Shown: positions 1 to 64,000 of the stretch, in pieces
How positions within the stretch are numbered: position 1 is the first letter of the stretch
How the letters are laid out: each line of letters opens with the position of its first letter
DNA from: Thermophilibacter provencensis
Lineage (GTDB): Bacteria > Actinomycetota > Coriobacteriia > Coriobacteriales > Atopobiaceae
Direction: 5' to 3'
NCBI RefSeq assembly: GCF_900128445.1
Contig: NZ_LT671417.1
Span: 1,933,201-1,997,200 of the forward strand
DNA: 64,000 nt
Notes under the pieces: generated by a model
Database searches by the model: none
Seen by the model: the letters and a program-made list of their open reading frames with translations, nothing else
What the model was told of the DNA's origin: nothing
Program-made: the position numbers and the translations under genes

Positions 1-71
1 TGGTATTATACCGCCCCCCACGACGACCCCCCCCCTTCTAGGCGTCAGCGACAGAGGGGTATAAGAGACAG
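1..71. other. Sequencing-adapter remnant at contig start
   Basis: Positions 59-71 read GTATAAGAGACAG, an exact match to the 3' end of the Tn5 mosaic end used in Nextera libraries. The 19 bases ending there match the full mosaic end at 17 of 19. The preceding bases resemble a corrupted read-1 adapter and P5 tail, with C-rich miscalls. I infer that genomic sequence begins near position 72 and that the window opens at a contig edge. Nothing in this stretch should be annotated as biology. Confidence 0.85.
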
Positions 72-81
72 CAGCGCCCCG

Positions 82-711
82 GTGGCGCCCGCCTCGCCCG
101 CGGCGGGCGACGACCCCTCCCCCGTCGACGAGCTCGTCAGCCTGCTGAGCGAGATCGAGCCCTCGGACGCCGACCTCGACGCGGAGGAGGACGACGCTCT
201 CGAGGCGCCGGAAGAGGGGGACGAGGCGTGCGCCGAGCCCGCGCGCAGGAGGCCGCGGGTGCTCGTAATCAACGGCCCCAACATCAACATGCTCGGCATC
301 CGCGAGCCGGACATCTACGGGCACGACACCTACCAGGCCCTTCTCGGCATCTGCCAGGCGAGCGCGCGCGACGCCGGCTTTGCGGACTGCACCTGCTTCC
401 AGTCCAATCACGAGGGGGACCTCATCGACGCCATCCAGGACGCCTACGGGAGCTACGTCGGCATCGTCATCAACCCCGGCGCCTACACGCACACCTCCAT
501 CGCCCTTCTCGACGCCGCCAAGGCGGTGGGGCTGCCCATGGTCGAGGTGCACATCTCCAAGCTCGACGAGCGCGAGGACTTCCGCCAGGTCTCCTACATC
601 CGCGCGGCGTGCTTCGAGACGGTCACGGGGCTCGGACTGGACGGCTATCGCAAGGCGCTGTTCGACCTCGCGGAGCACCTTGGGATCGAGGGGGACGGCC
701 CCGCGTCATAG
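82..711 (+). CDS. aroQ: 3-dehydroquinate dehydratase, type II (5' end possibly cut)
   Basis: Type II dehydroquinase, which converts 3-dehydroquinate to 3-dehydroshikimate in the cytoplasmic shikimate pathway. The catalytic core starts near residue 58 and shows VINGPNINMLGIREPDIYG (Arg74 and flap Tyr79), QSNHEGDLIDAI, NPGAYTH (Asn131) and VEVHIS (His157), the usual active-site set. The core of about 150 residues is normal length. The first ~57 residues are an acidic, low-complexity extension unusual for the family. The frame is open to base 1, but bases 1-71 look like adapter, so the GTG at 82 is only the first start visible and the true 5' end may lie off the contig. A start near the core (GTG at 259) cannot be excluded. 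Confidence 0.85.
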   Translation: MAPASPAAGDDPSPVDELVSLLSEIEPSDADLDAEEDDALEAPEEGDEACAEPARRRPRVLVINGPNINMLGIREPDIYGHDTYQALLGICQASARDAGFADCTCFQSNHEGDLIDAIQDAYGSYVGIVINPGAYTHTSIALLDAAKAVGLPMVEVHISKLDEREDFRQVSYIRAACFETVTGLGLDGYRKALFDLAEHLGIEGDGPAS

Positions 712-741
712 CCAGCAGACCGCCCGCCGGAGGAGGCCACC

Positions 742-1143
742 ATGGGACACGCTCGCGCAAGGCTCGTTCTTCCCGTCATCTACCTGTGCGCCTGGGCAGC
801 GTCCATCCTGGCCATTTGGATGGCGGACACCGTCGGGCTCATGGGCGCCATCATCCTGTGGCTCTATCTCGTCATGCCATCCGTGACGCTCGGCACCTCG
901 GTTGCCGCGGCGCTGCTCAACCCCTATGGGAGGGCCACGTGGCTCTGGGCGCCCGCCTGCGGGGCGGGCCTCATGCTCGTCCCCTACCTCACGACGACGC
1001 TCGCCAACACGCTCGCCACCGGCAACGTCCACTCCCCTGACCCCGGCGTCCTCCTCGTCGGGACGGCGATCTCGCTCGTTGGCCTCCTCGTCGGGCGCGC
1101 CGCGAGGGCCGTCCGCCGGAGAGGCGGAGGGGAGCGTGCGTGA
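742..1143 (+). CDS. Hypothetical four-helix membrane protein
   Basis: A 133-residue protein with about four hydrophobic segments (roughly residues 7-28, 33-60, 66-90 and 100-122) and a basic tail RRRGGGERA, which suggests an inner-membrane protein with a cytoplasmic C-terminus. I do not recognise the family. The start is supported by GGAGGAGG six or so bases upstream of the ATG. It follows aroQ by 30 bases, so cotranscription is likely. Its TGA stop overlaps the GTG of the next small ORF. Confidence 0.6.
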   Translation: MGHARARLVLPVIYLCAWAASILAIWMADTVGLMGAIILWLYLVMPSVTLGTSVAAALLNPYGRATWLWAPACGAGLMLVPYLTTTLANTLATGNVHSPDPGVLLVGTAISLVGLLVGRAARAVRRRGGGERA

Positions 1144-1244
1144 GGGCGGGAAAGGGGCTTGCCCTCACGCTCTCCTACCTCGTGACGTGGGCGCTCGCCG
1201 CCGCCGTGCTGCTCGCCGCCCGCGAGGGCGCGGACGGTCCCTAG
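1140..1244 (+). CDS. Candidate 34-residue single-pass membrane protein
   Basis: A GTG start overlaps the TGA stop of the upstream membrane-protein gene (GTGA), with a purine-rich GGAGGGGAG about six bases upstream. The product has a basic N-terminus (VRAGKG) followed by one hydrophobic segment of about 20 residues rich in Leu and Ala, then a short polar tail. Tight coupling and a credible transmembrane helix favour translation, but no family is recognised. The stop at 1242-1244 abuts the stop of the convergent gene. Confidence 0.4.
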   Translation: MRAGKGLALTLSYLVTWALAAAVLLAAREGADGP

Positions 1245-1840
1245 CGGCTGCGGCAGCTCCAGACGGCGCCCTCCGTGGCGATGAAGTCGACCGGGATGTC
1301 GTGGCCATCCGTCGGGAGCGGGTTGGAGGAGAGCATCGCCGTGCGCGCGAGCCCGATCTTGTCGCCGGGGTAGAATGCGAGGAAGCGGTCATAGTAGCCG
1401 CCGCCGTACCCCACGCGGTGTCCGGCGCCGTCGAAGACGAGGCCCGGGACCAGGCACACCGAGCCGACCATCTCGGGCGTGGTCACGACCGGCGCGCCCG
1501 CGGCGGGCTCCAGGATGCGCATCGTGCGGGGAACGAGCTCGTCGAGGGAGCCGATCTCGTGGAAGGTCATGTCGTGGGCCTCGAGGTCGACCCTCGGAAC
1601 GGCGACGCGCCGCCCCCGCGAGAGCAGCGCCTCGATGAGGGGGCGCGTCCCCACCTCCGCATCGCGCGAGACGTACGTCAGCACGAGAGGGGCCTCGGAG
1701 AAGAGCGGGAACGCCTCGAGGGCGCCCCGTATGGAGGCGTCGCTCTCGAGGCGCGATCGAGCCGGGATGGTGCGACGGGCGACGAGGTAGTTGCTCCTGA
1801 GCGAGCTCTTGTCGGCGTCCGTCCCGTATGAGCTCGCCAT
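1241..1840 (-). CDS. 5-formyltetrahydrofolate cyclo-ligase
   Basis: The 199-residue product is the usual size for the YgfA/MTHFS family, which converts 5-formyl-THF to 5,10-methenyl-THF using ATP. The signature near the C-terminus, VPGLVFDGAGHRVGYGGGYY, is the family's substrate/ATP loop. N-terminal Arg residues in the LRSNYLVARRTIP region match the nucleotide-binding start of these enzymes. I chose ATG at 1840 because it is preceded by GAGAGGGGAG; the frame is open further upstream. It fits the strong one-carbon theme of the window but stands alone here. Confidence 0.9.
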   Translation of the reverse strand: MASSYGTDADKSSLRSNYLVARRTIPARSRLESDASIRGALEAFPLFSEAPLVLTYVSRDAEVGTRPLIEALLSRGRRVAVPRVDLEAHDMTFHEIGSLDELVPRTMRILEPAAGAPVVTTPEMVGSVCLVPGLVFDGAGHRVGYGGGYYDRFLAFYPGDKIGLARTAMLSSNPLPTDGHDIPVDFIATEGAVWSCRSR

Positions 1841-1988
1841 GGCCTCTCCCCTCTCGCGTCGCAGTGTGTCCATTCTAACAGTGAATCCCACACGCGCCGG
1901 TCTCGCGCCGGGCAATTCGGCCCGTTTTGCCGTACCATAGATGGTCGTGTGAACGCGAACGCGCGAGGGCGCGACGAAGGGGGAAGAC

Positions 1989-3038
1989 ATGCCCAACGAG
2001 GGAAGCTACGAGGCGGCAAAGCGCCGGAGCGACGAGGTCCACGCCGACCTTCTCGTCCATCCCGAGAACTACACGATGCTCACGGGCGACCGCCCGACGG
2101 GCCGGCTGCACCTCGGCCACTACTTCGGCACGCTCGTCGACCGCGTCAGGCTTCAGGACATGGGCGTGCGCACCAACATCATCATCGCCGACTACCAGGT
2201 CATCACCGACCGCGACACCACCGAGCACATCCGCGACAACGTCTACAACATGGTCATCGACTACCTGGCCTGCGGCATCGACCCGGCGAGGACCATGATC
2301 TTCACGCACTCGTCGGTGCCGGAGCTCAACCAGCTCATGCTCCCCTTCCTCTCCCTCGTGACCGAGGCCGAGATGGAGCGCAACCCCACCGTGAAGGCCG
2401 AGCAGGAGGCCTCCGGCCACGCGCTCACGGGGCTTCTGCTCACCTATCCCGTCCACCAGGCCTGCGACATCCTCTTCTGCAAGGGCAACATCGTGCCCGT
2501 GGGACGCGACCAGCTCCCCCACATCGAGATCACCTCGAAGATCGCCCGCCGCTTCAACGAGCGCTACGGCAAGGTCTTCCCCGACGTGACGGGCCTTCTC
2601 ACCTCCACGCCGCTCCTGCCCGGCCTCGACGGCCGCAAGATGAGCAAGTCCTACGGCAACGCGATCTCCATCTCCATGACCGCCGAGGAGACCGCCAGGC
2701 TCATCAAGAAGTCCAAGAGCGACTCCGAGCGCATGATCACCTTCGACCCCGAGGGGCGCCCCGAGATCTCCGGCCTGCTCACCACGGCCGGCATCTGCAC
2801 CGGCCGCGACCCGAGGGAGATCGCAGAGGAGATCGGCATGGGCGGCGCGGGCCAGCTCAAGCGCGTGGTGACCGAGGCCGTCAACGGCTACTTCGCCCCC
2901 ATCCGCGAGCGCAGGGCAGAGATCGAGAAGGACATGGGCTACGTGGCGGACGTCCTCCACGAGGGCAACCGCCGCGCCCGCGAGATCGCCGCCGCGACCC
3001 TCGACGAGGTCCGCGAGGTCATGGGCATGGTGTACTAG
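1989..3038 (+). CDS. trpS: Tryptophanyl-tRNA synthetase
   Basis: Class I aminoacyl-tRNA synthetase charging tRNA-Trp, 349 residues, normal for bacterial TrpRS. TGDRPTGRLHLGHYFGTL (about residues 33-50) holds the HIGH-type motif as HLGH, and KMSKS sits at about residues 217-221. The start is preceded by GGGGGAAG. No T-box or leader peptide is seen upstream. It is followed by a long palindrome (3050-3144) shared with the convergent carbamoyltransferase gene. Confidence 0.97.
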   Translation: MPNEGSYEAAKRRSDEVHADLLVHPENYTMLTGDRPTGRLHLGHYFGTLVDRVRLQDMGVRTNIIIADYQVITDRDTTEHIRDNVYNMVIDYLACGIDPARTMIFTHSSVPELNQLMLPFLSLVTEAEMERNPTVKAEQEASGHALTGLLLTYPVHQACDILFCKGNIVPVGRDQLPHIEITSKIARRFNERYGKVFPDVTGLLTSTPLLPGLDGRKMSKSYGNAISISMTAEETARLIKKSKSDSERMITFDPEGRPEISGLLTTAGICTGRDPREIAEEIGMGGAGQLKRVVTEAVNGYFAPIRERRAEIEKDMGYVADVLHEGNRRAREIAAATLDEVREVMGMVY

Positions 3039-3049
3039 CGCGACGCTCT

Positions 3050-3144
3050 CCTAACAAAGGTGACAGGGCAAACTGTCATGAAAGGGGCGGGCCGAATAGC
3101 CCGCCCCTAATTACATGACAGTTTGCCCTGTCACCTTTGTCAGG
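3050..3144. repeat. Long palindrome, CCTGACAAAGGTGACAGGG family (copy 1)
   Basis: Arms 3050-3080 and 3114-3144 are 31 bp with one mismatch. The loop contains its own hairpin (GGGGCGGGC paired with GCCCGCCCC). It sits between convergent trpS and the carbamoyltransferase gene, so it may terminate both. The same arm sequence returns near 42022, 44302, 52205 and 55250, so it is a dispersed element and not only a terminator. Confidence 0.85.
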
Positions 3145-3152
3145 CGCCCGAG

Positions 3153-4151
3153 CTACTGCAGCGTGGCCAGCATGACGGCCTTGATCGAGTGCAGGCGGTT
3201 CTCGGCCTCCTCGAAGACGCGAGAGCGCGCCCCCTCGAAGACCTCGTCGGTGACCTCGAGCTCGGCCAGGCCGAACTTCTGGTAGACCTCCTCGCCGATG
3301 GTGGTCTTGCGGTCGTGGAAGCTCGGCAGGCAGTGCATGAAGATCGCGTCGTCTGCGGCCCTGGACATGAGCTCGTCGTTCACCTGGTACGGCGAGAGCA
3401 GGCGTATGCGCTCGCCCCAGAGGTCGGCCGACTCCCCCATGGAGACCCAGATGTCGGTGTAGATGACGCTCGCGCCGCGCGCGCCCTCGTCAACGTCGGC
3501 GGTGAGGGTGATCGTGGAGCCGGTCCCCGCCGCAACCTCGCGGCACGCCTCGACAAGCTCGGCAGCGGGCATCTGCTCGGCGGGGCCGCACGCGCAGAAG
3601 TCGATCCCCAGCTTGGCGCACACCACCATGAGGGAGTTGCCCACGTTGTTGCCCGCGTCGCCCATGAAGGTCACCTTGCGGCCGGCCATGCCGCCCCGCC
3701 CGAACTCCTCCTCCATCGTGAGCACGTCGGCGAGCATCTGCGTGGGGTGGAACTCCGTGGTGAGCCCGTTCCAGACGGGCACGCCCGCGTACGCGGCGAG
3801 CTCCTCCACGCGCTCCTGCCCGAAGCCGCGGTACTCGATGCCGTCGAACATGCGGCCGAGCACGCGCGCGGTGTCGGCGATGGACTCCTTCTTCCCGATC
3901 TGGCTCGCGGAGGGGTCGAGGTAGACGGCGTGCATGCCGAGGTCCGCCGCGCCCACCTCGAAGGCGCAGCGCGTGCGCGTGGAGGTCTTCTCGAAGACGA
4001 GGGCGACGTTTCTGCCCTCGAGGTAGCGGTGCGGCTCATGGGCGCGCTTCTTCGCCTTGAGGTCGGCGGAGAGGTCGAGCAGGTAACGAATCTCGTCAGG
4101 GGTGAAGTCGAGGAGCTTGAGGAAGCTCCGCCCAGAGAGGCTCACGGACAT
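3153..4151 (-). CDS. argF: Ornithine carbamoyltransferase
   Basis: The 332-residue enzyme interconverts ornithine plus carbamoyl phosphate and citrulline. It shows the carbamoyl-phosphate motif STRTR (about residues 57-61), HPTQ in [13 protein letters not shown], the ornithine-binding [12 protein letters not shown] and HCLPSFHD. Length and the [15 protein letters not shown] / [14 protein letters not shown] segments look more like catabolic ArcB than short anabolic ArgF, but no arcA or arcC is nearby, so the direction of the reaction is open. An SD-like GGAGAAGAAC precedes the ATG. Confidence 0.95.
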
Positions 4152-4353
4152 GTTCTTCTCCTTCCGGGCGCGGCCCGTCGCGGGTTTGCTGAGAAGTGCA
4201 TTGTATTCCCTGCCGCTCGCCGGCGGGCGCGGTAGAGCGTGCCGCTTTGCACAACCTTAACGGTCGCAGGGGCGGCGCGGCGGCGCGCAAGCGGTACTAT
4301 GTGAGAATAGCCGTGAGGTAGGCTCACACCACAACGCCGTTGAAAGGTTCGCG

Positions 4354-6987
4354 ATGAGCAAGGACAAGACGAAAGACGCCGCAGACCAGGATGCCAAGAA
4401 GGGCACCAAGACGGCACACCGCGAGAAGGAGCTCGAGAAGGCCGCCGAGAAGTACGCCGGGAAGGCCGCCGGCAGGGACAAGGACGGCAAGCGCGACTTC
4501 TCCTACACCCAGAACCGCGAGATCAGCTGGCTGCGCTTCGACGACCGCATCCTCGACGAGGCCTATGACCCCGACGTCCCCGTCTTCGAGCGCCTCAAGT
4601 TCTGCGAGATCGTCGAGTCCAACCTCGACGAGTGGTTCATGATCCGCGTGGGCGGCCTCTCCGACCTCGCCTCGCTTAAGAACCAGCCGCGCGACAACAA
4701 GTCCAACCAGACCCCGGCCGAGCAGCTCGACAGCATCTTCGAGGCCCTGCCCGCCCTCGTGGAGCGTCACGAGCGCGGCCTCGCGGAGGTCGAGTCGCTC
4801 CTCGCCGAGAAGGGCCTCGTGCGCGTCTCCCCCTCCGAGTACACCGACGAGGACCGCTCCGCCGTGCGTCGCCACTTCGAGCGCCGCCTCGCGCCGATCA
4901 TCTCCCCGCTCATCGTCGACCCGCGCCACCCCTTCCCCAACCTGCGCAACGGCCGCCTCTTCGTCGCCTGCTCGCTCGACGGCGCCGACGAGACGGGCCT
5001 TCTCGGCATCATCGAGGTGCCGCGCACCGAGGCGCGCGTCGTCGCGCTGCCCTCCGGGCCCAAGACCTGGCGCTACACCCTGCTCGAGGACGTCCTCGAG
5101 ACCTCGCTCGACCAGTGCTTCGGCGACTACGTCCCCAAGCGCTCCGCGGTGCTGCGCGTCACGCGCAACGCCGACATCGACCCCGACGGCGAGGGCGTTG
5201 AGGAGGAGGAGGACTACCGCCAGCACATGAAGAAGGTCCTCAAGCTCCGCCAGCGCCTCCAGCCCGTCCGCCTGGAGATTCGCGGCAAGCTCGGCAAGAA
5301 GCTCGAGGACCTCGTCGCAGGCGAGCTCTCCCTCGAGCCGCGCCGGATCTTCCACCTGGAGCGCCCCATCGACCTCGGCTACGTCTACGGGCTCGAGTCC
5401 CACATCCCCGACCACGTGCACACCGCCTGCGTCTACCGCTCCTTCGAGCCGCAGATATCCCCCATGGTCGACCTCTCTCGCCCGATGCGCGGGCAGGTGG
5501 AGGACCACGACGTCCTGCTGACGTATCCCTACGAGTCCATGACGCCGCTCCTGCGCCTCGTGCGCGAGGCCTCCTCCGACGACGCGTGCATCTCCATCAA
5601 GATCACGCTCTATCGCGTGGCCAAGAGCTCGCACCTCTGCGAGAGCCTCATCAGCGCCGCCGAGGCGGGCAAGGACGTCACCGTCCTCATGGAGCTGCGC
5701 GCCCGCTTCGACGAGGCCAACAACATCGCCTGGGCGGAGCGCCTCGAGGACGCCGGCTGCACGGTCATCTACGGCTCCGAGGGCTTCAAGTGCCACTCCA
5801 AGATCTGCCAGATCACCTACCACGACCGTGACGGCATCCGCCGCATCACGTGCCTCGGCACCGGCAACTTCAACGAGAAGACCGCGACGCTCTACTCCGA
5901 CTTCATGCTGCTCACCGCCGACGAGGGCATCGGGGCGGACGGCAACACGTTCTTCCGCAACCTCTCCCTCGGCAACCTCCGCGGCACCTATCGCCAGCTC
6001 GGCGTCGCGCCGGTCGGCCTGAAGCCTCTCGTCATGCGCGGGCTCGACCGCGAGATCGCCCGCGCCCGCGAGGGCGCCCCGGCGCGCGTCTTCTTCAAGA
6101 TGAACTCGCTCACGGACCGCGACGTCATCGACAAGATCTCCGAGGCCTGCGAGGCGGGCGTCAAGGTCGTCATGATCGTGCGCGGCATCTGCTGCATCAA
6201 GGCGGGCGTCCCCGGCAAGACGGACGGCCTCGTGGTGCGCCAGATCGCCGGGCGCTTCCTCGAGCACGCGCGCATCTACGCCTTCGGCGAGTACTCGGAC
6301 ACGATCTACCTCTCGAGCGCCGACATGATGACGAGAAACACCGAGCGCCGCGTTGAGATCGCCTATCCCGTGCGCGACCCCGCCTGCTCCGAGATCGTCC
6401 GCCACTTTATCGAGCTCCAGCTCGCGGACAACGTCAAGGCGCGCCAGCTCACGGCCGACGGGACCTGGGCGCGCGTCGAGTCCAGCCCCGACGACCCGCG
6501 CGTCGTCAGCCAGGAGGTCCTCCTCAGGGAGGCCTACGAGCGCGCCAGGGCGGCCGTCGAGGAGCGCGCGGCCGCCGCGAAGGCCGACCGCTTCGAGCCC
6601 GAGCCCGAGGCCGCTCCGGCGCTCACGCCCGTCGAGGACGCCGCGCCCGACGAGGGGCCGGTCGAGCGGCCCGCCGCCGAGGCGACCCCCGTCGCGCAGC
6701 CCGCTCCCGCGCCGGAGCCCACCGCCGCCCGGCGGCAGGCGGCGGGCGCGACGGCGCCGGGGCACGGTGCCCGGCGCTCGGAGGGGCGCCGAAGCCCGTG
6801 CCTCACACGGCACCACCGCCGAGGAGGGTGCAGGGGGCCGGGCCGGAGGGCGGGGGGGGGCGCCCGACGCGCCCCCTGCGCCCCGCCCCGGCGCGGCGCA
6901 GGGGGCGCGTCGGGCGTGCCCTGTCGCTCTTCGGCCAGGCCTTCGGCACCCTCTTTGGCGGAGGTGACGAGTGAGCGAGGAGCTTGA
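4354..6987 (+). CDS. ppk1: Polyphosphate kinase 1, C-terminal tail frame disturbed
   Basis: PPK1 makes polyphosphate from ATP. After a charged N-terminal extension, the four-domain core starts at RDFSYTQNREISWLRFDDRI (about residue 47) and runs to about residue 715, with the catalytic His in EGFKCHSKICQI and phospholipase-D-like segments in the C-terminal half. Typical PPK1 is ~690-720 residues. The extra ~150 residues are low-complexity and, beyond about nucleotide 6740, unnatural (GHGARRSEGRRSPCLTRHH). In another frame the same DNA reads a more natural tail ending LFGQAFGTLFGGGDE, with its TGA (6972-6974) overlapping the next gene's GTG. A single-base error or indel is likely in a region with a G9 run and a 22-bp palindrome. 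The enzyme core appears intact. Confidence 0.93.
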   Translation: MSKDKTKDAADQDAKKGTKTAHREKELEKAAEKYAGKAAGRDKDGKRDFSYTQNREISWLRFDDRILDEAYDPDVPVFERLKFCEIVESNLDEWFMIRVGGLSDLASLKNQPRDNKSNQTPAEQLDSIFEALPALVERHERGLAEVESLLAEKGLVRVSPSEYTDEDRSAVRRHFERRLAPIISPLIVDPRHPFPNLRNGRLFVACSLDGADETGLLGIIEVPRTEARVVALPSGPKTWRYTLLEDVLETSLDQCFGDYVPKRSAVLRVTRNADIDPDGEGVEEEEDYRQHMKKVLKLRQRLQPVRLEIRGKLGKKLEDLVAGELSLEPRRIFHLERPIDLGYVYGLESHIPDHVHTACVYRSFEPQISPMVDLSRPMRGQVEDHDVLLTYPYESMTPLLRLVREASSDDACISIKITLYRVAKSSHLCESLISAAEAGKDVTVLMELRARFDEANNIAWAERLEDAGCTVIYGSEGFKCHSKICQITYHDRDGIRRITCLGTGNFNEKTATLYSDFMLLTADEGIGADGNTFFRNLSLGNLRGTYRQLGVAPVGLKPLVMRGLDREIARAREGAPARVFFKMNSLTDRDVIDKISEACEAGVKVVMIVRGICCIKAGVPGKTDGLVVRQIAGRFLEHARIYAFGEYSDTIYLSSADMMTRNTERRVEIAYPVRDPACSEIVRHFIELQLADNVKARQLTADGTWARVESSPDDPRVVSQEVLLREAYERARAAVEERAAAAKADRFEPEPEAAPALTPVEDAAPDEGPVERPAAEATPVAQPAPAPEPTAARRQAAGATAPGHGARRSEGRRSPCLTRHHRRGGCRGPGRRAGGGARRAPCAPPRRGAGGASGVPCRSSARPSAPSLAEVTSERGA
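6861..6916. repeat. Perfect 22-bp palindrome inside the ppk1 tail
   Basis: Arms 6861-6882 and 6895-6916 are perfectly complementary over 22 bp with a 12-base GC-rich loop. It lies just after a run of nine G (6852-6860) and within the stretch where the ppk1 reading frame looks wrong. Such a hairpin is hard to sequence, so it is both a candidate genomic element and a candidate cause of an assembly error. Confidence 0.8.
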
Positions 6988-8296
6988 GCTCGCCTGCGAG
7001 CGCATGACCTATGGCCCGGACGCCGTCGCCCACGACGGCGACGGCCGGGCCGTCTTCGTCTCCGGGGCCGTCGCGGGCGACCGGGTCCGCGCCGTCGTGG
7101 ACCGCGAGGAGGACCGCTGGGCCCATGCCCGCGCCACCGAGGTCCTGGAGGCCTCCCCCGACCGCGTCAGGCCCGCGTGCCCGTATGCGAGCGCCTGCGG
7201 CGGCTGCCCGTGGGCGGCCCTCTCGCGCGACGCGCAGGTCGCCGCCAAGCGCGCCGGCGTCGTCGACGCGCTCTCGCGCGTGGGGCGCATGGGCGACGGG
7301 CGCGCCGAGGCGCTCGTTGCGCCGCTCGAGTCCGCAGGCGATCCCTGGGGGTATCGCAACAAGGTCGAGCTCGCCGTCTCCCGCGATCGCGGCCGCGTCG
7401 CGCTCGGCATGCACGCCGCGGGCGGCGAGGGAATCGTGCGCGTCAAGGGCTGCATGCTGCTCGACAAGGCGCATGCCGGCGCCGTCAAGTCCGTCGCCGG
7501 GGCGCTCTCCTACCTCTCCAACAGCCACGGCCTCGACCTCGAGCGCGTGGGCATCCGCGTCTCGCGGCGCACGCGCGACGTCGAGGTCGCCCTCTGGGAC
7601 CGTCCGGGGGCCTTCCCTCGCGCCCAGGCGGCAAAGGTGCTCGAGGACGCCCTCAGGCCCACCTCGGTGGTGCGCGTCATGCAGAAGGGCCCCGCCAAGG
7701 CGCGCCGCATCGCGGGCGTTGAGTGCCTCTCCGGCGCGGGCTCCTGGGGGGAGCTCGTCGGCGACGAGCGCATGCGCGTCTCCGCCCCGTCATTCTTCCA
7801 AGTGAACACGCGCGGTGCCGAGCGGCTCGTCGAGCTCGTCATGGCCGCCCTCGACCCGAGGGATGACGAGGAGGCCATGGACCTCTACTGCGGCGCCGGC
7901 ACCTTCACGCTGCCGCTCGCAAGGAGGGCGGGGTTCGTCAGCGCAGTGGAGTCATACGGGCCGGCGGTGCGCGACCTTCGTCGCAACCTCGAGACCGCGG
8001 GCCTCGACAACGTGGACCCCATCGGCGGCGACGCCGGCCGCGAGTTCCCGGACACGGACGCCGACGTGATCGTCGTCGACCCGCCCCGCGCGGGCCTCTC
8101 CGCGGACGTGGTGCGCCGCCTCTCCGAGCAGCCGGCGCGAGCCATAGCCTACGTCTCCTGCGACCCCGCGACGCTCGCGCGCGACCTCGCCCGCTTCGAG
8201 CAGGCCGGGACCTTCGCACCCGTTCGCGTGACGCCGGTTGACCTCTTCCCGCAGACCTACCATGTGGAGACCGTAACCCTGCTCGAGCGCGCGTAG
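6971..8296 (+). CDS. rlmD: 23S rRNA (uracil-5-)-methyltransferase, RumA/RlmD family
   Basis: SAM-dependent m5U methyltransferase of 441 residues. A TRAM-like N-terminus is followed by the iron-sulfur cysteines CPYASACGGCPW (about residues 69-80), the SAM motif DLYCGAGTFTLPLA, VDPPRAGL and the catalytic Cys in AIAYVSCDPATLARDL. Which uracil it modifies (1939, 747 or both) cannot be told from sequence. The GTG start overlaps a TGA in the alternative ppk1 frame (GTGA), which supports translational coupling to ppk1 and the proposed frame correction there. Confidence 0.92.
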   Translation: MSEELELACERMTYGPDAVAHDGDGRAVFVSGAVAGDRVRAVVDREEDRWAHARATEVLEASPDRVRPACPYASACGGCPWAALSRDAQVAAKRAGVVDALSRVGRMGDGRAEALVAPLESAGDPWGYRNKVELAVSRDRGRVALGMHAAGGEGIVRVKGCMLLDKAHAGAVKSVAGALSYLSNSHGLDLERVGIRVSRRTRDVEVALWDRPGAFPRAQAAKVLEDALRPTSVVRVMQKGPAKARRIAGVECLSGAGSWGELVGDERMRVSAPSFFQVNTRGAERLVELVMAALDPRDDEEAMDLYCGAGTFTLPLARRAGFVSAVESYGPAVRDLRRNLETAGLDNVDPIGGDAGREFPDTDADVIVVDPPRAGLSADVVRRLSEQPARAIAYVSCDPATLARDLARFEQAGTFAPVRVTPVDLFPQTYHVETVTLLERA

Positions 8297-8408
8297 GGAA
8301 CCCTGGGCTGGCGACATGGCGAGGGGCGGCTTAACACCACCTCTCTGGTAGGAATAAAGCGCAGCTCATGACCGTTGGCCGTCATTTCTGCCAACAGACG
8401 ACAAACAG

Positions 8409-8437
8409 TTGCGCGCGCGGCGCGAAACGTGTAAAAA
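8409..8437 (+). promoter_or_regulatory. Putative promoter of the ferredoxin gene
   Basis: TTGCGC (8409-8414) and TAAAAA (8432-8437) are separated by 17 bp, about 50 bases upstream of the ferredoxin ATG. The region is noticeably more A+T-rich than its surroundings. Consensus match is only partial. Confidence 0.4.
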
Positions 8438-8489
8438 CAGAGTGAACCTGGGCGAGGGGCCCAGGCCCAGGCTAGAGAGAGGAATCAAC

Positions 8490-8675
8490 ATGAAGGCTAC
8501 GGTCAACGAGGATTGCATCGGCTGCGGGCTCTGCGAGGGCACCTGCCCCGACGTCTTCTCCATCTCCGACGACGGCGTCGCCGTCGCCATCGAGGAGGAC
8601 GTCCCCGAGGACGCCGAGGACGCCGCCCAGGAGGCTGCTGACAACTGCCCCGTCTCCGCCATCGTCGTGGAGTAG
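8490..8675 (+). CDS. Ferredoxin, single [4Fe-4S] type
   Basis: A 61-residue acidic electron carrier. CIGCGLCEGTCP (about residues 9-20) supplies three ligands and CP near residue 52 the fourth, giving one [4Fe-4S] cluster. Many ferredoxins have two; this is the short monocluster type with a Glu/Asp-rich middle. ATG at 8490 follows GAGAGGAATCAAC. It has its own promoter candidate and a strong terminator, so it is probably monocistronic. It could accept electrons from IorAB encoded at 57-59 kb, an inference only. Confidence 0.93.
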   Translation: MKATVNEDCIGCGLCEGTCPDVFSISDDGVAVAIEEDVPEDAEDAAQEAADNCPVSAIVVE

Positions 8676-8697
8676 GCAGCTGCGCCAGGCACTGCCC

Positions 8698-8725
8698 GCG
8701 GGGGCCTTCGGGCCCCCGCTTTTTG
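8698..8725 (+). terminator. Intrinsic terminator after the ferredoxin gene
   Basis: Stem GCGGGGGCC / GGCCCCCGC with a TTCG tetraloop, followed by TTTTTG. Confidence 0.9.
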
Positions 8726-8765
8726 TTTGACGCCCCATCCATCCCGCCATCCGCTCAGGCCCTCT

Positions 8766-8865
8766 CGCGTTTGCTCGTGCAAACGCGGAGGAGAACATGG
8801 CGTCCCCCGGAGCCCAACCGGGGAAATGCGCCCGAGCGCGCGGAGTTTGCTCGTGCAAACGCGAG
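8766..8865. repeat. Two hairpins sharing TTTGCTCGTGCAAACGCG
   Basis: An 18-base sequence that folds on itself (GTTTGC, TCGT loop, GCAAAC) occurs at 8770-8787 and again at 8846-8863, about 76 bases apart, in the gap between the ferredoxin terminator and maf. The outer flanks are partly inverted (CTCGCG on one side, CGCGAG on the other). No function is recognised. Confidence 0.6.
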
Positions 8866-8914
8866 GGCGGCCCTACAATGGGACGCGTAACGTGACACGG
8901 ACAGGAGGTCGTGC

Positions 8915-9547
8915 GTGATACTCGCCTCGCAATCGCCCCGCCGCCGCGAGCTGCTGCAGGACGCGGGCTTTGAGCTCACCATCATCCCGGCGCAAATCGA
9001 TGAGTCTCGCATTCCGGGCGAGACCCCCGTCGAGCTGGTGGGCAGGCTTGCCGCGGAGAAGGCCGAGGCGGTTCGGGCGAGCTTGGGCGCAGGCGTCCGA
9101 GACGACCTGCTCGTCGCCGCCGACACCATTGTGTGGATGGGAGACGAGGCGCTGGGGAAGCCCTCTGACGCCTCTGACGCGACGGCTATGCTGCACGAGC
9201 TCTCCGGCCGCACGCACCACGTCTCCACGGGCGTCTGCGCGATGAGGCTCGCCCCGGGCGGAGAGCGCATCGCCGAGACCCGCTTCGTCGAGACCACGGA
9301 CGTCACGTTCTGGGAGCTCACCGAGGCTGAGGTCGCGGCCTATGTCGCCACGGGGGAGCCACTCGACAAGGCGGGTGCCTACGGCATCCAGGGGGCGGGA
9401 CGAATGCTCGTGAGAAGGGTCGACGGTGACTACCCCAACGTCGTCGGCCTGCCCGTCGCACGCCTGGTGCGCGAGCTCGGCAGACTCATATCAGGCGACG
9501 CGGACACCGTCGCGGAATCCATCAGGATGGGAGGGGCCCATGCCTAG
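8915..9547 (+). CDS. maf: Maf family nucleotide pyrophosphatase
   Basis: Maf proteins hydrolyse non-canonical or canonical NTPs to NMPs and are linked to septum regulation. The N-terminus MILASQSPRRRELLQDAGF carries the S-x-S-P-R-R signature, ADTIVWMGDEALGKP the central acidic motif and DKAGAYGIQG the C-terminal motif. It is 210 residues, normal size. GTG at 8915 follows ACAGGAGG. Its last codons overlap the start of the P1 peptidase gene by 8 bases, implying an operon. Confidence 0.95.
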   Translation: MILASQSPRRRELLQDAGFELTIIPAQIDESRIPGETPVELVGRLAAEKAEAVRASLGAGVRDDLLVAADTIVWMGDEALGKPSDASDATAMLHELSGRTHHVSTGVCAMRLAPGGERIAETRFVETTDVTFWELTEAEVAAYVATGEPLDKAGAYGIQGAGRMLVRRVDGDYPNVVGLPVARLVRELGRLISGDADTVAESIRMGGAHA

Positions 9548-10514
9548 CAGCGCACAGATCGCGAGCGTCACGCAAATCCCAGGCGTCTTCGCCGCCCACG
9601 CAACCAACGGGGCGGCGGGAACCGGGTGCACCGTCATCATCTGCCCGAGCGGCGCCACGGGGGGCGTCGACGTGCGCGGCGGGGCGCCCGCGACGCGCGA
9701 GACGGACCTCCTGCGCCCCGAGGAGACCGTCGACGTGCTTCATTCCGTCGTGCTCTCCGGGGGAAGCGCGTTCGGGCTCGCGGCGGCATGCGGCGTCGCA
9801 GACGAGCTCGAGCGCCGCGGAATCGGGCTCGACGTGGGCGTGGCGCGCGTTCCCATCGTGTCAGGGGCCTGCCTGTTCGACCTCGCCTGCGGGGACCCGA
9901 GCGTGCGGCCCACGGCAGATGACGGGCGCGCCGCGTGCGCCCGCGCGCTCGACGACCTTGACGCGCCGCTCGCGCGCGGCAACGTCGGGGCGGGAACGGG
10001 ATGCACCGTCGGAAAGCTCGCCGGACCCGAGCGCGCCATGAAGGGAGGCCTCGGGGAGGACGTCGAGCGCGCTGGCGAGCTTGTCTGCGGCGCGGTCTCC
10101 GCCGTCAACGCGTGCGGCGACGTGCGAGACCCCGACACGGGTGAGGCGATCGCCGGGATGCGCGACGCGACGGGCGGGCTCGCGAGGACCCTCGACGTCC
10201 TTCTCGGCGGCTCGGCGAGCATGCCACTCGAGCGGACCAACACCACCATCTCCTGCGTGGTCACCAACGCCCGCCTCACCAAGGCACAGGCCACCAAGGT
10301 GGCCCAGATGGCGGCAGACGCCTACGCCCACGCCATCTCCCCCACCCACACCACCAACGACGGCGACACCGTCTTCGTCATGGCCACGGGGGCGGTGGAG
10401 GCTCCCGTGGACGTGGTGGGCTCGCTCGCCACGCGCGCGCTCGGACGCGCCATCGCCGACGGGGCGCGCCAGGCGGCGACGGCATACGGCTATCCCGCCG
10501 CATCCGACCTGTAG
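9540..10514 (+). CDS. P1 family (DmpA/NylC-type) self-processing peptidase
   Basis: A 324-residue member of the P1 (S58) family of N-terminal nucleophile aminopeptidases and amidases. GNVGAGTGCTVGKLAG and the segment LERTNTTISCVVTNARL match the family. The Asn-Thr pair in that second segment is where NylC-type members cleave themselves to free a Thr nucleophile. HSVVLSGGSAFGLAAACG is the conserved N-terminal block. ATG at 9540 lies inside the end of maf with GGGAGGGG just upstream. Substrate is unknown: D-amino-acid, beta-peptide or cyclic-amide hydrolysis are all possible. Confidence 0.85.
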   Translation: MPSSAQIASVTQIPGVFAAHATNGAAGTGCTVIICPSGATGGVDVRGGAPATRETDLLRPEETVDVLHSVVLSGGSAFGLAAACGVADELERRGIGLDVGVARVPIVSGACLFDLACGDPSVRPTADDGRAACARALDDLDAPLARGNVGAGTGCTVGKLAGPERAMKGGLGEDVERAGELVCGAVSAVNACGDVRDPDTGEAIAGMRDATGGLARTLDVLLGGSASMPLERTNTTISCVVTNARLTKAQATKVAQMAADAYAHAISPTHTTNDGDTVFVMATGAVEAPVDVVGSLATRALGRAIADGARQAATAYGYPAASDL

Positions 10515-10538
10515 CTGGGCGCCCCTCCCCGCCTGCTG

Positions 10539-11081
10539 CGCGCACTTCTGCATCTGAGTGCCGACCGGCGCGCAGTTCCGCATCTGCGTACACGCACGAT
10601 CTCTGACAGGCCCGTCGCTGTACGCAGATGCGCAGCTGAGTGCCGATTGCCGCCTCGCGGCGTACACGCTTCCGGATTTGCGCATCGGTCCATACGCAGT
10701 TCCGGAAGTGAGTGCCGTCCGATACTCACATCTGCAACTGCGTACCGGCCGCGGAGCTCGGACGCACTCAGTTCCGCTTCTGAGCGCCAATCACAGACCG
10801 AGACGCGTTCATATCCGCATCGGAGCATCGTTCGCAGGCCCCGGCGTACTCAGATGCGGAACTGCATACGTACTTGGACGCAAATCCGGAACTGAGCACC
10901 GGCCGCGAGCCACGACACACTCACATGAGGAACTGAGCACGGGCCGGCACGCAGCACTGGAACTGAGTACGGCCCCAAAGTCTGACGGCACGCACATCCG
11001 AAACTACGTGCCGGTCGCGGGCCCCGGCGTACTCAGAAGCGGAGCTGAGCACCAGACTGTACGCACATCCGGAACTGTGTG
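10539..11081. repeat. Array of fifteen 22-bp dyads phased at 30/41/52 bp
   Basis: Fifteen degenerate units of the form TACKCAS-N8-CTGMGTR begin at 10539, 10569, 10621, 10663, 10693, 10723, 10765, 10806, 10847, 10877, 10918, 10948, 10989, 11030 and 11060. Each unit is a dyad: left TACTCAG/TACGCAG, right CTGAGTG/CTGAGCA, with centres such as ATGCGGAA, ATCCGGAA or TTCCGCAT. Steps between units are 30, 52, 42, 30, 30, 42, 41, 41, 30, 41, 30, 41, 41 and 30, increments of about one DNA turn. Spacers are about 8 or 19-20 bases, and the longer ones resemble each other (CCGGYCGCGGGC-like). It fills most of the 760-base gap between the convergent P1 peptidase and glycosyltransferase genes. No credible gene was found inside it. 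Confidence 0.9.
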
Positions 11082-11186
11082 CACTGCCCAGGCGCCGCCG
11101 GTAGACGGGCCGGGAAGCAGCGCCGGCGCGCTTCGGGAGGGCGACGCCGACCCAGCAGCCCCCGGCGCCGCGAGCGGGACACGCAA

Positions 11187-11258
11187 GGAGCGCCCCGTCC
11201 TTCTCGCCAGCGGACCCGCACGGGCGCGGCAAAGCTGCCGAGAAGGACGGGGCGCTCC
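11187..11258. repeat. Palindrome with 20-bp perfect arms beyond the glycosyltransferase gene
   Basis: Arms 11187-11206 and 11239-11258 are perfectly complementary over 20 bp; the left arm contains most of one copy of the recurrent 12-mer (GTCCTTCTCGCC, 11197-11208). The 32-base loop includes CCGCACGGGCGCGGCAA, closely resembling the shared core of the palindromes at 33.6 and 49.1 kb. There is no T-run, so termination of the flanking convergent genes is possible but unproven. Confidence 0.75.
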
Positions 11259-11274
11259 CCCACCAGACAAAACG

Positions 11275-12309
11275 CTAGTTGAACTTAACCAGCTTCTGGG
11301 CGGCCTTGTATCCGGCGAGCGTGAGCGAGCGTCCCACGGTGCCGGGGAGGTTCGTCGCCATGCCCACGATGCCGTGGCGCGCGCGGCGGTACATGCGCTT
11401 GTCGTAGGCCCTGAGCTCGTCCCAGAGCGACTGAAGCTCGTCCATGGCGTCCTCGCGGTCGCTCTTCTTGGAGAAGACGGAGCAGATGGCCATGATGATC
11501 GTGAAGTAGTTCATCATGTAGCTGCGGAGCTTTGCCGAGGAGATGTCGTCGTAGACATGATAGGCATGCATCATGATGCGGGCGACGCGCCAGTAGTGGT
11601 CCACGCGGCTCGTGAGGACCTTGTCGTTCACGGACTGGTCCTCGCGTCCGATGAAGTAGCGGTAGACGTCGGCGTCGAGGTAGTAGATGCTGCGGCACTT
11701 GGGGAACGGCACGTAGGCGTAGATGTTGTCCACGTAGAAGGTGTGCGGCGGCATCTGGAGGCTGGCCTCGCGCAGGGTGTCCACGCGATAGGTGAGCGCG
11801 TGCATGAGCAGGTACTGCCACATCATGAAGTGGCCCATGTCGTTCCAGGTGAAGACCTTCCCGCGCGGCAGCACGTGATGGTAGTCGACGACGTTCTGCG
11901 TGTCGTCCTCGACATGCTCGTAGACGTAGTTGGTGATCACGAGGTCGACGTGGTCGCCGAGGCTGATGAAGCGGCGGAGCTGCTTGAGCAGGGCCATGAC
12001 GGCCTCGCCGTCCACCCAGTCGTCGGAGTCGATGTTCTTGAAGTAGACGCCGTCGGCGTTGGCGACGGCCTTCATCACGGCGACGCCGTGGCCGCCGTTC
12101 TCCTGGTGCACCGCCTTGATGAGGGAGGGGTGGCGCGCCGCCCACTCGTCCGCCTTCGCGGGGGTCTCGTCCTTGGTCGAGCCGTCATCGACGATGACGA
12201 TCTGGACGTCCTCGGCATACCCCGTGCCCTCGAGGATCGACTCGATGCAGTGGTCCATGTACGCGGCCGAGTTGTAGCAGGGGATGCCAAAGGTGATGGT
12301 CTTGTTCAT
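11275..12309 (-). CDS. Glycosyltransferase family 2
   Basis: A 344-residue GT-A fold enzyme. The N-terminus TFGIPCYNSAAYMDHCI, the nucleotide-binding VIVDDGSTKDETP and the metal-binding DSDDWVDGEAV (about residues 95-105) are typical of GT2. No C-terminal membrane span is obvious, so it probably acts at the cytoplasmic face of the membrane. It follows glf on the same strand, which suggests a role in a galactofuranose-containing glycan, but acceptor and donor are not determined. ATG at 12309 is preferred over an in-frame ATG at 12327 because the fold begins directly after it; neither has a strong ribosome site. Confidence 0.85.
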   Translation of the reverse strand: MNKTITFGIPCYNSAAYMDHCIESILEGTGYAEDVQIVIVDDGSTKDETPAKADEWAARHPSLIKAVHQENGGHGVAVMKAVANADGVYFKNIDSDDWVDGEAVMALLKQLRRFISLGDHVDLVITNYVYEHVEDDTQNVVDYHHVLPRGKVFTWNDMGHFMMWQYLLMHALTYRVDTLREASLQMPPHTFYVDNIYAYVPFPKCRSIYYLDADVYRYFIGREDQSVNDKVLTSRVDHYWRVARIMMHAYHVYDDISSAKLRSYMMNYFTIIMAICSVFSKKSDREDAMDELQSLWDELRAYDKRMYRRARHGIVGMATNLPGTVGRSLTLAGYKAAQKLVKFN

Positions 12310-12331
12310 CGGGGCCCTTCGGGTCATGGGA

Positions 12332-12389
12332 GGCGGGCCCTTCCGGCCCGCCGCAGGTACCTCACGGGAGCGGGCCCCGAGGGGCCCGC
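12332..12389. repeat. Two GC hairpins between glf and the glycosyltransferase gene
   Basis: GGCGGGCC/GGCCCGCC at 12332-12352 and GCGGGCCCC/GGGGCCCGC at 12370-12389 lie in the 88-base gap between the two cotranscribed genes. They may slow or terminate transcription or stabilise a processed mRNA end. Confidence 0.5.
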
Positions 12390-12397
12390 GGTCCGCG

Positions 12398-13600
12398 CTA
12401 GCTGTGCTGGGATACCAGCTCGTCGGAGAGCTCGAGCGCCGACGCGACGACGCCGTCCATGTCGTAGTAGCGGTACTCGGCGAGCCTGCCCACGCAGTGG
12501 AAGTTCACCACGCCGGCGACGCGCTCGCGATAGCGGCGATAGAGCTCGCGGTTGGCGTCCTCGAGGATGGCGTAGTAGGGGGTCTCCCCCGAGCCGGGCG
12601 TGTACGCCTTGGAGTACTCCTTCATGATGGTGGTCTTGCCGGGCAGGACCTGGCCGGTCATGTTCTTGAACTCCGTGATGCGGGTGAAGTCCTCGCTCGT
12701 GGTGTAGTTGACGGTGCCGACGGGCTGGAACTGGTCCTGGTCGAGCGTCTCGAAGACCATGTCGAGCGTGCGGTACGGCAGCGCTCCGAGGTCGAGGTCA
12801 AAGAGCTCGTCGAGCGGGCCGGTGTAGATGACCTCGCCGCCATAGGGCTTGTCGCACACGGAGACGCTCATGTCGGACACCTTGAGGATGTCGCGGGCGT
12901 CGACGCCGAGGAAGACCGAGATGAGGTCATGCTCGAGCATGTGCTCGAAGAGCGCGGTGTAGCCCTCCGCCGGCATGCCCTGGAAGGGGGCGCCCGGGAA
13001 GTAGCGGTCGTCGTCGCCCACGAAGACGGGGACGCGCCCGGTGATGGACGGGTCGATCTGGTCGGGCGTCTGGCCCCACTGCTTCATCGTGTAGTAGAGG
13101 AAGACGTTCTCGAAGACGTAGTCAGCGACCTCGACGAGCTCGGGGTCGTTCTTCTCGCGAAGCTCCATGATGGGGACCTTCTTGTTCTCGCCGAAGGTCG
13201 CAACGAGCTTCTGGTAGAGCCGCTCGCCCTTCTCCTCGCCGAAGGCGAGCTTGAGGGAGCGGTGGTTGAAGGGCACCGGCATGAGCGTGCCGTGGATGTT
13301 GGCGAGCACCTTGTGCTGGTAGTCGGTCCACTCGGTGAAGCGCGAGAGGAACTGGTTCACGCGCTCGCTCATGGTGTGGTAGATGTGCGGGCCGTACTTG
13401 TGCACGAGGACGCCCGCCTCGTCGTAGTAGTCGTACGCGTTGCCGGCGATGTGGTCGCGACGCTCGAGGATGGCGACCTTGAAGCCGCAGGACTCCGCAA
13501 GGCGGCGCGCACACACGGCGCCGGCGTATCCCGCGCCGACGACGATGGCGTCATAGCTGTCCGGATTGAAACCAGCGGGCAGACCGTTTTCGATACCCAT
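12398..13600 (-). CDS. glf: UDP-galactopyranose mutase
   Basis: A flavoenzyme of 400 residues that interconverts UDP-galactopyranose and UDP-galactofuranose. The FAD dinucleotide motif is VVGAGYAGAVCARRLAE (about residues 21-37), followed by ERRDHIAGNAYDYYDEAG and the conserved KYGPHIYHT (about residues 69-77). Later segments FFPGAP-like and VGRLAEYRYYDMD match the family C-terminus. GAGAGGACGTGT precedes the ATG. With the downstream GT2 gene it forms a small galactofuranose module for surface glycans. Confidence 0.96.
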   Translation of the reverse strand: MGIENGLPAGFNPDSYDAIVVGAGYAGAVCARRLAESCGFKVAILERRDHIAGNAYDYYDEAGVLVHKYGPHIYHTMSERVNQFLSRFTEWTDYQHKVLANIHGTLMPVPFNHRSLKLAFGEEKGERLYQKLVATFGENKKVPIMELREKNDPELVEVADYVFENVFLYYTMKQWGQTPDQIDPSITGRVPVFVGDDDRYFPGAPFQGMPAEGYTALFEHMLEHDLISVFLGVDARDILKVSDMSVSVCDKPYGGEVIYTGPLDELFDLDLGALPYRTLDMVFETLDQDQFQPVGTVNYTTSEDFTRITEFKNMTGQVLPGKTTIMKEYSKAYTPGSGETPYYAILEDANRELYRRYRERVAGVVNFHCVGRLAEYRYYDMDGVVASALELSDELVSQHS

Positions 13601-13800
13601 ACACGTCCTCTCAGCCGTCAGATACTCGCGTGCCGCCGCTGCGGCGGGGCGAGCGCGCTCCGCTCACCCAATCGTGCGATAGATTCTAGCACCTCGTCCC
13701 TATAATGGTCTCGTGCCCGCCCCCTCCCCGCCGATTCTCACACATTCGAGGGGCGAGCGCGCTAGAATGTGAGCGTTTCGCGGCTATCGAAGGGAAGAAC

Positions 13801-14787
13801 ATGAGCGACTTTCTCGCACGGATGAAGACCGCCGCCAAGGCGGACAAGAAGACCATCGTCCTGCCCGAGGGCGAGGACCCGCGCACCCTCGAGGCGGCCC
13901 GCAAGGTCGTCGAGGAGGGCCTCGCCGACCTCGTCATCCTTGGCGACCCCGCGACGATCGACGTCGAGGGCGTGACCGTCATCGACCCGAAGAGCCCCAC
14001 CGCCCCCAAGCACGAGGCCTACGCCCAGAAGTTCGCCGAGCTGCGCGCCAAGAAGGGCGTGACCATCGAGCAGGCCCGCGCGCAGATGATGGACGCCACC
14101 TACTACGGCACCATGATGGTCAAGATGGGCGACGCCGACGGCCTGGTCTCCGGCGCCTGCCACTCCACCGCCAACACGCTGCGCCCGGCCCTGCAGATCC
14201 TGAAGACGGCCCCGGGCACCAAGCTCGTCTCCGCCTTCATGGTCATGTGCACCAAGACCCCCGAGTTCGGCGCCGACGGCACGCTCGTCTTCGCCGACTG
14301 CGGCCTCAACATCGACCCGACCTCCGACGAGCTCTCCGAGATCGCCATCGCCTCCGCGAACTCCTTCAAGACCTTCATGGGCGACGTCGAGCCCAAGGTG
14401 GCCATGCTCTCCTACTCCACGATGGGGTCGGCCGGCGGCGACACCGCCAAGAAGGTGCAGGAGGCCACGGCCTTCGCCAAGGAGAAGGCGCCCGAGCTCG
14501 CCGTTGACGGCGACCTGCAGCTCGACGCCGCCATCGTGCCCTCCGTGGCGCAGCTCAAGGCCCCCGAGAGCACCGTGGCCGGCCACGCCAACGTGCTCGT
14601 CTTCCCCAACCTCGAGACCGGCAACATCGGCTACAAGCTCGTGCAGCGCTTCGGCCAGGCGGACGCCTACGGCCCCATCCTGCAGGGCATCGCCAAGCCG
14701 GTAAACGACCTGTCCCGCGGCTGCTCCGCCGATGACATCGTGGGCGTCGTCGCCATCACCGCCGTCCAGGCGCAGATGGCCGAGTAG
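13801..14787 (+). CDS. pta: Phosphate acetyltransferase
   Basis: Converts acetyl-CoA plus phosphate to acetyl phosphate, the first step of acetate fermentation. The 328-residue size matches the single-domain Pta/EutD type. Recognisable blocks are VLPEGEDPRTLEAARKVV near the N-terminus, GLVSGACHSTANTLRPALQI, MCTKTPEFG and LSYSTMGSAGG. ATG at 13801 follows GAAGGGAAGAAC. The partner acetate kinase is about 9 kb away on the other strand instead of adjacent. Confidence 0.96.
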   Translation: MSDFLARMKTAAKADKKTIVLPEGEDPRTLEAARKVVEEGLADLVILGDPATIDVEGVTVIDPKSPTAPKHEAYAQKFAELRAKKGVTIEQARAQMMDATYYGTMMVKMGDADGLVSGACHSTANTLRPALQILKTAPGTKLVSAFMVMCTKTPEFGADGTLVFADCGLNIDPTSDELSEIAIASANSFKTFMGDVEPKVAMLSYSTMGSAGGDTAKKVQEATAFAKEKAPELAVDGDLQLDAAIVPSVAQLKAPESTVAGHANVLVFPNLETGNIGYKLVQRFGQADAYGPILQGIAKPVNDLSRGCSADDIVGVVAITAVQAQMAE

Positions 14788-14801
14788 CGCTCGGGACGCA
14801 C

Positions 14802-14826
14802 GGCGAGAAGAACAGGCGAGAAGAAC
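14802..14826 (+). repeat. Two tandem copies of the 12-mer GGCGAGAAGAAC
   Basis: GGCGAGAAGAAC occurs at 14802-14813 and 14815-14826, separated by one base, between the pta stop codon and its terminator. These are two of the twelve exact window-wide copies of GGCGAGAAGRAC. Confidence 0.85.
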
Positions 14827-14828
14827 GC

Positions 14829-14861
14829 GGGGCCCGGCGGCTGATGCCTCCGGGCCCCTTT
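14829..14861 (+). terminator. Terminator of pta
   Basis: Stem GGGGCCCGG / CCGGGCCCC with a 12-base loop followed by TTT. Confidence 0.75.
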
Positions 14862-14888
14862 CATGCCAACGCCTGTCTCAGCACGACG

Positions 14889-14927
14889 AAAAAGGCGCCG
14901 CCCACCCCGGACGGGACGGGCGGCGCC
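14889..14927 (-). terminator. Intrinsic terminator of pckA
   Basis: On the minus strand GGCGCCGCCC pairs with GGGCGGCGCC, followed by TTTTT. It lies about 40 bases beyond the pckA stop codon. Confidence 0.88.
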
Positions 14928-14967
14928 ATCTCGGTCCCGAGCAGGACCGTCGCGCATCGAAGGGGTG

Positions 14968-16572
<1,605 letters not shown>

Positions 16573-16586
16573 GCGTACCTCCTTGG

Positions 16587-16608
16587 AAAAAAGCGGTCCC
16601 CCGACCGC
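16587..16608 (-). promoter_or_regulatory. Terminator-like hairpin in the pckA leader
   Basis: On the minus strand GCGGTC-GGGG-GACCGC is followed by TTTTTT, then CC and AAGGAGG. A second hairpin (CCATCCGC/GCGGATGG, about 16632-16653) lies upstream, and CATAAT at 16668-16673 could be the -10 box. A terminator between promoter and start codon is the layout of an attenuator. No known riboswitch class is recognised. Confidence 0.6.
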
Positions 16609-16782
16609 CCCCTTTGACGCAACGTCGCGGCCATCCGCCCGGAACGCGGATGGATTCAGCAGGTGCTATTATGCCACATCGCCCCGCTAGCGGCGCCAAC
16701 CGCCCCATTCGGCAAGATTCGCGCAACAATTCAGTCAGGAATGGATAAGGTTTTGAGAGATAGGGAACGAAGGGAGAAGAAC

Positions 16783-17667
16783 ATGGGCGCCATCACCACC
16801 ATCTCTGACGGCCACGTCACCGCGAGCGTCGACGCGACAGGGGCCCAGCTCATGAGCCTGCGCACGGACGCGGGAGAGTACCTCTGGCAGGGCGACGAGC
16901 GGTTCTGGCCGCGCCGCGCCCCCGTGCTCTTCCCCATCGTCGGCTGCCTGCGCGACAACCGCGCGACGAGCGCCCAGGGCGAGGTCCGCCTCCAGCGCCA
17001 CGGCATCGCGCGACTCTACGACCACGCCGTCGTCGCCCAGACCCCGTCGAGCGTGACCTACGAGCTCGCCTCCACCGACGAGACGCGCGCGGCCTATCCC
17101 TTCGACTTCCGCCTCAACATGACCTATGCCGTCGAGGACGGGACGCTCTCCCAGACCTTCGCGGTCACCAACACCGGAGACGCGCCCCTGCCCTTCACGC
17201 TGGGAGGCCACCCCGCCTTCAACGTCCCAGCCCCCGGATGCGAGGGCGAGTCCTTCTCCGACTACGAGCTCGTGTTCCACGAGGCATGGACCGCCGAGGT
17301 CCCCACGATCGACGCCGCCGGCCTGCACGACTTCTCCAAGACGCACGAGCTCTTCCGCGACTCCGATCGCCTGCGCCTCTCCCACGACCTCATCGCGAGG
17401 CTCCTGACCCTGGTCTTCGTCGAGGTCCCCGGGCGTGGCGTGAGGCTCGTCGGCCCCTCCGGGCACGGCGTTGAGGTCTCCTTCGACGGCTTCGACTACC
17501 TCGGCGTGTGGACCTCCTCCGCCGAGGCGCCGTTCGTCGCCATCGAGCCCTGGGTCGGCTGCGCGACGGCCTACGATGAGTCCGACGTCTTCGAGGAGAA
17601 GCGCGGCACCATCACGCTCGAGCCCGGGCAGTCGTGCGAGAAGACCTTCTCCATGAGGCCATTCTAG
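16783..17667 (+). CDS. Aldose 1-epimerase family protein (LacX-like)
   Basis: A 294-residue galactose-mutarotase-fold protein. The N-terminus ITTISDGHVTASVDATGAQ and RAPVLFPIVGCL, and the central TLGGHPAFNVP, place it with the LacX branch of aldose-1-epimerase-like proteins, not with canonical GalM (a separate GalM is encoded at 54 kb). The substrate is probably a sugar or sugar phosphate, not established. AGGGAGAAGAAC precedes the ATG. Its TAG shares a base with the GTG of the next gene. Confidence 0.85.
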   Translation: MGAITTISDGHVTASVDATGAQLMSLRTDAGEYLWQGDERFWPRRAPVLFPIVGCLRDNRATSAQGEVRLQRHGIARLYDHAVVAQTPSSVTYELASTDETRAAYPFDFRLNMTYAVEDGTLSQTFAVTNTGDAPLPFTLGGHPAFNVPAPGCEGESFSDYELVFHEAWTAEVPTIDAAGLHDFSKTHELFRDSDRLRLSHDLIARLLTLVFVEVPGRGVRLVGPSGHGVEVSFDGFDYLGVWTSSAEAPFVAIEPWVGCATAYDESDVFEEKRGTITLEPGQSCEKTFSMRPF

Positions 17668-18158
17668 TGACGGGAGCCATTCGACGGGCGACCGAGGGGG
17701 ACCTCGACGCGGTGATGGGCATCTACGACGCCGCGCGCGCCTTCATGCGCTCGACGGGAAACCTGACTCAGTGGGTCGGGGGCTACCCCTCCCGCGCGCA
17801 CGCCGAGCGCGACCTCGCGGGCGGCTGGCTCTGGGTGCTCGACGAGGGCAGGGGGGCCGTCGCCTGCATGAGCGTGCTCCCCGGGCCCGACCGCACCTAC
17901 GCCGCGATTGACGGCGAGCCCTGGCTAAACGACGAGCCCTACCGGGTCATGCATCGGCTCGCCTGCGCCGAGCAGGGGCGAGGCCTCGGCTCGCACATGC
18001 TCTCGTGGCTCTGCGCGCGCCACGACAACGTCCGCGCGGACACCCACGAGGACAACGTCCCCATGCAGCGCGCCCTCGAGCGGTGCGGCTTCGTGCGGCG
18101 CGGCACCATAATCTGCGACGACGGCACCCCGCGAATCGCCTACCATTTCGTCGCCTAA
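17667..18158 (+). CDS. GNAT family N-acetyltransferase
   Basis: A 163-residue GNAT. The acetyl-CoA loop is EQGRGLGSHMLSWLC (about residues 102-116), followed by the C-terminal NVPMQRALERCGFVRRGTI that packs against the cofactor. GTG at 17667 overlaps the upstream TAG by one base. Acceptor substrate is unknown. The stop codon TAA is the beginning of a hairpin (TAAAAGGGG...). Confidence 0.85.
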   Translation: MTGAIRRATEGDLDAVMGIYDAARAFMRSTGNLTQWVGGYPSRAHAERDLAGGWLWVLDEGRGAVACMSVLPGPDRTYAAIDGEPWLNDEPYRVMHRLACAEQGRGLGSHMLSWLCARHDNVRADTHEDNVPMQRALERCGFVRRGTIICDDGTPRIAYHFVA

Positions 18159-18246
18159 AAGGGGCCAGACCCCTTTTTAGCAACCATGCAAATCACCTGC
18201 CGCGTCGCCTAAAAGGGGCCTGTCCCCTTTTAGGCGACGCGGCAGG
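18155..18246. repeat. Paired TAAAAGGGG palindromes that supply both stop codons
   Basis: Hairpin one, CTAAAAGGGG / CCCCTTTTTAG (18155-18180), begins in the GNAT stop codon. Hairpin two has 23-bp perfect arms (18196-18218 and 18224-18246) around CCTGT, and its right arm contains the final codons and TAA of the convergent puuD-like gene. Both genes therefore end GTC/GCC-TAA inside the element. It probably terminates both, but the arms exceed what termination needs. Confidence 0.85.
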
Positions 18247-18976
18247 CCTCCACGAACGAGCGCCAGAGCGAGAAGTCCGTCGACAGGGACCGCCAGGTGT
18301 ACTCGGGATGCCACTGCACGCCCACGCAGAAGCGCCTGCCCGGGACCTCGATTCCCTCGGGGACGCCGTCGGTCGCGCGCGCCACGAGCCTGACGCCCTC
18401 GCCCAGCCGCTCGACGCAGCAGTGGTGGGCGGAGTTGACCTGCGCGTGCGTGACGCCGCCGAGGGCGCGCGACAGCAGCGAGCCCTCCTCAACGTCGACG
18501 GGGTGGCAGACGCCGTTCAGGATACCGGCATGGCGCCACTGGGCCATGCCGTCGGGCGCCCCGAGGCTCGGCACGTCCATGCAGAGCGTCCCGCCGAGCG
18601 CGACGTTCAGGAGCTGCGTGCCCCGGCAGGTCGTGAGCAGCGGCAGGTCCGCCGCGAGGGCGCGCCGGACGAGCGGGAACTCGAACGCGTCACGCTGCTC
18701 GCAGAGCAGGGCCGGGTCGTAGTCCATGTCGCTCCCCCACCGCCGCGGGCTGACGTCGGGGCCGCCGGGCACGGCGACGCCGTCGGCGATCTCGAGATAC
18801 GAGTCGATGACCGCCTCGTCGTCCGTGAGCGACATGACGAGCGGGAGGCCCCCGGCGGCGAGGATGGCGTCGACGAAGCAGTCGGCGATGGCCTCCTGGG
18901 GGGCGATGCGCTCCGACCCCGCGACGGACTCGGGGACCCACCGGGGCGCCACGAGCACGACCGGTCTTCTCGCCAT
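18230..18976 (-). CDS. Gamma-glutamyl-gamma-aminobutyrate hydrolase family protein
   Basis: A 248-residue class I glutamine amidotransferase-like hydrolase of the PuuD type. The nucleophile is Cys in LLTTCRGTQLLNVALGG and the His-Glu pair is in GVQWHPEYT. PuuD cleaves gamma-Glu-GABA in putrescine breakdown, but relatives cut other gamma-glutamyl amides, so the substrate is open. It lies 1 base downstream of the ABC transporter ATPase gene, suggesting one operon for uptake and hydrolysis of a glutamyl compound. Its last codons sit within a palindrome. Confidence 0.85.
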   Translation of the reverse strand: MARRPVVLVAPRWVPESVAGSERIAPQEAIADCFVDAILAAGGLPLVMSLTDDEAVIDSYLEIADGVAVPGGPDVSPRRWGSDMDYDPALLCEQRDAFEFPLVRRALAADLPLLTTCRGTQLLNVALGGTLCMDVPSLGAPDGMAQWRHAGILNGVCHPVDVEEGSLLSRALGGVTHAQVNSAHHCCVERLGEGVRLVARATDGVPEGIEVPGRRFCVGVQWHPEYTWRSLSTDFSLWRSFVEACRVA

Positions 18977-18977
18977 G

Positions 18978-19742
18978 CTAGTGCCCCCTGATCGAGTCGA
19001 GGAAGTCGCGGGCGCGCTGGGTCGTGGGATGGTCGAAGAACTCGTCGGGCGAGCCCTCCTCGACGATCTGGCCGTCCGCCATGAAGACCACGCGGTCGGC
19101 GACGCGACGGGCGAAGCTCATCTCGTGCGTCACCACGACCATCGTCATGCCGCCGCGCGCGAGCTCGACCATGACGTCGAGGACCTCGTTGATCATCTCG
19201 GGGTCGAGCGCGCTCGTGGGCTCGTCGAACATCATCGCCTTGGGGCGCATCGCGAGCGAGCGCGCGATGGCCGCGCGCTGCTGCTGGCCGCCCGAGAGCT
19301 GCGCGGGGACCTTGTGGGCTTGCTCGCCGACGCCCACGCGCTCGAGGAGCTCCATCGCGTGCTTCTCGGCCTCCTCCTTGCCCTGCCCCAGGACCTCGCG
19401 CGGGCCGAGCGTCACGTTGTCGAGGATCGTCATGTGGGCGAAGAGGTTGAACTGCTGGAAGACCATGCCGAGCTCCGCGCGCATGCGCGCGAGCTCGCGC
19501 CCCTCCTGCGGGAGCGGCTCGCCCTCGATGAGGATCTCGCCGGAGTCGATCGTCTCGAGCCGGTTGATGGTGCGGCACAGGGTCGACTTGCCGGAGCCGG
19601 AGGGCCCGATCACGACGAGCACCTCGCCCCGGGCCACGGTCAGGCTCACGTCGCGCAGGACATGGAGGTCGCCGTAGTGCTTGTCCACATGGCGAAGCTC
19701 TATCACCGGCACGTTCTTCTCGGCAGCGCTGTCTTGGCTCAT
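18978..19742 (-). CDS. Polar amino-acid ABC transporter, ATP-binding protein
   Basis: A 254-residue ATPase. Walker A is GPSGSGKST, the signature [16 protein letters not shown] and Walker [14 protein letters not shown]. Close to GlnQ/GluA-type ATPases. Operon order is substrate-binding protein, two permeases, ATPase, then the hydrolase; all are on the minus strand with short or overlapping junctions. Confidence 0.95.
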
Positions 19743-19757
19743 GATGCTTGTCCGTTC

Positions 19758-20591
19758 CTAGCGAATGATCTTGACGCCCGTGCGGCGGGCAACGTACACG
19801 GATGCCTTGTTGATGGCGAAGTTGATGAGGACGTAGATGACGGCGACGACCAGGTACATGGAGAGCAGCGCGTCGTAGTTGGTGATGAGCACGCGCGCGT
19901 TCTGCATGAGGTCGGGGTAGCTCACCACGTAGGCCACCGTCGTGTCCTTGACCACGACGACGAGCTGGGCGATGAGCGAGGGAATGACATAGCGGACCGC
20001 CTGGGGAAGCACGATTCTCCGCATGGTCTTGGCCGGGCTGAGCCCGATCGAGAGGGCGGCCTCGACCTGGCCCTTGGAAACGGCGTTCACGCCCGCGCGA
20101 AAGACCTCGGCGAGCACGCCCGAGGCGGCGAGCGCCACCGGGAGCGTGAGCATCCAGAAGGAGGGCATCTGAATGCCGTACTGCGGGACCACGAGGAAGA
20201 AGAAGTAGATCAGAAGCAGGCTCGGCACGCCGCGGAAGAAGTCCGTGACCACGCGGCAGAGGGCCGCGAGCGGGGCGATGCCGCTGGTGCGTCCGAGCAT
20301 GAGCGCGAGGCCCAGCACGAGCGCGATTGCGCCCGCCGTGAGCGCGACCTCGACGGTGCCCACGAAGCCCTGAAGCAGGAAGCGCCACGTTGGCCACTCG
20401 AGCAGGAACGACCAGTAGCGCGGCGCGAGCTGCCCCGTCACGTAGAACTGGCGGACCACGAGCGCGGCGAGCAGGGCGAGAAGGACGGCGGAGACCGCGG
20501 TGCCGATCGCGATGCGGCGCCTGGCGCGCGGGCCGGGCGCCTCGTAGAGCGCGGCGCGCACGCTCGGAGCGGTCTTGGTGCGCGTGCTCAT
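19758..20591 (-). CDS. Polar amino-acid ABC transporter permease (GltK/GluD-like)
   Basis: A 277-residue membrane protein with an N-terminal cytoplasmic stretch, a first span near residues 28-48 and the His/Glu/Gln/Arg/opine permease domain after about residue 70. The EAA-type loop is EAALSIGLSPAKTMRRIVLPQA. Its ATG overlaps the TGA of the other permease (ATGA), so the two are translationally coupled and probably form a heterodimer. Confidence 0.93.
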   Translation of the reverse strand: MSTRTKTAPSVRAALYEAPGPRARRRIAIGTAVSAVLLALLAALVVRQFYVTGQLAPRYWSFLLEWPTWRFLLQGFVGTVEVALTAGAIALVLGLALMLGRTSGIAPLAALCRVVTDFFRGVPSLLLIYFFFLVVPQYGIQMPSFWMLTLPVALAASGVLAEVFRAGVNAVSKGQVEAALSIGLSPAKTMRRIVLPQAVRYVIPSLIAQLVVVVKDTTVAYVVSYPDLMQNARVLITNYDALLSMYLVVAVIYVLINFAINKASVYVARRTGVKIIR

Positions 20592-21247
20592 CGGAGTATC
20601 CTCACCCTCTTGTCGATGCGGTTGCCCACGAACGAGATCGCGAACGCCGTGAGCACGTAGCCGAGCGCCGAGATCAGGAAGGCGAGGATGCCGCCCGTCG
20701 CGCGCGTGTTGACGTAGGAGACCACGCCGGTGAGCTCCTGGGGGGAGAGCGGCACCTGGGAGCCGAGCGCGGTCGTGAGCATGACGGCAATGAGGAGGTT
20801 CGTCATGGGCAGCACCGTGGTCCGCAGCGCCTGCGGGATCACGATGTGACGCAGGATCTGCATGAACGTGAGCCCGACGGAGCGCGCGGCCTCGATCTGG
20901 CCGACGCCGATCGTGTTGATGCCGCTCATGAAGTTCTCCGAGCCGAAGGCCGACCCGAGCAGCACCACGGTCACGATGACGCAGGTCCGCCAGTCGAGGA
21001 CCACGCGCAGCTGAGGCAGGGCGTAGGCGATGAGGATGAGCAGCGCCACGCCGGGGATATTGCGGAACACCTGGACGTAGAGCTCGCCGAGCCCGCGCAG
21101 CGGCGCGACGGGGCTCACCCGCGCGACCGTCACGAGCACGGCGAGCGCCATGACGAAGACGAACGAGACCGCCGTCATCGACCACGTCGCGAGCAGCCCG
21201 TCCAGATAGTTCTGGCCGTATGTCCCAAGAAGCTCAGCGAGTCCCAT
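20588..21247 (-). CDS. Polar amino-acid ABC transporter permease (GltJ/GluC-like)
   Basis: A 219-residue permease with about five spans. FRNIPGVALLILIAYALPQL and the EAA loop EAARSVGLTFMQILRHIVIPQA mark the HEAT permease family. ATG at 21247 is chosen over an adjacent in-frame GTG because GGGGAGGTG sits at a good distance. It overlaps the downstream permease by 4 bases. Confidence 0.93.
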   Translation of the reverse strand: MGLAELLGTYGQNYLDGLLATWSMTAVSFVFVMALAVLVTVARVSPVAPLRGLGELYVQVFRNIPGVALLILIAYALPQLRVVLDWRTCVIVTVVLLGSAFGSENFMSGINTIGVGQIEAARSVGLTFMQILRHIVIPQALRTTVLPMTNLLIAVMLTTALGSQVPLSPQELTGVVSYVNTRATGGILAFLISALGYVLTAFAISFVGNRIDKRVRILR

Positions 21248-21289
21248 CACACCTCCCCGAAGACACGAAGGGACGCTCCCCTCGCAACG

Positions 21290-22261
21290 CTACGCACCGA
21301 TGGCGGGCGGCTCCGGGGCCGACTCAATCCCGGCGCGGTCGCCGATGCAGATCTGCCAGAGCTGCTCCCACACCCCGTCATCCTCGACCTGCCTGAGCCA
21401 GGCGTTTACGAACTCGACGCCGTCGGAGTCGAGCGGAAGGCCGATTCCGTACGGGTCGACGGGGCCGAAGGGGTCGCCGGCGAGACGGTAGCGGCCGGGG
21501 TTGCGCGTCATCGAGCCCATCTGCATCGCCGTGTCGATCACGTAGGCGTCGACGCGACCCTGGGAGAGCGCCGTGCGGGCCTCCTCGTCGGTCTTGAACT
21601 CCTGGACGTTGGCCTCGGGCGCGTACTCCTCCAGGATGCTCGGGCCCGTGGAGCCGGACTGGGCCGCGACGTTCTTGCCCGCGAGGTCCTCGACGGAGTT
21701 GATGTCGTCGTTGTCCGCCATCACGAGGATGGACTGCTGGGTGCTGTAGTAGGGGCCTGCGAAGGAGATGATCTCCTTGCGGGCGTCGGTGATGGAGTAG
21801 GTGGCAAAGACGACGTCGACCTGGTCGTTCTGGAGGACCGACTCGCGGGTGTCGGAGGTGACCTGGGTGATCTCCTGCTTGGACTCGTCACCGAGGATGT
21901 AGCGCGTGAGCAGCTGGGACAGGCCGGCGTCGAAGCCGCGCGTCTTGCCGTCCTGCTCGTTCAGGGACGAGAAGAGCAGCGACGTCTGGACGCCGCCGAC
22001 GCGCAGGGTGCCGGCGTCGCGGACCTTCGTCGCCCACTCGGAGGCGGCGATGTCCTCGTCGGTGGCGACGGCGCCCTCAGCGAGCAGCGCGTCGTACGCC
22101 TCGGCGTCGAGCTTCGCCTCCTCCGCCTGCTCGTCGGCGGAGCCGCCGGACGGGGCGGGGGCCTCCCCCGAGTCGCAGGCAGCGAGACCAAGGGTGGCAA
22201 GCGCCGCGGCGCCGAGGCCGAGTGCCTGGCGGCGGCTCATCATCAGGTGATTGAGGGCCAT
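21290..22261 (-). CDS. Polar amino-acid ABC transporter substrate-binding lipoprotein
   Basis: A 323-residue SBP_bac_3-type protein. The signal peptide ends in LGLAAC with lipidated Cys29, followed by a Ser/Glu/Ala-rich linker to about residue 50. The binding domain shows LRVGGVQTSLLFSSLNEQDG, GFDAGLSQLLTRYILG and VEDLAGKNVAAQSGSTG. SRRQALGLG before the hydrophobic core resembles a twin-arginine motif, so Tat export is possible. The glutamate/aspartate-like family fits with the hydrolase downstream, but ligand is not proven. Confidence 0.93.
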   Translation of the reverse strand: MALNHLMMSRRQALGLGAAALATLGLAACDSGEAPAPSGGSADEQAEEAKLDAEAYDALLAEGAVATDEDIAASEWATKVRDAGTLRVGGVQTSLLFSSLNEQDGKTRGFDAGLSQLLTRYILGDESKQEITQVTSDTRESVLQNDQVDVVFATYSITDARKEIISFAGPYYSTQQSILVMADNDDINSVEDLAGKNVAAQSGSTGPSILEEYAPEANVQEFKTDEEARTALSQGRVDAYVIDTAMQMGSMTRNPGRYRLAGDPFGPVDPYGIGLPLDSDGVEFVNAWLRQVEDDGVWEQLWQICIGDRAGIESAPEPPAIGA

Positions 22262-22378
22262 GGTGTATTCCTTTCGGGACGTAGGCCGTTCATAATTTCA
22301 AATTGTACCCTTCGGACTAGGATTTCAGACACCACGCCACGCCCTGAAATGCAACGCTAACCTGTTTCCGCGACGGGC

Positions 22379-22532
22379 GTGCGCTGGGGCATGCTCGGCA
22401 GCCACGAGACCGCCAGCGGGAGACAAGCCCGCAGCGCCTGAGCATGCCGTGGAGCACGGTCCCGCCGAGCATGCCGTGACGCACGGAATTGGGCCTGTCG
22501 CTTCCGCTTTCGTGCGCAGGGGCATGCTCGGC
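22379..22532. repeat. GCATGCTCGG / CCGAGCATGC repeat cluster (first locus)
   Basis: Four units containing GGCATGCTCGG or its complement CCGAGCATGCC lie here in mixed orientation, each next to GTGCGC, GCACGG or close variants. Related units lie at 46.9-47.1 kb. The gap 22262-22646 holds this cluster and a hairpin near 22587; no gene is seen. Confidence 0.75.
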
Positions 22533-22586
22533 GGTCATCCCAACGCCGCCAGGCTCCGCCGCCTAAGCCCCGCCGCCCAGACAGAA

Positions 22587-22616
22587 GAAGGGCCCGACCA
22601 AGCGGCCGGGCCCTTC
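22587..22616 (-). terminator. Probable terminator of ackA
   Basis: GAAGGGCCCG pairs with CGGGCCCTTC around a 10-base loop; minus-strand readout continues TTCTTCTG, a weak U-tract. Confidence 0.65.
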
Positions 22617-22646
22617 GTGACGCGTTCTGGGGCACGCCGTGCGCGA

Positions 22647-23816
22647 CTAGCCCAGCAGCTCCTCGACGTCGAGGGCGATCATGTACTCCTCGTTGGTGGG
22701 AACCACCATGACGGTGATAGCGGAGTCGGGCGTGGAGATCACGCGAGGCTCGTCGGAGCGAATCGCGTTCTTCTCGTCGTCGATCTTGACGCCCATCCAG
22801 GCGAGGCGGTTCGCCACGCCGGCGCGCATCTCGGGCGCGTTCTCGCCGATGCCGGCGGTGAAGGCCATGGTGTCGACGCCCTCCATGGAGGCAGCCATCT
22901 CGGCGAAGAGCTGGGCGGTGCGGTAGTAGAACATGTCGAGCGCCATCTGGCAGTTCGCGTCGCCCTTGGCCGCGCCGTCCTCGATGTCGCGGGAGTCGGA
23001 GGAGACGCCGGAGACGGCAAGGAGGCCGGACTGCTTGTTCATCATGGTGTCGATCTCGTCGATCGAGTAACCGCCGACGCGGTTGAGGTAGAAGACCGTT
23101 GCGGGGTCGACGGTGCCGGTGCGGGTGCCCATGATGAGGCCGTCGAGCGGGGTGAGGCCCATGGTGGTGTCCATGCACTGGCCGTCCTCGATGGCGCAGA
23201 GGGACGCTCCGGAGCCGAGGTGGCAGCTCACGAGCTTGTGGGTCTTGTCGCCCATGAGCTCGTGGACGGTGCGCCAGATGAAGCGGTGGCTCGTGCCGTG
23301 GGCGCCGTACTTGCGCACGTGGTACTTGTCCACCACGTCACGCGGCAGGGCGTAGCGCCAGGCGCGCTCGGGCATGTGATAGTGGAACGCGGTGTCCGGG
23401 ACGATGACGTTGCCGAGCTCGGGGAACATGTCACGGCAGATCTCGATGACGTCGGCCTCCGCGTAGTTGTGAAGCGGGGCGAGCGGGGCGACCTCGCGGA
23501 CCTGGGCGAGCGTCTCGTCAGTCACGACGGCGGACTCGGGGAAGTACCACCCTCCCTGGACCACGCGATGGCCGATGCCGCCGATGGGCTTGTCCACGGT
23601 CTTGAGGATGTCGAAGACGTACTTGATGGCCGTCTTGTGGTCGGGAAGCGCGACCTCGAGCTTCTGCTTCTCGCCGCCCATCTCCTCGTGGCCGACGAAC
23701 GAGCCGTCGATGCCGATGCGCTCGCAGTTGCCCTTCGCGTATACCTCGCGCGTGTCGACGTCAAGAAGCTGGTACTTGAGCGACGAGCTGCCGGCGTTGA
23801 TGACAAGGACGTTCAT
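22647..23816 (-). CDS. ackA: Acetate kinase
   Basis: Transfers phosphate from acetyl phosphate to ADP, giving ATP and acetate. 389 residues, close to the usual 400. The N-terminal phosphate loop NVLVINAGSSSLKYQLLD, DTAFHYHMPERAWRYALP, YGAHGTSHRF and TAGIGENAPEMR are all present. GAGAGGAG precedes the ATG. It is separated from pta by about 8 kb and has its own terminator, so the two are not one operon. Confidence 0.97.
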   Translation of the reverse strand: MNVLVINAGSSSLKYQLLDVDTREVYAKGNCERIGIDGSFVGHEEMGGEKQKLEVALPDHKTAIKYVFDILKTVDKPIGGIGHRVVQGGWYFPESAVVTDETLAQVREVAPLAPLHNYAEADVIEICRDMFPELGNVIVPDTAFHYHMPERAWRYALPRDVVDKYHVRKYGAHGTSHRFIWRTVHELMGDKTHKLVSCHLGSGASLCAIEDGQCMDTTMGLTPLDGLIMGTRTGTVDPATVFYLNRVGGYSIDEIDTMMNKQSGLLAVSGVSSDSRDIEDGAAKGDANCQMALDMFYYRTAQLFAEMAASMEGVDTMAFTAGIGENAPEMRAGVANRLAWMGVKIDDEKNAIRSDEPRVISTPDSAITVMVVPTNEEYMIALDVEELLG

Positions 23817-23915
23817 GACTCTCCTCTCGCGGGGACTCCCCCACCCTCTTGCTGACGAGTAACACCCCCATGATACGCCCCTGCGGCGACGCGCAGGGCG
23901 CTCCGCGGAACAAAA

Positions 23916-24260
23916 TCACGCGGGAATCAGGCCCTCGCCGAGGGGCTTGCCGCCGAGGACGTGCATGTGAAGGTGCATCACGGTCTGGCCGGCCGCGGAT
24001 CCCGTGTTCATGATGCAGCGGAAGCCCGACTCGGCGATGCCGGTCCTCTCGGCGACCGCCTTGACGGCCCGCTCCATCGAGGCGAGCGTCTCCGCGGGGA
24101 CGTCGTCGACGAAGTTCTCGTGATGCGCCTTGGGGACAACGAGCACGTGGACGGGGGCCTGCGGGTTGAGGTCCCTGAACGCGACGACGCGCTCGTCCTC
24201 GTAGAGGAACTCGCTCGGGATCTCCCCGTTGGCAATCTTGCAGAAGATGCAGTCGGACAT
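23916..24260 (-). CDS. HIT family protein
   Basis: A 114-residue histidine-triad nucleotide-binding protein (HinT-like), expected to hydrolyse AMP-conjugates. The triad is HLHMHVLGGKPL near residues 95-106; CIFCKIANGEIPS at the N-terminus is typical, with Cys residues that bind zinc in many members. GGGAGGCACC supports ATG at 24260. Confidence 0.95.
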   Translation of the reverse strand: MSDCIFCKIANGEIPSEFLYEDERVVAFRDLNPQAPVHVLVVPKAHHENFVDDVPAETLASMERAVKAVAERTGIAESGFRCIMNTGSAAGQTVMHLHMHVLGGKPLGEGLIPA

Positions 24261-24285
24261 GGTGCCTCCCATCGGTTCGCGTGAG

Positions 24286-24558
24286 CTACTCGTTAATATA
24301 CGCCGTGCTCGGAGCCGACGAGGTGTCGGTCACCGGGGCGTTCTCGTCGGTGGCGTCGAGAAGGACGCGCACCTTCTGCTCCGCGCCTGAGAGCCGCTCG
24401 CGCAGGCTCCTCAGGAGCTCCACGCCGCGGCCGTAGCGCTCGAGCGACTCCTCGAGCTCGAGGTCGCCGGACTCGAGCGCGCGCACGATCTGCTCGAGCT
24501 CGACGGAGGCCTCCTTGAACGTCATCTCGTCGATGGGGCGATAGGTTGCATCAGCCAT
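24286..24558 (-). CDS. xseB: Exodeoxyribonuclease VII small subunit
   Basis: A 90-residue helical protein that binds and activates XseA. MTFKEASVELEQIVRALESG and LELEESLERYGRGVELL are the family signature. The tail after residue 70 is Thr/Ser-rich and unstructured. It follows xseA by about 30 bases, as in many genomes. Confidence 0.95.
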   Translation of the reverse strand: MADATYRPIDEMTFKEASVELEQIVRALESGDLELEESLERYGRGVELLRSLRERLSGAEQKVRVLLDATDENAPVTDTSSAPSTAYINE

Positions 24559-24588
24559 GATCTCACACCTTTCCGGGAGGATAGCCAG

Positions 24589-25935
24589 CTAGTCGTTTAC
24601 TGCGGTGACCGTCGCATCGAAGGAGCCCGTGCCGAGAAGAACGCGCACGTCGTCGCCGCACGAGAGCGCGGCGGCGTCCTTCACCACGTGCCCCGCGCCG
24701 TCGCGCGCGATGGCGTAGCCGCGGGCGAGGACGGAGAGCGGCGAGAGCGCGTCGAGCGAGGCGGCGAGCCGCGCGAGCGTCGACTCCGCAGGGCGGAGCA
24801 GGCGCGGGGCGAGCTCGAGAAGGCGCGCCGCGGCGCGCTCGGTCGCCTCGCGGTCGCGCGCGAGGGCGCGCGGGATGGCGTCGTGGAGCCGCTGCTCGGT
24901 CTGCATGAGGTCCGCCTCCCGGTCGCGCACCGGGGAGAGCGGGTCGGTGAGGCAGCGCCGAGCGCCCAGCGCCTCCACCGCCATGCGCCGGCGGGAGAGC
25001 CCGGCGTCCATCGAGCCCGACATGAGGCGCGCGAGCGCGTCCACGCGCTGCGCGCGGAACTCGAGCGCGGCCGACATCGCCCGGCCGAGGCGCACCTGGC
25101 GCTGGAGCATCTGGCGCTCGACCTCGTCGATGGCCGGGGCGACGGACTCGGCGGCGGCCGTCGGCGTCGAGGCGCGACGGTCGGCCACCATGTCGGCGAT
25201 CGTGGTGTCCGGCTCGTGCCCGATGCCCGTCACCACGGGGACCGGGCATGCCGCGACGGCACGCGCGACCGACTCGTCGTTGAAGCACATGAGGTCCTCG
25301 AACGAGCCGCCCCCGCGCACGAGCAGGATGGCGTCGGGGCGGGCGGAGGCAGCCGTCGCGAGCGCGCGGACGATGGTCGCCGGCGCCTCGGAGCCCTGGA
25401 CCGAGCACCCCACGACGTCGATCTCCACGAGGGGGTTGCGTCGCGCGAGCGTACGCTTGACGTCCTCGATGACGCTCCCCGAGAGGGACGTGACCACGCA
25501 GACGCGCGAGCAGAACACCGGGACATGGCGCTTGCGCTCCTGGGCCATGAGCCCCTCGCGCTCGAGGCGACGCGCGAGCTCGGCCACCTGCTGGCGGAGC
25601 AGCCCCTCGCCCGCCGCCTCGACCCTGCTCGCGACGAAGGAGAGCTTGCCGGAGGCCTTGTAGACGTCGAACTTGCCCGTGAGCTGGACGGTAAGCCCGT
25701 CGCGCAGCTGAAAGCCCATCTTTGCCGCGGTGCCGCGCCACACGATGACGCTCATGGCGGCGCCGTCGTCCTTCACCTCGAAGTAGCAGTGCCCCGAGCG
25801 GGCGTTGGGGCCCCGAAAGCCCGAGACCTCCCCCGAGACGACGAGGGTCGGCCAGGCGGAGACGGCGCCCTTGGCCAGGGCGACGGCGTCAGACACCGAG
25901 ATGGGCGCCGAGGAGGCGCGCGCCTCGTCCGACAT
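24589..25935 (-). CDS. xseA: Exodeoxyribonuclease VII large subunit
   Basis: Catalytic subunit of the single-strand exonuclease, 448 residues. The N-terminal OB fold spans about residues 10-105 (TLVVSGEVSGFRGPNARSGH), followed by the nuclease domain with VFCSRVCVVTSLSGSVIEDV, LLVRGGGSFEDLMCFNDE and TGIGHEPDTTIADMVADRRA, then a coiled-coil C-terminus for XseB. The ATG shares one base with the stop of the upstream metallopeptidase gene (TGATG). Confidence 0.96.
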   Translation of the reverse strand: MSDEARASSAPISVSDAVALAKGAVSAWPTLVVSGEVSGFRGPNARSGHCYFEVKDDGAAMSVIVWRGTAAKMGFQLRDGLTVQLTGKFDVYKASGKLSFVASRVEAAGEGLLRQQVAELARRLEREGLMAQERKRHVPVFCSRVCVVTSLSGSVIEDVKRTLARRNPLVEIDVVGCSVQGSEAPATIVRALATAASARPDAILLVRGGGSFEDLMCFNDESVARAVAACPVPVVTGIGHEPDTTIADMVADRRASTPTAAAESVAPAIDEVERQMLQRQVRLGRAMSAALEFRAQRVDALARLMSGSMDAGLSRRRMAVEALGARRCLTDPLSPVRDREADLMQTEQRLHDAIPRALARDREATERAAARLLELAPRLLRPAESTLARLAASLDALSPLSVLARGYAIARDGAGHVVKDAAALSCGDDVRVLLGTGSFDATVTAVND

Positions 25936-26636
25936 CACTCCTCCCCCCTTCCGCCGTAGCGGCCGAGAAGGTAGAGCAGCTGCATGATGGAGGTGAGCGC
26001 CGCGGCCACGTACGTGAGCGCGGCGGCCGTGAGGACCTTGCGCGCGCCCTCCTCGTCGAGCCCGCCGCCGTTCTGCGAGAGATAGGCGACCGCGCGACGC
26101 GAGGCGTCGATCTCCACGGGCAGCGTGACGAGCTGGAACACGACGGAGACGGCGAAGAGCAAGATGGCGAGCTGCACGAGGTTGAGGGCGTTGAGCATCA
26201 CCCCGAGCACGAGGACGATGACCCATCCCTGCTGGGCGATGTTGACCGCCGGAACGAGGGCGGAGCGCAGGCGATAGAGCCCGAAGCCCTGGGCGGCCTG
26301 GATGGCGTGGCCCGCCTCGTGGCACGCCACGGCGACCGAGGCCACCGAGGCGCCGCGGTAGTTGTCGTCGGAGAGGTGCAGCCGGTTGTCGCGCGGGTCG
26401 TAGTGGTCGGTCAGCGAGCCCGCGACGCGCGTGATCCCCACCTCGCCGGCGCCGCCGTCGGCGAGCATGCGGCGCGCGACGTCCGCCCCCGTCCCAAGGA
26501 TGTTGGCGGGCACCTTCGACCACTTGGCATAGGTGCTCCTGATGTAGGCCTGCGCGATGCCGCCGATGACGAGCGCGACGAGCGCGACGAGGTAGTAGCC
26601 CAAATCGATGCCGTAGAAGCCATAGTACAGGGGCAT
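25935..26636 (-). CDS. Membrane zinc metallopeptidase, YugP family
   Basis: A 233-residue membrane protein. The first hydrophobic segment (about residues 11-30) precedes a soluble part with the zinc motif HEAGH in VACHEAGHAIQAAQG (about residues 105-109), then two or three more spans. This layout matches YugP-like neutral zinc peptidases, whose substrates are unknown. Translationally coupled to xseA. Confidence 0.88.
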   Translation of the reverse strand: MPLYYGFYGIDLGYYLVALVALVIGGIAQAYIRSTYAKWSKVPANILGTGADVARRMLADGGAGEVGITRVAGSLTDHYDPRDNRLHLSDDNYRGASVASVAVACHEAGHAIQAAQGFGLYRLRSALVPAVNIAQQGWVIVLVLGVMLNALNLVQLAILLFAVSVVFQLVTLPVEIDASRRAVAYLSQNGGGLDEEGARKVLTAAALTYVAAALTSIMQLLYLLGRYGGRGEE

Positions 26637-26722
26637 GTGCGGTCTCCAATCGCTCGACTGAGGACCATTCTACCCGGCCGGGCGGACATTAATGCCTCGC
26701 GGGGGCGCCCTTCTCGCCCGCG

Positions 26723-27853
26723 CTAGAGCAGCTCGATGCGCCCCTCCTTGACGGTGAGGCCGACCTCCCCCGCGAGCAGGCGGTCGAGCGTGCGCCCCGC
26801 GAGCTCCCCGCGCCAGGAGCGCGAGAGGCGCGAGCGCTCGCGGTCCGAGACGAAGTCGAGAAGGTCGTCACGGGTGGCGATGAGCTGCGTGGCGACGCCG
26901 CTGCGCTCGGAGACGAGCCGCAGGACGGCGTACATGAGGTCGATGACGCTCTCCGTCTCGGCGGACGGGCGGGCGTGGCGCGTGACCTTGGGGCACTCGT
27001 CCGCCGGGCACGCGAGCCCCCTCCCGACGGCCGCGACGAGCCTCGCCCCCTCGCGCTCGCCGAGCTGGTCGGTCCCCCGGATGCGCCTCAGGCGATCGAG
27101 CGAGGTCGGCGTGCGCTTGCAGACCTCGACGGCCACCTCGTCGGAGATGACCCACTTGCGGGGGACGTCCCGCCGCGCGGCCACCTCCTCGCGCCACGCG
27201 CACACCTCGCGGGCGACGGCGAGCTGCCGGCGCGTCAGCGAGCCCGAGCGGCGAAGGCGCAGGAAGGCCTCGCGCGGGTCCCGCCGGACGCGGGCCGGGT
27301 CCGCGAGCTCGGCCATCTCCGGCTCGACCCACGAGAGGCGGTCGAGCTCGATGAGGCGCGACATCATCGTCTCGTAGATTCCCGGGAGATAGCGCACGTC
27401 GTCCTCGGCGTACGCGAGCTGCTCGGGGTCGAGCGGGCGGCGCGACCAGTCAGTGAGCGACTCGGCCTTGGGCAGGTGAACGCCGCAGTAGGCGTCCACG
27501 AGCGAGCCGTAGCTCACCTGCTGCCGCATGCCAAGGAACGCGGCGGCGACCTGCGTGTCGAAGATGGGGGCGCACGCGCAGCCAAGGCCGTCGAGAAGGA
27601 CCTCGATGTCCTGGCTGCAGGCGTGGAAGACCTTGGTGACCGACGGGTCCTCCAGGAGCGCCTTCAGCGGCGCAAGGTCGTCGATGAGGATGGGGTCGAC
27701 GGCGGCTATCTCGTCGCCCGCGGCGACCTGGACGAGGCAGAGCCTGGGGTAGTAGGTCTTCTCGCGCAGGAACTCGGTGTCAACGGCAAGGACCTTGGAT
27801 GATGAGGCGCGCTCGCAGAAGCCAGCAAGCTCGGAAGGGGTCGATACGTACAC
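26723..27853 (-). CDS. rnd: Ribonuclease D
   Basis: A 3'-5' exoribonuclease for tRNA maturation, 376 residues. DEDD motifs are VDTEFLREKTYYP (Exo I), HACSQDIEVLL (Exo II) and YAEDDVRYLPGIYE (Exo III), followed by HRDC-like helical regions. GTG at 27853 is the best start available; no convincing ribosome site precedes it, so a leaderless mRNA or another start is possible. Confidence 0.92.
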   Translation of the reverse strand: MYVSTPSELAGFCERASSSKVLAVDTEFLREKTYYPRLCLVQVAAGDEIAAVDPILIDDLAPLKALLEDPSVTKVFHACSQDIEVLLDGLGCACAPIFDTQVAAAFLGMRQQVSYGSLVDAYCGVHLPKAESLTDWSRRPLDPEQLAYAEDDVRYLPGIYETMMSRLIELDRLSWVEPEMAELADPARVRRDPREAFLRLRRSGSLTRRQLAVAREVCAWREEVAARRDVPRKWVISDEVAVEVCKRTPTSLDRLRRIRGTDQLGEREGARLVAAVGRGLACPADECPKVTRHARPSAETESVIDLMYAVLRLVSERSGVATQLIATRDDLLDFVSDRERSRLSRSWRGELAGRTLDRLLAGEVGLTVKEGRIELL

Positions 27854-27970
27854 GGCGCTCGATTCTGTGTCATGCGAGGTTTGGGTACCATAGGAAGTGC
27901 CGGTCGCCCCCCGCGGGCGGCGGCGCGTTCCATGATACCCAATAGCCCCCGCGTCCCGGGGAGGAGACCG

Positions 27971-28945
27971 ATGCGCACCCTCATCATCCACAACCCGAAG
28001 TCCGGCTTCGGGTCGGACGCCGTCTTCCAGTTCGAGCGAGCGCTCGTGCGGGCGGGCGACGAATGCGTCCTCAGGGTCCTCGAGGAGGACTTCGAGGCGA
28101 GCGTGACCTGCCGCGACGCCGAGCGCTTCGACGTGGTCGTCGCCTCGGGCGGCGACGGCACCGTCGCGGCCCTCCTCCACGCCCTCGCCGGGACGGACGT
28201 CCCGGTCTGCGTCTTCCCCTCGGGGACCGCCAACCTGCTCGCCGCCAACATCGGCAACGCCCCCGAGCCCTCGGCGCTCGCCCGTGCATGCCGCAAGGGG
28301 AAGACGGCCGCCGTCGACCTCGGGGAGATCTCCTGGGAGGGCGAGCGCGGCGCGCGCGGGACGCGCGGCTTCGCCCTCATGTCGGGAACGGGCTTCGACG
28401 CGCAGCTCATGCAGGCCGCCCTCCCCAACAAGGCGATCATGGGGCAGGCGGCCTACTTCGCGGCCGCGCTCTCCAACCCCCGCCCGACGGTCGAGCGCTT
28501 CCGCATCACCGTGGACGGCGAAGTGCACGAGCGCGAGGGGATCACCTGCCTCGTTGCCAACAACGCCATGATCCAGGGGGACATCGAGCTCATCCCCGAC
28601 TGCCGGATGGACGACGGCCTGCTCGACGTGATCGTGGCGGAGACCTCCGACGCCGCCCAGCTCCTGAAGCCCCTCGCCTTCGGCCTCATGGACCGCACCG
28701 GGAAGGTGATGGGCCGCCCGCACCTCGAGAGCTTCCGCGGGAAGGAGATTCGCGTCGAGGTCGACCGACCCGTCGCGCTCGAGGTCGACGGCGACGTGAT
28801 TCCGGGCCTCGTGACCTCCTACGACGCGCGCGTGCTCCCCGGCACGGCGCGCATCGTCGTCGACGCGATGGGCCCCTACGCGAGCGGGGACGACGGCCCG
28901 AGCCGCTTCGGCGGCTCCGACGTCATCGCCTACCCCGACGCGTAG
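27971..28945 (+). CDS. Diacylglycerol kinase-family lipid kinase
   Basis: A 324-residue DAGK/YegS-type kinase. IIHNPKSGFG opens the fold; VVASGGDGTVAALLHALAG is the nucleotide loop and VFPSGTANLLAANIG the second conserved motif. It probably phosphorylates diacylglycerol or a related lipid at the membrane. GGGGAGGAGACCG precedes the ATG. Confidence 0.92.
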   Translation: MRTLIIHNPKSGFGSDAVFQFERALVRAGDECVLRVLEEDFEASVTCRDAERFDVVVASGGDGTVAALLHALAGTDVPVCVFPSGTANLLAANIGNAPEPSALARACRKGKTAAVDLGEISWEGERGARGTRGFALMSGTGFDAQLMQAALPNKAIMGQAAYFAAALSNPRPTVERFRITVDGEVHEREGITCLVANNAMIQGDIELIPDCRMDDGLLDVIVAETSDAAQLLKPLAFGLMDRTGKVMGRPHLESFRGKEIRVEVDRPVALEVDGDVIPGLVTSYDARVLPGTARIVVDAMGPYASGDDGPSRFGGSDVIAYPDA

Positions 28946-28964
28946 CGCCGTCGAGGGGCCGCCC

Positions 28965-29282
28965 CTAGCCCAGGCCGAGCGCGGCGAGCGGCGCGTAGGC
29001 GACCATGCCGGTGACCGCACACCAGATGAGCGAGCCCGTTCTTCTCGCCACGAGCGCGACGACGGCCGCCGCGAGAAGCGGCGCCGCCCGAAGCGGGGCG
29101 GTCGGGTCGAAGAGGTCGTTTGCCACGAGCGCCGCGAACGCGGCGGGCGGGATGAGCGCGAGCGCCTCCGCGGCGCGCGGCGCGAGCGGCCGCCCCTTCA
29201 GCGCGAGGAGCGGGAGGCAGCGGCAGGCGAGCATCACGACGAGCACGCACCCGTAGAAGACGAGAAAGTCCGAGCCGCTCAC
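28965..29282 (-). CDS. azlD: Branched-chain amino-acid exporter subunit AzlD
   Basis: A 105-residue hydrophobic protein with about four spans; LPLLALKGRPLAPRAAEALALIPPAAFAAL is AzlD-like in composition and order. The GTG start overlaps the azlC stop (GTGA). With AzlC it forms a LIV-E type exporter. Confidence 0.85.
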   Translation of the reverse strand: MSGSDFLVFYGCVLVVMLACRCLPLLALKGRPLAPRAAEALALIPPAAFAALVANDLFDPTAPLRAAPLLAAAVVALVARRTGSLIWCAVTGMVAYAPLAALGLG

Positions 29283-29974
29283 CGCGCGTCCCTCCCCCGC
29301 GCGAAGGCGTCGGCGACGAGCCCGGCCGCGACGCCCGCAATCGCCCCGAAGAAGACGGAGAGCGACCCCGCCCCGAGCAGCTTGAGCGCCACGACGGCCG
29401 CCGCCGCGACGAGGGCCGCGGCGGCCGTGCGCGCGACCCAGCGCTGACCCGCGAGCAGGCAGACGAAGATGGACGTCATGGCGAACGACATGACGGCGGT
29501 GGGGATGGCGAGCGCCGGCCCCACGGCGGCGCCGAGCGCGTTCGCGGCGGCCCAGGACAGCATGCTCATCAGGTTGACGAGCGTCGCCCGAGCCGGCGTC
29601 CACGCGTCGTCGGATACGAAGCGGTCGAGGTTGACGCCGAAGCTCTCGTCGGTCACGGTGGCGGCGAAGAGCGCGGCGAGGGGCCGCGGGGCGGACGAGA
29701 CGTGCGGGGCGAGCGCGGCGGCATAGAGGGTCTGCCGGGCGCTCAGCAGCGAGACGCTCGCCACCATCGCGGCGACGGGGGTCCCCGCCAGAGCGAGCGA
29801 CGACATCATGAACTGCCCGGCACCCGAGTAGAAGGTCGCAGAGACCACGAAGGCCCAGAGGGGCGAGACGCCGACCTCAGCCTCCATGACGCCGCAGGGG
29901 ATGCCGATGGTGAGGTAGCCCAGCATGACGGGGAGCGCCACGCTCGCGGCGGCGCGCAGGTCGGAGCGGTCCAT
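29279..29974 (-). CDS. azlC: Branched-chain amino-acid exporter subunit AzlC
   Basis: A 231-residue membrane protein with six or seven spans. LGYLTIGIPCGVMEAEVG, FYSGAGQFMMSSLALAG and the loop TDESFGVNL are characteristic. Coupled to azlD. It lies a few bases downstream of the Gfo/Idh gene and may share its transcript. Confidence 0.92.
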   Translation of the reverse strand: MDRSDLRAAASVALPVMLGYLTIGIPCGVMEAEVGVSPLWAFVVSATFYSGAGQFMMSSLALAGTPVAAMVASVSLLSARQTLYAAALAPHVSSAPRPLAALFAATVTDESFGVNLDRFVSDDAWTPARATLVNLMSMLSWAAANALGAAVGPALAIPTAVMSFAMTSIFVCLLAGQRWVARTAAAALVAAAAVVALKLLGAGSLSVFFGAIAGVAAGLVADAFARGRDAR

Positions 29975-29985
29975 CCGTGACGCCC

Positions 29986-31047
29986 TCAGCGGAGGTCCGC
30001 CGGGAAGCGCACGCCGGCCTGACGGCGGACCTCGTCCATCACGGCGAGCGACTCGAGCGTCACGCGCTCGAAGCGCTCCCGCGCCGCGAGCGCCGCCGCG
30101 TCGCCGCGAGCCGCGGCCACGAAGTCGGCGAGCTCGCAGACCATGTCGTTCTCGGGCACCTCGACCTCGACGGGGGCCATCTCGGCCTGCTCGACGCGGA
30201 AGACCTGGCCCGAGGCGGCGCACTCGTGGAGCCACAGGCGCTCGGGCCCGGAGGTGGGCTCCCAGACGAGCGTGCCGCGCTCGCCCTCGACCTGGGAGGG
30301 CAGCATGCCGTCGCTCGCCTTCCCGTACGAGAGGCTCACGACCTTGTCCGCGTACCCGAGGATGACCTCCCCCGCGAGGTCGATCGTCGAGCAGGGGTCC
30401 CCCTCGGGGCAGCCTGGGACCGGGGCCGTGACGGAGAGCGCGCGCACCTCGTCGGGCCGCCCGAAGAGCGCGATCGCGGGCTCGACGCAGTAGACGCCGA
30501 TGTCCATGAGGGCACCCGCCGAGAGCGCGGGGTCGAAGATGTTGACGCGCTCGCCGGCGAGCAGGCGCGGCATGCGCGAGGAGACCTTCGAGAAGCGCAG
30601 GGACGCGAGCCGCACGGGGCCGAGCCCCTCGGAGACGATGCGCTCGATGACGCCGAAGCTGGGGGTGTGGAGGTTGCGCGTCGCCTCGAGCGCCACCACG
30701 CCGGCGGCGCGGGCGGCGTCGAAGACCTCGCGGGCCTCGCGCTCGTTCGACGCGAGCGACTTCTCGACGAGCACGTGCTTGCCCCCGGCGATGAGCCTGA
30801 GCGCCTGTCCCGCGTGCAGCGCGTTGGGGCTCGCGACATAGACGGCGTCGACCTCGGCGCTTTCCGCGAGCGCGTCGAGGTCGTCGAAGAAGAGCCGCGC
30901 GCCGCGCGGCCCGCCGAAGGAGCGCGCCCGCTCGAGGTCGCGCGAGTAGGAGCCGACGAGCGCGGCGCCGTCATACGCGGCGAGCGCGTCGCAGAAGCGC
31001 GCGCATATGCCGCTCGTCCCTATCGTCGCAATGCGGAGGTCACCCAC
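29986..31047 (-). CDS. Gfo/Idh/MocA family oxidoreductase
   Basis: A 353-residue NAD(P)-dependent oxidoreductase. The Rossmann motif is IATIGTSGICARF; GKHVLVEKSLASNEREA holds the family's EKP-like motif as EKS, with Ser replacing the usual Pro. ALMDIGVYCVEPAIALFG is the typical C-terminal-domain start. Substrate is unknown. GTG start at 31047 follows AAGGGGAGCGAC. Confidence 0.88.
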   Translation of the reverse strand: MGDLRIATIGTSGICARFCDALAAYDGAALVGSYSRDLERARSFGGPRGARLFFDDLDALAESAEVDAVYVASPNALHAGQALRLIAGGKHVLVEKSLASNEREAREVFDAARAAGVVALEATRNLHTPSFGVIERIVSEGLGPVRLASLRFSKVSSRMPRLLAGERVNIFDPALSAGALMDIGVYCVEPAIALFGRPDEVRALSVTAPVPGCPEGDPCSTIDLAGEVILGYADKVVSLSYGKASDGMLPSQVEGERGTLVWEPTSGPERLWLHECAASGQVFRVEQAEMAPVEVEVPENDMVCELADFVAAARGDAAALAARERFERVTLESLAVMDEVRRQAGVRFPADLR

Positions 31048-31148
31048 GTCGCTCCCCTTCCGTCGCGCGTCCCGCGGTACGCAGTCGATTGTACACTCCG
31101 ACCACGCGCCCGGGTTTCTCGCGCCCCGCGCCCCCGAGGACTGCTAAG

Positions 31149-31169
31149 GTCTTGTCTCGGACACAAGAC
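31149..31169. promoter_or_regulatory. Operator-like inverted repeat before the thioesterase gene
   Basis: GTCTTGT and ACAAGAC form an inverted repeat (GTCTTGTCTCGG-ACACAAGAC) ending about 14 bases before the start codon. Position and symmetry suggest a repressor site for a lipid-synthesis gene; the regulator is unknown. Confidence 0.45.
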
Positions 31170-31182
31170 AAGGAGGGCAAGG

Positions 31183-31899
31183 ATGTACTCGTTCGAGGGT
31201 CGCGTCCGCTACAGCGAGTGCGACGACACGGGGCGCCTCTCGCTCGTCTCGCTCATGAACTACTTCCAGGACTGCTCGACCTTCCAGTCCGAGAGCCTGG
31301 GGCTCGGGATCACGCGCCTCGCCGAGGAGCACCTCGCGTGGGTACTCGCCCTCTGGAGGATCGAGATCGACGAGCTCCCGCCCTTCGGCGCCCCGGTCGA
31401 GGTCTCGACATGGTGCTACGAGATGACGCGCGCCCACGCCAGGAGAAACTTCGAGCTGCGCTCCCCGGACGGCCGCTCGTTCGCGCGGGCCGACTCGCAG
31501 TGGCTCGTGTTCGACGTCGATCGCGGGCGAGCGACGCACGTCCCCGCCGACCAGCTCGTCTACGTCTCGCCCGAGCCCCCGCTCGAGATGGGGCCGCTCG
31601 ACCGGCATCTCCGCGCCGAGGGCAAGGGCACGCCCTGCGCGCCGATCGTCGTGGGCGCGCGCAGCATCGACACCAACCATCACGTCAACAACGCCCAGTA
31701 CGTGCTCTTTGCCGAGGACGCCCTCGTCGGGCTCGGCAGGCGCGTCCGCCCGAGGGCGCTCTCGGTGCTCTATCGCGCGCAGGCGCACCTCGGGGACGTC
31801 GTCACCCCCGTCGCCCACGAGCGCGCCGACGGCTGGGACGTTGACCTCACCGACGAGGCGGGCGCGAGCTACGCGCTCGTCAGGTTCCAGGAACGCTAG
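31183..31899 (+). CDS. Acyl-[acyl-carrier-protein] thioesterase
   Basis: A 238-residue double hot-dog thioesterase that releases fatty acids from ACP. The first half begins YSFEGRVRYSECDDTGRLSL, and DTNHHVNNAQYVLFAEDAL (about residues 162-180) holds the Asn/His catalytic region typical of the FatA/FatB family. AAGGAGGGCAAGG supports ATG at 31183. The Nudix gene follows after 8 bases. Confidence 0.92.
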   Translation: MYSFEGRVRYSECDDTGRLSLVSLMNYFQDCSTFQSESLGLGITRLAEEHLAWVLALWRIEIDELPPFGAPVEVSTWCYEMTRAHARRNFELRSPDGRSFARADSQWLVFDVDRGRATHVPADQLVYVSPEPPLEMGPLDRHLRAEGKGTPCAPIVVGARSIDTNHHVNNAQYVLFAEDALVGLGRRVRPRALSVLYRAQAHLGDVVTPVAHERADGWDVDLTDEAGASYALVRFQER

Positions 31900-31907
31900 G
31901 AGGACCG

Positions 31908-32339
31908 ATGGACGACAAGAACGTTGTGCGCGTCGCGGCAGGCATCATCCACCGAGACGGCCGAATTCTCGCCGCGCACCGCGCGGACGGGACGCTGCCC
32001 GGGGGCTGGGAGCTTCCCGGCGGCAAGATCGAGCAGGGCGAGAGCGCGGTCGAGGCGCTCAAGCGCGAGGTCGAGGAGGAGCTCGGGTGCTCGGTGCGCG
32101 CGGCGTGGCCCTACGACACCGTGGAGTACGACTACCCGGACTTCCACCTCTCGATGGACTGCCTCGTCTGCACGCTCGAGGAGGGATCGGAGCCGGTCGT
32201 TGCCGACGCGTCCCACGACGAGCTGCGCTGGCTCGCGCGCGGCGAGCTGCTCGACGTTGAGTGGCTCCCCGCCGACGTGGCGCTCGCGGGCTCGCTCACG
32301 TACTACTGGGACGAGGCCCTCTCGGACCAGATGCTCTGA
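31908..32339 (+). CDS. Nudix hydrolase, MutT-like
   Basis: A 143-residue Nudix enzyme. The box GGKIEQGESAVEALKREVEE-ELG is complete with the catalytic glutamates. Size and the WELPGGK lead-in resemble 8-oxo-dGTP diphosphatase MutT. GGAGGACCG precedes the ATG, and it is 8 bases after the thioesterase gene, probably one transcript. Confidence 0.93.
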   Translation: MDDKNVVRVAAGIIHRDGRILAAHRADGTLPGGWELPGGKIEQGESAVEALKREVEEELGCSVRAAWPYDTVEYDYPDFHLSMDCLVCTLEEGSEPVVADASHDELRWLARGELLDVEWLPADVALAGSLTYYWDEALSDQML

Positions 32340-32399
32340 CGCCAGGCCGAGGTTGCCCGCGGGGCTGCTATGATGGGGCGATACGACGAGAGGAGCGCC

Positions 32400-32714
32400 G
32401 TGAACGAACACACCGACGAGACGGGGCTCGTGCCCGAGTCGCCCGTCATCGAGAGCGCGAGCGGGACCACGGACCCCCGCAACTCCGAGTCCGGGCCGAC
32501 CGCCTACGTCGTGTTCGGCGTGGTCGTCGGCCTGCTCGTCCTTCTCGCCATGAGCATCTCGAGCTGCACCGCGGCGCTGGGCTCCATCGCGAGCAGCTCG
32601 TACCTGTGGGAGGACGAGGGGTACGACGACGCCTGGGACGAGGGCTTCGGGACCGAGTGGCCCTGGGCCGAGGAGGACTACGGCATGACCCTCGAGAGCC
32701 CCTACGACGCCTAG
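32400..32714 (+). CDS. Hypothetical single-span membrane protein
   Basis: A 104-residue protein with an acidic N-terminus, one hydrophobic segment (about residues 36-58, VVFGVVVGLLVLLAMSISS) and a strongly acidic, aromatic-rich tail (Asp/Glu/Trp/Tyr). GTG at 32400 follows GAGGAG. I do not recognise a family. It precedes thyA by about 50 bases on the same strand. Confidence 0.6.
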   Translation: MNEHTDETGLVPESPVIESASGTTDPRNSESGPTAYVVFGVVVGLLVLLAMSISSCTAALGSIASSSYLWEDEGYDDAWDEGFGTEWPWAEEDYGMTLESPYDA

Positions 32715-32766
32715 CGGACGTGGCCAGCAGGACTCAGACCCGCGAGACGGGACGGAAGGGAGCGCC

Positions 32767-33618
32767 ATGAGCAAGGCAGACGAGATCTTCGTCTCCATGT
32801 GCTCGGACATCATCGAGCACGGCACCACCACCACCGAGGGCCAGAGGGTCCGTCCGCGCTGGGAGGACGGCTCGCCTGCCTACACGATCAAGCGGTTCGG
32901 CGTGTGCAACCGCTACGACCTGCGCGAGGAGTTCCCCGCGCTCACCCTGCGGCGCACGGCGCTCAAGTCCGCGATGGACGAGGTGCTCTGGATCTACCAG
33001 CGCAAGTCCAACAACATCCACGACCTCAAGCCCCACATCTGGGACGAGTGGGCGGACGAGACCGGCTCGATCGGCAAGGCGTACGGGTACCAGGTGGGCG
33101 TGAAGTCCCACTACCCCGACGGCGACTTCGACCAGATGGACCGCGTCCTCAAGGACCTGCGCGAGAACCCCTACTCGCGCCGCATCATGACGAACCTCTA
33201 CACCTTCGCCGACCTCTCCGAGATGAACCTCTACCCCTGCGCCTACAACGCGATCTACAACGTGACGCAGGAGCCGGGCGAAGAGCGGCCCACGCTGAAC
33301 ATGGTGCTCGTCCAGCGCAGCCAGGACGTGCTCGCGGCCAACAACTGGAACGTCTGCCAGTACGCGATCCTGCTCATGATGGTGGCCCAGGTCTCGAACA
33401 TGAATGCGGGCGAGCTCGTCCACATGATCGCCGATGCCCACATCTACGACCGCCACGTGGACGTCGTGCGCGAGCTCATCTCTCGGCCAACGTACCCCGC
33501 CCCCACCGTGCGCCTCAACCCTGACGTCACGGACTTCTACGACTTCACGACCGACGACCTGATCGTCGAGAACTACGAGCACGGCCCGCAGGTAAAGAAC
33601 ATCCCGATCGCGGTCTGA
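32767..33618 (+). CDS. thyA: Thymidylate synthase, B. subtilis ThyA-like type
   Basis: Makes dTMP from dUMP with methylene-THF, 283 residues. HIWDEWADETGSIGKAYGYQ, SRRIMTNLY, the catalytic Cys in LYPCAYNAIY, QRSQDVLAANNWNVCQYAIL and DFYDFTTDDLIVENYEHG are present. The Cys context (PCAY, not PCH) and the last motif resemble B. subtilis ThyA more than the E. coli type. NNWN replaces the more common PFN. folA follows after two palindromes, a common pairing because ThyA produces the dihydrofolate that FolA reduces. Confidence 0.95.
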   Translation: MSKADEIFVSMCSDIIEHGTTTTEGQRVRPRWEDGSPAYTIKRFGVCNRYDLREEFPALTLRRTALKSAMDEVLWIYQRKSNNIHDLKPHIWDEWADETGSIGKAYGYQVGVKSHYPDGDFDQMDRVLKDLRENPYSRRIMTNLYTFADLSEMNLYPCAYNAIYNVTQEPGEERPTLNMVLVQRSQDVLAANNWNVCQYAILLMMVAQVSNMNAGELVHMIADAHIYDRHVDVVRELISRPTYPAPTVRLNPDVTDFYDFTTDDLIVENYEHGPQVKNIPIAV

Positions 33619-33624
33619 CCGTCC

Positions 33625-33724
33625 GGCGGGAGGGGAGAAGGACAATGCCCCGGCGCTCAGACAGCTTGCCGCAGAGGGCGCGGCAAGAACTCGCGGCGGG
33701 ACAATGTCCTTCTCCCCTCCCGCC
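33625..33724. repeat. Palindrome cassette with shared 54-base core (copy A)
   Basis: Perfect 20-bp arms (33625-33644 and 33705-33724) enclose a 60-base loop. Loop bases 33648-33701 match 49119-49172 at about 45 of 54 positions with no gaps, including the internal hairpin TTGCCGC/GCGGCAA, while the arms differ between loci. The arms contain one-mismatch versions of the GGCGAGAAGGAC 12-mer. Confidence 0.85.
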
Positions 33725-33743
33725 TGCGTTTCTCCGAGCTGAT

Positions 33744-33831
33744 GGCCCGGCATGTCGTCCCGCGCGCAGTTCTGCAGCCGGACGTCCTACGCCCGGCGAA
33801 GCTGTCTGAGCACGGGGCGACATGCCGGGCC
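33744..33831. repeat. Second palindrome between thyA and folA
   Basis: Perfect 14-bp arms GGCCCGGCATGTCG (33744-33757) and complement (33818-33831). The 60-base loop ends with AAGCTGTCTGAGC, which is the reverse complement of part of the neighbouring cassette core, so the two are related in inverted orientation. Confidence 0.75.
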
Positions 33832-33856
33832 AACCCCTCACAGAAAGGTTTGAAAG

Positions 33857-34354
33857 ATGAGCTGCAAGCTGAGTGCGATCGTGGCGGTATGCGACGACTG
33901 GGGCATTGGGCTCGATGGTGGGATGGTCGTGGAGAACCGCGAGGACATGAGGCACTTCGTGGCCTGCACGACGGGACACCCCGTCATCATGGGCCGGCGC
34001 ACGCTCGAGAGCTTCCCCGGGGGGCGTCCGCTCAAGAACCGACGCAACGTGGTGCTCACGCGCGACGCGTCCTTCTCGACTGCGGGCGTTGAGGTCGTGC
34101 ACTCAGTCGATGAGGCACTTGATGCCGTCGCCGACGAGGGCGAGGCGTGGGTCATCGGCGGCGGGCAGGTGTACGGGCTGCTCCTCCCCCATTGCTCTGA
34201 GGCCGTCGTGACGCGAAATCACTGCGTCCGGCCCAGCGACACGTTCTTCCCCGACCTCGACGCGCGCCCCGACTGGGAGCTCGCCGAGGTGCGCGACGGA
34301 GGCGTCACGCCCGACGGCGTCCCGTTCGACTTCGCGACCTACCGCAGGCTCTGA
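33857..34354 (+). CDS. folA: Dihydrofolate reductase
   Basis: Reduces dihydrofolate to THF, 165 residues. SAIVAVCDDWGIGLDGGM opens the fold, Asp in ENREDMRHFVACT is the catalytic acid, HPVIMGRRTLESFPGGRPL the NADPH-binding segment and VIGGGQVYGLLLPH the Gly-rich loop. The usual LPW before the catalytic acid is replaced (MVVEN), a divergence that could affect antifolate binding. AGAAAGG precedes the ATG. Confidence 0.95.
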   Translation: MSCKLSAIVAVCDDWGIGLDGGMVVENREDMRHFVACTTGHPVIMGRRTLESFPGGRPLKNRRNVVLTRDASFSTAGVEVVHSVDEALDAVADEGEAWVIGGGQVYGLLLPHCSEAVVTRNHCVRPSDTFFPDLDARPDWELAEVRDGGVTPDGVPFDFATYRRL

Positions 34355-34475
34355 TTGTCGGTGTTTTTTGCCCGACCTGCTCCGTAGCGCTCGTTTCGGG
34401 GGTTAAGGAGCCCCAGCTAGAGAGCGGGGCGCTTATGCGGCTACTCGCCCGCCTCTTCAAAAATCACCGACAATC
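34353..34475. repeat. Widely spaced inverted repeat at the folA 3' end
   Basis: GATTGTCGGTG (34353-34363, overlapping the folA stop codon) is repeated inverted at 34465-34475. Between them are T6 and A5 runs and a smaller GGGG/CCCC hairpin. It lies between convergent genes and could terminate both. Confidence 0.65.
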
Positions 34476-34476
34476 G

Positions 34477-35139
34477 TCAGGACTGCTGCGCTACGAGCCC
34501 GGAGAGGACGTCCGAGCCGCCGTAGAGGGCGGAGAAGAACGCGGCGTCGCCAGCGACCTGCGGGATCCAGGCCCCCTCGTTGTCTCTCACGCAGCTCACC
34601 TGTACCGTGGTCGTGACGGGGCTCTCGTTGGCGTCGAGGTGCGCGTAGACGCTGTCGACGAGGTGCGAGAAGAGCGCCGCGCGGCCGCCCTGCGCATAGG
34701 CCGCCTCGGCGTCGGCGGTCTGCGAGAAGGCGGAAAAGTCTGACCCCGCCGACGAGACGGCAGACGAGAGACTCGCGTTGGTGAGCGTGACGCCGACCGT
34801 CGCCGTCCCCGCCGCGGAATCCGCCTGGGCCTCCCCTACCTCATACGTCAGGTTCTTGAGGCAGTGGCGACGCCACTCATCCGCATCGACGCCAAAGCGA
34901 CCGAGGGCCTCCATCGTGGCGGCGTCACCGTAGTCGGCAGCCGGCCAGGCGGCGTCCTCGGGCTCCTCGCCCTCCTCGTTCGGGACCGGCACGACGTAGG
35001 ACGCCATGAGCTCGGCGACCGCGTCCTGCGCCCGCTCCGCGTCCGACCTGAAGGCGCCGAGCGACGCGGCGACGCAGACCCCGGCCACCACAAGAGCGAC
35101 GAGGGCGATGCCGGCCAGGACGAGTCGCTTGTTCCGCAT
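34477..35139 (-). CDS. Hypothetical secreted or membrane-anchored protein
   Basis: 220 residues with a basic start (MRNKR) and one hydrophobic segment (about residues 6-28) without a lipobox, so it is probably a signal anchor. The exported part is acidic, Ala/Ser/Asp-rich with few Cys. No family recognised; overall look is that of small anchored proteins of Gram-positive cell envelopes. GGAAGGAGCC precedes the ATG. Confidence 0.65.
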   Translation of the reverse strand: MRNKRLVLAGIALVALVVAGVCVAASLGAFRSDAERAQDAVAELMASYVVPVPNEEGEEPEDAAWPAADYGDAATMEALGRFGVDADEWRRHCLKNLTYEVGEAQADSAAGTATVGVTLTNASLSSAVSSAGSDFSAFSQTADAEAAYAQGGRAALFSHLVDSVYAHLDANESPVTTTVQVSCVRDNEGAWIPQVAGDAAFFSALYGGSDVLSGLVAQQS

Positions 35140-35262
35140 GGGGCTCCTTCCGCGTAACTATCCGCATATCAGCTTAGCCCATGCCAGCGGGGCGCGTCGA
35201 GGCGGACGGCCGATTTGTGACGGCAACCGAAAAACCCAGACGTCATCCCCAGCCACAGAGAA

Positions 35263-35290
35263 GGGCCCGCCAGCCGGAGCTGACGGGCCC
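35263..35290 (-). terminator. Terminator after the kinase-like gene
   Basis: GGGCCCGTCAGC pairs with GCTGGCGGGCCC on the minus strand, followed by a weak TTCTC tract. Confidence 0.6.
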
Positions 35291-35313
35291 GAAGCGGTGC
35301 GTGTGACGAGCCG

Positions 35314-36087
35314 CTAGTCGATGTCGAGCGCGGCGTCGACCTGGCTGCGGAGGAACTCCTCGGCGTCCTTGCGGCCGCGGGAGAGCTCGGCGGCGGCCAT
35401 GACGGGCACCCAGTAGTGCACCTTCTGCTTGGCGACGTCGGCCTTCTTGGAGAACACGTCGAGGTACTTCTCGGCGTGACCGGCGTGATACATCTTGAAG
35501 AGGATGTAGGTCATCGCCGCGTCGGCCTCGGGCAGGCCGCGGGTGACGTGGGTCCAGTCGCAGGCGTAGAGCGTGCCGTCCTCGGTCACGATGACGTTGG
35601 AGGGGTTGAAGTCGCAGTGGCAGATGGCACGGCCGGAGCCCATGCGGTCGGCACGCATCTGGAGGTCGTAGCGCACGGACGGGTCGAGCTCCTTGACCTT
35701 GCCCACCATGCCGGCGATCTTGGTCTTCTGGTCCTTGAGGAGCTCGGGTGCGGGCGTGTTCTGGATCTCGATCTGGAAGTCCACGAACTGCTCGAGGAGC
35801 CTGTCGTACTCGTCGGTGCCCTCGGCCGCGTCCATGAGGGAGCGCATGGTCACGCCCTCCACGTACTCGGTGGCCAGGGCCCAGGAGCCGTCGGCGACCT
35901 GGGAGACCTCGAGGATCTTGGGCACGCGCACGCCGGCCTCGATGACGCGGGCGATGTTCAGCGCCTCGTTGAAGATGTCGGAGGCCGGCTTCTCGGCCTT
36001 GAACACCTTGATGATGCGGTCGCCGTCAAGGTAGACGGCCTTGTTGTGGCGCTCGACGATGACCTGCTTGCTGTCAGAAAGTTCCAT
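35314..36087 (-). CDS. Aminoglycoside phosphotransferase/choline kinase-like protein
   Basis: 257 residues with a protein-kinase-like fold. YLDGDRIIKVFKAEKPASD carries the nucleotide Lys, ATEYVEGVTM the hinge, ICHCDFNPSNVIV (about residues 155-167) the catalytic HxDxxxxN and ACDWTHV the metal Asp. Substrate is unknown; resistance should not be assumed. It lies 39 bases downstream of adhE on the same strand and has a terminator, so it may be in the adhE transcript. Confidence 0.82.
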   Translation of the reverse strand: MELSDSKQVIVERHNKAVYLDGDRIIKVFKAEKPASDIFNEALNIARVIEAGVRVPKILEVSQVADGSWALATEYVEGVTMRSLMDAAEGTDEYDRLLEQFVDFQIEIQNTPAPELLKDQKTKIAGMVGKVKELDPSVRYDLQMRADRMGSGRAICHCDFNPSNVIVTEDGTLYACDWTHVTRGLPEADAAMTYILFKMYHAGHAEKYLDVFSKKADVAKQKVHYWVPVMAAAELSRGRKDAEEFLRSQVDAALDID

Positions 36088-36126
36088 TGCTGCCTCCTTC
36101 AGGGCAACGAGAAGAACCGGCTGGGA

Positions 36127-38748
36127 CTAGTCCTCGTAGGAGCTGGGCTCGCGACCGTAGAAGGCGTCGAGGTAGAGCTCCTTGATCTCGGACACGAGCG
36201 GGTAGCGCGGGTTGGCGCCGGTGCACTGGTCGTTGAAGGCGTTCTCGGACATCTCGTCGAGCGTGGCGAGGAAGTCCTCCTCGGTCACGCCGAAGCCGGC
36301 GATGGTCGTCGGGACGCCGACGTGGGCCTTGAGCTCCTCGATGCGGGCGATGAAGTTCTCGAAGACCTCCTTGTCGTCCTTGCCCTGGATGCCGCAGAAG
36401 CGACCGGCCTCGGCGTAGCGCGCGAGGGTCTTGGGGTGGTCGTACTGCGGGAAGGTGCCCATCTTCACCGGGCGCTCGGCGGCGTTGTAGCGCATGACGC
36501 GGGTGAGGATGACGGCGTTGGCCAGGCCGTGGGCGATGTGGTGGTAGGCGCCGAGCTTGTGGGCCATGGAGTGGTTCACGCCGAGGAAGGCGTTGGCGAA
36601 GGCCATGCCGGCGAGGCAGGACGCGTTGGCCATGTGGTCGCGGGCCTCGACGTCGGTGCCGTCGTCATAGGCGCGCTCGAGGTAGTTGAGCACGAGCTTC
36701 ATGGCGCGCAGGGCGAGGCCGTCGGTGTAGTCGGACGCCATGATGGAGACGTAGGCCTCGAGGGCGTGCGTGAGGACGTCGACGCCGGAGGCGGCGGTCA
36801 GGCCCTTGGGCTGGGTCATCATGTTGTCGGTGTCGACGATGGCCATGTTGGGCAGGAGCTGGTAGTCGGCGATCGGCCACTTGGTGCCGGTGTTGGCGTC
36901 GGTGATGATCGAGAACGGCGTCACCTCGGAGCCGGTGCCGGAGGAGGTGGGGATGGCCACGAAGAAGGCCTTCTCGCCCATCTCGGGGAAGGTGTAGATG
37001 CGCTTGCGGATGTCCATGAAGTCCATGGCCATGTCCTCGAACTTGGCCTCGGGGTGCTCGTACATCATCCACATGATCTTGCCGGCGTCCATCGCGGAGC
37101 CGCCGCCGATGGCGATGATGCAGTCGGGCTCGAAGGCCTTGACCTGCTCGAGGCCGCGCTCGCAGTCCTGGAGCTTCGGGTCAGGGGAGATGGACCAGAA
37201 GCTGGAGTAGACGATGCCCTGCTCGTCCAGGGACTCCTCGATCTTCTTGGTGAAGCCGCTCTTGTAGAGGAAGGAGTCGGTGACGATGAAGGCGCGCTTC
37301 TTGCCGTAGACCTCGGAGAGCTCGCGCAGGGCCACGGGCATGCAGCCCTTCTTGAAGAAGACCTTCTCGGGGACACGGAACCACAGCATGTTCTCACGCC
37401 TCTCTGCGACGGACTTGATGTTGAGCAGGTGCTGGGGGCCGACGTTGCCGGAGACGGAGTTGCCGCCCCAGGAGCCGCAGCCGAGCGTCAGAGACGGGGC
37501 CATCTTGAAGTTGTAGATGTCGCCGATGCCGCCCTGGGCAGCCGGGGTGTTGATGAGGATGCGGCAGGTCTTCATGCGCTTGGCGTGCTCTGCCATCTTC
37601 TCGGTCTCGCGCGTGTCGATGAACAGCGAGCTCGTGTGGCCGTAGCCGCCGTCGGCGATGAGGCGCTCGGCCTTGGAGAGGGCGTCCTCCCAGTCGGAGG
37701 CGCGGTACATGCCGAGGATGGTGGTCAGCTTCTCGTGGGCCCACGGCTCGGAGGGCTCGACGGACTCGACCTCGCCGATGAGGACCTTGGTGCTCTCGGG
37801 CACGGTCACGCCGGCGGCCGCGGCGATCTTGGGGGCGGGCTGGCCGACCATCTTGGCGTTGACGCCGCCGTTGACGATGACGGTGTTGCCGACCTTGGCG
37901 ATCTCGTCGCCCTGGAGGAAGTAGCAGCCGCGCTTCTGGAACTCGGCCTTCACGGCGTCGTAGATGCCGTCGAGGACGATCACGTTCTGCTCGGTGGCGC
38001 AGATCATGCCGTTGTCGAAGGTCTTGGAGTGGATGATCGAGTTCACGGAGAGCTCGACGTCGGCGGTGTCGTCGATGATGGCGGGGTTGTTGCCGGGGCC
38101 GACGCCGAGGGCGGGCTTGCCGGAGGAGTAGGCGGCGTTGACCATGCCCGGGCCACCGGTGGCGAGGATGATGTCGGCGGAGCGCATGAGCTCGCTCGTC
38201 ATGTCGAGGGACGGCACGTCGATCCAGTCGATGATGCCCTTGGGGCAGCCGGCGGCCTCGGCGGCGTCGCGCACGATGCGGGCGGCCTCGGCGGTGCACG
38301 CCTTGGCGCGCGGGTGCGGCGAGATGAGGATGGCGTTGCGCGTCTTCAGGCAGATGAGCGTCTTGAAGATGGCCGTGGAGGTGGGGTTGGTCGTCGGGAT
38401 GACGGCCGCCACGAGGCCGATGGGCTCGGCGATCTGCTTGTAGCCGAAGGCCTTGTCGTCGGAGATGACGTCGCAGGTCTTCATGTCCTTGTACTTGTTG
38501 TAGATGTACTCGGAGGCGTAGTGGTTCTTGATGACCTTGTCCTCCATGATGCCGTAGCCGGTCTCCTCGACCGCCATCTTGGCCAGCGGGATGCGGGCCT
38601 TGTTTGCCGCCATGGCGGCGGCGTAGAAGATCTTGTCCACCTGCTCCTGGGTGAACTTCGCGAACTCGGCCTGCGCGGCACGCATCTCCTTGATGCGGGC
38701 TTGCAGCGCCTCGACGCTGTCAATCGTGGTCGTAACGTTGTCTGCCAT
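36127..38748 (-). CDS. adhE: Bifunctional acetaldehyde-CoA/alcohol dehydrogenase
   Basis: An 873-residue fusion that reduces acetyl-CoA to ethanol in two NADH-dependent steps. The aldehyde-dehydrogenase half (about 1-440) has [15 protein letters not shown] with the catalytic Cys. The iron-dependent alcohol-dehydrogenase half (about 450-865) has [39 protein letters not shown] and [17 protein letters not shown] with metal His residues. AdhE forms spirosome filaments in other species. AGGAGGAACGC precedes the ATG; an 11-bp hairpin lies just upstream in the leader. Confidence 0.97.
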
Positions 38749-38768
38749 GCGTTCCTCCTATTCCATCG

Positions 38769-38800
38769 GACCGCGCGGGCTTCCAGTAACCCGCGCGGTC
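38769..38800 (-). promoter_or_regulatory. Leader hairpin upstream of adhE
   Basis: GACCGCGCGGG and CCCGCGCGGTC form a perfect 11-bp stem with a 10-base loop, about 20 bases before the adhE start codon and just before its ribosome site. No T-run follows, so it is not a terminator; it may protect the mRNA 5' end or bind a regulator. Confidence 0.55.
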
Positions 38801-38927
38801 GTACAGAAGACAAGATACCGCTGCTAGAGATCTAGGCCACTCAGAATATCCTGAAGAGTATATCACGGGCGCGACGAGACCTTACGTCACACGCCGGCCC
38901 CGCCGCGCCCCCCCTCCCTCGCTGCCG

Positions 38928-40793
38928 CTACCTGCGCCCGGAGAGGACGTCCACGACCCAGTCGACGTCGTCGGTGGTCTTCATCCTCTCGAGCACGGAC
39001 TCGTCCTCGAGGATGCGGCAGATGTTGGCGAGCACCTCGAGGTGCTCCTCGCCCTTGCCGGCGATGCCAAAGACGAGGTAGGCCTTCTCCCCGTCGAAGT
39101 CGACGCCGTCGGGGTACTGCTGCAGCACCACGCCGGTCTTCTCGACGGCCTCCTTGGCGTCGTTGGTGCCGTGCGGGATGGCGATCCCCATGCCGATGTA
39201 CACGCTCGTGAGGCGGTCGCGCTCAACCATGGCGTCGACGTAGGGCTCGCTCACGCAGCCGCGCTGGACGAGCAGGGCGCCGGAGTCCCGTATGCACTGC
39301 TCGCGTCCCACCGAGGGGACGCCGAGACGCACGTCGGCGCGCTCGATGGCAAGGCTCGGGCGCTCCTCCTCGGCGGGCGCGGGCGCCGGCGCCGGGGTCG
39401 TCTCGATGAGCTCGGCGGCGTGGCTGAGCTGCGTGAGCGAGGCGTAGAGCGCGTCGAGCGCGGGGTCGTCGAGGAAGTTGTCGATCGTCACGATCTGGGC
39501 CTGCGGCGCGCTCTTGCGGGCGCGCTCGGAGAGGACGCGCTGGCAGACGACGATGCTGGCGTCAGCGGGCACGGTGTCGACGCTCGAGTGCTCGACCGTG
39601 AGGTCGGGGCGCTCGGCCTTGACGCGGTTGCGGAAGCGCGTCGCGCCCATGGCGGAGGAGCCCATGCCGGCGTCGCAGGCGAAGACGATCTTGCCTCCCT
39701 GCGTGTCGGAGATGACGGCGGCCTCCGCGGAGCCCTTCATGTCGCGCATCTGCTGGCTCGCCTGGTCGAGGTCGGCGGTCGCCATGGTGCGGACGAGCGG
39801 CGTCGCGATGGCGAAGGAGACGCCGGCCGCGATGGCCACGCCGATGATGTTGGTGAGCATGAGGTCCGAGGGGGTCATCGAGAGGAACGCGATGATCGAC
39901 CCCGGGGACGCCGCGGAGGTGAGGCCCGCGCCGGTGAAGCTGAACCACGCGATGGCGCACATGTTGCCCACGATGGGGGCGATGATGACCTTGGGGTTCA
40001 TGAGCACGTACGGGAAGTAGATCTCGTGGATGCCGCCGAAGAAGTGGATGATCACCGCGCCCGGGGCGGACTGGCGGGTCTTTGCGTCCTTGCAGAAGAG
40101 GCAGTACGCGAGTAGGACTCCCAGGCCGGGGCCGGGGTTGGCCTCGAGCATGTACATGATCGAACGGCCGGTCTCCTCGGCCTGCGCGATGCCGATGGGC
40201 GTGAAGATGCCGTGGTTGATCGCGTTGTTGAGGAAGAGCACCTTGGCGGGCTCGATGAAGATCGCGAGCAGAGGCATGAGCCCGTACTGCATGAGGATCT
40301 GCACGCCGCCCATGAGGACCGCCAGAATCGCGGTCATGATGGGGCCGATGGCGATGTAGCCGAGCATGGACAGGAACATGCCGATGAGGCCGACGGAGAA
40401 GTTGTCGATCAGCATCTCGAAGCCCGCCGGCGTCTTGTCCTCCATGAACCGGTCGAACATCTTGATGACCCATCCGGCGAACGGGCCCATGACCATGGCG
40501 CCCATGAGCATGGTGGTGTCGGGGGCGCCGGCGATGCAGCCGATGACCGCGATGGCGCCCGTGATGCGGCCGCGGTCACCGCCGGTGAGGTAGCCGCCCT
40601 GGGCCGCGATGAGCACGGGGATCAGATAGCTGAGCATGGGGCTGGCGATGCTTGCGAACCCCTCGTTGGGCAGCCAGCCGGTCTCGATGAACAGTGCCGT
40701 CAGAAAGCCCCAGGCGATGAACGCACCGATGTTGGGCATGACCATGCCGCTGAGGAACTTGCCGAACCGAGAGAGACCCTCGCGTACTGACAT
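38928..40793 (-). CDS. PTS mannitol-type transporter, fused EIICBA
   Basis: A 621-residue phosphotransferase permease. EIIC (about residues 10-345) has VMPNIGAFIAWGFLTALFI and NNAINHGIFTPIG, as in MtlA; EIIB follows with the phosphocysteine loop FACDAGMGSSAMGA (about residue 375); after a Pro/Ala linker, EIIA has IPHGTNDAKEAV with the phospho-His. Full fusion resembles E. coli MtlA. Substrate could be mannitol or another hexitol or ketose given the divergent kinase/dehydrogenase genes. AAGGAGGGACCG supports ATG at 40793. Confidence 0.92.
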   Translation of the reverse strand: MSVREGLSRFGKFLSGMVMPNIGAFIAWGFLTALFIETGWLPNEGFASIASPMLSYLIPVLIAAQGGYLTGGDRGRITGAIAVIGCIAGAPDTTMLMGAMVMGPFAGWVIKMFDRFMEDKTPAGFEMLIDNFSVGLIGMFLSMLGYIAIGPIMTAILAVLMGGVQILMQYGLMPLLAIFIEPAKVLFLNNAINHGIFTPIGIAQAEETGRSIMYMLEANPGPGLGVLLAYCLFCKDAKTRQSAPGAVIIHFFGGIHEIYFPYVLMNPKVIIAPIVGNMCAIAWFSFTGAGLTSAASPGSIIAFLSMTPSDLMLTNIIGVAIAAGVSFAIATPLVRTMATADLDQASQQMRDMKGSAEAAVISDTQGGKIVFACDAGMGSSAMGATRFRNRVKAERPDLTVEHSSVDTVPADASIVVCQRVLSERARKSAPQAQIVTIDNFLDDPALDALYASLTQLSHAAELIETTPAPAPAPAEEERPSLAIERADVRLGVPSVGREQCIRDSGALLVQRGCVSEPYVDAMVERDRLTSVYIGMGIAIPHGTNDAKEAVEKTGVVLQQYPDGVDFDGEKAYLVFGIAGKGEEHLEVLANICRILEDESVLERMKTTDDVDWVVDVLSGRR

Positions 40794-40860
40794 CGGTCCC
40801 TCCTTCCTTGAGGCCCGTCGCAACGGGCCGACGCGTTGAACAGGGTGGGCTTGCGCCCAT

Positions 40861-40875
40861 GACTTTTGTTTCAAC
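40861..40875 (+). promoter_or_regulatory. Operator candidate GACTTTTGTTTCAAC (site 1)
   Basis: GACTTTTGTTTCAAC lies about 70 bases upstream of the PTS start codon and recurs exactly at 41023, with a relative at 40889. All are in the same orientation within an unusually A+T-rich divergent promoter region. The DeoR-family gene of this locus is the obvious candidate regulator. Confidence 0.6.
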
Positions 40876-40888
40876 GATTCAGATTCTA

Positions 40889-40903
40889 GACTTTCATTTC
40901 AAT
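40889..40903 (+). promoter_or_regulatory. Operator candidate GACTTTCATTTCAAT (site 2)
   Basis: Matches the repeated 15-mer at 12 of 15 positions and begins 28 bases from site 1. Confidence 0.5.
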
Positions 40904-40987
40904 AATGTACTGAGATTCACCTTAGTACCGCCTAATGGTAGGAAATGAGCGCTAAACGGCTGTTATAACGAAAATACTGCCTTTGTA

Positions 40988-41015
40988 TTGACAACAGCAT
41001 GAGGATGTCTATGCT
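40988..41015 (+). promoter_or_regulatory. Putative promoter of the sugar-kinase operon
   Basis: TTGACA (40988-40993) and TATGCT (41010-41015) with a 16-bp spacer. The operator candidate at 41023-41037 falls immediately downstream, over the expected transcription start, as expected for repression. Confidence 0.6.
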
Positions 41016-41022
41016 GACAATT

Positions 41023-41037
41023 GACTTTTGTTTCAAC
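41023..41037 (+). promoter_or_regulatory. Operator candidate GACTTTTGTTTCAAC (site 3)
   Basis: Exact copy of site 1, just downstream of the -10 box of the kinase operon promoter. A regulator bound here would block transcription start. Confidence 0.6.
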
Positions 41038-41079
41038 AGTATCTGCAGTCGTAGCAACAAAAGAGGAGAGGAGAGCCGC

Positions 41080-42009
41080 ATGATCTACACCGTCACGCTC
41101 AACCCCGCGCTCGACAAGACCGCGACGGTCCCGCGATTCGCCCTGGACGCGGTGAACCGCATCACCGACCTGCGCGAGGACCCGGGCGGGAAGGGAATCA
41201 ACGTCTCGAAGGTCATCGCCAAGCTCGGCGGGAGGAGCCGCGCCCTCGCGCTTCTCGGCGGCTCGGTCGGAGAGAAGATCTCTTCCCTGCTCGCCGCGGG
41301 GGGCATCGACGTCTGGGCCTTCGCGGCATCGGGCGAGACCCGCACCAACCTCAAGGTCGTCGACCCCGAGCTCGACACGCACACCGACATCAACGAGCCC
41401 GGGCCCGAGGCGACGGTCGCCCAGCTCGACGCGATGCTCGGGGAGCTCACGGGGGCCGTCGAGAGGGGCGACATCGTGGTGCTCTCGGGAAGCCTGCCCA
41501 AGGGGGCGCCGGTGGGGACCTACGGCGCCTGGGCGCGGGCATGCTCCGGGGCGGGGGCGAAGGTCTTCCTCGACGCGGACGGCGCGGCCCTCTCCAAGGG
41601 CCTCGAGGCTCGCCCCTACCTCGCCAAGCCCAACGACGCCGAGCTCTCCCGAATCTGCGGGCGGGCGCTCGCGGACGAGGGCGAGATAGCCGCCGAGGCC
41701 CGCGCGCTCGTCGAGGGCGGCGTGGGGCGCGTCGTCGTCTCCATGGGCGGCGCGGGGGCGCTCATCGCCGACGGCGAGCACGTCCTTCTCGCCCGGTCGC
41801 CCAAGGTCCCGGTGGGGTCGACGGTCGGCGCCGGGGACTCCGTGGTCGCGGCGCTCGCCTACGCGGAGGAGCGCGGGATGGGCCTCGAGGACACCGCCCG
41901 CCTCGCGATGGCCACGGGCGCGGCCAACGTCATGCAGTCGGGGACCCAGGCGGCCGAGCGCGAGCTCGTCGACTCGCTCCTGGACAAGGTCTCCATCGAG
42001 GCGCTCTAG
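41080..42009 (+). CDS. PfkB-family sugar-phosphate kinase (1-phosphofructokinase-like)
   Basis: A 309-residue ribokinase-fold enzyme of the FruK/LacC branch. MIYTVTLNPALDKT at the N-terminus, EDPGGKGINVSKVIAKLGG and the C-terminal anion hole VGSTVGAGDSVVAALAYA with catalytic Asp are clear. It probably phosphorylates fructose-1-phosphate or tagatose-6-phosphate. No fructose PTS is adjacent; the divergent PTS is mannitol-type, so substrate is uncertain. AAGAGGAGAGGAG precedes the ATG. Confidence 0.88.
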   Translation: MIYTVTLNPALDKTATVPRFALDAVNRITDLREDPGGKGINVSKVIAKLGGRSRALALLGGSVGEKISSLLAAGGIDVWAFAASGETRTNLKVVDPELDTHTDINEPGPEATVAQLDAMLGELTGAVERGDIVVLSGSLPKGAPVGTYGAWARACSGAGAKVFLDADGAALSKGLEARPYLAKPNDAELSRICGRALADEGEIAAEARALVEGGVGRVVVSMGGAGALIADGEHVLLARSPKVPVGSTVGAGDSVVAALAYAEERGMGLEDTARLAMATGAANVMQSGTQAAERELVDSLLDKVSIEAL

Positions 42010-42021
42010 GGCGTCAGAGAA

Positions 42022-42052
42022 CCTGACAGATAACCCTGTCACCAATGTCATG
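42022..42052. repeat. Half copy of the CCTGACA...CCCTGTCACC repeat
   Basis: CCTGACAGATAACCCTGTC followed by ACCAATGTCATG resembles one arm of the palindromes at 3050 and 44302. It lies between two genes of one operon, directly upstream of the next ribosome site. Confidence 0.6.
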
Positions 42053-42068
42053 AGAGAAAGGTTGCATC

Positions 42069-43334
42069 ATGAAGGCTAAGGCAGTGCGTCTCCACGCGGC
42101 TAACGACCTGCGCATGGACGAGTTCGAGCTCCCCCCGATCAAGGACGACGAGGTCCTCGTCAAGGTCATCTCCGACAGCATCTGCATGTCCACCTACAAG
42201 TGCGCCACCCTGGGCGTCAACCACAAGCGCGTCCACGAGGACGTGGCCGAGCACCCCGCGATCATGGGCCACGAGTTCGCCGGCGACATCGTCGAGGTGG
42301 GCGCCAAGTGGGCGGACCGCTTCAAGCCCGGCATGAAGTTCACGATCCAGCCCGCCCTCAACTACAAGGGCACCATGTGGAGCCCCGGCTACTCCTACGA
42401 GTTCTGCGGCGGCGACGCCACCTACTGCATCCTTCCCGCCGAGGTCATGGAGTGCGACTGCCTGCTCGAGTACACGGGCGAGGCGTACTACCAGGCATCC
42501 CTTGCCGAGCCGATGAGCTGCTCCATCGGCGCGTTCCATGCCGCGTACCACACGCAGATGGGCGTCTACACGCACGAGATGGGCATTCGCGAGGGCGGCA
42601 AGCTCGCCATCGTGGCCGGCGCGGGCCCCATGGGCCTCGGCGCGCTCACCTACGCCCTGCACTGCGACCGTCGCCCCGCGCTCGTGTGCGTGGCCGACAT
42701 CAACCAGGACCGCCTGGACCGCGCCGCCGAGCTCTTCCCGCCCGCGGAGGTCAAGGCGGAGACGGGCATCGACCTCGTCTTCATCAACAACGGGGCGTAC
42801 GACGACCAGGTCGCGGCGCTGCTCGAGGTCTCCGGCGGCACGGGCTTCGACGACGTGCTCTGCTACGCCCCGGTTGCCCCCGTCGTGACGCTCTCCGACG
42901 CCATCCTCGGCCGCGACGGCTGCCTCAACTTCTTCGCCGGACCGACCGACAAGAACTTCAAGGCCGAGATGAACTTCTATGAGGTGCACTACGGCTCTCA
43001 TCACGTGATGGGCACGACGGGCGGCAACACCGACGACATGGTCGAGTCGCTCGAGCTCACCGCGGCGAACCGCGTGGACCCCTCCGTCATGGTGACCCAC
43101 GTGGGCGGCCTTGACGCCGCCGCCGAGACCACGCTCGGCCTGCCCAAGATCCCGGGCGGCAAGAAGCTCATCTACACGCACATCAGCATGCCCCTGACCG
43201 CGCTCGAGGACCTGCGCGCCAAGGCCGACGAGGACGGGCGCTTCGCGGGCCTGGCCGACATCGTCGAGGCCAACCGCGGCCTGTGGTGCCCGGCCGCCGA
43301 GCGCTACCTGCTCGAGCACTGGGCCGAGGCGTAG
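42069..43334 (+). CDS. Zinc-binding alcohol dehydrogenase, L-sorbose-1-phosphate reductase-like
   Basis: A 421-residue medium-chain dehydrogenase. Zinc-site segments are SDSICMSTYKCATLG and HPAIMGHEFAGDIVEVG; the Rossmann motif is VAGAGPMGLGALTYALHC. The long form with CSIGAFHAAYH resembles SorE-type L-sorbose-1-phosphate reductases. In this locus it may oxidise or reduce the phosphorylated sugar produced by the PTS, replacing a missing mannitol-1-phosphate dehydrogenase; this is inference. GAGAAAGGTTGC precedes the ATG. Confidence 0.75.
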   Translation: MKAKAVRLHAANDLRMDEFELPPIKDDEVLVKVISDSICMSTYKCATLGVNHKRVHEDVAEHPAIMGHEFAGDIVEVGAKWADRFKPGMKFTIQPALNYKGTMWSPGYSYEFCGGDATYCILPAEVMECDCLLEYTGEAYYQASLAEPMSCSIGAFHAAYHTQMGVYTHEMGIREGGKLAIVAGAGPMGLGALTYALHCDRRPALVCVADINQDRLDRAAELFPPAEVKAETGIDLVFINNGAYDDQVAALLEVSGGTGFDDVLCYAPVAPVVTLSDAILGRDGCLNFFAGPTDKNFKAEMNFYEVHYGSHHVMGTTGGNTDDMVESLELTAANRVDPSVMVTHVGGLDAAAETTLGLPKIPGGKKLIYTHISMPLTALEDLRAKADEDGRFAGLADIVEANRGLWCPAAERYLLEHWAEA

Positions 43335-43390
43335 CCCCGCCGCAGCGTCGGGCCTGCCTGACCCTGGTCGCCGGATCGCACGAATGCCCC

Positions 43391-43435
43391 GCCCCGCCCC
43401 TCTCGCCAGCCGGCGTCTCGCGAGAGGGGCGGGGC
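43391..43435. repeat. Palindrome after the dehydrogenase gene
   Basis: Perfect 16-bp arms GCCCCGCCCCTCTCGC (43391-43406) and complement (43420-43435). No T-run. It separates the dehydrogenase gene from the DeoR gene and may terminate or attenuate. Confidence 0.65.
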
Positions 43436-43525
43436 GCATGTCGTCGAGGCGACGCGCCCGTGCGGGGCGCGTTCGCGCTACCATCTCTTTGAGGCAGGTC
43501 AGTCCGAACGAAAGCGAGTCCAGCC

Positions 43526-44290
43526 ATGAGCTCATCGATGAAGGAGCGGCGCGACGGGATCGTGCTCTTCGTCAACTCCAAGGGCAGCGTGACGTTCGGC
43601 CAAATTAAGAAGGCGTTTCCCGGTGTCTCCGAGATGACGCTGCGCACGGACCTCAAGGCGCTCGACGAGGCGCGCCTCATCGTGCGCACCCACGGCGGCG
43701 CGCGCTCGGTTGAGTACGTGGTGGGCACCGATGACCTCCTGCTCAACCGAAGCACGAGAAACGTCGAGGAGAAGGCCGCGATCGCGCGCAAGGCCAAGGG
43801 GCTCGTCCGGCCGGACAGCACGATCTTCCTCGACTCCGGCTCCACCACCACGGCGCTCGCCCGCGAGCTCGACGACGTGCGCACGCTCGCGTTCACCAAC
43901 AGCCTCACCTGCGCGGCCGAGCTCGCCCGCCTCGAGCGCGTCCGCACCATCATGGTCGGCGGCAGCCTCAACCGCTACAGCATGAGCCTCAACGGCAGCA
44001 AGACCATCGAGGACGTGGGGTCGCTGAGCTTTGACCTGCTGTTCCTGGGCGTGACGTCCTTCCAGTCCGCGACCGGGTTCGCCTGCGGGTCCGACGACGA
44101 GGCCGCCCTCAAGCGCGCGCTCATCGCGCACGCCGAGAGGACCGTGGTGCTGATGGACTCCTCCAAGCTCGGGCAGAGGAGCACCTTCAAGATCTGCGAC
44201 CTCGCGGACGTCGACTACGTCGTGTCCGACGGCAACCTCACCGAGCACTTCAAGAAGTACTGCGAGGAGGCCGAGGTCGAGGTCCTGTAG
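43526..44290 (+). CDS. DeoR/GlpR family transcriptional regulator
   Basis: 254 residues. The N-terminal helix-turn-helix runs about residues 8-60 (VTFGQIKKAFPGVSEMTLRTDL), followed by the sugar-phosphate sensor fold with FLDSGSTTTALAREL and the C-terminal LMDSSKLGQRSTFKICDLADVDYVVSD. It closes the sugar operon and is the likely regulator of the divergent promoters, sensing a phosphorylated sugar. Confidence 0.93.
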   Translation: MSSSMKERRDGIVLFVNSKGSVTFGQIKKAFPGVSEMTLRTDLKALDEARLIVRTHGGARSVEYVVGTDDLLLNRSTRNVEEKAAIARKAKGLVRPDSTIFLDSGSTTTALARELDDVRTLAFTNSLTCAAELARLERVRTIMVGGSLNRYSMSLNGSKTIEDVGSLSFDLLFLGVTSFQSATGFACGSDDEAALKRALIAHAERTVVLMDSSKLGQRSTFKICDLADVDYVVSDGNLTEHFKKYCEEAEVEVL

Positions 44291-44301
44291 CCCGCCAGGG
44301 G

Positions 44302-44389
44302 CGACCTGACAAAGGTGACAGGGTCAACTGTCATGAATGTTCATGACAGTTGACCCTGTCACCTTTGTCAGGTCGCCTTTGTCAGGTCG
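44302..44389. repeat. Perfect 35-bp palindrome of the CCTGACAAAGG family (copy 3)
   Basis: Arms 44302-44336 and 44341-44375 are perfectly complementary around a 4-base loop. CCTTTGTCAGGTCG is then repeated once more at 44376-44389, a partial tandem duplication of the arm end. The 42022 half-copy belongs to the same family. It follows the DeoR gene. Confidence 0.9.
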
Positions 44390-44392
44390 GTC

Positions 44393-44522
44393 CGTTTGTA
44401 GTGTGTTTCAGGACGCAATCCGAAAGTACACTGCAAAACGACGCAAGATTTCTACCTGGGACTTTTTGGTAGAAGCGTCTGTAGTGTACATAGAGTGAAG
44501 CGCGTGAAATACACTACAAACG
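44393..44522. repeat. 130-bp A+T-rich nested palindrome with TGTAGTGTA cores
   Basis: Terminal arms CGTTTGTAGTGTGTTTCA (44393-44410) and TGAAATACACTACAAACG (44505-44522) match at 17 of 18. Inside lie GTACACT (44426-44432) paired with AGTGTAC (44483-44489), and GACGC...TTCTACC paired with GGTAGAAGCGTC. The core TGTAGTGT or its complement occurs four times in alternating orientation. The right arm contains the stop codon of the next minus-strand gene. It looks like a MITE or a large structured terminator. Confidence 0.75.
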
Positions 44523-44819
44523 CATCTCCAGCTCCATGACCTGCTCGCGAGCGTCGCGGTCGTCGGCCTCCCAGAGGCGCCACTCCCCCGCCGCACGATA
44601 CGCGACGTAGGGGCCGAAGCCTCCCACGAGCTCGTTCGCGGCGCGCGGGAAGTCGGGGTCTGCCTTGAGGCCGGGATAGCGCACGGCCTCCACGCGCGGG
44701 TGGCAGGCGAGGTAGTTGGCCACCACCTGCGCCGCGTCGGAGAGGACCCTCCAGCGCTCCCGCCCCATCCGGGAGGAGAGCGCCTGGAGGGTCGCAAGAT
44801 CGAGGCTCTTCTCGCCCAC
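44514..44819 (-). CDS. Orphan C-terminal piece resembling trans-sulfuration PLP enzymes
   Basis: A 101-residue ORF with GTG at 44819, 11 bases after the thrS stop. LDLATLQALSSRMGRERW, VANYLACHPRVEAVRYPGLK and ELVGGFGPYVAYRA strongly resemble the C-terminal small domain of cystathionine gamma-synthase/lyase and homocysteine synthases (ESHPKVEKVYYPGL, GGFGGMLSF). The PLP-lysine domain is absent. It could be a pseudogene remnant or an independent small protein; the intact frame and coupling to thrS favour the latter slightly. No strong ribosome site is seen. Confidence 0.55.
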   Translation of the reverse strand: MGEKSLDLATLQALSSRMGRERWRVLSDAAQVVANYLACHPRVEAVRYPGLKADPDFPRAANELVGGFGPYVAYRAAGEWRLWEADDRDAREQVMELEMRL

Positions 44820-44829
44820 CGCGCTGCGC

Positions 44830-46593
44830 CTAGCGGCGGTCGGCGATCTCCGCCGTGACGTCGGCGATGAACTCGTCAAGCTCGCGCGAGACGGTCTCGT
44901 TGGAGCGGTCGCGGACGGAGATGGTGCCGGCCTCGACCTCCTTCTCGCCGATGATGAGCATGTAGGGCGGGCGGTCAATGTTGCGCGCCTCGCGGATCTT
45001 GTAGCCGATCTTCTCGTCGCGCTCGTCGAGGACGGCGCGGATGCCGGCAGCCTCGAGCCTCTCGGTCACGGAGCGCGCGTAGTCGCGGCTCTTCTCGGAG
45101 ACGGGCAGGACCTTCACCTGGCACGGTGCGAGCCACGTGGGGAACTTGCCGGCGAAGTGCTCGATCAGGATGCCGATGAAGCGCTCGATGGAACCGAAGC
45201 AGACGCGGTGCAGCATGATCGGGCGCTTCTTCGAGCCGTCGGCGTCCGTGTACTCGAGGTCGAAGTTGATCGGCATCTGGAAGTCCAGCTGGACCGTTCC
45301 GCACTGCCAGGTGCGGCCGAGCGAGTCCTCCAGGTGGAAGTCGATCTTGGGGCCATAGAAGGCGCCGTCGCCCTCGTTGACCACGTAGTCCTTGCCGAGC
45401 TTCTCAAGCGCGTGGCGCAGCGCGGCCTCGGCGCGCTCCCAGTCCTCGTCGGAGCCCATGGAGTCCTCGGGACGCGTTGAGAGCTCGAGGTGGTAGGTGA
45501 AGCCGAACTTCTCGTACACCGAGTCGATGAGGTTCACCACGCCCACGATCTCGTCCGTGAGCTGGTCCGGGCGCACGAAGAGGTGCGCATCGTCCTGGCT
45601 GAAGCAGCGGACGCGGAAGAGGCCGTGGAGGGCGCCGCGCATCTCGTGGCGGTGCACGAGGCCGATCTCACCGGCGCGAATGGGCAGCTCGCGGTAGCTG
45701 TGCGGCCTGGAGGCGTAGACGAGCACGCCGCCCGGGCAGTTCATCGGCTTGATGCAGTACTCCTCGTCGTCGATGATCGTGGAGTACATGTTGTCCTTGT
45801 AGTGGTCCCAGTGGCCGGAGGTCTTCCAGAGCTCCTTGTTCATGATCATGGGCGTGGAGATCTCCACGTAGCCGGCGGCGCGGTGGATCTCGCGCCAGTA
45901 GCTGAGGAGCTCGTTCTTGAGGATCATGCCGTTGGGAAGGAAGAACGGGAAGCCGGGGGCCTCGTCGCGCATCATGAAGATGTCCATCTCGCGGCCAATC
46001 TTGCGGTGGTCGCGCTTCTTGGCCTCCTCGAGCAGGCGCAGGTGCTCGTCGAGCTCGTCCTTCGTGGCGAAGGCGGTGCCGTTGACGCGGATGAGCATCT
46101 TGTTGTCCTTGTCGCCCTTCCAGTAGGCGCCCGAGACGCCCGTGAGCTTGAAGGCCTTGAGCGCCTTGGTGTAGGTGAGGTGCGGGCCCACGCACATGTC
46201 GATGTACTCGCCCTGCTGGTAGAAGGTGATTCGCGCGTCCTCGGGCAGGTCGCCGATGTGCTCGACCTTGTACTTCTCGCCACGCTCCTCCATGAGGGCG
46301 ATCGCCTCGGCGCGCGGAAGCTCGAAGACGGTGAACTTGAGGTTCTCCTTCACGATCTTCCTCATCTCGGCCTCGATGGCCGGGAAGTCCTCCTCGGAGA
46401 TCTTCTGACCCTCGGGGAGGTCGATGTCGTAGTAGAAGCCATTGTCGGTAGCGGGGCCGTAGGCGAAGTCGGCCTCGGGGTACAGGCGCTTGATGGCCTG
46501 GGCCATGATGTGGGCGGCGCTGTGGCGGACGACGTGGGTGACCTCGTCAGCGGGGCACTCGTCGATGTGGCCGTCGTTGTACAGGACCTTCAT
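44830..46593 (-). CDS. thrS: Threonyl-tRNA synthetase, lacking the N-terminal TGS domain
   Basis: Class II synthetase of 587 residues against ~640 usual. After only ~20 residues the editing domain begins (VTHVVRHSAAHIMAQAIKRLYP, TDNGFYYDIDLPEG); the catalytic core follows with MNCPGGVLVYASRPHSYRELP, VHRHEMRGALHGLFRVRCFSQDDAH and RPIMLHRVCFGSIERFIGIL, and the anticodon domain is at the end. The TGS (N1) domain is missing, as seen in some other lineages. GAGAGG precedes ATG at 46593. The leader has a strong terminator-like hairpin. Confidence 0.96.
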   Translation of the reverse strand: MKVLYNDGHIDECPADEVTHVVRHSAAHIMAQAIKRLYPEADFAYGPATDNGFYYDIDLPEGQKISEEDFPAIEAEMRKIVKENLKFTVFELPRAEAIALMEERGEKYKVEHIGDLPEDARITFYQQGEYIDMCVGPHLTYTKALKAFKLTGVSGAYWKGDKDNKMLIRVNGTAFATKDELDEHLRLLEEAKKRDHRKIGREMDIFMMRDEAPGFPFFLPNGMILKNELLSYWREIHRAAGYVEISTPMIMNKELWKTSGHWDHYKDNMYSTIIDDEEYCIKPMNCPGGVLVYASRPHSYRELPIRAGEIGLVHRHEMRGALHGLFRVRCFSQDDAHLFVRPDQLTDEIVGVVNLIDSVYEKFGFTYHLELSTRPEDSMGSDEDWERAEAALRHALEKLGKDYVVNEGDGAFYGPKIDFHLEDSLGRTWQCGTVQLDFQMPINFDLEYTDADGSKKRPIMLHRVCFGSIERFIGILIEHFAGKFPTWLAPCQVKVLPVSEKSRDYARSVTERLEAAGIRAVLDERDEKIGYKIREARNIDRPPYMLIIGEKEVEAGTISVRDRSNETVSRELDEFIADVTAEIADRR

Positions 46594-46625
46594 GGGAAAC
46601 CTCTCTCTGGATGGTCTGCGAACAT

Positions 46626-46667
46626 GAAAATCGCCCGCACGCCGCCGTCCTGGCAGCGTCGAGCGAT
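46626..46667 (-). promoter_or_regulatory. Attenuator-like terminator in the thrS leader
   Basis: On the minus strand ATCGCTCGACGCTGCC pairs with GGCGGCGTGCGGGCGAT (one bulge, one or two wobble pairs) and is followed by TTTTC, about 33 bases before the thrS start. A second hairpin, GGCGTCTGTCC / GGACAGGCGCC, lies just upstream (46672-46715). This resembles transcription attenuation. The T-box signature is not found. Confidence 0.65.
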
Positions 46668-46714
46668 ATGTGGCGCCTGTCCGGGGCCTGCCGGCCCGGG
46701 GAAGGGACAGACGC

Positions 46715-46780
46715 CTAGATAGTCTGCGTTCGAGCGCTATGTGCAAAGATGCACTGCATCTGGTACACGCCTTTCGTCAT
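46715..46780 (-). CDS. Candidate thrS leader peptide
   Basis: A 21-codon ORF with ATG at 46780 encodes MTKGVYQMQCIFAHSARTQT plus Ile, with threonine at positions 2, 18 and 20. Its stop codon TAG overlaps the 5' arm of the first leader hairpin, the geometry expected if a ribosome stalled at Thr codons blocks that hairpin. A weak CAGG lies before the ATG. Threonine enrichment is modest. Confidence 0.3.
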   Translation of the reverse strand: MTKGVYQMQCIFAHSARTQTI

Positions 46781-46888
46781 TGCCTGACCATAGGTTTACC
46801 ACAAGTGCGCCGCGTCTATGCACGGGGAAACAGATTCGCAGCATCTGCGCGTGAGCGGCGGGCGCCGGCCCCTCGCCCGAAAGCCGCG

Positions 46889-47100
46889 GGCCGAGCATGC
46901 CCCCATGCACGGAACCAGCCACGTCCCGCCCGGCTTCGTGCGCGGGGGCATGCTCGATGAGCCCGAGTGCGCAGGCTCTTCTCGTCAGGGCGTCCCCTGG
47001 GCATGCCTTTGCGCACGGTTTTGCCGAGCATGCCCCCATGCACGGAACCAGCGGCGCATCGGGCAAAACCGTGCGCAGGGGCATACCCGGCGCAGCCGCA
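46889..47100. repeat. GCATGCTCGG / CCGAGCATGC repeat cluster (second locus)
   Basis: At least five related units in mixed orientation. A 29-base stretch starting CCGAGCATGCCCCCATG is repeated exactly at 46891-46919 and 47024-47052. An outer inverted pair, GCGCACGGTTTTGCC and GGCAAAACCGTGCGC, brackets the second copy (about 47011-47083). Units contain CCGAGCATGCCCC or GGGGCATGCTCG beside GCACGG or CGTGCGC, as at 22.4 kb. The gap 46594-47171 holds the thrS leader and this cluster; no other gene is seen. Confidence 0.8.
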
Positions 47101-47118
47101 AGAAGGCCACGCCAGACG

Positions 47119-47143
47119 AAAAAGGCCCCGCCGGGGCGGGGCC
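47119..47143 (-). terminator. Intrinsic terminator of the zinc-ribbon membrane protein gene
   Basis: GGCCCCGCC/GGCGGGGCC followed by TTTTT on the minus strand. Confidence 0.88.
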
Positions 47144-47171
47144 ATGCGTGCCGAGAAGAGCCAGCGCGCCG

Positions 47172-47603
47172 TTACTGGATGCGCGTGCGGCAGTACGGGC
47201 ACACCTTCCAGTCGGCGTTGAGCGGGCGGTGGCAGGTGGGGCAGACGTTCCTGACCTGCGTGTTGCAGATCGGGCAGACCACGAAGTCGCGGTCGATGGG
47301 GGCGCCGCACTTGGGGCAGATGCCGTAGTGGGAGAGCTGGTGCTCGCGCAGGGCGATGTCGAGGTCCTGCTCCTCGCGGTCGATGAGGTACGAGCTCGGG
47401 CGCAGGATGACGTAGGCGAGCAGGCCCACGATGGGGATGACGGAGATGATCGCCCACATCCACCAGGGCTCCGCGCCGCGGCGCTGGGCGTCGCGGATCA
47501 CGTAGACGATCGAGAGGATGTAGAGCATGACGACGCACACGACCATAAGGTAGAGGACCATGCGGACCTCGGGCGTGATGAGCTGGTCGAAAAGTTCTTG
47601 CAT
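47172..47603 (-). CDS. Membrane protein with PLDc_N-like segment and double zinc ribbon
   Basis: 143 residues. Two hydrophobic spans (about residues 12-35 and 45-65) surround VYVIRDAQRRGAEPWWMWAI, the pattern of the phospholipase-D nuclease N-terminal domain family. The cytoplasmic tail carries two or three CxxC knuckles (CPKCGAP, CPICNTQ, CPTCHRP, CPYCRTRI) expected to bind zinc. Function unknown, possibly a membrane adaptor. AGAAGGAGTCC precedes the ATG at 47603. Confidence 0.8.
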   Translation of the reverse strand: MQELFDQLITPEVRMVLYLMVVCVVMLYILSIVYVIRDAQRRGAEPWWMWAIISVIPIVGLLAYVILRPSSYLIDREEQDLDIALREHQLSHYGICPKCGAPIDRDFVVCPICNTQVRNVCPTCHRPLNADWKVCPYCRTRIQ

Positions 47604-47673
47604 GACGGGGACTCCTTCTGCCATCGGAAAACGTCACGGCGCGACGCCACAGACAGCTGAATTGTAACAAAAG

Positions 47674-49080
47674 CTATCCGAGAAGGGCCGCAAGCTCGCC
47701 TGCGAGCGTGATGGAACCACATCCAACGTAGGATTCTCCACACAATGCCGACGTTGCGGCCTCAACCGTGGGATACGTCCCGACCACTTCCGCGCCGGCG
47801 CCGGCGAAGAGGGCGGCGAGCTCGGCCGCGGGGAGGGCGCGCGGGCTCGCGGTCTGCGTGACGGCGACGCGCGGGAACGCGCGGGCGAGAAGGGCCACGA
47901 TGCCCTCCACGTCCTTGTCGGCCAGGACGGCCGCCAGAAGCGTCGGCCGCCCCTCCCGGACGGGCGCCACGGCATCGACGGCGGTCAGGAACGCCGCCAC
48001 CGACTGCGGGTTGTGGCACGCGTCGATGAGGACGGGCGGCTCCGGTCGCAGGAGCTGGAAGCGGCCGGGCGTGGGGCACTGGACGACGGAGGTGAAGAGC
48101 GCCTCGGAGTCGAGCGCGCGGCCGAGGTAGCCCTCCGCGAGCGCCACGGCGCAGGCCACGTTGGCGGCCTGGTAGGCGGGCTTGAGGCAGGCGAGCTCCT
48201 CGTAGGTGGCGCGCGGCGTGGCCACCGTGAGCTCGAGGGGCGCCCCGATGCGCGCGGGGCGCCGCACGATCCGGTAGCTCGCGCGCGGGAGGTCGTCGCG
48301 CCGGCGCGGGACGCCGGGGTGCATCTCCCCCGCCGCGTCCTCGAGGCGCTCGGGACGCAGCAGCACAGGCGTCACGCCGGCCGCGCGCGCCTGGGCGAGA
48401 AACACGTCCTCGACGCTGTCGGGGGTGGCGGTCCCCACCCCGAGCACGCAGGCGCGGCCGGGCTTGATGATGGCGGCCTTCTCGCCGGCGATCTTCTCGA
48501 GCGTGTCCCCGAGGACGCGCATGTGGTCGAGCCCGATGCCGGTCACCGCGACGGCGCGGATGGACTTGGCGGCCGAGGTCGCGTCCCAGCGGCCGCCCAT
48601 GCCGCACTCGAGCACGGCCACGTCGACCCCCGCCTCGGCGAATACGACCATGGCGGCCACCGTGAGGGTGTCGAACTCGGTCACGTCATAGGGGCGAAGG
48701 CCCTGGGCGACGCGGCGCTCGTTCACGCGGCAGCCCGCCTCGCGCGCGGCGGAGATGCCGTGCGCGAAGGCCTCCTCGGAGACGGGCGAGCCGCCGACCT
48801 CCATGCGCTCGGTGTAGCTCACGAGCTCCGGCGACGTGTAGAGCGCCGTGGAGAGGCCCTCCCCCGCCAGGACGGCGGCCGTGAAGCGGCTCGTGGACGT
48901 CTTTCCGTTGGTGCCGGCGACCTGCACGCACTCGAACGCGAGGTCGGGGTCGCCGAGCTCGGCGAGCATGTCCTCAACGGTCTCGAGCAGGGGCTCTATC
49001 CCGAAGCGCAGCGCCCCGTGCAGGACGTCGAGCGCCTCGTCGTACGTGATCTCGGGAACCTCGAACGGCAGCTTGTACAT
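47674..49080 (-). CDS. folC: Folylpolyglutamate synthase/dihydrofolate synthase
   Basis: A 468-residue Mur-ligase-like enzyme that adds glutamate to dihydropteroate and folates. The P-loop is VAGTNGKTSTSRFTAAVLAG (about residues 54-73), the central metal motif ECGMGGRWDATSA and VTGIGLDHMRVLGDTLEKIA follow, and IDACHNPQSVAAFL is in the C-terminal domain. AGGAGATGGC precedes the ATG. It is the last gene of the one-carbon run, 170 bases beyond folE, from which a palindrome separates it. Confidence 0.95.
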   Translation of the reverse strand: MYKLPFEVPEITYDEALDVLHGALRFGIEPLLETVEDMLAELGDPDLAFECVQVAGTNGKTSTSRFTAAVLAGEGLSTALYTSPELVSYTERMEVGGSPVSEEAFAHGISAAREAGCRVNERRVAQGLRPYDVTEFDTLTVAAMVVFAEAGVDVAVLECGMGGRWDATSAAKSIRAVAVTGIGLDHMRVLGDTLEKIAGEKAAIIKPGRACVLGVGTATPDSVEDVFLAQARAAGVTPVLLRPERLEDAAGEMHPGVPRRRDDLPRASYRIVRRPARIGAPLELTVATPRATYEELACLKPAYQAANVACAVALAEGYLGRALDSEALFTSVVQCPTPGRFQLLRPEPPVLIDACHNPQSVAAFLTAVDAVAPVREGRPTLLAAVLADKDVEGIVALLARAFPRVAVTQTASPRALPAAELAALFAGAGAEVVGTYPTVEAATSALCGESYVGCGSITLAGELAALLG

Positions 49081-49103
49081 GCCATCTCCTGTCACTCGGC
49101 CGG

Positions 49104-49187
49104 GGGCGGGCAGGCGCGCCCCGGCGCCCGGGAAGCTTGCCGCACGGGACGCGGCAAGAGCTCGCGGCGGGGCGTACCTGCCCGCCC
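49104..49187. repeat. Palindrome cassette with shared 54-base core (copy B)
   Basis: Perfect 11-bp arms GGGCGGGCAGG (49104-49114) and complement (49177-49187) surround a core (49119-49172) that matches copy A at 33648-33701 at about 45 of 54 positions. The internal hairpin TTGCCGC/GCGGCAA is conserved. It lies between folE and folC. Confidence 0.85.
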
Positions 49188-49252
49188 GCCGCGAGGCCAT
49201 CGAGCGAGAACGACGCGCGGCGGGCGAGCGACCGAGCGCTCGCCGAGGGCCG

Positions 49253-49867
49253 CTACAGCCCGAGGAGGCGAAGGGCCTCCTGACGGGTCTTGAGGTCGCG
49301 CAGGCACCCGCGCACCGCCGAGGTGGTGGTGAGGGCGCCCGCCGCGCGGACCCCGCGCATGGTCATGCAGGTGTGCTCCGCCTCCAGCACCACGAGGACG
49401 CCGAGCGGGTCGAGCTCGCGCACCATGGCGTCGGCGATCTGCCCGGTGAGCCGCTCCTGCACCTGGAGGCGGCGCGCGTATCCCGAGACGCAGCGCGCGA
49501 TCTTGGAGAGGCCCGTGATGCGGCCGTCGCGCGGGATGTAGCAGACGTGCGCGCGACCGGTGAAGGGCAGGATGTGATGCTCGCAGAGCGAGGAGAACGG
49601 GATGTCCTTGACGATCACCATCTCCTGGTTTCCCGGTTCGTGGAACTGGCGGCGCAGGTGCGCCCCCGGGTCCTCCTGCGTGCCGCCGAGGATCTCCTCG
49701 CAGGCGCGCGCCACGCGGTCGGGCGTCCCGACCAGCCCCTCGCGGTCGGGGTCCTCGCCGATGGCGAGCAGGAGCTCGCGGACGGCCGCCTCAACGCGGG
49801 GCTTGTCGATGGGGCCGTAGCCCTGGGCGTTCACGTTCTTCTCGCCCGACGTGCTCTTGTCGCTCAC
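49253..49867 (-). CDS. folE: GTP cyclohydrolase I
   Basis: First enzyme of pterin/folate synthesis, 204 residues. [21 protein letters not shown] carries the zinc Cys and His residues; [22 protein letters not shown] and [13 protein letters not shown] (second zinc Cys and the active-site region) are complete. The GTG start overlaps the focA stop (GTGA). Confidence 0.97.
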
Positions 49868-50694
49868 GCGCGATCCCTTCCCCTGCCGTACACGAACCAG
49901 TAGGATGCGCCCACCAGCACGACGCCGCCCACGAGATTGCCGAGCGTGGCCGCGCTCAGGTTGTGCAGGACGCCCGCAAGGTCGACCGAGCCCGATGCGA
50001 CGCCCGTCGCCTGCAGCATCATCGCATAGGGCAGGAAGAACATGTTGGCCACGCAGTGCTCGAAGCCCGCCGCCATGAACCCCATGACCGGCAGCAGGGC
50101 CGAGAAGAACTTGTCGGTGACCGAGCTGGCGGAGTGGCCGACCCAGACGGCGAGGCAGACGAGCATGTTGCAGAGGACGCCGCGCGCGAAGGCGGTCCCC
50201 CAGCCAAGCGCGACCTTGCCCTCCGCCACGGCGATGGCCGCCTCCCCGAGGGCGCCCCCGTTGGCGGACGCGACGCCCGCGGCGAGCATGGCGGCGGACG
50301 CCAGGAGGGCGCCCGCGAGGTTGCCCGCGAGCACCACCAGCCAGCTCGAGAGGAGCTTGCCCCACGAGAAGCGCCCGGAGAGCGGGCCCATGACCATGAG
50401 GCAGTTCCCGGTGAAGAGCTCCGCGCCCGCCGCGAGGACGAGGAAGAGCCCGAGCGTGAAGGCGAAGCCGCCGAGCAACTGCGTGGCGGCGAAGGGCAGC
50501 GTGGCGTCCGACTTCACCACGAGCATGAACGTGGCGCCGAGCGAGATGAACGCCCCCGACATGACGGCGAGCACGAGGGCGCTCGCGAGGTCGGTCCCGG
50601 CCTTGGTCTCGGCGACGCGCTCGTTCTTGAGCTCCATCGACGCGGGGGTCATCGCCCCGCTGTAGGACGAGGAGGGCTTCTCGGTTAGCTTCAT
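49864..50694 (-). CDS. focA: Formate/nitrite transporter family channel
   Basis: A 276-residue pentameric channel protein with six spans. [28 protein letters not shown] and [13 protein letters not shown] (with the pore His) are family hallmarks. Placement between folD and folE, beside formate-THF ligase, points to formate as substrate instead of nitrite. ATG overlaps the folD stop (ATGA). Confidence 0.92.
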
Positions 50695-51551
50695 CGGCAG
50701 GTCCTCTCTGCGGCCTCGACGACGTGCCGGGCCAGAATGGCGGTTGTTACGGCACCCACGCCGCCGGGCACGGGCGTGATGGCGGAGACGATGGGCTCGA
50801 CGGCGTCGAAGTCGACGTCGCCGACGAGGCGGCCCGCGGCGGCGTCCCAGTTGGTGCCGACGTCGACGACGACCTGGCCCGGCCGGACGCAATCCGGGCC
50901 GATGGCGGCGGGCGACCCCGCCGCGGCAACGATCACGTCAGCCGCGCGGCAGGCGGCCGCGAGGTCGCGCGTGTGCGTGTGGCAGGTGGTCACCGTGGCG
51001 TTTCTCGCCAGCAGGAGGGCGGAGACGGGACGCCCGATCACGAGGGAGCGGCCGACGACGGTCACGTTGGCCCCGTCGAGCGGCACGCCGTAGTGGTCCA
51101 GAATCGCGAGCGCGGACTCCGCGGTGCACGGGGCGAAGCCGCCTCCGCGCCCGGAGAGCGTGGCGAGAAGCCCCGCGGGGCCGGCGCAGTCCACGTCCTT
51201 CTCGGCGGGGATGCTCGCCGCCGCGGCGGCCGCGTCGTCGAGGGGCGCCGGCAGCGGCCGCAGGAGCAGGATGCCGTGGACGTCGCCCCGGGCGCCGAGC
51301 GCGTCGAGCGCGCCCTCGAGCGACGCCTGGTCGACGCCGTCGGCCCCGAGGACGACCCTCTGGAACGCGATGCCGACGGCAAGGCAGCGCCTCTCCGCCG
51401 CCCGCTCGTAGGCGAGGTCGTCCTCGCGCTCGCCCACGCGCACGACGGCCAGCCGGGGCTCGACCCCCCGCGCGCGCAGGGCGTCGACGCGGGGGGCGAG
51501 GGCCTCCGCGATGGCGCGGGCGACGGGGGCGCCCCTGAGCAGCTCCGCCAT
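50691..51551 (-). CDS. folD: Methylene-THF dehydrogenase/methenyl-THF cyclohydrolase
   Basis: 286 residues. The catalytic Lys/Tyr region appears as [18 protein letters not shown]: the usual YVxxKxxxC has Ala/Arg where the catalytic Lys is expected (YERAAERRC), a notable change. [26 protein letters not shown] is the NADP motif and [18 protein letters not shown] the C-terminal signature. Separate FchA upstream may supply cyclohydrolase activity, which could relax this site. Coupled by overlap to both neighbours. Confidence 0.9.
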
Positions 51552-52186
51552 CAGCGCGACCCCCTGCGGATGCCCGCAAGGACGCGCTCGGCGAGCCGGT
51601 CGGCGCGCGGCACGTACTCCTCGACGAGCTCGTCGCAGGCGGACTCGATGGCCGCCGCCTGCGCGCGGTCCGCGAGCGAGGCGGTGTTCACGTAGACGTT
51701 GACGCTCGCCGCACCGAGCGCCGCGCGCACGAGCAACGCTCCGCAGGCCACGTCGGACGCGAGCAGGCGCGAGCAGCGCTCCCCCATGCGCTCGAGGAGG
51801 GAGACCGCGCGGCAGCACTCCCCCACCATGGCGAGCGGCGCCATCGCAGCCGCCTCCGTCGCGCGCTCGAGCGCCTCCGCGCGACCGGGGTCATCGCGCG
51901 GGATGGCATAGGCCGCGGCGAGGGGCGCGAACCCCTCCGCGTCCTCCTCCACGAGCTCGAGCAGGCGGTAGCGCACGTCCTCGGCCTCGTCCACGAGGGC
52001 GCGGACCTCGTCCTCGACTGACGCGTACCGGGGCTTCCCCACGGTGAAGGAGCCCGCCATCGAGCAGAGCGCCGCCCCGAGCGCCCCGACGAGCGCGGCC
52101 GCGCCGCCGCCGCCGGGAACGCTCTCGCGCGCCGCGAGCCGGTCGGAGAACTCCTCGCAGCTCAGCTCCGTATACCTCTCGTCCAA
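51551..52186 (-). CDS. fchA: Methenyl-THF cyclohydrolase/formimino-THF cyclodeaminase family
   Basis: A 211-residue all-helical protein. SVPGGGGAAALVGALGAALCSMAG (about residues 22-45) is the conserved folate-binding segment of FTCD_C/FchA proteins. In acetogens and purine fermenters FchA hydrolyses methenyl-THF to 10-formyl-THF. Start is a TTG at 52186 with GAGGAAGGGG upstream. It shares one base with folD (TGATG). Confidence 0.9.
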   Translation of the reverse strand: MDERYTELSCEEFSDRLAARESVPGGGGAAALVGALGAALCSMAGSFTVGKPRYASVEDEVRALVDEAEDVRYRLLELVEEDAEGFAPLAAAYAIPRDDPGRAEALERATEAAAMAPLAMVGECCRAVSLLERMGERCSRLLASDVACGALLVRAALGAASVNVYVNTASLADRAQAAAIESACDELVEEYVPRADRLAERVLAGIRRGSR

Positions 52187-52204
52187 GGCGCCCCTTCCTC
52201 AAAA

Positions 52205-52234
52205 CCTGACAGACGACACGTCACCTTTGTCACG
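52205..52234. repeat. Half copy of the CCTGACA...GTCACC repeat between fhs and fchA
   Basis: CCTGACAGACGACACGTCAC then CTTTGTCACG matches one arm of the palindrome family. As at 42022 it lies between two cotranscribed genes, just upstream of a ribosome site. Confidence 0.55.
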
Positions 52235-52241
52235 AACGCCG

Positions 52242-53915
52242 TCAGAACAGGCCGACGATCTTGCCGTCGGGCGTGACGTCGATCTTCTCGGCGGCCGGGA
52301 CCTTGGGCAGGCCGGGCATGGTCATGATGTCGCCCGTGAGCGCCACGATGAAGCCCGCGCCGGCGGACACGCGGAGGTTTCGCACCGTGATGCGGAACCC
52401 CTCGGGCGCGCCGAGCTTGGTCTGGTCGTCGGTGAAGGAGTACTGGGTCTTGGCCATGCATATGGGCAGGCCGCCATAGCCGAGCTCCTCGAGCTGGGCG
52501 AGCTGGCGCCTGGCCGGTCCGGTGAAGTCGACGCCGTCGGCGTGGTAGACCTTGGTCGCGATGGCCTCGACCTTCTCGGCGATGCCGCCCTCTAGCTCGT
52601 AGGCGTAGTGGAAGTCGGACGGCTCGTCGCAGAGGCGGACGACCTCGTTGGCGAGCGCCACGCCGCCCTCGCCGCCCTTGGCCCAGACCTCGGAGAGCGC
52701 GACGTTGACGCCGAGCTCGTTGCAGCGGCGCTCGACGAGGGCGAGCTCCGCCTCGGTGTCCGTGGGGAAGGCGTTGACTGCCACGACGACGGGCAGGCCC
52801 CAGACGTCCTTGATGTTGGAGACGTGGCGCAGCAGGTTGGGCAGGCCGGCCTCGAGCGCCTCGAGGTTCTCCACGGTGAGCTCGGCCTTGGGGACGCCCC
52901 CGTTGTACTTGAGCGCGCGCACGGTGGCCACGAGCACCACCGCGGAGGGCGCGAGCCCGGTGGCGCGGCACTTGATGTCGAGGAACTTCTCGGCGCCGAG
53001 GTCCGCACCGAAGCCGGCCTCGGTCACCACGTAGTCGGCGAGCTTGAGGGCGGTCGTCGTGGCCTCCACCGAGTTGCAGCCGTGCGCGATGTTGGCGAAG
53101 GGGCCGCCGTGGACGAACGCGGGGTTGCCCTCGAGCGTCTGCACGAGGTTGGGCTTGATGGCGTCCTTGAGCAGCGCCGTCATGGCGCCCTCGGCGTGGA
53201 TGTCGGAGACGGTGACGGGCTTGCGGTCATAGGTGTAGGCGATCACCATGCGCCCGAGGCGCGCCTTGAGGTCGGAGAGGTCCGTGGCGAGGCAGAAGAC
53301 CGCCATGACCTCGGAGGCCACCGTGATGTCGAAGCCGTCCTGCCGCGGCATGCCGTCCGCGATGCCGCCAAGGCCGTCTACGACGTTTCTGAGCTGGCGG
53401 TCGTTCATGTCGACGCAGCGCTTCCAGACGATGCGGCGCGGGTCGATGCCGAGGGCGTTGCCCTGCTTGATGTGGTTGTCGAGCATGGCGGCGCAGAGGT
53501 TGTTGGCCGCGCCGATGGCGTGGAAGTCGCCCGTGAAGTGCAGGTTGATGTCCTCCATGGGGACGACCTGCGCGTAGCCGCCGCCCGCCGCGCCGCCCTT
53601 GATGCCGAAGACCGGGCCGAGCGAGGGCTCGCGCAGGCAGAGCATCGTCTGGTGCCCCAGGCGGTTCATCGCGTCGGCGAGGCCCACGGACGTGGTGGTC
53701 TTGCCCTCGCCCGCCGGGGTGGGGTTGATGGCCGTCACGAGGACGAGCCTGCCCTTGGAGGGGCGGTCCGCCAGCGAGTGGATGTCGACCTTGGCCTTGG
53801 TGCGCCCATAGGGCTCGAGCATGTCCTCCGTAAGGCCCGCGCGCGCGGCGACCTCCGCGATGGGCAGCATCCGGGCCTCCTGCGCGATCTCGATGTCCGA
53901 CTTGTAGTCCGCCAT
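52242..53915 (-). CDS. fhs: Formate-tetrahydrofolate ligase
   Basis: ATP-dependent formate activation to 10-formyl-THF, 557 residues as usual. The P-loop [18 protein letters not shown] (about residues 66-83), [41 protein letters not shown] and [19 protein letters not shown] are diagnostic. CGGAGGGGAGCGGAT precedes ATG at 53915. It heads the one-carbon operon, supplying formyl groups from formate imported by FocA. Confidence 0.97.
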
Positions 53916-54037
53916 ATCCGCTCCCCTCCGTACGAGCCATAGGAACACCTACTATACCGCAGCGGGCGGGCGGCGCCGGGCCCGAGGCCCGCCCGCATCG
54001 CGCCGGCGCGCCCGCGTCCGCACGCGACGCGTGAGAG

Positions 54038-54095
54038 TGACGGGTTTTGGACGGACGCGCGCCCCAAGCGCCCCCCATCCGTCCAAAACCCGTCA
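54038..54095. repeat. Perfect 18-bp palindrome between fhs and galM
   Basis: TGACGGGTTTTGGACGGA (54038-54055) is repeated inverted at 54078-54095 around a 22-base loop. It lies between the divergent promoters of fhs and galM, so it cannot be an ordinary terminator of either. A regulatory or mobile element is possible. Confidence 0.8.
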
Positions 54096-54185
54096 CCGAG
54101 CCCGTGCCGTCGCCCGCCAGACGACGGCCCGCCGAGCGGCCGCGGCGCGCTACACTGGGGCAACAACCGAAAGCGGAGGTGCATC

Positions 54186-55259
54186 ATGATCGAGAGACGC
54201 CCCTTTGGGACCACCCCCGGCGGCGCGGAGGCGGCGCGCTTCGTCCTCGAGGCCGGGCGCGTGCGCGCGTCCGTGTCCGACTTCGGCGCCACGCTGCTCG
54301 CCCTCGAGCTGCCCGACCGTGACGGCGCCGTGGCGGACGTCCTTCTCGGCTTCGACTCGGTCGAGGGCTACGCCGGGGAGAACCCCGCGTTCTTCGGCGG
54401 GACCGTGGGCCCCGTCGCGAACCGCACCGACCGCGCCGAGGTCCCGCTGTCGGGCGCCACCTACCGCCTTCCCGGAAACGACGGGCCCGACGGGCGGAAC
54501 AACAACCACACGAGCTCGGAGCGCGGCCTCCACAAGCGGCTCTGGGACGCGGAGGCCGACGAGGCGGCGAACGCCGTCCGCCTGACCTGCCGCCTCGCCG
54601 ACGGCGAGCTCGGCCTGCCGGGCAACCGCACCTTCCGCGCCACCTACGCGCTCGGCGAGAAGGACGGTGCCGTCGAGCTGCGCGTGTCGTACCGGTGCGA
54701 GACCGATGCCCCCACGTACGTGAACATGACCAACCACTCCTACTTCAACCTCGCGGGGAACGGGTCGGGAGACGTCCTCGACCAGGTGGTCCAGGTGGAC
54801 GCCGAGCGCTTCCTCCCGGTCCGCGAGGACTCGGTGCCCACCGGCGAGGTCGCGGACGTGGCGGGGACGCCGTTCGACTTCCGCCGGCCCAAGGCGCTCG
54901 GCGCCGACATCGACGCGGACGACGAGCAGCTCCGGCGCGGCCGAGGCTACGACCACTGCCTCTGCGTGCGAGGCTACGTCCCGGGGGGCCTTCCCCGCCG
55001 CGCCCTCCTCGCCTGCGACCCCGCGAGCGGCCGCGTGCTCGAGGTGCTTCTCACCACGCCGGCCGCGCACCTCTACACCGGCAACTGGCTGGGCGACAAG
55101 GGGGCCAAGGGCGGCTTTGACTACGCGCCGCGGTCCGGGTTCGCCTTTGAGCCCGAGTTCTACCCCGACGCAATCCACCACCCCGAGTGGCCGCAGCCCG
55201 TCTGCGATCCCGAAAGCCCCTGGGAGTCCGAGATCGTCTACCGCTTCTCGGCGACCTGA
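54186..55259 (+). CDS. galM: Aldose 1-epimerase (galactose mutarotase)
   Basis: 357 residues, interconverting alpha and beta aldoses. GTVGPVANRTDRAEVPLSG, NNNHTSSERGLHKRLWDA with the catalytic His region, YVNMTNHSYFNLAGNGSGD and the Glu near SGFAFEPEFYPD match GalM. CGGAGGTGCATC precedes the ATG. Its TGA stop lies inside a repeat of the CCTGACAAAGG family. Confidence 0.95.
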   Translation: MIERRPFGTTPGGAEAARFVLEAGRVRASVSDFGATLLALELPDRDGAVADVLLGFDSVEGYAGENPAFFGGTVGPVANRTDRAEVPLSGATYRLPGNDGPDGRNNNHTSSERGLHKRLWDAEADEAANAVRLTCRLADGELGLPGNRTFRATYALGEKDGAVELRVSYRCETDAPTYVNMTNHSYFNLAGNGSGDVLDQVVQVDAERFLPVREDSVPTGEVADVAGTPFDFRRPKALGADIDADDEQLRRGRGYDHCLCVRGYVPGGLPRRALLACDPASGRVLEVLLTTPAAHLYTGNWLGDKGAKGGFDYAPRSGFAFEPEFYPDAIHHPEWPQPVCDPESPWESEIVYRFSAT

Positions 55260-55287
55260 CAAAGGTGACAGGGTCATCTGTCAGGTC
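55250..55287. repeat. CCTGACAAAGG repeat supplying the galM stop codon
   Basis: CGACCTGACA...TGTCAGGTCG pair around AAGGTGACAGGGTCATC. The TGA of galM (55257-55259) is part of the left arm, so the final codons of galM come from the repeat. Confidence 0.75.
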
Positions 55288-55334
55288 GTGCGGGGCGCGG
55301 TCATAACCTGGCCCGCCGCCTCGCCGAGCGCCGC

Positions 55335-56570
55335 CTAGTCGTAGCGCTCGTCGAAGACGCGACGGGTCTTCTTCTCGCTCCTGGGCAGCACCCCGAGCTC
55401 GACGACCTTCACGAGCGGCGTGAAGCCGATGCGGCGCTTGACCTCGTGCGCGACGGCGTCCGCAGTGTCGAGGAAGTCCTGGGTGCCGTCCGTCTCCACG
55501 TAGATGCGCATGGTGTCGCGGCCCTCGAGGTGCGAGAGGCGGATCTGGTACTCGCTCGAGAGGGCCGGGAACGTCTGGAGGATCTCCTCGATCTGGCGCG
55601 GGAAGACGTTGACGCCGTGAATCTTGACCATGTCGTCCGAGCGGCCCTGGAGCGCGTCGATGCGCGGGAAGGGGCATCCGCAGGGGCAGTCGCCGGGGAT
55701 GATGCGGCTGAGGTCGTGCGTTCGGAAGCGGATGAGGGGCGCGCCCTCCTTGACGAGGGTGGTGATGACGATCTCGCCCCACTCCCCGTCAGGCAGCGGC
55801 TCGCCCGTCGCGGGGTCGACGATCTCAAGGTAGATGAAGTCGTCCCAGTAGTGCATGCCGTCCTCGGCGTCGCAGGAGATGCCGATGCCCGGGCCGTAGA
55901 CCTCCGTGAGGCCGTAGATGTCGTAGACGTCGATGCCAAGCCCCGCCTTCACGCGCTCGCGCATCCTCTCGCCCCAGCGCTCGGAGCCGATGACGCCCTT
56001 GGCGAGGGCGATCTGGTCGCGCATGCCGCGCTTCTCGACCTCTTCGGCAAGAAGCAGCGCGTAGCTCGACGTGGCGCCGATGACCGTCGTCTGGAGGTCC
56101 ACCATGAACTGCAGCTGCTTCTCGGTGTTGCCGGGGCCCATGGGGACGACCATGGCGCCGAGCTTCTCCGCGCCCGCCTGGAATCCGATGCCCGCGGTCC
56201 AGAGGCCGTAGCCGGGCGTGATCTGGATGCGGTCGTCCGCCGTGATGCCGGCGAGCTCGTAGCAGCGGCGGAACTGCTCCGCCCAGTCCTCGACGTCCTT
56301 GGCGGTGTAGGGGATGATGACCGGCGTGCCCGTGGTGCCGGAGCTCGAGTGGATGCGCACGATCTCGCGCTCGTCCACGGCCGAGACGCCGAGCGGGTAG
56401 CAGTTGCGCAGGTCCTCCTTCTCGGAGAAGGGCAGCGCGAGGAAGTCCTCCTCGGTGAGGACCTCGGTGACGCCCGCCTCCTCGAGACGCCGGCCAAAGT
56501 AGTTGCCCGACGCCACGAGGCGCTGGACCTGGTCGTTCACGAGCTTGAGCTGGGATTCGCTGATCTTCAT
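55335..56570 (-). CDS. paaK: Phenylacetate-CoA ligase family protein
   Basis: A 411-residue AMP-forming CoA ligase. The ATP motif is HSSSGTTGTPVIIPYT (about residue 75); IYGLTEVYGPGIGISCD and the C-terminal GRSDDMVKIHGVNVFPRQIE are typical of PaaK. Next to iorBA, it may activate or recycle aryl-acetates made when indolepyruvate-type oxidoreductase oxidises aromatic 2-oxo acids, with ATP formation if run in reverse. AAGGAGCCCAGC precedes the ATG. Confidence 0.93.
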   Translation of the reverse strand: MKISESQLKLVNDQVQRLVASGNYFGRRLEEAGVTEVLTEEDFLALPFSEKEDLRNCYPLGVSAVDEREIVRIHSSSGTTGTPVIIPYTAKDVEDWAEQFRRCYELAGITADDRIQITPGYGLWTAGIGFQAGAEKLGAMVVPMGPGNTEKQLQFMVDLQTTVIGATSSYALLLAEEVEKRGMRDQIALAKGVIGSERWGERMRERVKAGLGIDVYDIYGLTEVYGPGIGISCDAEDGMHYWDDFIYLEIVDPATGEPLPDGEWGEIVITTLVKEGAPLIRFRTHDLSRIIPGDCPCGCPFPRIDALQGRSDDMVKIHGVNVFPRQIEEILQTFPALSSEYQIRLSHLEGRDTMRIYVETDGTQDFLDTADAVAHEVKRRIGFTPLVKVVELGVLPRSEKKTRRVFDERYD

Positions 56571-56582
56571 GCTGGGCTCCTT

Positions 56583-56646
56583 CGTGCAAAGGGGACAGTC
56601 ACTTTTGCACGCATGCCCGTGCAAAAGTGACTGTCCCCTTTGCACG
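56583..56646. repeat. Perfect 29-bp palindrome encoding the iorB C-terminus
   Basis: Arms 56583-56611 and 56618-56646 (CGTGCAAAGGGGACAGTCAC start) are perfectly complementary around CATGCC. The last ~16 codons and stop of iorB (AKGTVTFARACVQK) lie within it. It also forms the leader of paaK. Confidence 0.92.
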
Positions 56647-57216
56647 GCGCAGGGCGCGCAGGTCGAGGTCGATGAAGCGGGGGCTCACGACGGCCCGCAC
56701 CGCGTCCGCGAGGTCCTCCACGGTGACGGGGCCGAGCGCCCCCGCGCGGGCGGCGGCGCCGAGAAGGACCACGTTCAGCGCCTTCGCCGTGCCGAGCTCC
56801 GCCTCTGCAGCTACGGCGTCCACGACCACGAGGTTCTTCTCCCCCACGCGATCGCGCAGGTAGGACATGATGGTCGCGAGGTCGTAGGCCGGGCCCCCGG
56901 TTGCCGCGGAGACGGGAACCACCGGGGCGTCGCTTGTCACGAGCGTGCCGCCCGCGCGGAGGAACGGCAGCTGCCGCGCCGCCTCGGCCGGCTCGAAGGC
57001 CACGATCGCGTCCGCGCGCCCGCGGCCGACGAGCGGGGATGCGGCGCCCTCGCCCAGCCTCACGTGGCTGAAGACCGATCCCCCGCGCTGCGCCATGCCG
57101 ATGGTCTCGGCTGTCTTGACGCTGAGGCCGCGGCCCATCGCGGCGCGGGCGAGCAGCTTGGATGCCAGGACGGCGCCCTGGCCGCCCACGCCGCACAGGA
57201 CGATGCTGGTGCTCAC
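56599..57216 (-). CDS. iorB: Indolepyruvate oxidoreductase subunit beta
   Basis: 205 residues, the gamma-type subunit of 2-oxoacid:ferredoxin oxidoreductases. The N-terminus VLCGVGGQGAVLASKLLARA and AQRGGSVFSHVRLG are conserved. With IorA it oxidises aryl pyruvates to aryl-acetyl-CoA, reducing ferredoxin. GTG overlaps the iorA stop (GTGA). The C-terminal residues after about 189 are encoded by a palindromic repeat and are probably not ancestral. Confidence 0.94.
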   Translation of the reverse strand: MSTSIVLCGVGGQGAVLASKLLARAAMGRGLSVKTAETIGMAQRGGSVFSHVRLGEGAASPLVGRGRADAIVAFEPAEAARQLPFLRAGGTLVTSDAPVVPVSAATGGPAYDLATIMSYLRDRVGEKNLVVVDAVAAEAELGTAKALNVVLLGAAARAGALGPVTVEDLADAVRAVVSPRFIDLDLRALRRAKGTVTFARACVQK

Positions 57217-59036
57217 GGGCGCTCACCTCCCTTGATCGCGTGCGTGGGGCAGACCTGCTCGCAGAGGGTGCAGCCCGTGCACTGGGCGGGGTCTATTCTC
57301 ACCTTGCCGGTCGCGGCGTCGGGCACGAGCGCCGGGCAGCCGAGCTCGCGCACGCAGCGCCGGCAGCCCACGCACCTCTCGACGTCCACCGCGCTCACGG
57401 CCTCCGGGCGCGCGAGCACCACGCACGGGGAGCGGAAGACGATCGCCTTGACGCCCGGCTCGTCCGCCACGCGGCGGACGGTCTCGACGGACGCCTCGAG
57501 GTCGAGCGGGTCCACGGTCTCAACCACCGTGAGCCCAATCGCGCGCAGGACGCGCTCGATCGAGACCTTCTCCACGACCTGCCCCATCATCGTGCGACCG
57601 GTGCCCGGGTGCGGCTGGTGGCCGGTCATGGCGGTGGTCGAGTTGTCCAGCACGACGAGCGTCATGTCCGCCTGGTTGTAGAAGGCGTTGACCGCGCCCG
57701 TGATGCCCGAGGCGAAAAACGTCGAGTCCCCCACGAAGGCGAAGGCCTTGGTGCCCGGCTCCACGCGCGTCACGCCCTGCGCTATGTTGATGCCCGCCCC
57801 CATGCACAGGCACGTGTCAACCATGTCGAGCGGCGCGGCGTTGCCGAGCGTGTAGCACCCGATGTCACCGCAGAAGATCACCTTGCGCCCGCGCATGGCA
57901 CGCTTGACGGCGTAGAAGCTCGCCCGGTGCGGGCAGCCCGCGCAGAGGACCGGCGGGCGGACCGGCAGCGTGGGGACGGCCTCGTCGGCCCCGGGGGACG
58001 CGGCGGAGGGGCGGCCGAGAAACGCGTCGAGCGCGCGGCCGACGCTCTCCACGGTGTTCTCGCCCGAGGGCTGCGCGTCGCCCGTCAGCTTGCCGCGGAT
58101 CCTGACGCCGAGCCCGCGGCGGCCGCAGGTGGCGATAAGGGCGCGCTCGATCACGGGGTCGAGCTCCTCCACGCAGAGGACCTCGTCGAGCCCCTCCAGG
58201 AAGCGCACCGCCAGGTCCTCGGGGAAGGGGTACGGCGTCGCCACGCGGAGCACGCGCACGCCGTCCCTCTCGCCCAGGTTCTCCGCCACGTAGGTGGCGC
58301 TGATGCCGTGCGTGGCCACGCCGAGGCGCGGCGAGGCGACGGGCGGCTCGGAGATGACGTTGCGAGCGTAGCCGGAGAGCCGGCGCGAGAGCTCGGCGTC
58401 ACGCGCCTCTATGGCGGCGTGGGCGCGCACCGAGAGCGCCGGGAAGATGACCCAGCGCGACGGGTCGCGCACGAAGCCCTCGGGCTCGTGGCGCTCCCAC
58501 TCCCCCGGGTCCGCCACCTCGACGTCCTCGTACCCGTGGTCCACGCGCGTGGTGGGGCGAACGATCACCGGGCAGCCCAGCTCCTCGGAGAGCGCGAAGG
58601 CATCCGCCATCATCTCGTAGGCCTCGCTCGGGCTGGAGGGGTCGAGGACCGGCAGCTTGGCGTAGGCGGCGAAGGTCCTCGTGTCCTGCTCGGTCTGGGA
58701 GGATATGGGGCCCGGGTCATCGGCCACGAGCACCACCATGCCGCCCTTGACGCCGATGTAGGAGAGGCTCATGAGCGGGTCGGACGCCACGTTGAGGCCC
58801 ACCTGCTTCATGGTCACGAGCGCCCGCGCCCCGGCGTAGGCCGCCCCGGCGGCAACCTCGAGCGCCGCCTTCTCGTTGACGGACCACTCCACGTACACGC
58901 CCTCCGGCCGGCGGCGGGCCACGGCCTCCAGGACCTCCGTGGACGGGGTGCCCGGGTACCCCGCCACCACGTTCACGCCGGCGGCGAGCGCGCCCACGGC
59001 CATCGCCTCGTTGCCCATCAGGAACTCTCTGTGCAT
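57213..59036 (-). CDS. iorA: Indolepyruvate oxidoreductase subunit alpha
   Basis: 607 residues. The N-terminal oxidoreductase domain starts FLMGNEAMAVGALAAGVNVVAGYPGTPSTEV; the thiamine-diphosphate domain has GDIGCYTLG, CLCMGAGINIAQG and FVGDSTFFASG; the tail has two cluster motifs, CVGCRRCVRELGCP and CTGCTLCEQVCP, for two [4Fe-4S] centres. GAAGGAGGTGCC precedes ATG at 59036. Function is fermentation of aromatic amino acids, inferred from the family. Confidence 0.97.
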   Translation of the reverse strand: MHREFLMGNEAMAVGALAAGVNVVAGYPGTPSTEVLEAVARRRPEGVYVEWSVNEKAALEVAAGAAYAGARALVTMKQVGLNVASDPLMSLSYIGVKGGMVVLVADDPGPISSQTEQDTRTFAAYAKLPVLDPSSPSEAYEMMADAFALSEELGCPVIVRPTTRVDHGYEDVEVADPGEWERHEPEGFVRDPSRWVIFPALSVRAHAAIEARDAELSRRLSGYARNVISEPPVASPRLGVATHGISATYVAENLGERDGVRVLRVATPYPFPEDLAVRFLEGLDEVLCVEELDPVIERALIATCGRRGLGVRIRGKLTGDAQPSGENTVESVGRALDAFLGRPSAASPGADEAVPTLPVRPPVLCAGCPHRASFYAVKRAMRGRKVIFCGDIGCYTLGNAAPLDMVDTCLCMGAGINIAQGVTRVEPGTKAFAFVGDSTFFASGITGAVNAFYNQADMTLVVLDNSTTAMTGHQPHPGTGRTMMGQVVEKVSIERVLRAIGLTVVETVDPLDLEASVETVRRVADEPGVKAIVFRSPCVVLARPEAVSAVDVERCVGCRRCVRELGCPALVPDAATGKVRIDPAQCTGCTLCEQVCPTHAIKGGERP

Positions 59037-59107
59037 GGCACCTCCTTCGTCTCGCAGCACTCTATCAAAGTAAAGCGCCTCCCGGCGGAGCCGTCGCAAA
59101 CCGGAAA

Positions 59108-59222
59108 CCTGCACCTTGGGGACGCGTTATTTCTCACAGAGATTTTGGGACAGGTCTGTTGCGGCGAGGGCCAGACCTGTCCCAAAATCTCTGGGAGAAA
59201 AAACGCGTCCTCAAGGTGCAGG
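59108..59222. repeat. 51-bp palindrome adjoining the tcdA ribosome site
   Basis: Arms 59108-59158 and 59172-59222 match at 48 of 51 with a 13-base loop. Arms contain AGAGATTTTGGGACAGGTCTG-type sequence. The right arm ends inside the AGGAGG ribosome site of tcdA, and the left arm lies in the divergent iorA leader. It sits between divergent genes, so is not a standard terminator. Confidence 0.92.
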
Positions 59223-59229
59223 AGGCAAC

Positions 59230-59955
59230 GTGGTGGAGACGGCGACGGACAGGCTGAGGCTCATCCTCGGAGACGAGGGGCTCGCGCGGCTCGCGGAGGC
59301 GCGCGTGGCCGTGATCGGCCTCGGCGGCGTGGGATCCTCCTGCGCGGAGGCGCTCGCGCGCGGCGGCGTGGGGCGCCTCGTGCTCCTGGACCGCGACGTG
59401 GTGGCCCCGAGCAACATCAACCGCCAGGCGCTCGCCTTCCAGAGCACGATAGGCCGCCCCAAGGCCGAGGTCATGGGCCAGATGGTGCTCGACATCAACC
59501 CCGCAGCCACCGTTGAGGCGCACGTGGCCTTCCTGGACAAGGACGCGCTCCCCGAGCAGATGGACGCCCTCGGACGCCTCGACTACGTGGTCGACGCCAT
59601 CGACACCGTGGCGCAGAAGCTCCGCCTGGCGCAGTGGTGCCAGGAGCGCGGCGTGCCCGAGCTCTCCGCGATGGGCGGGGCCAACAAGCTCGACCCGTGC
59701 CGCCTGCGCTTCGCGCGCATCGAGGACACCGTCAACTGCCCGCTCGCGCGCGTCATGCGGAAAGAGTGCCGCCGCCGCGGCATCCGGGGCCTGCGCGTGC
59801 TCTTCTCTGACGAGAAGCCCGTTCGCATGGAGCGCATCTCCGACGAGCGCTGGCGCGAGGAGGGGTCGCTCCTGGGCACGATGAGCTACCTGCCGCCCAT
59901 CATGGGCCAGATGATCGCGAGCCGCGTGATCCGCGACCTTCTGGGCTGGGCGTAG
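59230..59955 (+). CDS. tcdA: tRNA threonylcarbamoyladenosine dehydratase, ThiF/HesA family
   Basis: 241 residues. The nucleotide motif VIGLGGVGSSCAEALARGG (about residues 31-49), LLDRDVVAPSNINRQALA and YVVDAIDTVAQKLRL match the TcdA/CsdL branch, which cyclises t6A to ct6A. No CxxC zinc pair typical of MoeB/ThiF is seen. GTG at 59230 follows GCAGGAGGCAAC. The upstream frame is open but lies in the palindrome. Confidence 0.88.
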   Translation: MVETATDRLRLILGDEGLARLAEARVAVIGLGGVGSSCAEALARGGVGRLVLLDRDVVAPSNINRQALAFQSTIGRPKAEVMGQMVLDINPAATVEAHVAFLDKDALPEQMDALGRLDYVVDAIDTVAQKLRLAQWCQERGVPELSAMGGANKLDPCRLRFARIEDTVNCPLARVMRKECRRRGIRGLRVLFSDEKPVRMERISDERWREEGSLLGTMSYLPPIMGQMIASRVIRDLLGWA

Positions 59956-59988
59956 CGCGGCGCGCGAGGTCGCCCGCGCCCGCGGGCC

Positions 59989-60576
59989 CTACTCGGCCGG
60001 ATAGACCGTCCGGCCGAACTCGTATGCCTCCTCGAGGTGTGCGGTCTTATCGATCTGGGGGCCGCCGTCGGTGTCACCGCAGCCGCCGGCGAGTAGCATG
60101 CCCCTGTCGCGGTAGCCGATGTAGTTGACGACGCACTGGCGATAGTAGCCAACGGCCAGCTCAAACGTCCAGAAGAAGTCGTCCGCGGCGGTCATGAGCA
60201 GGGCGCAGTCGCGCACGTCGTACTTCTCGTATCGGCCGTGCGGCGGGTTGGGGTCGGGCTGTGCCAGGCAGTAGAAGCGCTCGATGAACGCCTTCATGCG
60301 CGCCGGGAGGGTCCAGTAGTAGAGCGGCGACGCAAGCACCAGCAGGTCCGCGGCGAGCACCTTGGGCGCGATGTCGTTGAAGGCGTCCCTCTGCACGCAC
60401 GGCTTGCCGTAGCGGCACGCGTTGCAGCCCAGGCAGCCGCGGACCTCGTTCTTGACGAGCGAGACCACCTCGACCGCATGGCCCGCGTCGCGCGCGCCTG
60501 CGCAGAAGCGCTCCACGAGCTGGGAGGTGTTGCCGCGCGGGCGGCCGCCTCCCTGAATGACCAGGATGTTCTTCAT
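59989..60576 (-). CDS. Flavodoxin-fold NAD(P)H-dependent oxidoreductase
   Basis: 195 residues. ILVIQGGGRPRGNTSQLVERF binds FMN, and GCLGCNACRYGKPCVQRD is the cysteine cluster of iron-sulfur flavoprotein-type members, here CxxCxxC plus a fourth Cys, so it may hold an iron-sulfur centre. LVLASPLYYWTLPARMKAFIER is the second flavin loop. Substrate unknown. Confidence 0.85.
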   Translation of the reverse strand: MKNILVIQGGGRPRGNTSQLVERFCAGARDAGHAVEVVSLVKNEVRGCLGCNACRYGKPCVQRDAFNDIAPKVLAADLLVLASPLYYWTLPARMKAFIERFYCLAQPDPNPPHGRYEKYDVRDCALLMTAADDFFWTFELAVGYYRQCVVNYIGYRDRGMLLAGGCGDTDGGPQIDKTAHLEEAYEFGRTVYPAE

Positions 60577-60606
60577 ATCCGACGCCTCTCCCGCAATCTG
60601 CCGCAC

Positions 60607-60687
60607 GTTCTTCTCGCCCCATGATACACAGCGCCATGCGGGCGGGATGCAGACGCTCTGGGATGCAGACGCTCTGGCGAGAAGGAC
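60607..60687. repeat. Inverted pair of the 12-mer and a 16-base tandem duplication
   Basis: GTTCTTCTCGCC (60607-60618) and GGCGAGAAGGAC (60676-60687) are inverted copies of the recurrent 12-mer. Between them GGATGCAGACGCTCTG is repeated directly at 60645-60660 and 60661-60676. The region is the promoter gap between a minus-strand flavoprotein gene and a plus-strand acetyltransferase gene. Confidence 0.8.
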
Positions 60688-60805
60688 CGTCCGCGAGCCG
60701 CCCTCGCACCGGATGTGGGCAGCTCGCGGTCGCTTTCCCGCCCGAGTTCATCCGGAACCCGCACCTATGTCAGGATGACGTGACGGCCAGAAGAGAGGAG
60801 CCCCC

Positions 60806-61258
60806 ATGTCCGACGCCACAATCCGCCTCGTGACCGACCGTACGCCCGAGCTCGTGTCGCAGCTCGCCCGGGTGTGGGAGCGCGCCGTGCGCTCCACGCA
60901 CGCGTTTCTCACCGAGGAGGGCATCGCAGAGATCAGGCCCTTCGTCCCGCAGGCGATCCAGGGCGTGGGCGCGCTCGCCGTTGCCGAGAGGGACGGCGCT
61001 CCCATAGGCTTCATGGGCGTGGAGGACGGGCGCCTGGAAATGCTCTTCCTCGACCCGGACGCGCGCGGGCAGGGGCTCGGCCGCGCGCTTCTCTCCCACG
61101 GCATCGAGCGCCTGGGCGTCACCGAGCTCACCGTCAACGAGCAGAACCCCCAGGCCGTGGGCTTCTACGAACACATGGGCTTCTCGACCTGCCACCGGAC
61201 GGAGACCGACGAGGAGGGCTGCCCCTACCCGCTGCTCTACATGCGACTCGGGAGGTAG
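60806..61258 (+). CDS. GNAT family N-acetyltransferase
   Basis: 150 residues. The acetyl-CoA loop is LDPDARGQGLGRALLSHGIE, then ELTVNEQNPQAVGFYEHMGF. Acceptor unknown. AGAGAGGAGCC precedes the ATG. Its last 22 bases overlap the convergent nitrilase-family gene. Confidence 0.9.
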   Translation: MSDATIRLVTDRTPELVSQLARVWERAVRSTHAFLTEEGIAEIRPFVPQAIQGVGALAVAERDGAPIGFMGVEDGRLEMLFLDPDARGQGLGRALLSHGIERLGVTELTVNEQNPQAVGFYEHMGFSTCHRTETDEEGCPYPLLYMRLGR

Positions 61259-62220
61259 GACAGAGGGCGCAAGGCGACGCCGATGGCGGACGGCGAGCGC
61301 AACCCCTCCCTGACGACGAGCTCCAGCACGTCCGGCCGGGCGTAGTGCCCCACCGCGTCGTGCTCCATCTTGCACGCGGCCGGCAGGCTCATGTCCAGAT
61401 CGGCGTAGGCGATCGTCTCCTCGTCCCAGACGGGCTCCGTCACGTAGTGCCCATAGGGGTCGATCACGCAGCTGCCCCCGCGGCACACCGTCTCTGGCAG
61501 CCGGGAGATCGCGTCCTCCTCGTGGAGGCCCGAGGGGTAGGAGGAGCGCCGGACGATCATGTCCGCGTTGATCACGTAGCACTTTCCCTCGATCGCGATG
61601 TGCTGGACGGTTGCCTGCCACTCGGGGTTGTCGTTGGTGTTGGGCGCCAGATAGATGGTGACGCCTCTCTGATAGAGCGCGACCCGGGCGAGGGGCATGT
61701 AGCTCTCCCAGCAGATCAGACCGCCCATGGGGCCCCACGGCGTCTCCGAGATGGGAAAGTAGCCGCGGTTGGCGTCTCCCCAGACGGTCCGCTCGGAGCC
61801 GGTGGGCTTCAGCTTGCGGTGGACCTTGTGGGAGCCGTCCGGCTCGAAGACCACGTTGCTGTTGTAGAGCGTCCCGCTGACCGCGTCGCGCTCGGAGAAC
61901 CCCAGGCTGATGTAGGCGCCGGTCCTTTTCGCCCGCTCGGCGAGCGCGTCGAACTCCGGCCCTCCCTCGATGACGGAGGCGTCGTAGTAGCGCTTCCAGT
62001 CCCTCCTCCCGTCCTCCGTCCGCTTGCCCATGCTGAAGCCGAAGCTCATCCCAATTGGGTAGCCGGGGATGAAGAGCTCGGGGAAGACGATGAGGTCCGG
62101 GCGCCGGGGCGCCGCCTCGTCGATGAGCCGCAGCGCCTTGGCGAGCGAGGCCTTCTTGTCGAACATGACCGGCTCCGCCTGCACCAGGGCGACCTTGCAC
62201 GCTTCCTTGACGTCCTTCAT
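61237..62220 (-). CDS. Nitrilase/carbon-nitrogen hydrolase family protein
   Basis: 327 residues with the Glu-Lys-Cys triad: Glu in DLIVFPELFIPGYP, Lys in KVHRKLKPTGSER and Cys in GGLICWESYMPL. CWE around the nucleophile is typical of true nitrilases (branch 1), so conversion of a nitrile to a carboxylate plus ammonia is plausible; substrate unknown. GAAGGGATTCCCC precedes the ATG. Confidence 0.9.
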   Translation of the reverse strand: MKDVKEACKVALVQAEPVMFDKKASLAKALRLIDEAAPRRPDLIVFPELFIPGYPIGMSFGFSMGKRTEDGRRDWKRYYDASVIEGGPEFDALAERAKRTGAYISLGFSERDAVSGTLYNSNVVFEPDGSHKVHRKLKPTGSERTVWGDANRGYFPISETPWGPMGGLICWESYMPLARVALYQRGVTIYLAPNTNDNPEWQATVQHIAIEGKCYVINADMIVRRSSYPSGLHEEDAISRLPETVCRGGSCVIDPYGHYVTEPVWDEETIAYADLDMSLPAACKMEHDAVGHYARPDVLELVVREGLRSPSAIGVALRPLSYLPSRM

Positions 62221-62318
62221 GGGGAATCCCTTCGACGTGGCTTCACCGCATTGTATGCCACCACGTCCTCGGGCGCAGAAGGGCCAGAAATCGGCGAGAA
62301 GAACCTCCGCCTGCCCGC

Positions 62319-62346
62319 TTGACACGACACAAAGAGCGCTCATAAT
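62319..62346 (+). promoter_or_regulatory. Putative promoter of the nitroreductase gene
   Basis: TTGACA (62319-62324) and CATAAT (62341-62346) with a 16-bp spacer, about 120 bases before the start codon. Confidence 0.65.
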
Positions 62347-62397
62347 GGGGGCAGAAAATCCAAGCGGATTTTTCCGGATGCCGCCATCATCTTTTCG

Positions 62398-62432
62398 CCG
62401 CTCACCTGCCTCGGGCAGATGGGCGGTTTTTC
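62398..62432 (+). promoter_or_regulatory. Intrinsic terminator in the nitroreductase leader
   Basis: CCGCTCACCTGCC pairs with GGCAGATGGGCGG (11 of 13) around TCG and is followed by TTTTTCT. It lies between the promoter candidate and the start codon, with no plus-strand gene upstream to terminate. A smaller hairpin, AAAATCC-AAGC-GGATTTTT, precedes it (about 62355-62373). This is an attenuator or riboswitch-like layout; the class is not recognised. Confidence 0.65.
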
Positions 62433-62467
62433 TATATTGGCGGGTCCGGCGGGAGAAGGGACATGGC

Positions 62468-62989
62468 ATGGCAAGCGACCTCATCGACCTCATCAAGACG
62501 CGCAGGAGCGTGCGCAGCTACAAGGCGGACCCCGTCCCCCAGGAGCTGCTCGATACCGTACTTGAGGCGGGCACCTACGCGCCCACGGGCGGCGGGCACC
62601 AGTCTCCGGTGATCGTTGCGGTGACGAGCCCCGAGACCCGCGAGCGCCTGCGCGCACTCAACGCCGCCGTCATGGGCAAGGACACCGACCCGTACTACGG
62701 CGCGCCGGCCATCGTGGTGGTGCTCGCCGACGGCGAGCGCGGCACCTTCGTGGAGGACGGCTCCTGCGTGCTCGAGAACCTCATGCTCGCGGCGCACGCC
62801 GTGGGCCTCTCTAGCTGCTGGATCCACCGCGAGCGCGAGATCTTCGACGGCGCTGAGGGCAAGGCGCTCCTCAGGGAGTGGGGCCTGCCCGAGACGCTGC
62901 GCGGCGTGGGAGCCATCGCGCTGGGCTACGCCGACGGCCCCGAGCCCGCCGCCGCCCCGCGCAAGGACGGCTACGTGCTGCGCGTGTAG
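62468..62989 (+). CDS. Nitroreductase family protein
   Basis: 173 residues, an FMN-dependent reductase. IKTRRSVRSYKADPVPQELL at the N-terminus and LEAGTYAPTGGGHQS are the flavin-binding motifs; the C-terminal LPETLRGVGAIALGYAD matches small family members. Substrate unknown. GGGAGAAGGGAC lies upstream; the second of two close ATGs is in frame. Confidence 0.92.
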   Translation: MASDLIDLIKTRRSVRSYKADPVPQELLDTVLEAGTYAPTGGGHQSPVIVAVTSPETRERLRALNAAVMGKDTDPYYGAPAIVVVLADGERGTFVEDGSCVLENLMLAAHAVGLSSCWIHREREIFDGAEGKALLREWGLPETLRGVGAIALGYADGPEPAAAPRKDGYVLRV

Positions 62990-63015
62990 CTCAAACGATT
63001 CACACGTTCCGGAAA

Positions 63016-63060
63016 GGGGCGCTTTGCCGGCAGCATCGATGCTCCCAGCAAAGCGTCCCC
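63016..63060. terminator. Bidirectional hairpin between nitroreductase and aldo/keto reductase genes
   Basis: GGGGCGCTTTGC (63016-63027) pairs with GCAAAGCGTCCCC (63048-63060) with one bulge; the loop has its own AGCATCGATGCT palindrome. Placed between convergent genes. Confidence 0.75.
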
Positions 63061-63075
63061 TGTCCGCCTGCGTCG

Positions 63076-63963
<888 letters not shown>

Positions 63964-64000
63964 CTAATCGCACCGTCCTTTGACCCCACCATCATGCTGC

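Follow-up and report, generated by a model that had tools for sequence, protein, structure and literature searches.

Upstream of pckA in Thermophilibacter provencensis, a short hairpin stands immediately before the ribosome binding site. This raises the question of whether transcription is terminated within the leader of this gene and, if so, whether elongation into pckA is controlled there. The window analysed here is the whole 64,000 nucleotide stretch of contig NZ_LT671417.1 that carries the features listed in Table 1. Analysis of the encoded protein assigned it to the ATP type, as it matched PF01293 at an E value of 2e-202 and TIGR00224 at 655 bits against a cut-off of 590. The description in the initial annotation of GCGGTC-GGGG-GACCGC-TTTTTT two bases ahead of AAGGAGG was exact (16608..16587), and the strand, which it had left unstated, is minus. 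The further hairpin that it placed upstream corresponds to P1 (16631-16653, minus), which takes up a large part of the leader's 5' half. The possible -10 box corresponds to the extended -10 promoter TGTGGCATAAT at 16668-16678, and TGTGNCATAAT was found in 24 of the 31 leaders of the genus. Transcription of pckA probably starts at about 16661. In plus coordinates the arms of P2 are at 16603-16608 and 16593-16598 and the loop is at 16599-16602, which gives a stem of 6 bp and a loop of 4 nucleotides. As the upstream neighbour of pckA, an aldose epimerase gene on the plus strand from 16783 (PF01263), is divergent, P2 belongs to the pckA leader. A role for P2 as the terminator of an upstream gene was ruled out because this neighbour lies on the opposite strand.

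Table 1. Positions of the pckA and adhE genes and of their leader features within the window
Feature	Position	Strand	Basis
pckA, ATP-type phosphoenolpyruvate carboxykinase, 534 aa	14968..16572	minus	PF01293, TIGR00224
pckA start codon ATG	16570-16572	minus	sequence
pckA Shine-Dalgarno AAGGAGG	16578..16584	minus	sequence
CC spacer between T6 and Shine-Dalgarno	16585-16586	minus	sequence
T6 run, first base is the base after the P2 stem	16587..16592	minus	sequence
Hairpin P2, GCGGTC-GGGG-GACCGC, putative terminator stem	16593..16608	minus	sequence, folding, genus comparison
Conserved TGCGTC element between P1 and P2	16616..16621	minus	leader alignment
5' hairpin P1, CCATCCGC-GTTCCGG-GCGGATGG	16631..16653	minus	sequence, folding
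Extended -10 promoter TGTGGCATAAT	16668..16678	minus	sequence, genus comparison
adhE leader RNA	38830..38743	minus	alignment, covariation
adhE	36127-38748	minus	NF010378, 1349 bits vs 951

P2 has the G+C-rich perfect stem (6 bp), the loop of between 3 and 8 nucleotides (4) and the T6 directly after the stem that are looked for in an intrinsic terminator. The shortness of the stem, at only 6 bp, and the G-rich loop were counted against reading it as one. Of 20,000 shuffles of the 100 nucleotide pckA leader with dinucleotides preserved, 25 contained a stem of 6 bp or longer with a minimum of 5 T in the 7 nucleotides straight after it. In 464 kb of this genome, sampled as 20 stretches of 20 kb and the window (G+C 68%), seven sites had a perfect stem of at least 6 bp with at least 5 T in 7. 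The 400 background genes in these 464 kb were called mechanically, so that some starts will be wrong, and 186 of them had a good Shine-Dalgarno (SD) sequence. Among these 186 genes, a stem of at least 5 bp stood close upstream of the SD in 28 and a stem of at least 6 bp ended no more than 14 nucleotides from it in 18; a tail of four or more T on an SD-adjacent hairpin was found in pckA alone (1/186). Hairpins adjacent to the SD are therefore not rare in this genome, and it is the T run that is unusual. Strong hairpins followed 55 of 394 genes in the genome sample and two of these 55 had at least 5 T in 7; this prevalence of U-poor 3' hairpins was also counted against the terminator reading of P2. 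The P2 site was missing from the output of a simple terminator scan, probably because G-U pairs lengthen its stem so that it runs into the T run. Taken as a whole, the pckA leader had an ordinary folding energy (z of -1.03 and -0.16).

The genus set comprised 31 genomes (Thermophilibacter/Olsenella), all of which encoded pckA; L029 is from another genus and lies outside the 31. One fixed rule revealed a G+C-rich hairpin at the ribosome site in 27 of the 31 pckA leaders compared with 28 of the 186 background genes, although the species are related and these are not 27 independent events. The rule was failed by L009, L011, L028 and L030. Three of these have hand-marked hairpins in which the stem is shorter or the gap longer; in L028 no perfect hairpin could be marked by hand, and this leader was hence omitted from the hand-marked set. 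In L026 the hairpin counted by the rule differs from the hand-marked one. As the hand-marked stems were picked as hairpins by the analyst, the fixed-rule 27/31 is the fair count. An alignment of the hand-marked leaders showed that the P2 stem has been re-paired between lineages, for example as GCGGTC/GACCGC, GGCGG/CCGCC and GACGGC/GCCGTC. That the stems differ and yet stay paired speaks for a real RNA hairpin. Comparison of related leaders for covariation, which the initial annotation had proposed, thus upheld the hairpin and its re-pairing in the hand-marked set; the T run was not kept, and the largest subgroup (16 sequences) added no covariation, its P2 stem being invariant. A pckA match was found in 127 genomes of the family, and 20 leaders from outside the genus were printed. 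By eye, most of these 20 had different promoters and no such hairpin, and two, L123 and L127 (genus g47), had a G+C-rich hairpin ahead of the SD. Conservation of the ribosome-site hairpin within the genus points to a common function that is not termination.

A T run of at least 5 was present in five of the 31 leaders, L001-L003 and L009/L030, and absent from the other 26; of the 30 leaders in which a hairpin was marked, 25 had a tail T run of 3 or shorter. L001, L002 and L003, which make up the clade of the window, have six, five and six T respectively despite the diverged 5' half of the L003 leader, and L009 and L030 have a T5 run as a second group. L020 and L041 have an identical GCGGTC/GACCGC stem without a T run. 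In a pckA tree of 30 tips, from which L040 and L041 were left out, the T-run leaders fell into two separate groups with support of 0.973 and 1.0. The node that joins them, which takes in L004, L012 and L020 as well, three leaders that lack the run, had a support of just 0.399, so that two gains of the T run are likelier but not proven. A d'Aubenton-Carafa-type terminator score was calculated for nine leaders. It was positive in L001 (23.1), L002 (3.6) and L003 (13.2) and negative in the other six (-6.0 to -63.3), which included L009 (-28.3) despite its T run. Among the nine scored leaders, those of the window's clade alone were therefore terminator-like.

Our preferred reading, to which we give a probability of roughly 0.47, is that P2 together with T6 is a fixed, partial leader terminator derived from the conserved ribosome-site hairpin. 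One alternative is that in every species the hairpin serves only to stabilise or insulate the ribosome site, the T run ahead of AAGGAGG having arisen by drift and leaving transcription unaffected. This would agree with a hairpin that is conserved when its T run is not, and with the T-less stems of L020 and L041. It accords poorly with the retention of 5-6 T in L001, L002 and L003 alike, with the T5 run of the second group and with the rarity of such runs behind perfect stems of at least 6 bp (7 in 464 kb), and we consider it rather unlikely. Another alternative acts at the level of translation and is compatible with a terminator. The TGCGTC element is complementary to ACGCA at the pckA start codon, and GCGTC or GCGCC was found in all 24 leaders of the window's promoter type and ACGC before the ATG in 22 of them. 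Pairing of TGCGT upstream of P2 with ACGCA(U) at the start codon would enclose P2 and the SD and damp initiation. TGCGTC and ACGC-ATG were the main conserved stretches of a 22-sequence alignment besides the SD and two stem positions, and RNAalifold chose this helix as the consensus of the 24 leaders. It was paired in 95.6% of cells (97.6% with P2), as against 25-60% when slid by 1-3 columns. However, two-sided changes were seen in none of its six pairs and the shuffle control was not exceeded (500/500). The energy of the duplex relative to shuffled upstream regions gave p values of 0.003-0.22 in 24 of 30 leaders but of 0.32-0.82 in L010, L014, L016, L017, L026 and L027, and one pair was broken in each of L010, L012, L025 and L027. 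Judged by these alignments, TGCGTC and its start-codon complement are compatible with a role in translation, but they show no covariation and the pairing fails in several species; we think it unlikely that such an element operates here.

Regulated attenuation would have the linker between P1 and P2 pair with the 5' arm of P2 as an antiterminator, for example GGCCGC with GCGGTC and TGCGTC in the loop, and a signal would pick the fold. For L001 and L002, the pre-terminator RNA was predicted to have all six bases of the P2 5' arm paired upstream, and barring the P2 3' arm cost just 1.7 and 1.5 kcal/mol respectively. The predicted best fold of the L002 and L003 leaders, when cut at the stem end, was without P2, a result that also counts against the terminator reading. 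Equal pairing was nevertheless found in 87 of 300 shuffled leaders for L001 and 84 of 300 for L002. L003 paired five of six bases (196/300 shuffles), and L009 and L030 three of five (281/300 and 276/300). The upstream pairing was thus neither above chance nor alike among the T-run species, and an antiterminator was rejected, as 84-281 of 300 shuffles matched the pairing across the five leaders that have a T run. The pckA leader had no Rfam match at the gathering score or at an E value of up to 5, and no conserved aptamer-like core was visible in the 22-sequence alignment. No conserved leader peptide was found in the pckA leaders by eye. A candidate from an ATG within P1, a short frame that by eye overlaps the pckA start in L001 and L002, was discarded as its ATG is missing in L003. 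The short frame beginning at TGCGTC has a start codon in 22 of the 24 leaders; as a leader peptide it was likewise discarded by eye, with no evident SD in most leaders and a length that varies between species. Regulated attenuation at pckA is possible but unsupported, and we would put it among the improbable explanations. Less probable still is a two-level device in which TGCGTC would pair with the start codon to turn translation off, the same region would undo P2 in the T-run lineage, and a factor binding TGCGTC or P2 would set the output of PEP carboxykinase in fermenting gut bacteria.

Because the competing folds were equally frequent in shuffled leaders, the fixed, partial terminator is preferred. 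By this account P2 would be the conserved hairpin found just ahead of the pckA ribosome site almost throughout the genus, and in the window's lineage a U run at its 3' foot would give a working-looking intrinsic terminator in the 5' UTR. RNA polymerase starting from the extended -10 near 16668 would make a leader of about 75 nucleotides; some complexes would stop at the U run, ahead of the SD, and the remainder would read on into pckA. The read-through fraction would most likely be set by the sequence, lowering basal output, and not be switched by a ligand, a protein or the ribosome. We infer both that termination takes place at P2 and that it is constitutive. A terminator 2 bases before the SD would act prior to ribosome binding, so that translation of pckA could not protect it, and no conserved leader peptide was found that might do this instead. 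Control of elongation into pckA, which the initial annotation had derived from the placement of the hairpin, can be followed in part. Termination at P2 would leave a transcript that lacks the ribosome site, and P2 is conserved as a hairpin, so that an effect on read-through is plausible in this species. Control as such is unsupported, given a T run in 5/31 leaders, a competing fold matched by 87/300 shuffles, no Rfam family and no conserved leader peptide.

ANTAR sites have six-base hairpin loops, compared with the loops of 7 and 4 nucleotides of the pckA leader, and an ANTAR site was set aside on loop size alone. The arrangement of P2 resembles that of intrinsic (Rho-independent) leader terminators and attenuators, with a G+C-rich stem, a short loop and an immediate U run between promoter and ribosome site. 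It differs from leader attenuators in that neither an antiterminator above chance nor a sensor nor a conserved leader peptide was found, although a protein or ligand site may be present, and in that its U run occurs in few species. Like the ANTAR dual-hairpin antiterminators (PMC3369936, PMC3369931), the short pckA leader has a pair of hairpins, and the second would be a terminator. The U-poor ('I-shaped') terminators of mycobacteria (PMC12288462) offer another likeness, as the genome here is also of high G+C and most of its sampled strong 3' hairpins have few T. P2 differs from these in its canonical U6 and in its position before, not after, a gene. Titles cited in PMC12288462 differ as to whether hairpins lacking U cause termination in mycobacteria. 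Among the literature matches listed, none appeared to describe an RNA-level attenuator in a pckA leader.

The region upstream of the leader was also compared. A promoter block lies upstream of the pckA -10 at about 16679-16760 (minus), with CTCAAAAC some 80 bases upstream of the -10 motif in 22 of the 24 leaders. The -35 region has a GAATGGGG-like sequence in 23 of the 24, followed by a CCGCGAGCGGGG-like stretch. Going by its conservation, this block may be an operator, one that the divergent aldose epimerase gene perhaps uses as well. A GTTAAC box, which we take to be reminiscent of a Rex half-site, is present upstream in pckA leaders with another promoter, both in L014, L016 and L026 and in L065, L067, L073 and L083 of other genera. 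It seems that the promoter of pckA has been exchanged during the evolution of the genus. In genus g53, about 50 bases (GCATGCTTGTCTTTGTTCGGCGCACGTAAGCTGCACCTAGGAGGTCTGCATG) before pckA were nearly identical by eye in eight genomes (L128-L131 and L133-L136), with small changes in L134 and L135 and more variation further upstream. Elsewhere, long perfect inverted repeats of the GACAAAGGTGACAGGGTCAACTGTCATGA and GGGGACAG types, with stems of 24-42 bp, were seen near several genes, upstream of the window ORF 55334-56570 (minus) and within L143-L162 (sample of G000); these are perhaps MITE- or REP-like.

A search of the 31 genus genomes with a model (R1) of 16 of the 24 pckA leaders of the window's promoter type revealed a second recurring locus, the adhE leader. 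A pattern search of the same genomes gave 44 matches compared with 9 for the reversed control. Seventeen of the 44 were at pckA, 16 at adhE and 11 at others, the last being close to the control level; the seven other loci inspected by eye included a uvrA-like, a dnaX-like and two further starts. The likeness of the pckA and adhE leaders consists of a common GATGCGTC plus GGAGGNACGCATG. It does not extend to the adhE leaders of the clade to which the window belongs, so one shared element is not claimed. The adhE leader contains TGTCYTYTGTACGACCG, a re-pairing hairpin, CGGTCCGA and AATAGGAGGAACGCATG, and the flanks are near-invariant. An alignment of 25 of the 28 adhE leaders, omitting the near-duplicates L214, L216 and L229, showed two-sided changes in six of the ten pairs of the hairpin, with 84.6% of cells paired. 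The covariation score was 0.228 as against 0.149 for shuffles (0/500 reached it) and 0.055-0.115 for slid controls. RNAalifold predicted TCCTTT (UCCUUU) of this leader to be paired with the SD region. The adhE leader model matched 38 of 140 family genomes at an E value of up to 0.05, including 29 of the 31 of the genus. Beyond the genus, three genomes of two other genera had the match before an adhE-like start and six matches were weak (E 0.0016-0.042). The two Rfam matches to the adhE leader were both far below gathering scores. By this covariation and distribution the adhE leader is a conserved structured RNA, and it may be an undescribed cis-regulatory RNA.

The adhE leader RNA may merit more attention than the putative pckA terminator, the effect of which would stay local to a few species. 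If the terminator works, a conserved ribosome-site hairpin would have been turned into a terminator by the gain of a U run, which would be a simple route to the origin of leader attenuators.
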